33,589 nt of DNA from a bacterium (Candidatus Blackallbacteria) CG13_big_fil_rev_8_21_14_2_50_49_14 (GTDB lineage Bacteria; Cyanobacteriota; Sericytochromatia; UBA7694). A program made the position numbers and the translations under genes. Under the pieces are notes generated by a model. The model saw only the letters and a program-made list of their open reading frames with translations, had not been told where the DNA came from and did no database searches. This document shows, piece by piece, positions 1 through 33,589 of the stretch. The stretch's first letter is position 1, and the number at the start of each line of letters is the position of its first letter. The stretch spans positions 1 to 33,589 of the forward strand of contig PFGG01000051.1 in NCBI GenBank assembly GCA_002783405.1, read 5' to 3'.

Positions 1-3000
1 TTACCCAGAATATCTTTGATATTGTGAATCTTATACAGCTGACGCCCAGATCCTGCTGTCACATAGTTGATTTGAGGATCAACGGAATAGGCGTGAATCG
101 CATACAAGCGGCCATCTTGTGTATTGCCTGTCTGGGGAAAGAGCTGCTGTCCACAGTAATAGCCGTATCCAGGCTTATAGGAGCTATAAGCCGGCGTGCA
201 GACCTGCACCTGAAAACTGGGGGCCTCGACATGGGGCCAGGTCAAGGCATTGAGAATATTATTGGCCCAATCATAGGTGTAGGTATAGGGGGCAATGGCT
301 TCAGAGAGTTTGACCTGAATATGCACCGTTCCATTTTTGACAGAAAAGACCTGTTCATAGCTCGACCATTTACCCCCATATTCCTGCTGGGTTTCAGGAT
401 CAATCATGCGCAGATCGGGGTAAAGACCAATATGGGTCGGCATTAAGTGAATATAGTAAGACGTGCCATCAGGAGCAGGTTGCCCGTTTTGATCTTTGAC
501 CGTGATATACGCATCGACAATATCGCCACCATTGGCAAAGATCGTAGGTTTGCTGAACTTTACCACTTCTGGATAGGGAGAAGTATAGTTCAGCAGATTG
601 TCAATCTGAAAACTGCCCTGATCGCTCTTGAACAAAACATTGAGATTGCCCACGACTAAGTCTGCAGGCACGGTCATACTGATCAGATCATCACTTATAG
701 CCTTCACCACCGCGTTTTTACCCTGGATCTCGATTGAAATATTACGGGTGCGGGCATTGGCCATAAAGAAACCGATGGTATCCCCAGCCCGAACTGTGAG
801 CGGAGTAGAAAAGTTGGGATCGTAGAAAACATTGAGACCAAAACCGGCTGGGGTTACACCAGCGGGTGGAGAGAGGAGGGATTTAGAACTAAATCCGCCG
901 CCCCCTATTCCACCAGGTAAGCTTTGGGCTGTTTTTACAGCTTCGTAGGCATTTACCATGCCTGAAATATCTTCACCCGAAGGCAAGGATTGCTGTGTTT
1001 CACGCAGAATTTTGCGAATCACTTGAGGAGTTAGAGTTGGATTAACAGAAAGCATCAACGCAACCACGCCAGCAATCACAGGGGAAGCTCCGGAGGTTCC
1101 TCCAAAATTTCCATAATGATTAATTTTATTGGGATTTGCGGGATCATAGGCTGTTGTCCAAATATGCTCAGAAGGCCCGGCAATATCTGTTCCATGCCCA
1201 CCCTCAGTACTTAAACCATCACTGGAGGGAATAGATTTTCCATGGTTATAAGGCAAAGTTGATGTTCCTCCAGTAGGTGGAACCATTCCAGACCCATCCA
1301 CTTTGAGGGCGCCAACAATGATGGAACCACTATCCTCCATTGGGCCTGTTTTAGAAAATCTATATTTTATAGTGGGAGGATTATCTTTTACACAGTTTAT
1401 ATACCCTATTGCTAACGCTCCAGCAATAAAGGGGCCAAAGGGAGCTAAGTTTACCCATGGATTGGGGGGAACACAACCGTGCATATCCGGATAAGATTCT
1501 GCAACAGTTACAGCTTTGATATTTTTCCCGGCTGGGAAAAGGGCTGTACATTGATTGAACTCATTACTGTCTTTAATATCCTCACACGCACGGTTTCCGG
1601 CTGGCAAAATCACCGAAATACCAGCAGGTATCATGTTTTGTTGAATTTGAGTGCGTACGGGAGGATCTAAGTGTTCTACAGTGCCAGGAGTAAAACCACC
1701 ACCGTCAACCTCCACAAGAACGGCATTCATGTGCTCTTTTTTTGCGTACTCCAGGGCATCGACAGTGCGATTACATTTTGCATAGCCAGTTCCTTTACAA
1801 AGACTTGGTGAGTTAAGTTGATTATCCCAAGCCCAGATATGATACACAGAAGCTCCATGAGCAACTCCGATAGAACCTCTGCCAGTAGAATCCTTTGTCG
1901 CTCCTAAGACCCCCATAGTTTTAGTTGCATGCTCAAAGTCTGTATATTGATTTCCAGGAGAAATATCAACTAATTGTTTTACATTTCCTAATTCTTCATG
2001 ATTTTTGATAAATCCATGTTCTATTGCAGCAATTTTAACACTGGGACTGCCTTGCGTAATATCCCATGCTCCGGCAATAGGGTCAGCACCTGGGGAGGCA
2101 GAAGGGCATGGTCTTGGGGTAGGGGCAGAACTTTGATTCAGAATACGCGAGCATTCCAACCAGAGAGAGTTTGGAACTGGGGTTGGGAATGGGTTTATTG
2201 TGGTTATTACTGGGGTTGTAGATCCAGACAAACCTCCACTGGGTTTTACTTCATCGGGAATAAAGGGAGCAAGCCCTGATGAAGTTGTTGCCTGAGGTGA
2301 AGAAAATACAAACATCGGAAAAGCTTCTTCAATAAAAGGCAGGATAGAGAGACGATCGACCATGTCCCAAACATCTTTATTTTCGTCGAAGTATAAATAA
2401 TAGAACAGATTTTGGTTGGGGGCTTCATGTCCGGTTTTTGATTCAGCTCTCTGTTCCATAGTGTCCCGCTCCTCTACACTTCCAGGCAAAGCGGGGACAA
2501 TCTCTGATATTTGATGATAGGCAATTAAGGCCTGTAAAGGAAGCAGACTGATTCCTGTCTGATCAGAGAAGCGTTCCCATTGATTTGTTGCTTGTCCTAA
2601 ACGAACTTTCAGTCCTTCCATAAACTTTATACCAATGACACCCTTATGGGTCGGAGCTTTGCGGATAAGCTCGTTAGAATCAATTGCACTGTGAGCGGCT
2701 TTAGGAATATATGCAGCCCGCAAAAAACCCTCAATACTGAAACGAATCTGTGCGCCTACTGGACCACTGATTTCCAACTCTAAATTATTGTTGCCAAACT
2801 GGGTATTATAAATTTCTGCAATCATATTAGGCAGTTCAGATTTTAAAAAACTCGCATTGGGTTGCAAGGCAAGTAAAGGCTGTTTATTCAGATAAATGCG
2901 CAGGTCGTTAACTCGAGCACTTCCATCGGGGCCATTGATCAGGTTAATGGCAATTCGGCGGCGTAAATCTGCAATCTCTGAAGCTTGAAAAGAAAAATTA

Positions 3001-3761
3001 AACACCTGCTGAGTTTGTGTCAGGTTTATGGTTTGTGCTAAAAGCATTGTTTTTCGAGGAGCAGTATGTTCGGCTACGGTAATTTTTTCTTCATTACAGC
3101 GTTGCGATAAATCCTGGGCATAAGCTGTTACAGAGCGATTGCCCAATTGCCAAGTAAGGCGCTCTTGTGTAAACGCGACCGAAAATGTGCTTTGGGGCCA
3201 GGAAGAACCAGCACCAGGTGGGAAGTCTGTAATTTGACCACGATCTTGGTAATCTCTGCGATTGGATTGATGGTATTGCTCTTTATTTAAGCTTTGCTCA
3301 TGCTGACCTTGTTTCTCTTTTTCAATGTCCTGTTGGGTATTTAGATTTTGCGAGGAATTTTTTTCATTTTGCTTTGGCTTGGAACTATTCGATTGAATTG
3401 AGAAGCTTTGCTCTGAGTGATTTGACTCTTTTTCATTTTCATGAGTTTTATCTTCTTTTTGATCTGAATCAGATTTTTGCCCCCAACCGGGATTCTCAAG
3501 AAATTTATTTTTTTCGCCAACAGGAATCGAGACTGTTTTGCCCAAGGTGTTTTCATAACTGAAATGAGCCAGCAAAGAGCCATCCCGACCTTGAGAGACG
3601 CAAGATAAAATTGGTTTTAAATCAGGTTTACTTACGCCGCTCTGGATTTGAAATCCTCCTGCAAGAGATGTTTGTGTTTGAATTCCTGGTGGAATCATCT
3701 GGCAGGCAGTCATTGTCAGTGTCAATAACCAGATAAAAAATGGATGAGATTGTTTGGTCAT
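1..3761 (-). CDS. S8 (subtilisin-like) serine peptidase lipoprotein, 3' end outside window
   Basis: The frame stays open from an ATG at 3761 to the window edge, giving at least 1253 codons without a stop. The start has a good ribosome site (CTGGAGGA) and lies 4 bp after the NHL-repeat gene, so the two are probably co-transcribed. An N-terminal hydrophobic segment ends in a lipobox-like TMTAC with Cys20. A polar linker rich in Ser, Gln, Lys and Glu follows at about residues 85-170. The peptidase domain spans about 565-930. It has His611 in a HAT motif, the oxyanion Asn723 in PAGN, and Ser890 in GTSGASP. The usual catalytic Asp position holds Glu581 (AAIEHG). There are about 100 extra residues between Asn and Ser compared with subtilisin. 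Beta-rich modules follow, perhaps Ig/TIG-like. Its likely role is an envelope-anchored or exported protease; its substrate is unknown. Confidence 0.85.
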   Translation of the reverse strand, partial: MTKQSHPFFIWLLTLTMTACQMIPPGIQTQTSLAGGFQIQSGVSKPDLKPILSCVSQGRDGSLLAHFSYENTLGKTVSIPVGEKNKFLENPGWGQKSDSDQKEDKTHENEKESNHSEQSFSIQSNSSKPKQNEKNSSQNLNTQQDIEKEKQGQHEQSLNKEQYHQSNRRDYQDRGQITDFPPGAGSSWPQSTFSVAFTQERLTWQLGNRSVTAYAQDLSQRCNEEKITVAEHTAPRKTMLLAQTINLTQTQQVFNFSFQASEIADLRRRIAINLINGPDGSARVNDLRIYLNKQPLLALQPNASFLKSELPNMIAEIYNTQFGNNNLELEISGPVGAQIRFSIEGFLRAAYIPKAAHSAIDSNELIRKAPTHKGVIGIKFMEGLKVRLGQATNQWERFSDQTGISLLPLQALIAYHQISEIVPALPGSVEERDTMEQRAESKTGHEAPNQNLFYYLYFDENKDVWDMVDRLSILPFIEEAFPMFVFSSPQATTSSGLAPFIPDEVKPSGGLSGSTTPVITTINPFPTPVPNSLWLECSRILNQSSAPTPRPCPSASPGADPIAGAWDITQGSPSVKIAAIEHGFIKNHEELGNVKQLVDISPGNQYTDFEHATKTMGVLGATKDSTGRGSIGVAHGASVYHIWAWDNQLNSPSLCKGTGYAKCNRTVDALEYAKKEHMNAVLVEVDGGGFTPGTVEHLDPPVRTQIQQNMIPAGISVILPAGNRACEDIKDSNEFNQCTALFPAGKNIKAVTVAESYPDMHGCVPPNPWVNLAPFGPFIAGALAIGYINCVKDNPPTIKYRFSKTGPMEDSGSIIVGALKVDGSGMVPPTGGTSTLPYNHGKSIPSSDGLSTEGGHGTDIAGPSEHIWTTAYDPANPNKINHYGNFGGTSGASPVIAGVVALMLSVNPTLTPQVIRKILRETQQSLPSGEDISGMVNAYEAVKTAQSLPGGIGGGGFSSKSLLSPPAGVTPAGFGLNVFYDPNFSTPLTVRAGDTIGFFMANARTRNISIEIQGKNAVVKAISDDLISMTVPADLVVGNLNVLFKSDQGSFQIDNLLNYTSPYPEVVKFSKPTIFANGGDIVDAYITVKDQNGQPAPDGTSYYIHLMPTHIGLYPDLRMIDPETQQEYGGKWSSYEQVFSVKNGTVHIQVKLSEAIAPYTYTYDWANNILNALTWPHVEAPSFQVQVCTPAYSSYKPGYGYYCGQQLFPQTGNTQDGRLYAIHAYSVDPQINYVTAGSGRQLYKIHNIKDILG

Positions 3762-3765
3762 GAGA

Positions 3766-5022
3766 TTATCCTCCAGGAAAAGGTAATGATTCTTTGTAAA
3801 AGGTACTGACCTGACCTTCAGGGGTTATTTTACGAATGGCATGGTTACCTGTGTCAGCGACATAAATATTGCCTGCAGCATCTAAACTTAAACCAGTTGG
3901 ACTGTTAAATTGAGTAGTTTGGCCTGGGCCATCCAGATAACCGGCATTGTCTTTCCGTCCCGCCAGAATAGAGAAACTCAGCAGTTCAAATGCTGAATTT
4001 GTGACAAGCTGATAAATAACATGTTTGGAACTGTCAGAAAAATAGAAGTAATTCTTTTCTTGACGATAGATGGCTTTACCGTTGAGAACCATTCCTATTT
4101 GAACAGGATTTGAAACTAAATCCTGGTATATTTTACCAGTTAATTGCTTAGACTTATTCGCATTTTCTGAGGTGGGAGCTAGTATAAGACTAGGGAAAAA
4201 GCCAAAGAAAACATTCTCATAAATCGAATTGAGAATTAAATAACTGTATGCAGAAAGATGTGTATCCTCGTTAAAATAAATAATTGATTTAATTTTGTCG
4301 TTAAGAGTTATCTTTCGTATTTGTGCTTCTTTATTAACTGTTCCCGTGGCATGAATGCTATAAATCAAGCTATGATTAGAAACCTCGAAAGAAAAAGGGC
4401 CATCAAAATATATCTTTCGTTTTGGTTGGTTTCCGAGTGCCCCATCATAACTTCTTATCGACTCCTCATCAATCTCCACCAGTTTTTCCAGTGAGTCTCC
4501 CAGACGATAAATCCGTTGGTTGATTTCATCTACAGCATAGAGTCGGTTTTGGTCGTCGATTTCTAAATCTGTTCCCAAAACACAGCTCAAAGGAGCTTTT
4601 CCTTGTATTTTGAAGATCTCTGGTTTTGAGGCTGAAGCTTGTATTTTGTAAATAAACCGGCGGTTAAGTATAAGGCGTTCGTTATTTTTACTGAAATCAC
4701 GTGAAGCAATTGATTTTTTTGCGCAGCCGGTAGAACCGTCTACCCCGATTGTTTTGCTGAAACTCAGGGTCTGCCCTAAACACTCCCCATTGAGGGCATA
4801 AACGGTTTGTCCATCCTGGCTGACCGCCAGGTCGCTGGGAAAGTGCAAAGCCAATTGCTTGGGCTCCTGATAAGGCTCACAGAGATAGGCCTGACCCTTA
4901 TTTGCGGCAATTTCCCCAATGATTTTTTCACTGCCGGGTGGGTTATGCTCAACGACTCCCCACTGACAGGCCTGTAATAAAAAGAGTGATAGGCTCAGTT
5001 TTAAATAAAAAGAATAATGCAT
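3766..5022 (-). CDS. NHL-repeat lipoprotein
   Basis: This 418-aa protein has a short signal peptide ending in LLQAC, so Cys19 is the likely lipidated residue. The C-terminal part carries a recognisable NHL repeat (SPTGLSLDAAGNIYVADTGN followed by HAIRKI, about residues 365-400). A weaker repeat with LAVSQDGQTVYAL lies near the N-terminus, and LEIDDQNRLYAVDEINQRIY lies in the middle. A six-bladed beta-propeller on the cell-envelope surface is therefore likely. A GGGAG ribosome site precedes the ATG. The gene stops 4 bp before the large S8 peptidase, and a functional pairing such as a scaffold or ligand-binding partner is an inference from that spacing. Base composition is AT-richer than in the genes to the right. 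Confidence 0.8.
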   Translation of the reverse strand: MHYSFYLKLSLSLFLLQACQWGVVEHNPPGSEKIIGEIAANKGQAYLCEPYQEPKQLALHFPSDLAVSQDGQTVYALNGECLGQTLSFSKTIGVDGSTGCAKKSIASRDFSKNNERLILNRRFIYKIQASASKPEIFKIQGKAPLSCVLGTDLEIDDQNRLYAVDEINQRIYRLGDSLEKLVEIDEESIRSYDGALGNQPKRKIYFDGPFSFEVSNHSLIYSIHATGTVNKEAQIRKITLNDKIKSIIYFNEDTHLSAYSYLILNSIYENVFFGFFPSLILAPTSENANKSKQLTGKIYQDLVSNPVQIGMVLNGKAIYRQEKNYFYFSDSSKHVIYQLVTNSAFELLSFSILAGRKDNAGYLDGPGQTTQFNSPTGLSLDAAGNIYVADTGNHAIRKITPEGQVSTFYKESLPFPGG

Positions 5023-5023
5023 C

Positions 5024-5236
5024 TCAATACTCCCAAAATTTCATGCTGAAATACCCCGATCCTAGCACAGAGCTGGCAGGGAACGTGGGCGGCGTAGGTA
5101 TTGGGTTAGCTTCAAATACGGGGGGGGGTATAAACTTTACTTGAGCCTCAGCAAAACAAAGGGCGGGCTGAGGCCCAAAAGGACACTCAGCCCCATCAAC
5201 GAAGAGGTTGCCAAAAATAGACATGCCAAGAAACAC
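5024..5236 (-). CDS. small hypothetical protein, doubtful
   Basis: This 70-codon ORF ends 1 bp before the start of the NHL-repeat gene, which is typical of a translationally coupled leader gene. The product is Pro-rich in its second half and contains two Cys residues near the N-terminal third. It has no recognisable domain, and its N-terminus is only weakly hydrophobic. A tract of nine C (coding strand, around 5120-5128) lies within it and makes it prone to slippage. The ribosome site is weak. It may be real or may simply be open leader sequence. Confidence 0.3.
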   Translation of the reverse strand: MFLGMSIFGNLFVDGAECPFGPQPALCFAEAQVKFIPPPVFEANPIPTPPTFPASSVLGSGYFSMKFWEY

Positions 5237-5588
5237 CCTTCAAGTGCTGGCTTTTAAAGCTCTTTCAGTAAGCCCATTCTGAAAATAGAATAGCAGCTCA
5301 GAAAAGCTTGTCAATATCTGATTTTTGTCATATTTCTGTCTAAATGTCATAAAAGCTGTTTTTTCAGCCTGAATCAAAGGCTCAAAAAAGGGGGCAAAAG
5401 CAGAAGGACTCTGTGACGAAACAATTAATACAATTTAACGTAAAGATGACGAAAAAGTTTGAAAATTTTTCTAAAGCAGGGGCCCTTGCTTTTTCAACAT
5501 TGCACTCTGGCCTGCAAAAAAACAATTTCCAAGCGTGCTAAAATTTAAAAAAATGACACGCCCCCTCTCAAGGCCAAAGGAGTCAGCC
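5237..5588. other. divergent intergenic region without a gene
   Basis: This AT-rich 350-bp spacer separates the minus-strand NHL/S8 operon from the plus-strand acyl-CoA dehydrogenase. It should hold promoters for both directions, but I could not pick a convincing -35/-10 pair. The only clear structure is the terminator-like hairpin annotated at 5473-5494. An in-frame extension of the dehydrogenase ORF back to 5535 was rejected as the start. Confidence 0.6.
5473..5494 (+). terminator. terminator-like hairpin upstream of acyl-CoA dehydrogenase gene
   Basis: AAAGCA at 5473-5478 pairs with TGCTTT at 5487-5492, extended by G-T and G-C pairs around a GGCC loop, and a run of five T ends at 5494. 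In plus orientation this has the shape of an intrinsic terminator. No gene on the plus strand ends just upstream, so it could be a leader attenuator, the end of a small RNA, or chance. Confidence 0.35.
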
Positions 5589-7232
5589 ATGGAACTCTTT
5601 CAACAAAGCGGTCCCGCATTGAGCAATCAATACCAGGCCGATCTGCTGCTGCGCAGCTGCTTAAACCGTCTCAGTGCAAACGATTTGCCCCCAGAAATTG
5701 AAAGCGATCTGCACGCAATGGGCGAACTGAGCGCAGGCCCGCTCTACCAATGGCAGCTCAAGGATCGGCTCAATGAACCCGTACTGACCCACTACGATGC
5801 CTGGGGCAAACGGATTGATCAGATTGAAGTCACCGAACTCTGGAAAGAAGCCGAACGCCTAACCCCACGTTTTGGCCTGATCGCCCTGCCCTACGAAAAT
5901 AAATATACCGCCCTCTCACGGGTCTTTCAATTCGCTCTGGTTTATCTGTTTACCCCCTCAACAGATATTTACAGCTGCCCCCTGGCCATGACCGATGGCG
6001 CAGCCGCAACCTTGCTGGCCACAGGCAACCAGGCCCTGATCGACAAAGCCCTGCCCCATTTAACCAGCCGCAGCCATGAAAATTTCTGGACCAGTGGGCA
6101 ATGGATGACCGAATTGACAGGCGGCTCAGACGTCGGCCTGAGCGAAACCATCGCCCGCCAGGAAGACGGACAATGGCGTCTGTATGGCCGCAAATGGTTC
6201 ACTTCAGCCACCACTTCGCAAATGACTCTGACCCTGGCACGCCCGGAGGGCAATGGGCCAGGGGGCAAAGGCCTGGCCCTGTTCATGGTCGAACTGCGCA
6301 ATTCACAGGGCCAATTACAAAATATCGAGGTCTGCCGTCTCAAAGACAAACTGGGCACCCGCAAAGTGCCCACGGCTGAACTCCTGCTGCACGGCACCCC
6401 GGCTCAATTGGTGGTCGGCACGCAGGACGGCGTTAAAAATATCACACCGATGTTGAATATCACGCGCACCTGGAACAGCGTTTCCGCCATCGCCCTGATG
6501 CGTCGGGGACTGGCCCTAGCCGAAGATTACGCCAGCAAACGCATCGCCTTTGGCGCCCCCTTGGCTGAGAAACCCCTGCACCGCGATACCCTTGAAATGT
6601 TGCAGGCCGAATTTGCCGGGGCCTTTGCCTTGACCTTTGAAAGTGTCTCTCTGCTGGGCCGACTCGAAAACAAGGATCTCAACCCCACAGAGCAACTCCT
6701 GCAGCGGGTGTTTACCCCCCTCACCAAACTGATCACCGGCAAGCAGGCCGTGTCTGTTTTAAGTGAGGTTTTGGAATGCTTTGGCGGGGCGGGTTATGTC
6801 GAAGACACCGGCTTGCCGCTTTTGCTGCGGGATGCCCAAGTCCTGCCCATCTGGGAAGGAACCACCAATGTGCTGTCCTTAGACACCCTGAGGGCTCTGC
6901 GCAGCCCTGAACATATTCAAACCTTTCGCACAGGCTTAGCGCTTTGGGCCGGTTCGCTCGAAGCTCCCGAAGTAGCTCCGATTGCCCAGAAAGCCCTGCA
7001 AACCGTCCATCTGGCCTGTGACTGGCTGCTGAAAACTGCCGCCCAAGGCCCCGAGCAGGTAGAACAGGGCGCTCGCCGTTTTGCCCTGACACTGGCCCGC
7101 AGCTTGGAATGCCTGAGCCTGGCCCGCCAGACACAATGGGCCATCACAGAACAAACCCCTGAAGCCCCAGCCCTGATCAACTGGCTGAAACGCTTTGAAC
7201 GCAATGCCGCACTGAACCACATCACAGAATAG
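5589..7232 (+). CDS. AidB-like acyl-CoA dehydrogenase
   Basis: This is a 547-aa flavoprotein of the acyl-CoA dehydrogenase superfamily, closest in length and layout to the AidB/isovaleryl-type branch. The ATG at 5589 is chosen because AGGAG lies 7 bp upstream; an in-frame start at 5535 has no ribosome site. The N-terminal helical domain is followed by the FAD-side motif MTELTGGSDVG (about residue 172) and the C-terminal helical domain with CFGGAGYVEDTG. IWEGTTNV then contains Glu423, the position used as catalytic base in many family members. It presumably oxidises an acyl-CoA, though AidB itself also binds DNA and has little dehydrogenase activity, so the substrate cannot be named. It is followed after 10 bp by a ferredoxin gene in the same orientation. 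Confidence 0.88.
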   Translation: MELFQQSGPALSNQYQADLLLRSCLNRLSANDLPPEIESDLHAMGELSAGPLYQWQLKDRLNEPVLTHYDAWGKRIDQIEVTELWKEAERLTPRFGLIALPYENKYTALSRVFQFALVYLFTPSTDIYSCPLAMTDGAAATLLATGNQALIDKALPHLTSRSHENFWTSGQWMTELTGGSDVGLSETIARQEDGQWRLYGRKWFTSATTSQMTLTLARPEGNGPGGKGLALFMVELRNSQGQLQNIEVCRLKDKLGTRKVPTAELLLHGTPAQLVVGTQDGVKNITPMLNITRTWNSVSAIALMRRGLALAEDYASKRIAFGAPLAEKPLHRDTLEMLQAEFAGAFALTFESVSLLGRLENKDLNPTEQLLQRVFTPLTKLITGKQAVSVLSEVLECFGGAGYVEDTGLPLLLRDAQVLPIWEGTTNVLSLDTLRALRSPEHIQTFRTGLALWAGSLEAPEVAPIAQKALQTVHLACDWLLKTAAQGPEQVEQGARRFALTLARSLECLSLARQTQWAITEQTPEAPALINWLKRFERNAALNHITE

Positions 7233-7242
7233 AGAAAAAACC

Positions 7243-7608
7243 ATGTCAGATCCCACGGCTCCCTACCAAAAGCATATTTTAGTCTGCACCAATGAACGCC
7301 CAGCGGGCAGCTCCCGTGTGAGTTGCGGCCATTGTGGCGGTGCCGGGATCCGTCTCCGCTTTGCCGAACTGCTCAAAGAACACGGCCTCAAGGGGCAGGT
7401 GCGGGCGAGCAAAACAGGTTGTCTGGATGTATGTGAACTGGGCCCTGTGGTGGTGGTTTATCCCCAGGATCTTTGGTACGTAGGCGTGCAGGCCGAGGAT
7501 GTCGAAGAAATTTTTCAAACCTCGGTCTTAAAAGACGGGATTGTGGAAAGACTGGCGGCAGGCCCGGCAGAATGGGAAAAACTCCGGCAGCTCAGAACAA
7601 AAGCCTAA
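7243..7608 (+). CDS. thioredoxin-like [2Fe-2S] ferredoxin
   Basis: This 121-aa protein matches the thioredoxin-fold [2Fe-2S] ferredoxins related to NuoE and Shethna-type proteins. The likely cluster ligands are Cys15 (HILVCTN), Cys28 (RVSCGHC), Cys60 and Cys64 (GCLDVCELGP). The family's VVVYP...WY stretch follows at about 74-84. Cys31 is an extra cysteine near the second ligand. The gene starts 10 bp after the acyl-CoA dehydrogenase, so it is probably co-transcribed with it and may pass electrons to or from a flavoprotein partner, although that pairing is inferred only from position. Confidence 0.85.
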   Translation: MSDPTAPYQKHILVCTNERPAGSSRVSCGHCGGAGIRLRFAELLKEHGLKGQVRASKTGCLDVCELGPVVVVYPQDLWYVGVQAEDVEEIFQTSVLKDGIVERLAAGPAEWEKLRQLRTKA

Positions 7609-7626
7609 CCGGAGTAAAAACGGGGT

Positions 7627-8151
7627 TTATTTGCCTGCGCCCAAGAGGTAGGCACCGGCTCCGCCAGCCCCCCCGGCAACCCCTCCCAGCATGGCGCCAC
7701 GCATGGCCCCTTGCATGGGAGACATAATTTTCGTGCTGTAAGCAACGGCAGCGCCACTCAGCGCGCCAATCGAGGCACCGACCATGGCGCCTGTGGTCAA
7801 GGCTTCTCCGGTATTGCGGGTATTGCGCCCCGCCACACTGCCAGCCACACCCCCTGCCAAAGCGGCCCCACCAATCAACGCCAGGGTTGATTTTTCAACC
7901 AAGGGGGCCACCAGCGAATCTTTAAAAGTGGCCCCAAAGGGAGCGCCCATGCCATAACCGCCCACGACCATCGGTGCATAAAAAGTACCAGCCCCCGCCA
8001 GGGCGCCTACACCTACAGATTTTAAATCCAAAGTATCCTTGGACAGGGGTTTGGGGTTCAAAGGTTGAGGGGTTGGGGCGGGCAAAGGACGAGCCGCCGG
8101 ACTACGCACAGGTTCTAAAGTCAGTGGGGGAGAATTGACAGCTTGAAGCAT
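7627..8151 (-). CDS. glycine-zipper-like hydrophobic protein
   Basis: This is a 174-aa protein of unknown function. Residues 1-45 are Pro- and Ala-rich and polar. From about residue 46 it consists of small-residue hydrophobic helices with repeated GxxxG and AxxxG spacing (for example ALIGGAALAGGVAGSVAG and MLGGVAGGAGGAGAYLLGAG). Such segments pack closely in membranes or form oligomeric pores and surface-layer assemblies. AGAGGA-type purine-rich sequence (AGAGGAATAATCAAAA) precedes the ATG. It converges with the ferredoxin gene with an 18-bp gap. A similar architecture appears at 32051-32599; whether they are true paralogues is uncertain. Confidence 0.65.
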   Translation of the reverse strand: MLQAVNSPPLTLEPVRSPAARPLPAPTPQPLNPKPLSKDTLDLKSVGVGALAGAGTFYAPMVVGGYGMGAPFGATFKDSLVAPLVEKSTLALIGGAALAGGVAGSVAGRNTRNTGEALTTGAMVGASIGALSGAAVAYSTKIMSPMQGAMRGAMLGGVAGGAGGAGAYLLGAGK

Positions 8152-8366
8152 TTTTGATTATTCCTCTCTACACGGTGCCTATAGATCCATTATGGGCTTT
8201 TTCGTAGAATTCTGAAGTTCAAATCGTAAACAAAATGCAAAATTAAAGTTAAAAAACATTTAATATTACAATTCAGCAACAAAACAGAGACAAAAATACA
8301 GTTCTGTCAGACCTCAAAGCCTATCCAGGCTCATGGCAAACAGCTTCAATATTATAACCATGATGA

Positions 8367-8786
8367 TCAATCATCACCAACCTCCTGCAATTGATTCCAA
8401 TCCTCTAACGACATGCGGGAATACAAACTCAAACTGTGCCCTTCCGGGTCTCGGAAATCTGCTGAAACACCTACCTGGTCTTCCATTTCAGCGACCAAGA
8501 CAAGTGGCGAAACCGAGACCCCCTGCGCGCATAAGGCCCGTCGGGTCGCGGCGATCTCGGCCACGGCAAAAACCAAAGTGGGCACATGGGCGCTGGCGGT
8601 CTGTGCCAAGGGGTTTTCTGAATAGTGCAAAGCCAGCTTAAAACCTTGCATTTCGAGTTCTGCCCAGTGGCTGTCCTGGTAGAGCACAGGCAAGCCCAAG
8701 CAGTCATGATAAAAAGTTGCGGCACGCGCCACATCACGCACGAAGAGAATCACATAGGCCAATTGATTCAAACAGATAGGGTTCAT
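8367..8786 (-). CDS. VOC-family (glyoxalase/bleomycin-resistance fold) protein
   Basis: This 139-aa protein has two beta-alpha-beta-beta-beta modules. The first runs from VILFVRDVARAATFYHDCLG and the second ends in FRDPEGHSLSLYSR, the standard start and finish of VOC proteins. AGGAGATC lies just upstream of the ATG. It follows the other VOC gene with a 33-bp gap, so both are probably transcribed together. VOC proteins include metal-dependent lyases, dioxygenases and drug-binding proteins; nothing in the sequence names the substrate. Confidence 0.85.
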   Translation of the reverse strand: MNPICLNQLAYVILFVRDVARAATFYHDCLGLPVLYQDSHWAELEMQGFKLALHYSENPLAQTASAHVPTLVFAVAEIAATRRALCAQGVSVSPLVLVAEMEDQVGVSADFRDPEGHSLSLYSRMSLEDWNQLQEVGDD

Positions 8787-8819
8787 GGTTTGATCTCCTG
8801 AAAGGACGAAAACTCAGTT

Positions 8820-9203
8820 TCAGTTCTCTGTTGGCAAAGAGAAATGGGGGTTATAAATGATCCCAAACAGGTTGCCCCAAGGATCTCTTAAACTGGCCAA
8901 TTCAATCTCGCCGCCTACATTTTCAATTTTACGCTCAGGTTGGGCCCCCAAAGCAATCAAACGTGCATAAGCAGCTTGAATATCTGCAACCCCCCAATAA
9001 CAGGACACCGAATCTCCCCGCTGGGGCGGGCGGTCGGGCGATTCAGGCAAAAGTCCCAATTCATAGCCGCCCACATTAAAACCGATATAAAAGGGCTGAT
9101 CAAAATAAGGCGTCTGCGAAAGAATCTCTTGATACCACTGGCTCGCAGCCTGAAGATCAGGCACTTGAAAAATCAAAGAACGCAAACCTTGAAACATAAA
9201 CAA
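8820..9203 (-). CDS. VOC-family protein
   Basis: This 127-aa protein has the VOC layout: LIFQVPDLQAASQWYQEILS at the N-terminus and LRDPWGNLFGIIYNP at the C-terminus, with LGLLPE between them. It is distinct in sequence from the neighbouring VOC protein and is the first gene of the two-gene unit. A second ATG six bases downstream (9197) could equally be the start; AGCAGG lies about 10 bp upstream of the first. Function beyond the fold is not predictable. Confidence 0.83.
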   Translation of the reverse strand: MFMFQGLRSLIFQVPDLQAASQWYQEILSQTPYFDQPFYIGFNVGGYELGLLPESPDRPPQRGDSVSCYWGVADIQAAYARLIALGAQPERKIENVGGEIELASLRDPWGNLFGIIYNPHFSLPTEN

Positions 9204-9313
9204 CCTGCTTTGTTAGAATTCGCTGTATTTTACTGTATATTGAAAAGGTCGGCAAGTCTGCGTTTGTTAAAATAGACTGAAGCCTTCTTTTTTCAATCTC
9301 GCTCAGGTAAAGC

Positions 9314-10174
9314 ATGGATCCAAAACTCGAACTCTACGACCGCTTGCCCGCTCTGCTCAAGAGTGGGCAGGACTGTGTCATGGCGATCCTGGTCGCCATC
9401 ACTGGAAGTGCCCCCCAAATACAGGGAGCACGGGTTTTGGTGAATGCCCAGGGGCTTGTTCAGGGAACCATTGGCGGCGGAAAAATTGAAGCCCGCGTAA
9501 TCGCCGAAGCCCAAGATTTGCTGAAAAGCAACGATCATTTCCGCTTCCACGAATGGAACCTGCAAACCGAGATCGGCATGACCTGTGGGGGCCTGGTCAA
9601 AATTTATTTTGAAGCCTTTCGTATTTCACGCTGGGAAATCGCCGTTTATGGCGCAGGACATGTCGCCCAGGCGCTGATTCCCCTCTTGCTCAATCTGGAT
9701 TGCCAGCTTCAATGTTTTGATCCACGCGCAGAATGGCTGGAACGTCTGCCAGAACACCCCCGCTTGAAGTGTCAGCAACTCGCAAACATGGCAGAATCGG
9801 TGGCTTCGCTTGCACCTGAAACCTTTCTGCTCTCACTCACCATGGGGCATGCCCATGATTTGCCAATTTTAGAGACCGCCTTAAAACGCAAGCACACGGA
9901 ACCAAAAGTTTTCCCTTTTTTGGGCGTGATTGGCAGCCCAGCCAAAGCAGGCGTATTGCAGCGGGAATTGCGGCAAAGAGGTCTGTCCCAGGCAGAAATT
10001 GAAACCATTCGCTGTCCAATCGGTTTGGCCCTGGGCAATAATCAACCGGCTGAAATTGCCATCAGCATTGCAGCCCAGCTCCTGCAGGAACGGGATCAGT
10101 ACTTCGGCAAAAATAAATGGGAGCAGCCCGGCTACCGCTCCCACCCAGTCACAGGAAAAGACTCAGACCCCTGA
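9314..10174 (+). CDS. xdhC: XdhC-family xanthine dehydrogenase maturation factor
   Basis: XdhC proteins bind the molybdenum cofactor, promote its sulfuration and insert it into xanthine dehydrogenase. This 286-aa protein has the XdhC/CoxI N-terminal domain with GTIGGGKIE at 51-59. Cys91 lies in MTCGG, a position often conserved and implicated in cofactor handling. A C-terminal Rossmann domain begins at YGAGHVAQAL (about 112-121). No xanthine dehydrogenase subunit gene is beside it, so it may serve an enzyme encoded elsewhere, including a related molybdenum hydroxylase. Its last 12 bp overlap, tail to tail, with the end of the convergent gene at 10163-10633. Confidence 0.85.
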   Translation: MDPKLELYDRLPALLKSGQDCVMAILVAITGSAPQIQGARVLVNAQGLVQGTIGGGKIEARVIAEAQDLLKSNDHFRFHEWNLQTEIGMTCGGLVKIYFEAFRISRWEIAVYGAGHVAQALIPLLLNLDCQLQCFDPRAEWLERLPEHPRLKCQQLANMAESVASLAPETFLLSLTMGHAHDLPILETALKRKHTEPKVFPFLGVIGSPAKAGVLQRELRQRGLSQAEIETIRCPIGLALGNNQPAEIAISIAAQLLQERDQYFGKNKWEQPGYRSHPVTGKDSDP

Positions 10175-10633
10175 GATTTCCTGAATCTCGCTCAATAAAC
10201 GCTTCTGCACCGCTGCCTGCAGGGGCAGAAAAACAGCCCAGCGCAAAAGAATCAGATAAAGCCCGCCCAACAGGCTCAATGCCAGCCATGTTCCCAAATA
10301 GGCCAAAGCCTTTTTGTCTCCGGCATGGGTCAGGATCTGAAGTGTTTGCAGCAAGTAAAAAAAGCCTGTTAAACAGAGCAGAAAACGCCAGGCGTGGCGA
10401 AAACTGGCGAGCAATTGCTGAAGCTGGTATGCTTCCAAAAATTCACGTTTCAGCAAGCGCAGCAAAGCCAAAGGCATGCCTTTGCCAAGCACCATCGCAA
10501 AAGCAAGGCCTCCCAAACCCAAGCCCAGGATCAGATCGGGCGTATAATAATCGAATAGTTTTTGATTGTTCATGAGAAAACTCAAGAACACCAAAAGCCC
10601 TGATAATCCCACAATAAAGAAGCGCTTCAGCAT
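10163..10633 (-). CDS. short MotA/TolQ-like membrane protein B
   Basis: This 156-aa protein has about four hydrophobic segments (about 5-20, 33-50, 83-100 and 109-138). The end of the protein (WLALSLLGGLYLILLRWAVF followed by LPLQAAVQKRL) resembles its upstream neighbour and the last helix of MotA-type channel subunits. It starts directly after the neighbour's stop with no gap, so translational coupling is likely. It lacks the large cytoplasmic loop of true MotA. It is the last gene of the sigma/anti-sigma operon. Ion conduction is not shown by the sequence; the family assignment is weaker than for the neighbour. Confidence 0.6.
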   Translation of the reverse strand: MLKRFFIVGLSGLLVFLSFLMNNQKLFDYYTPDLILGLGLGGLAFAMVLGKGMPLALLRLLKREFLEAYQLQQLLASFRHAWRFLLCLTGFFYLLQTLQILTHAGDKKALAYLGTWLALSLLGGLYLILLRWAVFLPLQAAVQKRLLSEIQEISGV

Positions 10634-11089
10634 TTAATACACCTCCTGTTCACAGATTTGATGCTGCAGTGCGTTTTGCAGCGGAATCACCACAAAGAGA
10701 TACACTCCCAAGGCGTAGATCAGGCCCAAAAGACTGAGGGCCAAGGCCATTCCCAAGGCCTTTAAATCATCCAGGTTTCCCAGGGCCTGAACGGTTCCAA
10801 TCAAAAAACAGGCAGCCCCGGCCAAAAGACCATACTTGCCCAAATTCCCCAGAATTTGGTAACTGAGTTTCAGCGATTGATCTGAGTTCCTCAAGCCCAA
10901 AGCCTGCACAAAGGCCTGAAAAATTTCAGAGGGAGAATAATTGAGAAAAACAAACAGCCAACCGGCCAAGATAAAGATCAGGGAAGCAGGATCCCACAAA
11001 TCCAATCCATGCAACCCATTCACAGCCATAAAAAAAGACACAGCCAGGCCCATCAGCACAAAATAGAATAACGATTTAATCCATTTCAT
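10634..11089 (-). CDS. short MotA/TolQ/ExbB-like membrane protein A
   Basis: This is a 151-aa protein with four predicted membrane segments (about 5-22, 35-50, 85-102 and 111-136). LWDPASLIFILAGWLFVFL resembles the second-helix region of MotA. From about 97 to 140, LIGTVQALGNLDDLKALGMA and the following helix ending VIPLQNAL match the GTxxGxxxxLxNLDDPxAxG...FLPL pattern of MotA-family pore helices. The usual cytoplasmic domain between helices 2 and 3 is reduced to about 30 residues. The ATG overlaps the anti-sigma stop by 4 bp (ATGA). The partner predicted from order is membrane protein B; neither has a periplasmic MotB-like mate in the window. A stress-linked ion channel is a hypothesis. Confidence 0.7.
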   Translation of the reverse strand: MKWIKSLFYFVLMGLAVSFFMAVNGLHGLDLWDPASLIFILAGWLFVFLNYSPSEIFQAFVQALGLRNSDQSLKLSYQILGNLGKYGLLAGAACFLIGTVQALGNLDDLKALGMALALSLLGLIYALGVYLFVVIPLQNALQHQICEQEVY

Positions 11090-11547
11090 CCTTTTAAACT
11101 CCTTTGACGATAGATTTTAAGCATTAAATTCAAAACATCTTCTGTTTTTACAGGAAAAGATTTCTGCAGTGACTGGGTCTGGGCCGGACGCTCCCAGTGA
11201 TGCGCCTCGGTTGCAGGTTTGTGTTCAACAAACCAAAAGAACAAGACCATCAAACCCGCCAGCGCAGGAACATGCAGAAAATTAAACCAGGCATCCAGGC
11301 GAAGCCAGCTCAGACGCACCTTGTTTGCCTGTTCAATCCTAGCCATCAAAGCATGATCGAACGCCCTTGAAACCGTGATCTCAGGCAAAATATCCAAAGC
11401 CTGCCAGCTGCTCAAAAGTACCTGAAGCTCAGGCTGCGACTGGCAATGCTCACAGGTATGTACATGCTCAATCCACTCAATGGGCTGCCCTTCAGCCAAA
11501 GCCTGTAAAATTTCTTCGTTCGAGGGGCACCCCTCAGGCTTCTTCAT
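11086..11547 (-). CDS. ZAS-type anti-sigma factor
   Basis: This 153-aa protein has the N-terminal zinc anti-sigma signature His-x3-Cys-x2-Cys in EHVHTCEHC (about residues 27-36). One membrane helix follows (FLHVPALAGLMVLFFWFV) and then a roughly 45-residue tail. The arrangement predicts a cytoplasmic sigma-binding domain tethered to the inner membrane. The ATG at 11547 is preferred over the TTG at 11553 because AAGGAG lies 7 bp upstream. It overlaps the end of the sigma gene by 14 bp. It most likely sequesters the ECF sigma factor encoded just upstream until a signal releases it. Confidence 0.82.
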   Translation of the reverse strand: MKKPEGCPSNEEILQALAEGQPIEWIEHVHTCEHCQSQPELQVLLSSWQALDILPEITVSRAFDHALMARIEQANKVRLSWLRLDAWFNFLHVPALAGLMVLFFWFVEHKPATEAHHWERPAQTQSLQKSFPVKTEDVLNLMLKIYRQRSLKG

Positions 11548-12127
11548 GCACAAGCTCCTTCAACTTTTTTCCCAGGCTTTGCACCGCGCGAAAAACCTGG
11601 GTTTTGACCTGATTCACCGGACAATCCAAGATCTCGGCAATCTGGCTGTACTTCAGATCTTGAAACTTGCTCAGGATCAAAACCTGCTGTTGGCGCACAG
11701 GCAAGGCAGAAATGGCGGCCTGCACCTGGGCCCGGCTCTCAGCCACCAACACCCTTTGCTCAGGAGAGATCTCTTGAGCGGGCAATTCAAAGGCCTGTTC
11801 CAGCGGCTCAAAGCGCTGGGGGCGCCGCCCCATTCTGCGCCAGTGGTCAATCAGCTGATGCTGGGCCAAACGGTAAAGCCAGGTTGAAAATTTCGCTTTA
11901 ACCTGATAATTCTTGGCCTTCCAAACCTTAATAAAAACCTCCTGAGCCAGCTCTTCTGCGCTTTCCTGTTCTCCCAGACTGCGATAAAAAAAATTGACCA
12001 AGGGCTGCTTCCAACGTTGAACCAACTGACGAAAAGAGACAGCATCCCCGCTCAGTACCCTGAGCATGAGGTCTTCATCGTGCGGAAAGAGATCGTGTGT
12101 TTCAGTTCTTGGTTTCATTCTTTGCAT
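11534..12127 (-). CDS. ECF-family RNA polymerase sigma factor
   Basis: This sigma-70-family factor has region 2 (RSLGEQESAEELAQEVFIKV and then FSTWLYRLAQHQLIDHWRR) and region 4 (ALPVRQQQVLILSKFQDLKY through SQIAEILDCPVNQVKTQVFR). It lacks regions 1.1 and 3, as expected for the ECF group. An ORF start at 12178 lies upstream of the candidate promoter and is rejected. The ATG at 12127 gives 197 aa, and the ATG at 12118 is an equally possible alternative. It is the first gene of a four-gene coupled operon with its anti-sigma factor and two MotA-like proteins, and is probably autoregulated through the promoter at 12148-12175. Confidence 0.88.
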   Translation of the reverse strand: MQRMKPRTETHDLFPHDEDLMLRVLSGDAVSFRQLVQRWKQPLVNFFYRSLGEQESAEELAQEVFIKVWKAKNYQVKAKFSTWLYRLAQHQLIDHWRRMGRRPQRFEPLEQAFELPAQEISPEQRVLVAESRAQVQAAISALPVRQQQVLILSKFQDLKYSQIAEILDCPVNQVKTQVFRAVQSLGKKLKELVHEEA

Positions 12128-12147
12128 CTTATCAGCTTTCAAAAATA

Positions 12148-12175
12148 GAAACGTCAGCGGCACAAAAAGGTTACA
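12148..12175 (-). promoter_or_regulatory. candidate ECF-type autoregulatory promoter
   Basis: Read on the minus strand, TGTAACC (12175-12169) is followed after 15 bp by CGTTTC (12153-12148). This resembles ECF promoters with an AAC-containing -35 and a CGT-type -10 about 16 bp apart. It lies about 20 bp before the sigma-factor ATG at 12127, which implies a very short leader. Spacing and position fit autoregulation, but no second copy of the motif was found to confirm it. Confidence 0.4.
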
Positions 12176-12186
12176 CAAGCCGCTGA

Positions 12187-12210
12187 AAAATTTCTCAATT
12201 CAGAAATTTT
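12187..12210. repeat. inverted repeat in sigma/EAL-HDOD divergent region
   Basis: AAAATTTCT at 12187-12195 and AGAAATTTT at 12202-12210 are perfect 9-bp inverted arms around the 6-bp spacer CAATTC. The element lies just upstream of the candidate ECF promoter, between the divergent sigma operon and the EAL-HDOD gene. It has the size of an operator for a dimeric regulator; neither side has a T-run suited to a terminator. Confidence 0.5.
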
Positions 12211-12395
12211 CTGCTCGACGGAACAAAATACCCAAAGGAATTTATCGCCATAAAACGCTATGATCCATACCCAAAAGGGCCTTTGCTTTATCAACGGTTT
12301 AAAAGCAAATATCGATGCTTTTGAAAATGAAAAACAGGCAAGCATGGCAAAGCCTGATAAAATAAAGCAAGAGCAGATGAGCAGGAATAAATTTT

Positions 12396-13604
12396 ATGTC
12401 AGAAGTTTATGTCGGACGACAACCTATTTTTGACCGCAACCTGGATGTTTTTGGCTATGAACTCCTCTATCGCAGCGCAGATCTCGAGCAGGCCCTGTTT
12501 ATGGATGGCAACCATGCCACTTCCGTTGTCATTTCGAATACCTTTCTCGAAATTGGTCTGGAACGGCTGGTGGGAGATAAACTGGCCTTTATCAACCTGA
12601 CCCGCCCCTTTCTCTTGGGAGAATTCCCCATTCCCCTCCAGCCCGACAAATTGGTTCTGGAGATTCTGGAAGATATCGTCCTGGATCAAGAATTGGTAGC
12701 TGCGGTACACGATCTGAAACAACAGGGTTTTACCCTGGCCCTGGACGATATCACCGATCCTGTTCGTTTAAAGGCTCTTCAAGGCCTGGCCAGCATCGTC
12801 AAAGTAGACCTGATGCAAACAGATCGCGCCCAGGTTCCCAGTCAGGTCGCCTTTTACAAACAGACAGGTGTCAAAGTTCTGGCTGAGAAAATCGAAACCA
12901 TGGAAGAGTTTGAATGGTGTGAGTCTTTGGGGTTCGACCTTTACCAAGGCTATTTTCTCTCCAAGCCGAAAGTGGTCAAAGAAAAAAAACTGACCGGAAC
13001 CAAAATTGTGATCATGCAGCTCTTGGCTGCCATGCAAAAACCCGATGTCGAATTTCAACGGATTGAAACCATCATTCAACATGACGTGGCCTTGAGTTAT
13101 AAACTCCTGCGTCTGATCAACTCAGCTTATTACGGCATGCGCTCTGAAATCAAATCGATTAAACAGGCCTTGACCTTGTTGGGGCTCCGCCAGATTCAGT
13201 CCTGGGTCTCTCTGCTGCTGCTTTCAGAAGCAGAAAACAAGCCTTCTGAGCTGATCAAAACCGCCATGGTACGTGGCAAAATGTGCGAACTCCTGGCTGA
13301 AACGCTTGAAGAACCCCGGCCAGAAATCCCCTTTACGATCGGGCTGTTTTCAGTGCTGGATGCCCTGATGGACATGAGTCTCGAAGATATTCTCGCCCAA
13401 GTTCCCTTGGCCCAGGATGTCAAAGACGCACTGCTCGAAAAAACAGGCCCCTATGGCCGCATCCTGGCCAGTGTTCTGGCCTATGAAAAAGCAGATTGGG
13501 CTCATGTCAGGATTCAAGGTTTGAATCCCCTGGATGTGGTGGATTGCTATATGGAAGCGATCGAATGGGCCGAAGAACTTGAGAGTTTCGTCGCGCAGCG
13601 TTAA
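12396..13604 (+). CDS. EAL-HDOD domain protein (YuxH/CdgJ type)
   Basis: This 402-aa cytoplasmic protein has an N-terminal EAL domain (about 1-195), starting VYVGRQPIFDRNLDVFGYEL, and a C-terminal HDOD domain (about 205-395) with SYKLLRLINSAYYG and IKQALTLLGLRQIQSW. Several EAL positions for c-di-GMP and metal binding look retained (Glu22, Asn67, Glu92, Asp117, Asp118, Lys136, Gln184). The usual DDFGTG loop reads DDITDP, which is degenerate. It could therefore be an active phosphodiesterase, a c-di-GMP sensor or a scaffold. The gene converges with the helical-repeat gene with only a 3-bp gap, so transcripts probably overlap at their ends. Confidence 0.88.
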   Translation: MSEVYVGRQPIFDRNLDVFGYELLYRSADLEQALFMDGNHATSVVISNTFLEIGLERLVGDKLAFINLTRPFLLGEFPIPLQPDKLVLEILEDIVLDQELVAAVHDLKQQGFTLALDDITDPVRLKALQGLASIVKVDLMQTDRAQVPSQVAFYKQTGVKVLAEKIETMEEFEWCESLGFDLYQGYFLSKPKVVKEKKLTGTKIVIMQLLAAMQKPDVEFQRIETIIQHDVALSYKLLRLINSAYYGMRSEIKSIKQALTLLGLRQIQSWVSLLLLSEAENKPSELIKTAMVRGKMCELLAETLEEPRPEIPFTIGLFSVLDALMDMSLEDILAQVPLAQDVKDALLEKTGPYGRILASVLAYEKADWAHVRIQGLNPLDVVDCYMEAIEWAEELESFVAQR

Positions 13605-13607
13605 AGC

Positions 13608-14930
13608 TCAAGAAACGTCTAAGAGTATCCAACGCTGCAAAGCAGTATCGTACTGTAGATTTTGCCCCAAACTGCGCAGAACAGCTAAGAGTTGGTGCTG
13701 TGTTTGGGTACGATCGGCCTGAAAAACCTGACGAAATTTTTCCAATTGCGTATCTGAATGCAAAGATTTCTGCAGAAGCTCAAGCAAAACAGGCACCGCA
13801 CGCTTGTCTTTGAGAACTTTTAAAGCCTCGAGTGCCAAACCTGTTTCATAGGCATGGTCATGGGCCAAAGCCGATTTCAGTTCGATCAGAATATCTTCTA
13901 AATACCCCGAATAGCCTTGCCTTGCCATATGCATCATCGCTTTTAAACGCGAGGCAGCTGACCAATGTACCGAATAAATGCCAGCCTGCAAAAGATCAAG
14001 AAGTTCCTGTCGCTCTGCTGCCAAGCGGTTCCAATCAGTGGGCAAAACATCCAGGGCCGCACATCGAACCAGCGCAAAAGCCCCATCCGCCTGCAGACTG
14101 TCTGGAACAGAGGTTTTCAGGAGGGGTTTGAGCAAATCCCAGTTCATGGCTTCAGTTGAGGCCTGCAAAAGCTTCAGCGCCAGGGCTTTCAAACTGTGTT
14201 GTCCGGGCACAGAAAGCAAGCGCTGTAAGGCAGGCAGACTGCTTTCAAGGCTCTCAGCCTTTTCAAGTAAGAACAGAGCAGATTTCAAAGCAGCCGGAAA
14301 GCGGGAACGCTGTAAAATTTTTGCGGCCAAAGCCTGGCCGTCGACTTGTGCTAAAAGGCCCTGAATAAAAGCCAGGGCGGCGTCTGCACTGGGGGCTTGA
14401 AGCTCCAAACCAATCACGCAATCCAGCGTATCCTGCCAATGCTTTTCACGTGCCTCTCCCAAAAGCCGGGCATAGCGTTCCAAAAGTCCCAACGTCAAAT
14501 CTTCTTCAATCCGCTGGGTACAGGCCAGGTTCAAGAGTTGATCCAATGGCGGGCTTTGGCGCAAAGCTTTAAAGCGTTGCTCCAACTCCTGCAAAATATG
14601 ATAGCGGTTATAGGGGGGGCGCAAATAGGGATCAGCTTCCAGATGGTAAGGAGAGGTTTCTTTCTGTTTTTCCTGTTGATGCTGCTCCAAAAGATGATCC
14701 ATGCGCAAATGCAGCAAAATACGTAAAATCTCAAGGATTTCGGGGCGCAGACGCTGGTTTAAAACAAAGGGCTGTAATTTTAACAATTGCTGTTCAAGCA
14801 AAAGGCGCAGAATATCCCAACGCAGCTGCTCAGGAGAGGCCAATAAAGGCGAAGGAAAAACCGCAAAGGCCTGCCAATACAATTGAAGCTCCTGCCAGAG
14901 AGGTTCTTCCAGCAGACTTACAAAAAGCAT
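13608..14930 (-). CDS. alpha-helical (HEAT-like) repeat protein downstream of ParA
   Basis: This 440-aa protein is rich in Leu, Gln and Ala and consists almost entirely of predicted helices. The C-terminal two thirds contain degenerate HEAT-like units such as ALFLLEKAESLESSLPALQR and ALEALKVLKDKRAVPVLLEL. A charged linker with DPYLRPPYNRYH sits near residues 100-110. No catalytic motif or signal peptide is visible. It begins 7 bp after the ParA stop and has no strong ribosome site, which suggests translational coupling. A role as an adaptor or partner of the ParA ATPase is an inference from position. I do not recognise a named family. Confidence 0.65.
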   Translation of the reverse strand: MLFVSLLEEPLWQELQLYWQAFAVFPSPLLASPEQLRWDILRLLLEQQLLKLQPFVLNQRLRPEILEILRILLHLRMDHLLEQHQQEKQKETSPYHLEADPYLRPPYNRYHILQELEQRFKALRQSPPLDQLLNLACTQRIEEDLTLGLLERYARLLGEAREKHWQDTLDCVIGLELQAPSADAALAFIQGLLAQVDGQALAAKILQRSRFPAALKSALFLLEKAESLESSLPALQRLLSVPGQHSLKALALKLLQASTEAMNWDLLKPLLKTSVPDSLQADGAFALVRCAALDVLPTDWNRLAAERQELLDLLQAGIYSVHWSAASRLKAMMHMARQGYSGYLEDILIELKSALAHDHAYETGLALEALKVLKDKRAVPVLLELLQKSLHSDTQLEKFRQVFQADRTQTQHQLLAVLRSLGQNLQYDTALQRWILLDVS

Positions 14931-14937
14931 GGAAAAC

Positions 14938-15756
14938 TCAAACAGGTTGAGTGGATGGGGCCGGACGGTATTTTTTCTGCAGGTTTTGAGCCAGCGTACG
15001 GTAGGCCAGGGAACCCGGTGAATTCATATCATAAAGAACCACGGGCCGATGCGCAGCAATCGCTTCACTCAAGCGCGGATCTCTGGGAATCACGGTTTCA
15101 AAAAGGGCCCCTTGAAAATGTGACTTGGCCTGCTCCAACAAACGGCGGGAATAGCCAATCGAAGGGTCATACATGGTCATCAGAATCCCTTCAATCTGCA
15201 GCCAACGGTTGCTGGATTTTTGCAGATCACGAATCAGGCCCAAAAGGCGGGGCATGGTTCCCAGGGCCATTTCTTCACATTGCAAGGGCACCAGAATCGA
15301 GTCGGCTGCCGAGAGCGCCATACGCGGCATGGCCGAGAGCGAGGGGGGCGCATCGATCAAAATAAAATCATACTGACCAATTGCCAGATCCACCGTATTC
15401 TTGAGCAGATCAGGATCCTCTACCGCTTGCTGCGAAATCCAGATTTCATCTTCTGTCGAAGCAATATTGGAAGGCAGCAGATGCAAATTTTTGATCGTGG
15501 TTTTGTAGATATAGGGGCTGAGATCTTCCTGTTGCAGCAGCTCGAGCGCGCCACAGCGAAACAGTTCAAGCAGTCCCCCATGTTCCAATTTCTGCGGGGG
15601 CAATCCCATACAACGGCTGGAACTGCCCTGGGGATCAAAATCAACCACCAAAACACGATTCTCTAACAGAGCCAGCCAAGCCGCCAGATTGACCACGGTC
15701 GTGGTTTTGCCCACGCCGCCCTTTTGACTGCTGATAGCGATAATACGTGTTTTCAT
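14938..15756 (-). CDS. ParA/MinD-family ATPase, orphan
   Basis: This 272-aa P-loop ATPase has the deviant Walker A motif KGGVGKTTT with the signature Lys12 and Lys17. DFDPQGSSSRCMG follows, and then Walker B-type FILIDAPPSLS, all typical of ParA proteins that position DNA or protein cargo by ATP-driven dimerisation. There is no helix-turn-helix extension. No ParB gene or obvious parS array is present in the window, so chromosome partitioning is unlikely to be its only possible role. It starts 3 bp after the OppC-like stop and precedes a helical-repeat protein by 7 bp, at the distal end of an ABC-transporter gene run. Confidence 0.88.
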   Translation of the reverse strand: MKTRIIAISSQKGGVGKTTTVVNLAAWLALLENRVLVVDFDPQGSSSRCMGLPPQKLEHGGLLELFRCGALELLQQEDLSPYIYKTTIKNLHLLPSNIASTEDEIWISQQAVEDPDLLKNTVDLAIGQYDFILIDAPPSLSAMPRMALSAADSILVPLQCEEMALGTMPRLLGLIRDLQKSSNRWLQIEGILMTMYDPSIGYSRRLLEQAKSHFQGALFETVIPRDPRLSEAIAAHRPVVLYDMNSPGSLAYRTLAQNLQKKYRPAPSTQPV

Positions 15757-15759
15757 CGT

Positions 15760-16962
15760 TTAAACCTGCTTTTTGGTATCGAAAGCGTCGCGCAGGCCAT
15801 CGCCAAAGAAATTGAAACCAAAGACCGTCAAGACAATCGCAAAACCAGGAATCAAAAGCCAGGGGCTTTGTTGTACCGCGACAATATTCTTGGCTTCACT
15901 CAGCATCAAACCCCAGCTGGATTCAGGGTCCTGAATCCCGAGGCTCAAAAAGCTCAGGGAAGCCTCACCCAAGGTATAGGCCGGGATCGAGATCGTGGCT
16001 GAAACAATAATCCAGGAAGACATCTGGGGAATAATATGCTTGATAATAATCGGGATATCTTTCATGCCCACAGCCCGAGCCGCTTCCACATATTCCAACT
16101 GGCGCAGACTGAGCACCTGACCACGGTAGATACGTGCCTGACCCGCCCAGCCAATAAAGCTGAGAATAATAATCACCGCCAGATAACGCTGAATCGAAGT
16201 CAAACCTTTGGGCAGCGTTGCCGAAAGGGTCAGCAAAAGGTAAAGGCTGGGGAAAGAGATAATCGCTTCAACAATACGCATAATCACATTGTCGACCATG
16301 CCGCCAAAATAACCGGCAATGCCCCCCATCAGCAAACCAATCGGATACGAAATACAAATCGCCAAAATCCCAACGGTCAGAGAAATTCTACCCCCAAAGA
16401 GCAGACGCGTAAAAATATCTCGGCCTTGAATATCTGCTCCCCAAATATAGACCCGGTTGAGCTTTTCATCAGGATGCAGGGTCGCAGGCTGCCCTTCGGC
16501 ATTGACCGGCGCGCCAATTCCAAAGAGGTGGAAATTCATGGGAATCAGGCCCAGAAACTTATACGACTCACCTTGGGTGAAAAATTTCACAGGATAGAGA
16601 ATCGTTTTATCTACCAAAAGTTTACTGGCCGGAATTCCATTCTCACCCATCACCAATTTTTTACGCACATGGTAAATAAAAGGTCCCTTGAATTGGCCTT
16701 GGTGCGAAAGATGCACCTGAGAAGGTGGAAAATGGGAGTGATTGATCACGGAAGAGTTCATGCCATAGGGGCTGAGTAAATCCGCAAAAAGCGCAGAGGC
16801 ATAGAGTATGGTTAAAATAATCAAGCCCAGAATCGCCAGACGGTGGCGTAAAAACCGGCGTAAAATTTTCTGCCGGGTCGATGTCATGGTAGGAAGGCCA
16901 GCAGTGGCGCGGGCAGCCTCCTGCGCATCAACAATCTGTGTATCCAGAGAATGGGTACTCAT
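15760..16962 (-). CDS. OppC/DppC-like ABC transporter permease
   Basis: This is a 400-aa inner-membrane permease of the peptide/nickel importer class. A cytoplasmic N-terminus precedes TM1 (LAILGLIILTILYASALFAD). A periplasmic insertion of about 110 residues leads to the conserved GADIQGRDIFTRLLFGGRIS segment, and the C-terminal five-helix core carries the ATPase-coupling EAA loop at EAARAVGMKDIPIIIKHIIP. The insertion makes it longer than the usual 300 or so residues. It follows the OppB-like gene by 5 bp and should form a heterodimeric channel with it. No ATPase gene is adjacent. Confidence 0.9.
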   Translation of the reverse strand: MSTHSLDTQIVDAQEAARATAGLPTMTSTRQKILRRFLRHRLAILGLIILTILYASALFADLLSPYGMNSSVINHSHFPPSQVHLSHQGQFKGPFIYHVRKKLVMGENGIPASKLLVDKTILYPVKFFTQGESYKFLGLIPMNFHLFGIGAPVNAEGQPATLHPDEKLNRVYIWGADIQGRDIFTRLLFGGRISLTVGILAICISYPIGLLMGGIAGYFGGMVDNVIMRIVEAIISFPSLYLLLTLSATLPKGLTSIQRYLAVIIILSFIGWAGQARIYRGQVLSLRQLEYVEAARAVGMKDIPIIIKHIIPQMSSWIIVSATISIPAYTLGEASLSFLSLGIQDPESSWGLMLSEAKNIVAVQQSPWLLIPGFAIVLTVFGFNFFGDGLRDAFDTKKQV

Positions 16963-16967
16963 GTCTT

Positions 16968-18194
16968 CTAGGCCTCCAGTTTAATCCGCGGATCAGCAAA
17001 GGCCAGCAGCAAATCTGCCAGCAAATTGCCGAGCAAAAGCATGACAGTACTGATAATCAGCCCCGCCATAACCAAGTTCAGGTCGGTACCCAAAACCGCC
17101 TGCAACATCATATTGCCCAAGCCCGGCCACGAGAAAATAATTTCCACGAAGGCCGCGCCGCTCACCAAGCCCGCAATTTCAAAACCCAAGAGGGTAATAA
17201 TGGGATTGATCGCATTGCGTACAGCATGCTTGTAGATTACCTTTTTCTCAGGCAAACCCTTGGCACGGGCGGTTTTAATATATTCTTCACTCAAAATATC
17301 CAGCATATTGGCGCGCATGCGGCGTTGCAAGGTTGCGATACTGATCATCGAAAGCGTCAGGGTCGGCAAAACCAAATGGTGAAGCACGTCCAGGATCTGA
17401 ATCGGCAAACTTGACTGGGCCGCTTTGATCGAGCTCATCTCGCCAATCGGGAACCAACCTGTCGCTGCGGCGAAAAGCAGAAAGATAATCGCCAGGAAAA
17501 AATCAGGAAAGCCCATAAAGAAATAGGAAACAGAGGATGAAATTTGATCAATCAGAGAGTACTGACGCACGGCCAGATAAATCCCCAGGGGAACAGCGAC
17601 CAGCCAGGTCACCAGCAAAGTGCCGATGCCAAGAATGACCGTATTGGCCAAACGGCTGAGAATCAGACTGGAAACAGGCGATTTATAATAATAGGATTCG
17701 CCCATATCTCCCTGAATGAATTGGAACATCCATTTGAAATAACGCACGATGAAACCGTTGGGCGTGCTGTATTCAAGTTCCACTTGTTTGCCGGCATCAG
17801 CGGCAGCAAAGGTAAACACCCCATTTTCAAAACGGTATTCGCCAGCTGCCAGAGGTTTCGATTTTTCAGAGTCCCCTAAACGCGTCAGGTTTTCACCATC
17901 TTTCATTTTAACGACAATCGAATCATCAACAATCTTGGCAGAAGCATTCACTTTGGTGACGGTATAAGAGGTACCGCTCACTTGAATGCTTTCAGCATAG
18001 GGGGTTTCATAGCCCAAACGGGATTTTTCACGCCGAATGGTTTCTGCGGTCACCGTGGGGCTCATTTTCATCTGAGCCAGGGGATCCGCGTTGGCAAAAA
18101 CCTCTGCCACACGAATAATGCCAAAGCCCAGGAAAGAGATGATCAGCAACAGGGGAATCATCTGTATCAGCCGTTTAAGGATATATCTGAACAT
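16968..18194 (-). CDS. OppB/DppB-like ABC transporter permease
   Basis: This 408-aa permease begins with TM1 (MIPLLLIISFLGFGIIRVAE) and has a large periplasmic domain (about 40-140). The core then contains GDMGESYYYKSPV, LGIGTLLVTWLVAVPLGIYL and the EAA loop YIKTARAKGLPEKKVIYKHA. It ends in ADPRIKLEA, close to the usual end of the family (DPR). It lies 14 bp after the binding-protein gene at 18209-20059. The large periplasmic domain is an expansion compared with E. coli OppB/DppB (about 310-340 aa) and is seen in some peptide/sugar-oligomer systems. Confidence 0.9.
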   Translation of the reverse strand: MFRYILKRLIQMIPLLLIISFLGFGIIRVAEVFANADPLAQMKMSPTVTAETIRREKSRLGYETPYAESIQVSGTSYTVTKVNASAKIVDDSIVVKMKDGENLTRLGDSEKSKPLAAGEYRFENGVFTFAAADAGKQVELEYSTPNGFIVRYFKWMFQFIQGDMGESYYYKSPVSSLILSRLANTVILGIGTLLVTWLVAVPLGIYLAVRQYSLIDQISSSVSYFFMGFPDFFLAIIFLLFAAATGWFPIGEMSSIKAAQSSLPIQILDVLHHLVLPTLTLSMISIATLQRRMRANMLDILSEEYIKTARAKGLPEKKVIYKHAVRNAINPIITLLGFEIAGLVSGAAFVEIIFSWPGLGNMMLQAVLGTDLNLVMAGLIISTVMLLLGNLLADLLLAFADPRIKLEA

Positions 18195-18208
18195 GTCTTG
18201 CCTCGTCC

Positions 18209-20059
18209 TTATTCCTGGATATAATGCACGTCGGTGTTCCAGTTAATCACGCTCAAAGCTGATCCACCGTGAATTGAAGGGAAAATATTGCCCAGGTTCT
18301 TACGGTAAGTCACCAGAGAAAGCTGGTTCACCGTATACAGGAAGGGCAGATTATCTGCCACGATTTCCTGCGATTTCCAATAGAGCTGTTTGCGTTTTTC
18401 AAAATCAAATTCCACAGCCGCCTTTTCATAGAGGTCCAGAACTTCTTTTTCCCAGGGCGAGAAAGAAGTGCCCTTCTTGCCTTTCCACTCGGCAGGGTGC
18501 CCCATATTAAACATATGCATACGTCCATCGAGTTTCCAGGAATTGATGCCAAAATGGGGCTCAATCGCAGAGCCGGTCAGACCGATCATCATGGCTTCCC
18601 AATCAAGGGTCTGGTCAATTTGTTGAACCATAATATTAAACTGCACGGGTTGATAATTGACCTTAATCCCCAATTTGCTCCAGTCCTTGCGCAAAATCGC
18701 GCAAGCAGCATCACGCATGGTGTTGCCGGAATTGGTCACTAGGTTAAACTCTACCCGATGCCCTTGGGGATCGATCAATTCATCGTTGCTGTTCTTCTTG
18801 AAACCCGCTTCAGCCAATTTGGCAGCAGCCTTCTTCAAATCATAATCATACTGAGGTGTATTGGGATTATAAAAAGGATTCTGCTGGCTGATATGCGAAT
18901 ATTGCGGCAAGGCACGCCCTTTGTAAATACTTTGGATCATGCCTTCTTTATCAATCGCGTGGGCCAGAGCCTGGCGGAAATACTTATTGCGGAACCAGGT
19001 GGATTTAATCGGATCCACAACCGGTTTGCCCTTGTCATTTTGGGCGGTGCTCATATTGAACATCACGAACAAAGTTCCGGTAGCAGGGCCCAGATTGACA
19101 ATTTCAAACTTGCCCTTTTTCTGCAGGGGCTCCAATACATCATAATCCTCAGCACGCAAAGAAAGAGCATCGGTTTCCTTGGCCATATATTTAATGATTT
19201 CAGTACTTTGATCCTGTACTTCAATCGTGATGAATTTCTTCAGATAGGGAAGCGTGCCACCCTGTTTATCTTTCAGATAATAATTTTCATTGGGTTCCAG
19301 CACCAGCCATTGTCCCGGACGGTAATCGGCCAGTTTCCAGGGGCCATTGACAACAATTTCATCAATTTTGGTATTCAAGCCCCACATTTGATTGAACTTA
19401 ATCCGACCATCTTTATCGGGCTTGGTGGTTCCCTCGAAAATATGTTTGGGCATAATCGGGTCGCCCAAGCCCCGCAGGAAAGGCACGGAGGGTTCTGGCG
19501 TGGTAATCGAAAGACGCAGATCATCAATTTTGACCACTTTGGGAAACTGATCGTTGATCAAGAGACCGTCGCGGTAATTATTGGGAATCATTTTATTGTC
19601 GATGACTTCGTTGAAGGTAAACACCACGTCATCTGCGGTCAGAGGTTGTCCATCCGACCATTTCAAACCTTTGCGCAGGGTAAAGGTATAGGTTTTTTTA
19701 TCAGGACTGAGCGTCCAGGACTCAGCCAGAGAAGGTTCCACCTCGGTGGTGATCGCATTGGTAGCCACCAGGCCCAGGTACATTTGCCCAATCACGTCTG
19801 TGGAGGAAGTCTCAGCAGCCAAAGCCGCATTAAACGTTTTCGGCAAAGAAACACTGGAAATAATCCGCATCCCACCATGCTTCCCAATGGAGGGTTCGTA
19901 TTTTTCTGGCAGCGGCAGGCTCTTGATTTGCGAACTGTCAATCTTAACGGCTGCGGAGGCATTGTCCTCCTGCAGGGTGGGGCAACCGGCAAGTAAGGGC
20001 AGCAAAGTTGCTGCAAGAGTAGCTCCAATCAGCTTGCGAAAGCGGAAAGCTGGCATCAT
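18209..20059 (-). CDS. peptide/nickel-class ABC transporter substrate-binding lipoprotein 1
   Basis: This 616-aa lipoprotein has a signal peptide ending in LLAGC (Cys26). It belongs to the SBP_bac_5 cluster: an early PSLAESWTLSPDKKTYTFTL with GLKWSDGQPLTADDVVFTFN is the family signature (about 105-150). The later FRQALAHAIDKEGMIQSIYK is also conserved. It would capture a peptide or other oligomeric ligand outside the inner membrane for the adjacent permeases. It is closely related to the protein at 20464-22308 along its full length. The gene follows secG by 28 bp and precedes the OppB-like gene by 14 bp. Confidence 0.92.
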   Translation of the reverse strand: MMPAFRFRKLIGATLAATLLPLLAGCPTLQEDNASAAVKIDSSQIKSLPLPEKYEPSIGKHGGMRIISSVSLPKTFNAALAAETSSTDVIGQMYLGLVATNAITTEVEPSLAESWTLSPDKKTYTFTLRKGLKWSDGQPLTADDVVFTFNEVIDNKMIPNNYRDGLLINDQFPKVVKIDDLRLSITTPEPSVPFLRGLGDPIMPKHIFEGTTKPDKDGRIKFNQMWGLNTKIDEIVVNGPWKLADYRPGQWLVLEPNENYYLKDKQGGTLPYLKKFITIEVQDQSTEIIKYMAKETDALSLRAEDYDVLEPLQKKGKFEIVNLGPATGTLFVMFNMSTAQNDKGKPVVDPIKSTWFRNKYFRQALAHAIDKEGMIQSIYKGRALPQYSHISQQNPFYNPNTPQYDYDLKKAAAKLAEAGFKKNSNDELIDPQGHRVEFNLVTNSGNTMRDAACAILRKDWSKLGIKVNYQPVQFNIMVQQIDQTLDWEAMMIGLTGSAIEPHFGINSWKLDGRMHMFNMGHPAEWKGKKGTSFSPWEKEVLDLYEKAAVEFDFEKRKQLYWKSQEIVADNLPFLYTVNQLSLVTYRKNLGNIFPSIHGGSALSVINWNTDVHYIQE

Positions 20060-20087
20060 GCGTCTGTCACCTTTCTACGGAGAAGTT

Positions 20088-20312
20088 TTACTTAATGAGT
20101 GGGCTTGAGAGCAAAATAGCCACTACAGCCCAGACGACTGCCAGGCCACCCGTAATTCTGTTTAAACCAGACTCGGCCCCCTTTTGGCTACCAAAAATTT
20201 GAGCGGTACCCCCCATGCTGCCAAGTCCCATGCCTTTGGCGGGATGAATCAAAACAGCAGCAATCAGGGCCAAAGAGAGAACCAACTGGATCCAGGTCAA
20301 AGCGGTTTGCAC
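20088..20312 (-). CDS. secG: SecG, protein-translocation subunit
   Basis: SecG is the small auxiliary subunit of the SecYEG channel. The 74-aa product has two hydrophobic helices (about 3-22 and 50-70). They flank the family's glycine-rich cytoplasmic loop, GMGLGSMGGTAQIFGSQKGA. The GTG at 20312 is chosen because AGGAAA lies 8 bp upstream; an ATG at 20342 would add ten charged residues and has no ribosome site. It sits unusually between two paralogous substrate-binding protein genes in the same orientation. Confidence 0.9.
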   Translation of the reverse strand: MQTALTWIQLVLSLALIAAVLIHPAKGMGLGSMGGTAQIFGSQKGAESGLNRITGGLAVVWAVVAILLSSPLIK

Positions 20313-20361
20313 GTACGTTTCCTTTCGGGTCTTACCAAGCAATCCAGATCAGGGATTGCAC

Positions 20362-20391
20362 AAAAAATCACTGTTCATGTATAGCATGAAC
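20362..20391 (-). terminator. weak intrinsic terminator candidate after binding-protein 2 gene
   Basis: GTTCATG (20373-20379) and CATGAAC (20385-20391) form a 7-bp stem with a five-base loop. On the minus strand it is followed after 5 bases by six T (20367-20362). It lies about 70 bp after the stop of the 20464-22308 gene, upstream of secG. The stem is AT-rich, so termination would be partial at best. Confidence 0.35.
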
Positions 20392-20463
20392 CACAGTCAA
20401 CGTCAATCGTAGACTGAAGCTGCGCCTACTACGCAAAGGCAATCACAATGCCCGTTTCAGAAG

Positions 20464-22308
20464 CTATTCAGACTTCAGGAAATGATACTGTGAATTCCAG
20501 TTGATCTGATTCAGGCCACTTCCCCCAAAAATCGTAGGATAGATATTGCCAAGGTGGTTGCGTACCGCCAAAAGCGAAAGTTCACTCACCGTATACAGAA
20601 AGGGCAAATGCTCGCGTTCAAGCTCCTGTGCCTTCCAATAAAGCTTTTTGCGCTCTTCAGGCGCCATCAGCACAGCCGCTTCAGTATAGAGCTTTTCCAT
20701 TTCAGCTTCCCAAGGTTCATACTGCGTCGGGCGTTGCCCCTTCCAATGGGCCGGATGCCCCAAATTAAATAAATGCATGCGTCCATCGCGCTTCCAACGG
20801 GAACTGCTGAAATGGGGTTCAAAGGAACTGCCTGCAAAGCCCATCAAAATCACTTCCCAATCCAAGGTCTGGTGAATTTGATTGATCAAGGCATTCAAAA
20901 GCCGGGGGCGATAATTGACTTTAATTCCCAATTTTTGCCATTCACGACGCAAAAGTGCACACGTCGCATCCCGCTGGGGACTGGAGATATTCGTGCTCAA
21001 TTCAAATTCAACGCGGTGCCCTTGCGCATCGAAAAGAACTCCCTGATCAGACCATTTAAAACCCGCTTCTTTGAGAAGTTGCCGGGCTTTCCCAGGATCA
21101 TATCCATAGTCGGGAATATTCGGATTGAAATAGGGGTTGTGACTGTTGAGATGGGTGGTTTGAACTGCCGCACGGCCTTTATAAACACTGTCGATCAAAC
21201 CCTGTTTATCCAAAGTATGCGAAAGCGCTTGGCGAAATTTAAGATTGCGGAACCAGGCTGACTTGACCGGATCCACCAGAGGCTTGCCATCTGCTTTCAA
21301 GGCCGTACTCTGGTTCAACATGACAAACAAACTGCTGGGGCTGGCCCCCAGATTGTGAATCGTAAATTTTCCCTGGGCCTGTTCTGGATTCAATAGCTCA
21401 TAGTCTTCCGGGCGCAAATCATAGGTATCGGTTTCACCCTCCCGGAACTTCAAAAGCGCAGTATTGGAATCCTGCACATCGAGAAAAACCAATTGCTTGA
21501 GATAGGGCAAAGGCTGCCCCTTGGCATCGTGCTCATAATAGTGCGGGTTAGGTCTCAGCTCTACCCGTTGACCGGGTAAGTAACGCGCGAGTTGCCAGGG
21601 ACCATTGACCACAATTTCAGTAGGTTTGCTCGTCAACCCCCACATATGGTTAAACACCACCTGACCCTGGGAATCAGGCTTGACAGCTGCCTGAAAAATA
21701 TGGCGGGGAACCAAAGGAGCCGCCAGATTATACAAGGCAGGCGCAAAGGGTTGCTTTAAACGAATTCGGACGGTAAGCGAATCCAGTTGTTCCAGTTGCG
21801 GAAAAGCCCCCTGATAACTCCAAAAGTCGCGGTAATTATTGGGAATACCAGGATTGTTGATCACCTGCTCGTAGGTAAATAGCACATCGGCAGCCGTTAA
21901 AGGCATGCCATCCGACCATTTTAAACCCGGTCTCAGGCGAAAGGTATATTCACGGTGATCGGGGCTTTCCTGCCAAGACTCCGCCAGATCAGGCTCAATT
22001 TGACGGGTGGCTGCATTTAAGCGCGTCAAGCCCGAAAACATACGATAAATCACCGCCAGAGAAGAACTCTCCGAAGCCAGATAGGGATTAAAGGTATTGG
22101 GCAAAGCCGTATTACCAACCACCCGTATGCCGCCAGGGGAACCGATTTCGGGCACAAAAACAGGGGAGGCCGAAGCCGAAGGCTGGGGAGCAGAGGAAAT
22201 TTCAGTTTCCTGCGGGGGTTCACAGGCCGTATTCACAAACAGAAAACTGAAAAGGCTGGTCACAAAAACAGCTTTTTTCAAGAAAAATTTCACGGTTTTT
22301 AAATGCAT
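20464..22308 (-). CDS. peptide/nickel-class ABC transporter substrate-binding lipoprotein 2
   Basis: This 614-aa SBP_bac_5 protein has a signal peptide ending in VNTAC (Cys29). The domain signature is PDLAESWQESPDHREYTFRL with GLKWSDGMPLTAADVLFTYE, and FRQALSHTLDKQGLIDSVYK follows later. It is co-linear with binding-protein 1 from the first to the last residues (both end in INWN plus about ten residues), so it arose by duplication. SecG now lies between the copies. It probably feeds the same permease pair with a different or overlapping substrate range. Confidence 0.92.
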   Translation of the reverse strand: MHLKTVKFFLKKAVFVTSLFSFLFVNTACEPPQETEISSAPQPSASASPVFVPEIGSPGGIRVVGNTALPNTFNPYLASESSSLAVIYRMFSGLTRLNAATRQIEPDLAESWQESPDHREYTFRLRPGLKWSDGMPLTAADVLFTYEQVINNPGIPNNYRDFWSYQGAFPQLEQLDSLTVRIRLKQPFAPALYNLAAPLVPRHIFQAAVKPDSQGQVVFNHMWGLTSKPTEIVVNGPWQLARYLPGQRVELRPNPHYYEHDAKGQPLPYLKQLVFLDVQDSNTALLKFREGETDTYDLRPEDYELLNPEQAQGKFTIHNLGASPSSLFVMLNQSTALKADGKPLVDPVKSAWFRNLKFRQALSHTLDKQGLIDSVYKGRAAVQTTHLNSHNPYFNPNIPDYGYDPGKARQLLKEAGFKWSDQGVLFDAQGHRVEFELSTNISSPQRDATCALLRREWQKLGIKVNYRPRLLNALINQIHQTLDWEVILMGFAGSSFEPHFSSSRWKRDGRMHLFNLGHPAHWKGQRPTQYEPWEAEMEKLYTEAAVLMAPEERKKLYWKAQELEREHLPFLYTVSELSLLAVRNHLGNIYPTIFGGSGLNQINWNSQYHFLKSE

Positions 22309-22362
22309 GCCTTATTATAACGCAGGCACAAAACTCTGCGTATCACTCAATTGAGACAAAAC

Positions 22363-23301
22363 TTAGCTGGTGCTGTCGTAAGCGGGATCGGCAATAATCT
22401 GGCGCGCGTCCATGCCATCGGGAGACATGCTCCAGACATCGGTACTGCCACTGCGATCAGAAGTAAACAAAATACGACCGTTGGGCCACATCACCGGGCT
22501 GCGGTTCAGAAACATTTGGTTGGCGGTCAGCTCCCGCAGATCCGAACCATCGCGGTTCATGCGGTAAATCCCCAGATTTCCACCCTGTGAACTGCTGGCA
22601 GAGAAAATAATCCGAGGCTGTGTATAAAATCCAAAAACCGGCAGCATCATCGATCGATTGGTAAAACGGGCATCCTTATCAGGGTAAGCGGGCGAAACCA
22701 AGGCAATTTCTTTGATATTCTTAGAACTGCTGGTTAATTGCGTGGGCATGCTGCCATCGGGCCCCATTTTCCAAATCTCCCATTTCGAAGAACGCGAAGA
22801 AGTGAAATAAATATGGCCATCATCACCGACCACGGGATAGTCGTTGTAGACCGAACCAAAGGTCAAGCGTTTGAGGTCACTGCCATCGGAATTCATTGAA
22901 AAAACATGAGGTTTCACGAACCGATCCGAAACAAACACCACCCGACCATCAGGGGCAGGAAAAGGACGGTAATTATTGACACCCGGTTCGCTGGTCAGGG
23001 CTTTCAGATGACTGCCATCCCAATCCATGCTGTAGATCTGCCAGGTGCCCGTGCGACGGGAAGCAAAAACGATCCGTCCGTCAATGCCCACACGCGGTGT
23101 CGCGTCATCGGTAGCATCATGGGTAAGCTGGCGAACTGAACGCCCTTGCATATCTGAAAGATAGATATCATTGGCGCCACTGCGCGATGAAACGAAAACC
23201 AGATGGTTCATCCAGAAATCACTGCCCGCCTGCTGGCTGGCACATCCGGCCAGGGCCAGGCCGACCAGACTGATTGCAAAAAGATGTCTTACTTGCCTCA
23301 T
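22363..23301 (-). CDS. TolB-like beta-propeller lipoprotein
   Basis: This 312-aa lipoprotein has a lipobox ALAGC (Cys20). About six WD40-like (PD40) repeats follow, each shaped like GRIVFASRRTGTWQIYSMDW then DGSxLKxLT. That predicts a six-bladed propeller like the one in TolB. It lacks TolB's N-terminal anticodon-binding-like domain, and no tolQRA or pal genes are beside it, so it is not called TolB. It precedes binding-protein gene 2 by 54 bp and is the first gene of the eight-gene minus-strand run. A role in envelope sensing or carbohydrate or peptide binding is possible. Confidence 0.83.
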   Translation of the reverse strand: MRQVRHLFAISLVGLALAGCASQQAGSDFWMNHLVFVSSRSGANDIYLSDMQGRSVRQLTHDATDDATPRVGIDGRIVFASRRTGTWQIYSMDWDGSHLKALTSEPGVNNYRPFPAPDGRVVFVSDRFVKPHVFSMNSDGSDLKRLTFGSVYNDYPVVGDDGHIYFTSSRSSKWEIWKMGPDGSMPTQLTSSSKNIKEIALVSPAYPDKDARFTNRSMMLPVFGFYTQPRIIFSASSSQGGNLGIYRMNRDGSDLRELTANQMFLNRSPVMWPNGRILFTSDRSGSTDVWSMSPDGMDARQIIADPAYDSTS

Positions 23302-23484
23302 GTGTCCCTGTACTGCCTTAGAATTGCCTGTATTTTAACATATCCCATCGAGAGGGGCTGTGTTTTTTTTCACGAGTCCCTTTATAACGCCTCTTCACAG
23401 GGTTTCAGTAGCTTCCGATCTCTCTGCATCAAGGGGAAACACCCATTGATCACAGCCAGAAAGCTTCCCGCTGTGACATCATGC

Positions 23485-23513
23485 TTGGGAAACCGTGTAT
23501 CTCTCGATATAAT
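23485..23513 (+). promoter_or_regulatory. sigma-70-type promoter candidate for puuD
   Basis: TTGGGA at 23485-23490 and TATAAT at 23508-23513 are separated by exactly 17 bp. The -10 is a perfect match and the -35 matches 4 of 6. The implied start site, near 23520, leaves a leader of about 35 bases before the ATG at 23555. The remainder of the 250-bp divergent spacer (23302-23554) shows nothing else clear; a purine riboswitch was looked for and not seen. Confidence 0.5.
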
Positions 23514-23554
23514 TTAAAACACACATTGATTCCCAATTACAACCGGAGGCCCGC

Positions 23555-24754
23555 ATGTCTGCCCATTTAAGTGAATGGCTTAATCTGATCATCCGCTGGA
23601 TGCACCTGATTGCAGGGATTTCATGGATCGGCAGTTCTTTCTTTTTTATGTGGATGGACAGCCATCTCGAAGAGCCCAAAGAACGCAATGACCGTAAAAA
23701 AGACGTCGAAGGCGAACTTTGGATGGTCCACAGCGGTGGTTTTTATCTGGTTGAGAAATACCTGATCAAGCCCGGCTGGGTGCCTGAAACGCTTCACTGG
23801 TTTAAATGGGAAGCCACCTTTACCTGGATCACAGGTTTTTTCCTGCTCGGCGTGGTTTATTATATGAGCGGCGGACTTTACCTGATCAAACCTGAATCAG
23901 GCATTTCCTCTGGCGTAGCCACCCTAATCGGCCTGGGCACCCTGACCTTTGCCTGGCTGATCTACGATTTGAGCTGGAAATATCTTTTCGCCAATCAAGC
24001 CAAAATGGGCGCAGCAATTTCGTTTGCTCTGACCATGGGTGTGGCCTGGGGCCTGAGCCAGGTTTTTAGCGGGCGGGGCATGTTCATTCATATTGGGGCC
24101 ATGTTCGGCACCCTGATGGTGGCAAATGTCTGGATGCGGATTCTGCCTGCCCAGCAAAAAATGATCGATGCCACCAAGCGCGGCGAGGTGCCCGACTATA
24201 CCCCCGGCAAACGCGCCAAGCAGCGCTCAGTCCACAATAACTATATGACCTTTCCTGTACTCTTTATCATGCTCAGCAACCATTTCCCCAGCACCTATGG
24301 CAATCAATACAACTGGCTGATTCTGGCGGGGATTATTGTCTGTGGGGCGGGTATCCGGCATTTTATGAATGTCAAAACCCCTTTCAGCCGGTTTGCACTG
24401 GTGGCTTCAGTGGCGGGTTTGTTTGGCCTGTTTTTCTATCCCGCCCCCCCCTCAGCTCCTGCGGCCCAGGCAGGTCCTCCTCCCGCCAAAACCGTGGCTT
24501 TTGAGCAAGTGCAAACCATTCTGCAAACGCGCTGTGTAACCTGCCATTCAGCCCACCCCACCGACGAGGTGTTTAAAACCGCTCCTCTGGGGGCCATGTT
24601 TGACAGTCCAGCCCAAATCAAAGGTTATGCCGATAAGATCAAGGCCCGCGCAGTCGATGCCGAGACCATGCCCCTGGGCAATAAAACCGGCATGACCAAA
24701 GAAGAGCGTTTGGTTTTGCGGCAGTGGATTGATCAGGGCGCGAAAGTTCCCTGA
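23555..24754 (+). CDS. puuD: PuuD-type membrane urate oxidase with C-terminal cytochrome c domain
   Basis: PuuD enzymes oxidise urate to 5-hydroxyisourate and pass the electrons to a cytochrome c domain in place of producing hydrogen peroxide. The 399-aa protein starts with the Urate_ox_N domain: WLNLIIRWMHLIAGISWIGS, then LWMVHSGGFYLVEKY, about eight or nine membrane helices to about residue 310. A Pro/Ala linker follows. The C-terminal domain carries one c-type haem site, Cys327-Val-Thr-Cys330-His331, with MPLGNKTGMT as the probable distal Met region. CGGAGG precedes the ATG. Downstream steps of urate breakdown are not in the window. XdhC and a PucG/AGT-like aminotransferase elsewhere in the window support a purine context. 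Confidence 0.9.
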   Translation: MSAHLSEWLNLIIRWMHLIAGISWIGSSFFFMWMDSHLEEPKERNDRKKDVEGELWMVHSGGFYLVEKYLIKPGWVPETLHWFKWEATFTWITGFFLLGVVYYMSGGLYLIKPESGISSGVATLIGLGTLTFAWLIYDLSWKYLFANQAKMGAAISFALTMGVAWGLSQVFSGRGMFIHIGAMFGTLMVANVWMRILPAQQKMIDATKRGEVPDYTPGKRAKQRSVHNNYMTFPVLFIMLSNHFPSTYGNQYNWLILAGIIVCGAGIRHFMNVKTPFSRFALVASVAGLFGLFFYPAPPSAPAAQAGPPPAKTVAFEQVQTILQTRCVTCHSAHPTDEVFKTAPLGAMFDSPAQIKGYADKIKARAVDAETMPLGNKTGMTKEERLVLRQWIDQGAKVP

Positions 24755-24785
24755 TGACCTCAAAATCTAAGGTCGTACATCAATT

Positions 24786-25676
24786 ATGTCGTTTCGGCTG
24801 AAAACACTTTATAAAATAAGTTCTCACCCATTGACAAGAAAGTCTCCACTTGCCGCGCTCAAACGGTATTTTTTATTTCATCTCAGTCAACGTCTGTTTC
24901 CTTATACCCAGGTCTATCCTTGGATCGGAGAGTTACGACTCTTTGTTCGCAAAGGTTGGGCCGGGGTAGTTGGAAATATCTATACTGGTTTATATGATTT
25001 CGAAGAGATGAGTTTTATTCTTCATTATTTAAAAAAAGACGATTTATTTGCAGATATAGGCGCAAATCATGGCGTTTATAGTTTATTAGCCGCAGGAATT
25101 TGCCAGGCTCAGGTTATTTCTATCGAACCCATTCCAGAAACATTTAAGCAACTGAATGAGCAAATACACTTGAACAAGCTCGAAAATCTGATTAAAACAC
25201 ATCAAGCCGGCATCAGCTCCAAACCAGGACAACTCTATTTCTCTAAACAACTGGGCACCATGAACCATGTCGTTCTGGATCCTCACTCCCCAACAGATGT
25301 TCTTGAAGTTCCTGTTTTTACTTTAGATCAATTGATAACAGGCCCAGCAAAAGTTCTCAAAATTGATACCGAAGGTTTTGAATTGCCTGCTCTACAAGGA
25401 GCACTGAATTGTTTGTCCAACCCTGCTCTCCATGCCATTATCATCGAGCTGAATGGCTCTGGAGAAAAATATGGTTACACAGATCAAACAACAGACCAAC
25501 TTCTCCGCAGCCAGGGCTTTGCTCCTTATCGCTATTTACCCTTTGAACGCCAACTAGAACCGCTCAAAGACTGGCGTAAGGATCAATACAATACCCTATA
25601 TATTCGTCATCCTGAAAACGTTTTGCCAGTGCTTCAACAAACACCTAAAATTCAATTATTAAATCAGGCGATTTAA
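24786..25676 (+). CDS. FkbM-family SAM-dependent methyltransferase
   Basis: This 296-aa protein has the FkbM layout. Motif I is FADIGANHGVYSLLA (about 82-96), with the acidic end of strand 2 in VISIEP. The family-specific block LKIDTEGFELPALQGA lies near residue 195-210. A basic, Arg/Lys-rich N-terminus (about 1-40) precedes it. FkbM enzymes O-methylate sugars or polyketides; the acceptor here is unknown. No good ribosome site precedes the ATG. Coding sequence is noticeably AT-richer than the flanking puuD and flavoprotein genes, which fits acquisition by transfer. Confidence 0.85.
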   Translation: MSFRLKTLYKISSHPLTRKSPLAALKRYFLFHLSQRLFPYTQVYPWIGELRLFVRKGWAGVVGNIYTGLYDFEEMSFILHYLKKDDLFADIGANHGVYSLLAAGICQAQVISIEPIPETFKQLNEQIHLNKLENLIKTHQAGISSKPGQLYFSKQLGTMNHVVLDPHSPTDVLEVPVFTLDQLITGPAKVLKIDTEGFELPALQGALNCLSNPALHAIIIELNGSGEKYGYTDQTTDQLLRSQGFAPYRYLPFERQLEPLKDWRKDQYNTLYIRHPENVLPVLQQTPKIQLLNQAI

Positions 25677-25909
25677 ACACCCCTCCTATCCCCTCAACTT
25701 CCACTTGCACGCGACTGCAACATAGTAAAACTACTGCAGAGGATGCTCCCGCGGCTGAAACTTGAGCAAAAATCCTGGCAAATCCCCTATTTTAACAAGC
25801 ATTGACAGGCCTCGTAATCGGCAAAATTCCAGGTTGTGCCCCAATTTTTTCATAGCCTATATTCCCAGAAGGGGGGACTTGCTTAGCTGAATTCTTAAAT
25901 GTTATTCTA

Positions 25910-25927
25910 TATGCAACAAATTGCATA
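25910..25927. promoter_or_regulatory. palindromic operator-like site upstream of flavoprotein gene
   Basis: TATGCAA (25910-25916), four bases CAAA, then TTGCATA (25921-25927) form a perfect 7-bp dyad that ends 21 bp before the ATG at 25949. Placement over the likely promoter or leader of the flavoprotein gene fits a repressor operator. As RNA it could also fold next to the ribosome site. The rest of the 25677-25948 spacer shows nothing I can name. Confidence 0.45.
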
Positions 25928-25948
25928 ATAAAGATGAGGTAAAAGCCC

Positions 25949-27544
25949 ATGTCACCCCTCTCCACAGAAAAATTCGATGCCCTGGTGATTGGTTCTGGCA
26001 TGGGCGGTCTGGCTGCCGCCAGTTTTCTTGCCCAATTTGGCGGACAGCGCGTACTGGTATTGGAACGCCACTTCAAGGCTGGCGGCTTTACCCATACCTT
26101 TCAGCGCAAAAAATGGCATTGGGATGTCGGCTTGCACTATGTCGGCGAGATGCACGAAAAAGCTTCACTGCGCCAGATTTTTGATCTAGCAACGGGGGGA
26201 GAAGTCAAGTGGCAAAAAATGCCCGATCCACTCGAATATTTTGTTTACCCTGAGCACCGTTTTGCTTTGCCAGCCGATCCCGACGCCTATCGCAGTGCGC
26301 TTCAGGCAGCCTTTCCCCAGGAACAGAAAGCGATTGATACTTATTTCAAAGACCTGCAACGTTTAATCGGATTTTTTCAACAGTATATGGGCTGTCTGGC
26401 CTTGCCCACCCCCGTTGGCAAAGCCCTGCGCTGGCTTTCGCACAAAGAACGGGCCTTTGCCCTGCAAACAACAGGCCAGTACCTGGCTTCCCGCTTTCGG
26501 GATCCCCAGTTGCGTGGCGTGATCGCCTCACAATGGGGCGACTACGGCCTACCTCCAGGGCAGAGTGCGCTGCTCATTCATGCGCTGATTGCGCATCATT
26601 ATCTGCGGGGCGGCTATTATCCTATCGGAGGTTCTGGCACCCTCGCCGCCAGTATCGAAAAACAAATCAAAGCCCAGGGCGGTGAAATTCGCGTTTGTCA
26701 GGAAGTCAGCGAAATTCTGATCGAAGGGAGCAAAGCTGTGGGCGTCAGGGTTCGCGATCTGCGCTCTCACGATCAACCTGAGTATACCCTCAAAGCGCCA
26801 AGAATAGTCTCCGATGCGGGTGTTTGGAATACCTATCTGCGCCTGATGCCCCCCGAAACCACTTCCTATGCCAGTGGCATCCGTGAATTTTTCAGTCAGA
26901 CCCCTGCGGTTTCAGCCCTCACCCTTTACCTGGGCTTTGAAAGCTCCCCGCGCGATCTGGGGTATCAGGGTGAAAACTATTGGCTCTATCCCAGCTATGA
27001 TCACGACCGCAATTTTGCCAGCCGCCACCAATGGTTACACTTAGAACAGGCCCAGCCCCCCATGGCCTATCTTTCGTTTCCCTCCCTGAAAGATCCCCTG
27101 GCCCAGGCCCATACCGGCGAAATTATTACCGTAAGCGAAGCCTCGGATTTTAAAAACTGGGAAAAAAGCGCCTGGAAAAAACGCGGAAAGGATTATGAGA
27201 CGCTCAAGGCAGAGCTTTCAGAGCGCCTCTTGAACTATGTGGAAGGCTATTGCCCTGGCCTGAAAGCCAAGGTCGCCTTCAGTGAGCTGTCTACCCCACT
27301 CAGCAATGCCTGGTTTACCGCTCACCCCCAAGGCATGATCTATGGTGCAGCCGCCATTCCTGAACGCTTTAAAACCGAGCTGACGCCCTGGCATCAGCCC
27401 CGCACCCCCATTCCTGGCCTCTATTTAACGGGAGCCGATGCGGGAACCTTGGGCATAGGTGGAGCCTTGGCAGGAGGTCTCTTGGCTGCGACCGCGATTT
27501 TGGGCCCCAGCAAAATGGCCCCCGTGCTCAAACAAATGCGTTGA
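25949..27544 (+). CDS. RetSat/CrtI-like FAD-dependent oxidoreductase
   Basis: This 531-aa flavoprotein belongs to the phytoene desaturase/carotenoid isomerase/retinol saturase group. The dinucleotide-binding motif GSGMGGLAAA starts at residue 15. VLVLERHFKAGGFTHTFQRK follows, and then WDVGLHYVGE, a string shared by RetSat-like enzymes. The C-terminal FAD-binding motif is GLYLTGADAGTLGIGGALAGG. Such enzymes saturate, desaturate or isomerise polyene chains such as carotenoids and retinoids. No other carotenoid or isoprenoid gene is nearby, so the substrate is open. GAGG lies about 10 bp upstream of the ATG. Confidence 0.85.
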   Translation: MSPLSTEKFDALVIGSGMGGLAAASFLAQFGGQRVLVLERHFKAGGFTHTFQRKKWHWDVGLHYVGEMHEKASLRQIFDLATGGEVKWQKMPDPLEYFVYPEHRFALPADPDAYRSALQAAFPQEQKAIDTYFKDLQRLIGFFQQYMGCLALPTPVGKALRWLSHKERAFALQTTGQYLASRFRDPQLRGVIASQWGDYGLPPGQSALLIHALIAHHYLRGGYYPIGGSGTLAASIEKQIKAQGGEIRVCQEVSEILIEGSKAVGVRVRDLRSHDQPEYTLKAPRIVSDAGVWNTYLRLMPPETTSYASGIREFFSQTPAVSALTLYLGFESSPRDLGYQGENYWLYPSYDHDRNFASRHQWLHLEQAQPPMAYLSFPSLKDPLAQAHTGEIITVSEASDFKNWEKSAWKKRGKDYETLKAELSERLLNYVEGYCPGLKAKVAFSELSTPLSNAWFTAHPQGMIYGAAAIPERFKTELTPWHQPRTPIPGLYLTGADAGTLGIGGALAGGLLAATAILGPSKMAPVLKQMR

Positions 27545-27546
27545 AA

Positions 27547-27599
27547 TAAGCTCAACTCTCGCTTTTGCGCACCTAAAGCATAACGCAGCTTAAGTTTTT
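27547..27599 (+). terminator. possible terminator after flavoprotein gene
   Basis: TAAGCT (27547-27552) can pair with AGCTTA (27587-27592), with an inner GCTTT/AAAGC stem, followed by five T at 27595-27599. It lies between two convergent genes where a terminator is expected, but the two-part stem with internal loops makes it a weak call. Confidence 0.3.
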
Positions 27600-27630
27600 A
27601 TGATTAGAATCGCCCCAACGGCAGCAAGCC

Positions 27631-28563
27631 TCACTGCGGCGTCAAGCCAGGAAGATGCTTTAAACAAGCCTGATCCTGAGATGAAGCAGTCTTCAAACGT
27701 TCCCGCAATTCCTTTTGAAAAGCTTTGGCAAACAATACAGAATCGCCAAAGGTTTCCAGGCTTTGCAATTTCAACGGACTGAGCGGGTGTTCAGGGTAAA
27801 AATCAGGCTCATAGCGCTTTTTTGAGGCATTCCAAAGATAGTCCACGCTCTCATCCCCTTCCAGACAGCGGGATTCCTGATGGCTGCTCCAGCTCAATTC
27901 CCCAAGAGCAGGCCCCGCAAAAAAACGGTAAAGATAGCGCACACGCAACCTGTCATCCGGGCCTGAGAGCCCTTGCAGATGGGTCACCAGATGTTGGTTC
28001 AGTTTCAAACCCCAGCCATAGATCCGGGCTTCCAGCGGCAGGCGCAGAACAGGGGTCAGCTGTCCATTCAAAAGCTTATACAGCTGTAAAGACTCTTTAA
28101 AAATACCCGTGCCTCGTTCTTCGAGCTGGCGCACAAAAAAAGTCGCATGGGGCTGCGTGGCCAAGATCCCCAATTCAGGCGGATAATACCAGGTCTGCAC
28201 TTGCTCACGCCCAGCCAATACCCAACCTTCTGGCGTTTCCCGAAAAACTGCAAGCTCCAGATCCGATTCACGTCGCCCCAGCAATGCAACCACTTCAAGC
28301 GCAGGCGAAGCATCCAAATTGACTTCCAAAAGGCTGACAACCCCTGTACCCTCAAAGGGCTCCTGTGGTTCAAGCCTCAGAACCCGCTCATAGTCGAGGA
28401 TTAGTTGTTTTTGCTTCTGGGGATCGCGCTGGCGCAGGGCCTTCATAAAAGCCTGAGAAAACTCAGCTTGAGCACCTGCCGGCTGCGCCTCAGCCTGGGC
28501 AGAAGCACCAAGACCCAGGAACAAGACACTCAAAAAAACCCACTTCACCAGATTAAAGCCCAT
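27631..28563 (-). CDS. secreted protein of unknown function
   Basis: This 310-aa protein has a clear signal peptide (LVKWVFLSVLFLGLGASAQA, cleavage probably after AQA) and no lipobox. The mature part shows alternating hydrophobic beta-strand patterns (GTGVVSLLEVNLDASPALEV, then VVALLGRRESDLELAVF). These resemble VCBS/FG-GAP-like or other beta-sandwich folds, but no named domain is recognised. The ATG at 28563 is chosen over 28737 because the longer form places 58 non-signal residues before the signal peptide and overlaps the Rsm22-like gene by 185 bp; from 28563 the overlap is 11 bp. It is the last gene of the 31231-27631 operon. Confidence 0.7.
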   Translation of the reverse strand: MGFNLVKWVFLSVLFLGLGASAQAEAQPAGAQAEFSQAFMKALRQRDPQKQKQLILDYERVLRLEPQEPFEGTGVVSLLEVNLDASPALEVVALLGRRESDLELAVFRETPEGWVLAGREQVQTWYYPPELGILATQPHATFFVRQLEERGTGIFKESLQLYKLLNGQLTPVLRLPLEARIYGWGLKLNQHLVTHLQGLSGPDDRLRVRYLYRFFAGPALGELSWSSHQESRCLEGDESVDYLWNASKKRYEPDFYPEHPLSPLKLQSLETFGDSVLFAKAFQKELRERLKTASSQDQACLKHLPGLTPQ

Positions 28564-29527
28564 GCAGAGCATCCCCCCAATCGGCCTTGCGAGCGGCCTT
28601 ATAGGCCGGGTGGCTGCGGGCAATCCCCTGCAGTCTGGCCTCTCCTGAAGCTTTGCAAAGATGCAAATCCACAACCCCTTTGCGATAAACCGGCCGCCGG
28701 ATAATCCGTGCCCCAGAAGCTTGCTCTGAAGGGGCACGGCAAAGCGCTAACCAACTGAATTTTTCATCTTCATAGGATTCAAAACCATCCTTGAGATAGC
28801 GTTGGGCCTGAGAGCGCTGAACCCTGACAGCGAAATGACACCAATCATCTTCTGAAAGCGGGCAAACCCCTTCATGGGGGCAGGGCCCTAAAATATGCCA
28901 GCCTTCTTTTAGAGCCTGTTCACGGGCAGCAAGTAAATGCCGATAGCCCGCAGGCGTGCCGGGCTCCACCAAGAGCAGCATCCAGGCCGGTTGTGCCAGC
29001 AAACGCGCGATTAAAGCAGCCTGAGCTGCAGCCGGCAATTCATTCAAAACATAGGAAAGGGTGATCATTTCAGCCGAGGGAAAAACTCGCAGGGCATTGA
29101 GATCAGCCACCTGCCAATGGGCCTGGGCCAACACAGGAAGCTTAGAAGCCCGAAACAAAGCCTGCCCCCATTGCAATTGCTCACGATCCTGTTCGACCAG
29201 TTCAATCGACTGCAATTGCGAAAAAACAGACTGCAAAGCCAAGGCCACGGTTCCCGGACCTGCCCCCAAATCCAAGAGCGAACTGGGGTTAAAGTCTGGG
29301 GCCAGCTTTTGAATTTCTCGTCCCAAAGATTCAATCACGGCGTAAATCGCAGGCAAGCGGCTGAGGCGATAGACCTGACGATCGGCCTGGGAATTTAGGC
29401 GTGTTCCCCCCTGGCCACTGCGCTCGCTATAGCTCTGACTGAGCTGATCGCGAACCGGCCGCAGGCTCTTCAAGCGCTGAGAACCGGCTTCCTGCTGAAT
29501 AAACTGGGCGATATAATCGGGTAACAT
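28553..29527 (-). CDS. Rsm22/METTL17-like methyltransferase-fold protein with four-Cys Fe-S motif
   Basis: Rsm22 and METTL17 act in mitochondrial small-subunit ribosome assembly; bacterial members are poorly studied. This 324-aa protein has the SAM-binding motif LLDLGAGPGTVALAL (about 83-97) and LSYVLNELP. The family block CPHEGVCPLSEDDWCHFAVR contributes three Cys with spacing 6 and 8, and a fourth Cys lies 61 residues later in VDLHLCKASGE. This matches the arrangement that binds a [4Fe-4S] cluster in METTL17. YRLSRLPAIYAVIESLGREI is the conserved N-terminal helical region. It follows the 29528-29839 ORF with no gap. Confidence 0.85.
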   Translation of the reverse strand: MLPDYIAQFIQQEAGSQRLKSLRPVRDQLSQSYSERSGQGGTRLNSQADRQVYRLSRLPAIYAVIESLGREIQKLAPDFNPSSLLDLGAGPGTVALALQSVFSQLQSIELVEQDREQLQWGQALFRASKLPVLAQAHWQVADLNALRVFPSAEMITLSYVLNELPAAAQAALIARLLAQPAWMLLLVEPGTPAGYRHLLAAREQALKEGWHILGPCPHEGVCPLSEDDWCHFAVRVQRSQAQRYLKDGFESYEDEKFSWLALCRAPSEQASGARIIRRPVYRKGVVDLHLCKASGEARLQGIARSHPAYKAARKADWGDALHGL

Positions 29528-29839
29528 TTATTTCTCTTCTTTCTCTCGAACTGCGCCCGCAGGCGCTGACTTCAATTTTTGACGGGGCCAGAGCTGAACC
29601 GTCGCTCCCTTACGAGGTTGCCAGGCCAAAGAGCTGAGATAGGGAAACCCCAGATGACCGGGTTGCAGCACGAGCAGAAAATCGTCACCAGGCTGCATTC
29701 GTTTAAACAAAGCAGGCCGGTATCCTCTTAACTCCAACACCAATTTCTGACGGGTATCATGTTCCAAGTGTAACTGAAAAACGCCCATTCCCTGCCGTTC
29801 TTCTAAACGGTAACGCTGAACAGGCAAAGGCTGGGTCAT
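29528..29839 (-). CDS. small protein of unknown function, possible downstream half of a split gene
   Basis: From the ATG at 29839 this ORF encodes 103 aa of mixed beta-strand character (GVFQLHLEHDTRQKLVLELR, then DDFLLVLQPGHLGFPYL), with a basic C-terminus and no signal peptide. Upstream in-frame starts to 29893 are possible. It overlaps the preceding ORF (29757-30119) by 83 bp in another frame, far more than the 0-11 bp overlaps elsewhere in this operon. Either both are separate short genes or one base change has split a single membrane-anchored protein. It ends exactly where the Rsm22-like gene begins. Confidence 0.5.
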   Translation of the reverse strand: MTQPLPVQRYRLEERQGMGVFQLHLEHDTRQKLVLELRGYRPALFKRMQPGDDFLLVLQPGHLGFPYLSSLAWQPRKGATVQLWPRQKLKSAPAGAVREKEEK

Positions 29840-30119
29840 CCCGCCCATCATAGCGAAATGCCAAGCCATGCTCTTCAAGCAATCGTCGGGCATGCAGCCA
29901 AGTTAGCAAAACAAAAAATGCCAAAGAGGTCAAAACAACCACTCCCAACTCACGCAAGCGTACCCCCACAATTTCAACCACGGCAAAAGAACTTGCATCC
30001 AAGCTGAAAATCAGCCAGAGCATGCTTGCAAACAGGGGAAGCGTCAAAAATCCATTGTGAAGATTTTTCCATGCCCCTGGAATAGATTCTACACCCAGAG
30101 GCTTAAAAGCCTCTCTCAA
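29757..30119 (-). CDS. small two-helix membrane protein, possible upstream half of a split gene
   Basis: This 120-aa ORF starts at an ATG overlapping the aminotransferase stop by 4 bp. It has two membrane helices (about 23-45, LTLPLFASMLWLIFSLD, and 55-75, LGVVVLTSLAFFVLLTWL), followed by a basic stretch HARRLLEEHGLAFRYDG at about 76-92. The last 30 or so residues look unlike a natural fold and coincide with the start of the next ORF in another frame. This suggests the natural protein continues in that frame. No family is recognised. Confidence 0.5.
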   Translation of the reverse strand: MREAFKPLGVESIPGAWKNLHNGFLTLPLFASMLWLIFSLDASSFAVVEIVGVRLRELGVVVLTSLAFFVLLTWLHARRLLEEHGLAFRYDGRDDPAFACSALPFRRTAGNGRFSVTLGT

Positions 30120-31231
30120 ACCAGCACCTGACGAAGTGCCTGCAGACAGCGCACAACATTTTCTTCCCGGCAGCTATAGCCCATCAGACCAATGCGCCAA
30201 ACTTTTCCCGCCAGGCTTCCCAACCCAGCTCCGATTTCCAAGCCAAACTCCTGGAGCAGACGCTGCCGCACAGCAGCATCCTCTACGCCCTCAGGAATCC
30301 AGACCGTATTGAGTTGGGGCAGGCGGGCCGCTTCAGGCACCACCATCTTCAAGCCCAATTCCTCTAAACCCTCACGCAAAACCCCATGCCAATGGCGATG
30401 ACGTTCCCAGGCCTGTTCAAGCCCTTCTTCCTGCAGCATGCGCAAAGCCTCATGCAAGGCATACAAACTGTTGACCGGCGCAGTGTGATGATAGGCCCTT
30501 CGGGCTCCCTGGCCCCAATACCCCAGAATCAGGTTCAAATCAAGGAACCAGCTTTGCACCCGCGAGCGCCGCTGCTGAATTTTCTCCAGAGCTTGGGGGC
30601 TGAAACTGACAGGAGAGAGCCCCGGCGGAGCAGAAAGACATTTCTGCGTGCCTGAATACACGGCATCCAATCGCCAGGCCTCAACCACCAGGGGTACGCC
30701 CCCCAAAGAGGTCACCGTATCGGCCAGCACCAGACAGTCATGGGCATGCCCCAATTCAGACAGGGTTTTAGCATCTGAAAGAGCACCCGTAGAGGTTTCG
30801 GCATGCACAAAAGCCAGAAGACTGGCTTCAGGATGCGCTTTGAGGGCCATTTCGACCTTTTCAGGCGTAACAGGCTCTCCCCAGGCATCTTCAACCACCA
30901 CCGCCTGGGCCCCGCAACGCTCAATATTTTCTTTCATGCGCCCGCCAAAAACCCCATTTATGCAGACAATCGCGGTATCGCCTGGCTCCAGCAGATTCAC
31001 AAAACAGGTCTCCATGCCGGCCGAGCCCGGCGCAGAAACAGGAAAGGTCAGGGCATAGGAAGTTTGAAAAGCATACTGAAGCAAAGTTTTGATTTCATCC
31101 ATCAGGCCAATAAAAGCAGGGTCAAGATGCCCAATCGTGGGGCGGGCCATGGCCTGAAGAATTCTTTCAGGCACATCCGAAGGACCTGGCCCCATCAAAA
31201 TACGTTCAGGGGGAATAAAAGCAGAGAACAT
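30116..31231 (-). CDS. class V PLP-dependent aminotransferase, PucG/AGT-like
   Basis: This 371-aa enzyme resembles alanine:glyoxylate aminotransferase, serine-pyruvate aminotransferase and the purine-pathway ureidoglycine-glyoxylate aminotransferase PucG. The N-terminal MGPGPSDVPERILQAMARPT and IGHLDPAF are family hallmarks. Asp171 (LADTVTSLGG) should contact the PLP ring nitrogen, and Lys197 (SGTQKCLSAPPG) should bind PLP. The ATG at 31231 is preferred to 31258 because AGAGG lies about 10 bp upstream. It is the first gene of a five-ORF coupled operon. The exact amino donor is not deducible; PuuD and XdhC in the window make a purine role plausible. Confidence 0.87.
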   Translation of the reverse strand: MFSAFIPPERILMGPGPSDVPERILQAMARPTIGHLDPAFIGLMDEIKTLLQYAFQTSYALTFPVSAPGSAGMETCFVNLLEPGDTAIVCINGVFGGRMKENIERCGAQAVVVEDAWGEPVTPEKVEMALKAHPEASLLAFVHAETSTGALSDAKTLSELGHAHDCLVLADTVTSLGGVPLVVEAWRLDAVYSGTQKCLSAPPGLSPVSFSPQALEKIQQRRSRVQSWFLDLNLILGYWGQGARRAYHHTAPVNSLYALHEALRMLQEEGLEQAWERHRHWHGVLREGLEELGLKMVVPEAARLPQLNTVWIPEGVEDAAVRQRLLQEFGLEIGAGLGSLAGKVWRIGLMGYSCREENVVRCLQALRQVLV

Positions 31232-31320
31232 GCTTGGGATACCTCTTTTTTTGCTCATGCAGTCATCATACCTGTTTTTACAAACAGAAAAGAAGTTTTA
31301 AATTCGCCGCAAACTCTCTC

Positions 31321-31382
31321 TATACCCCAGAAAAAGATCTTCTTGATCTAAATCAAGAGAAGAATCAAGCCGCTGGGGTATA
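31321..31382. repeat. 10-bp inverted repeat flanking an FNR-type box
   Basis: TATACCCCAG (31321-31330) and CTGGGGTATA (31373-31382) are perfect inverted copies 42 bp apart. They enclose the FNR-type box. The right arm contributes the first four bases of the TATAAA -10 element for the plus-strand gene. The left arm gives TATAGA on the minus strand, a possible -10 toward the aminotransferase operon. The two arms may be mirrored promoter elements or a separate regulator's half-sites. Confidence 0.5.
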
Positions 31383-31384
31383 AA
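31343..31384 (+). promoter_or_regulatory. FNR-type box with -10 element in class II arrangement
   Basis: TTGAT-CTAA-ATCAA at 31343-31356 is a perfect FNR consensus (TTGATN4ATCAA), flanked by one more complementary pair-run (TC/GA). TATAAA at 31379-31384 is a good -10 element. Counting the start site seven bases after it (31391), the centre of the box lies at -41.5, the standard position for activation by an FNR/CRP-family dimer. The predicted leader to the GTG at 31439 is 48 bases. No FNR gene is in the window. Confidence 0.6.
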
Positions 31385-31438
31385 TTAAGACGTTTATCCT
31401 TTACAATAAGAAAATCATCTCGGGAGTAGGGCATCAAA

Positions 31439-31915
31439 GTGAGCAGCTCTTTGTTAAATCCTGTGCATAATTTACAGGAACTGAAACAGGTACTTGATGA
31501 AGCAGGCTATAGCAGCCAAGAAAAGGCCTCTGCCCCAGGTCAGGCCTGTTTAGAGGTTCGGGTACCCGAAACAGATTTACATTTGGATATCCGCCCCGGA
31601 ACCTCTCTGTTAGAGGATCGCTGGGAATTTTATCTGGCCTGCCCGGTCTCGATTCCTGACAGCCGTTTCGCTTCGCTGGCAGAACTGCTCTCTGATTTTA
31701 ATCGCCTTCTCCCTTGGGGCAGCACGGGGCTGGCAGAAGATGATACCCCCTATTTTCACTGGTCACCCACTGCAGCCCTCAGTACCATGACAGGAATTCA
31801 TTTGCTGGAATTGGTACAGATGGTGCTTTTCTTTGGCCGTCAACTGTCTCTGCAAATGCGCGATCTTCTGCGTCAACTGAGCATGGCAGAAATCACCACT
31901 CCCGCACTCAGCTAA
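31439..31915 (+). CDS. YbjN/secretion-chaperone-fold-like protein
   Basis: This 158-aa protein starts with GTG; AGGG lies 8 bp upstream. It has LNPVHNLQELKQVLDEAGYS, alternating strands (LEVRVPETDLHLDIRPG, WEFYLACPV), then LAELLSDFNRLLPWGSTGLA and long helices at the end. The alpha-beta order resembles YbjN-domain and CesT-type chaperone-fold proteins, but the similarity is structural intuition, not a clear motif match. No signal peptide is present. It stands alone behind the FNR-type promoter, so low-oxygen induction is predicted. The aminotransferase operon starts divergently 207 bp away. Confidence 0.6.
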   Translation: MSSSLLNPVHNLQELKQVLDEAGYSSQEKASAPGQACLEVRVPETDLHLDIRPGTSLLEDRWEFYLACPVSIPDSRFASLAELLSDFNRLLPWGSTGLAEDDTPYFHWSPTAALSTMTGIHLLELVQMVLFFGRQLSLQMRDLLRQLSMAEITTPALS

Positions 31916-32050
31916 AACCCGGAGCCGAAGCTTCAGGTTAACAAGAGTTTAATTTTTTCTTAATACTGATTTATTTCTAACAAGATCAAAATCAAGATCT
32001 TCTAAACCTTTAATTAAGAGACAATTAATCTTTGATAAAGCGAGGACTCT

Positions 32051-32599
32051 ATGCTCGTCGATCAGGTCCGTAATATTTTCAGTTATAACCCCTATTCAGG
32101 GAATAACACAACGCAACCTGCCGCAACAGCGTCTATGCCAAACGCTGCTGTGTACGGCGCAGACACGGCATTTTTTGATACCACCCGTCCCGCCAGTGGT
32201 GATGGCGCGATCACCAAAATGCTGGTGGGTGGCTATACCGGCTTTAGCTATGCAAAAAGCGGCTCAGGCCAGCCTCTCACTCAGTTTATGCTCAGTTCAG
32301 TAGGCATTGGTGCAGCCATCAGTGGATCCGTATCCGTGGTCAAAAATCTGGCCTCGCTGACCCATGGAAAACAATCGGCCTCTTCAACGGTTGGAAATAT
32401 TCTGACCGATACCCTACAAGGAGGCGTCAGCGCCATTGGCGGTGTTGCCGTAGGCGGCGGAGCCATGGCAATCTTCAAAGCCATGGGCGCAGCCCCAGGA
32501 AACCCCTTGATCATCGCAGGCGTTGTCGGTGGCGCATTGGGAGCTGTTTTAGCCAATAAAATTCTCAATACTGAAGCCATTCGACGTTCTCTGACCTAA
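32051..32599 (+). CDS. glycine-zipper-like hydrophobic protein
   Basis: This 182-aa protein has a polar N-terminus (about 1-45, rich in Asn, Thr, Ala and Pro). Small-residue hydrophobic helices follow: MLVGGYTGFSYAK, SVGIGAAISGSVSVV, GGVSAIGGVAVGGGAMAIF and PLIIAGVVGGALGAVLANKI. It ends in a short charged tail. There is no classical signal peptide. AGCGAGG precedes the ATG and a strong intrinsic terminator follows, so it is a single-gene unit. Architecture matches the protein at 7627-8151. The upstream 31916-32050 spacer is AT-rich and contains AAGATC-N8-GATCTT at 31982-32001, a possible operator. Confidence 0.65.
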   Translation: MLVDQVRNIFSYNPYSGNNTTQPAATASMPNAAVYGADTAFFDTTRPASGDGAITKMLVGGYTGFSYAKSGSGQPLTQFMLSSVGIGAAISGSVSVVKNLASLTHGKQSASSTVGNILTDTLQGGVSAIGGVAVGGGAMAIFKAMGAAPGNPLIIAGVVGGALGAVLANKILNTEAIRRSLT

Positions 32600-32617
32600 A
32601 GCAAACATTTTATACTG

Positions 32618-32646
32618 ACAGGACAGGCTTGAGCCTGTCCTGTTTT
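32618..32646 (+). terminator. strong intrinsic terminator
   Basis: ACAGGACAGGCT and AGCCTGTCCTGT form a perfect 12-bp stem around TG, immediately followed by TTTT overlapping the stem end (32643-32646). It lies 18 bp after the stop of the 32051-32599 gene and 18 bp before the next ATG, so it separates the two transcription units. Confidence 0.85.
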
Positions 32647-32663
32647 GCTGAGAGAGGATCGCA

Positions 32664-33589
32664 ATGCCCCCCACGCTGAGTTTACTAATTACACATCACC
32701 GCTATCTGGAACCCGCATATCTGGAATGGCAGATTCAAAGTCTGAATGCTCAAAGCACTTCAGACTTTCAGGTGATTTATCTGCATCAGGGCCATGATAA
32801 TGCCTCCTTAAAACAAGCCCTGCTGCAGGCCAGCTTCCCCTACCAAGTGCTCAGCCTGCCCTACCCCGAAATCGCGGGGGTTTGTTGTTGGGATTTGGTG
32901 AGCATTGTCGGGGAGCTGCTTATGCAATCGGCTTGGGGAGCTTACTGGACTTACCTGCATCAAGAATGTCTGCCTGCCCCTGACTTTGTAGCGGAAGTTC
33001 TACACGGTATTCAGGCCTCAGAGGCTGAATATGGCTCCCAAGCCGTTTATCGTGTGAATCAATTGCGCTGCAGGCTCCTACCTGCCGATTTAAGTGCTGG
33101 AAAGGGGCTCGATGAGCTGCCCCAAAGTCAGGCAATCAGTTGGATTGATCGCACCCCCTATCAGCGCAGGTTCCTGTTTCGCAAAGCCCCATGGAGTGAA
33201 GATGCGTTTGTACTGCCTGTGGCCTTATCTCGCCAATACCACTTGTTTTCTGCTGTCCGTTTTCCACTCTGGTTTCAGGATCTCTTCGATCTGTTTCTGC
33301 AATTGGAAGATAAAATCTGGTTCAAAGAAGTGCATTGGATTCACTTGGGTCACCCCGTGATCTACCACCTCAACCATCCCCGCCAATTTTTAGAGTATAC
33401 CCAGACCTTTTTAAAAGCTGTTCGGCTGCACCCTGAACTCTTTCAGCACCTGGCACTGTTTGAATTGGCCCAAGAAGATTTCGACTACCAGGAAGGCTTT
33501 GAGCCTGATGGGGAAAGGGTTATTCCTCAGCATTTGCATCGTTTTGTACAGTATATGCGCTATGCGGATCGTGGTACGATGTCCCTCTG
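32664..33589 (+). CDS. glycosyltransferase-like (GT2/GT-A type) protein, 3' end outside window
   Basis: The frame is open from the ATG at 32664 to the window edge, giving 308 complete codons. GAGAGG lies upstream. The N-terminus (TLSLLITHHRYLEPAYLEWQ, then IQSLNAQSTSDFQVIYLHQG) follows the opening beta-alpha-beta of family 2 glycosyltransferases: a first strand, a helix with SLxxQ and a second strand. The DxD metal motif is not obvious in the visible part. The region around residue 90 (AYWTYLHQECLPAPDFV) occupies the place where GT2 enzymes list position-of-sugar residues. Donor and acceptor cannot be predicted, and the assignment is moderate. Confidence 0.6.
   Translation, partial: MPPTLSLLITHHRYLEPAYLEWQIQSLNAQSTSDFQVIYLHQGHDNASLKQALLQASFPYQVLSLPYPEIAGVCCWDLVSIVGELLMQSAWGAYWTYLHQECLPAPDFVAEVLHGIQASEAEYGSQAVYRVNQLRCRLLPADLSAGKGLDELPQSQAISWIDRTPYQRRFLFRKAPWSEDAFVLPVALSRQYHLFSAVRFPLWFQDLFDLFLQLEDKIWFKEVHWIHLGHPVIYHLNHPRQFLEYTQTFLKAVRLHPELFQHLALFELAQEDFDYQEGFEPDGERVIPQHLHRFVQYMRYADRGTMSL

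Follow-up and report, generated by a model that had tools for sequence, protein, structure and literature searches.

What do two short relatives of the flagellar stator protein MotA do in an operon for an extracytoplasmic function (ECF) sigma factor and its anti-sigma? Stator A subunits are normally ion-driven motors and are encoded together with a B subunit. The locus lies in a stretch of 33,589 nucleotides (hereafter the window) from a member of Candidatus Sericytochromatia, an uncultured, non-photosynthetic relative of the cyanobacteria. An earlier note on this DNA had read the two proteins as a stripped-down channel pair tied to the sigma switch. We find that the operon and the MotA relationship of its membrane proteins are genuine. 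Sequence comparison makes it more likely that the two proteins help to hold or tune the sigma switch than that they act as ion channels, because they have lost both the motor arm and the residues of the ion path.

Organization of the operon

The operon is on the minus strand and consists of four ORFs. These encode an ECF sigma factor of 197 aa (11534..12127), a class I zinc-type anti-sigma of 153 aa (11086..11547), and two four-TM proteins, Mot1 (151 aa; 10634..11089) and Mot2 (156 aa; 10163..10633), the latter a more diverged paralogue of Mot1. The sigma and anti-sigma genes overlap by 14 bp, the anti-sigma gene and Mot1 overlap by 4 bp, and Mot1 and Mot2 follow each other with zero gap; this coupling, described in the earlier note, was confirmed for all four ORFs. 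That note had also remarked on the lack of a MotB, TolR or ExbD partner, and none was found in the operon or its flanks in the window's genome (G000) or in two related genomes (G001 and G002). This gene anatomy, together with the promoter described below, is well supported.

The sigma factor contains only regions 2 and 4, as in the TIGR02937 family of ECF sigma factors (3e-30), with Pfam matches to Sigma70_r2 (3e-16) and Sigma70_r4_2 (5e-16). It is 66% identical to its orthologue in G002 and 44% identical to that in a further genome, G006. The N-terminal domain of the anti-sigma has the form C-x20-H-x3-C-x2-C, and its C7, H28, C32 and C35 are invariant across four orthologues. An Hx3Cx2C motif in this domain is the signature that defines zinc-type class I anti-sigma domains, ASDI/ZAS (PMC7406223); the window protein carries it as H28-x3-C32-x2-C35, and its gene adjoins the sigma gene. 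Its best solved relative is the RsiW ASD (E=0.016), the curated anti-sigmaE model PRK13920 matches at E=0.001, which is far below the model's cut-off, and no Pfam anti-sigma domain matches the protein. A single TM helix (about residues 89-107) is followed by a C-terminal tail of about 45 aa. At the membrane edge, W81-x3-D85-x2-F88-x5-P94 is likewise invariant in the four orthologues.

Descent of Mot1 and Mot2 from MotA

Several lines of evidence establish firmly, by profile and by fold, that Mot1 is a derivative of MotA. NCBIfam PomA/MotA models match Mot1 with E=4e-7 to 1e-5 (4.4e-7 for the PomA model), and a joint profile of seven Mot1 and Mot2 sequences finds solved MotA/PomA chains with a best E of 8e-14, bearing out the relationship first proposed from the letters of the sequence. 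In the profile alignment the TM1-TM2 and TM3-TM4 pairs are both collinear with MotA of 6YSL. The AlphaFold model of Mot1 has four TM helices (pLDDT 80), and a Foldseek search with it returned MotA/PomA chains at all of PDB ranks 1-23 (best E=5.5e-4), with matches to TolQ/ExbB at E of about 1 or worse. Pfam gave 0.12 at best for Mot1 and no match for Mot2, and would by itself miss the MotA relationship of the two proteins. A scan of genome contigs with the single Mot1 sequence likewise gave no match, and an alignment was needed as the query.

Mot2 is probably of MotA descent too, mainly by way of Mot1. In hhalign comparisons Mot1 matched the clade's own MotA at 7.7e-10 and Mot2 matched MotA at 8.4e-5, and the two proteins matched each other over their full length at 5.6e-8. 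The fold of MotA is recovered for Mot1 and only faintly for Mot2, where the AlphaFold model has a pLDDT of 69 and the top Foldseek matches, again MotA/PomA, reach E=0.2. The same division applies to the pattern GTVQALGNLDDLKALG...IPLQNAL, which had been noted for both proteins: it is present in Mot1, and Mot2 retains much less of it.

Loss of the torque domain and of ion-path residues

The cytoplasmic domain is, as had been suspected, nearly absent. Positions 58 and 66 of the profile flank residues 58 and 133 of 6YSL MotA, so that the roughly 75 residues between TM2 and TM3 are mostly gone in Mot1 and Mot2; the MotA C-terminal tail that follows TM4 is also missing. We further aligned nine Mot1/Mot2 proteins with five genuine MotAs from their clade. 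None of the nine short proteins has the TM3 proline or the TM4 threonine tract, and all five MotAs have the TM3 proline and the second TM4 threonine. A threonine stands in the column of PomA T158 (TM3) in one of the nine, Mot1 of G001, and a proline close to the cytoplasmic end of TM4 is retained in every aligned protein.

In PomA, T158, T185 and T186 are each required for ion transport (PMC6677748). The residues of the ion path are therefore those that the short proteins have lost, and the description of a preserved pore-helix pattern was overstated. The label "channel" fares no better: such a function is poorly supported by the alignment, because the TM3 proline and TM4 threonine tract are absent from nine of nine Mot1/Mot2 proteins and kept in true MotAs.

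Conservation of the four genes as a unit

Four genomes of Candidatus Sericytochromatia, belonging to two families, have this gene order (G000, G001, G002 and G006); the named relatives with the locus are MAG_89, maxbin_SP350_1.003 and LF-bin-423. The locus is complete in G002; the sigma gene is cut by the contig start in G001, and in G006, from the other family, Mot2 is cut by the contig end with 61 codons present. Thus the membrane genes accompany the sigma pair, in conserved order, across genera and families, as the earlier note had suggested should be checked. The 4-bp overlap between the anti-sigma gene and Mot1 has the form ATGA in G000, G001 and G002. The genes flanking the operon differ among these three genomes (downstream, and partly upstream), and the four genes therefore form a conserved unit.

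Among 18 genomes of the class, the anti-sigma family occurs in exactly four, the same four that have the four-gene order. A fifth, weak match in G004 (E=0.003) belongs to an unrelated repeat protein and was dismissed. G004 does contain a Mot1-Mot2 pair, without a recognisable copy of the sigma/anti-sigma pair in an assembly that is 83% complete. An ECF sigma factor near that pair was rejected as its cognate, being 26% identical to the window sigma and accompanied by an unrelated multi-repeat anti-sigma. G003 and G005 have neither the Mot pair nor the sigma pair. A search of 386 genomes of the phylum found short Mot proteins in only five, all of this order, and no wider short-pair family: outside the order all matches were full-length MotA-type ORFs of 255-439 aa.

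A predicted promoter and second target

The DNA upstream of the window sigma gene reads TGTAACCTTTTTGTGCCGCTGACGTTT. It contains a predicted ECF promoter, TGTAACCTTT-N12-CGTTT (12149..12175, minus strand), whose -10 element is about 22 bp ahead of the sigma start codon. This position falls just beyond the interval covered by the earlier note. The element precedes all three sigma genes for which upstream DNA was available (those of the window, G002 and G006), so that an ECF-type promoter is predicted in front of three orthologous sigma genes, the pattern of autoregulation.

Across seven genomes, the exact 15-base pattern occurs at five sites, namely the three sigma genes and two lipoprotein genes. 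The latter two, in G000 and G002, are orthologous (52% identical; DMP19-like, PF14300), and their sites lie 34-36 bp upstream of the gene. They were first found with a motif derived from two sigma sites alone and are thus independent of the definition of the motif; the 15-base form was trimmed afterwards to the bases common to the sites, and its own exact count is descriptive. Paired sites agree at 17/27 and 23/27 positions and their upstream flanks at 12/60 and 19/60, at or near chance. With up to one mismatch the number of sites rose to eight, and the reversed control gave two. Upstream of the G001 orthologue of the lipoprotein there is no match to the promoter.

Of the sites with one mismatch, two precede genes (MotA in G006 and a HEAT-repeat gene in G002), and the third is within a gene in G002. 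These three compare with two in the reversed control, and hence are not claimed as targets. An 11-base motif was tried as well and gave 7 sites genome-wide, fewer than its reversed control; because it is not selective, we place weight only on the 15-base form and on orthologous positions. Taken together, the conserved sites leave a good footprint of a putatively autoregulated ECF promoter with a second target, and the DMP19-like lipoprotein genes are the predicted first regulon.

The role of the Mot pair

We favour a self-regulating ECF switch in which two MotA-like proteins with a dead pore act as partners of the anti-sigma, and we put the probability of this reading at about one half. It is preferred because the genes are tightly coupled, because the anti-sigma and Mot proteins occur in lock-step, and because the ion path is lost; on these grounds, a co-anti-sigma role would fit Mot1 and Mot2 better than a channel role. 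The proposal builds on features read from the DNA itself, namely gene content and order, MotA descent, loss of ion-path residues, and the conserved promoter with its second target. A flagellar-type MotA ancestor would have given rise to Mot1 and Mot2 by losing its torque domain, tail and ion path. The zinc-type anti-sigma would bind sigma through its N-terminal domain and keep it at the membrane, and Mot1 and Mot2 would form a heteromeric membrane scaffold to which the anti-sigma attaches by its single TM/juxtamembrane segment. This scaffold may set how tightly sigma is held, or the route by which a signal, presumably from the envelope, reaches it. Once released, sigma would use TGTAACCTTT-N12-CGTTT to transcribe the operon that encodes it, along with one or more DMP19-like lipoprotein genes. 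Two observations count against this reading: a Mot1-Mot2 pair can exist without this anti-sigma, as in G004 (83% complete), and co-transcription would be just as natural for a regulon output.

A simpler account, to which we give perhaps half as much credence, is that Mot1 and Mot2 are such an output: induced by sigma along with the lipoprotein, they would stabilise or remodel the envelope and leave the anti-sigma untouched. Target genes are often carried in ECF operons, an envelope lipoprotein is the sole other target with good support, and the lone pair in G004 would be in keeping with a function apart from this sigma/anti-sigma; however, the tight translational coupling of anti-sigma and Mot1 through ATGA in G000, G001 and G002, and the co-occurrence of the anti-sigma with the Mot proteins in 4/4 genomes, suggest matched stoichiometry. 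The sequence does not separate this account from the one in which the Mot pair works with the anti-sigma.

It is improbable that the TM helix of the anti-sigma replaces the MotB/ExbD helix in a Mot1/Mot2 ring, so that envelope tension or membrane potential would bring about release of sigma and the whole would be a motor-derived transcription switch. Judged from the position of its domains, the anti-sigma has its N-terminus inside, one TM helix and its C-terminus outside, like a B subunit; the operon has no B gene; and the invariant W-x3-D-x2-F-x5-P lies at the cytoplasmic membrane edge. Yet the anti-sigma matched neither the MotB_plug nor the ExbD model in searches of its own genome, its TM helix has no Asp in the MotB sense, and the A-side ion-path residues are lost from Mot1 and Mot2. 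The genome's two MotB genes each adjoin their own MotA gene, and two ExbD-like genes (C15, and C50 at a contig end) have no detected adjacent A-type gene. That one of these two supplies the B subunit of a working Mot1/Mot2 ion channel is very improbable, since the TM3 proline and TM4 threonine tract are missing in 9/9, A and B genes are usually adjacent (PMC12505986), and the ExbB of the C50 protein may lie outside the assembly.

Should the Mot pair act on the anti-sigma, as we favour, a motor subunit would have been recruited into transcriptional signalling. A duplicated, stripped MotA derivative has in any case been fixed beside an ECF sigma/anti-sigma pair since two families of a single order arose, if not longer. 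A literature search for ECF/anti-sigma operons with MotA/ExbB-like partners found nothing of this kind. The individual parts are all of known kinds. No paper in that search described their combination, in which an ECF operon carries a pore-dead MotA pair without B subunit or torque domain, and within the reach of the genome searches it is confined to a single order of Sericytochromatia. The system has a defined promoter and one target gene to start from, so it can be tested in a heterologous host.

Comparison with known systems

In FecI-FecR surface signalling, an ECF/anti-sigma pair is used with a working, unlinked ExbB-ExbD-TonB motor that acts on an outer-membrane receptor. The window operon resembles this system as a case of ECF/anti-sigma signalling in which a protein of the ExbB-family motors would participate, and differs from it in carrying neither a receptor gene nor a TonB gene. 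Like ExbB/TolQ and the generic ion transporters with a condensed cytoplasmic domain (CCD2/CCD3), Mot1 and Mot2 have a small cytoplasmic part in comparison with flagellar stators; unlike them, they have a MotA-like four-TM layout, a still smaller cytoplasmic part and no linked ExbD/TolR. Their four TM helices follow one another as in MotA/PomA, with homologous TM1-TM2 and TM3-TM4 pairs, and the TM4 proline is shared; Mot1 also has the MotA/PomA fold and a GNLDD-type TM3-TM4 loop. They differ from MotA/PomA in the absence of the torque domain, C-terminal tail, TM3 proline and TM4 threonine tract, and in being tandem paralogues with no linked MotB.

The SigM-YhdL-YhdK system of Bacillus subtilis also combines an ECF sigma factor with a membrane anti-sigma and, from the same operon, another membrane protein, under autoregulation (PMC6827917, PMC11081497). 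There, YhdL binds SigM and the second membrane protein, YhdK, is needed for full activity; in a yhdK null mutant the SigM regulon goes up about 100-fold, and the anti-sigma complex is thought to be controlled allosterically and not by proteolysis (PMC6827917, PMC11081497). The window operon, known here from sequence and belonging to another phylum, has in the place of YhdK two MotA-derived proteins with four TM helices each, and its anti-sigma bears a zinc motif. The parallel between YhdK and Mot1/Mot2 would be one of functional analogy, not homology, and the position of the Mot genes in the operon fits it.

Genes linked to the promoter motif and neighbours of the operon

The predicted ECF-type promoter motif of the sigma operon was found before a DMP19-like lipoprotein gene of the same genome (G000:C43:24322-24348; L057) and before its orthologue in the relative G002 (G002:C20:95891-95917; L059); among the seven genomes of the order, orthologues of this lipoprotein occur only in these two and in G001. 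A copy with one mismatch (G006:C98:9970-9996; L106 3471-3497) lies about 290 bp 5' of full-length MotA-MotB genes in G006, and one such copy is within the number expected by chance. Divergent from the operon is a gene for an EAL/HDOD-type signalling protein (window 12396-13604), which has a counterpart near the operon in G002 (L025 10795-12003), with one other gene in between.

Related proteins elsewhere

In G004, an ECF sigma gene (L027 6415-7188) adjoins a gene for an anti-sigma-like protein (L027 4934-6418) with several near-identical tandem repeats followed by one TM helix; the repeat unit (LSAYYDGE...MGFLDNLLQTI), partly masked in the record, resembles an N-terminal domain. Our own genome carries two ExbD/TolR-like genes, on C15 (L116 4129-4566) and C50 (L117 3411-3815), and no adjacent ExbB/TolQ gene was detected for either, the latter lying at a contig end. 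MotA-like proteins of about 360-410 aa are encoded on C65 of this genome (L030 15857-16930) and in G003 (L061 2710-3945), neither with a MotB gene. They share their neighbours (a TsaD-like gene) across the two genera, and this protein is an additional B-less MotA derivative.
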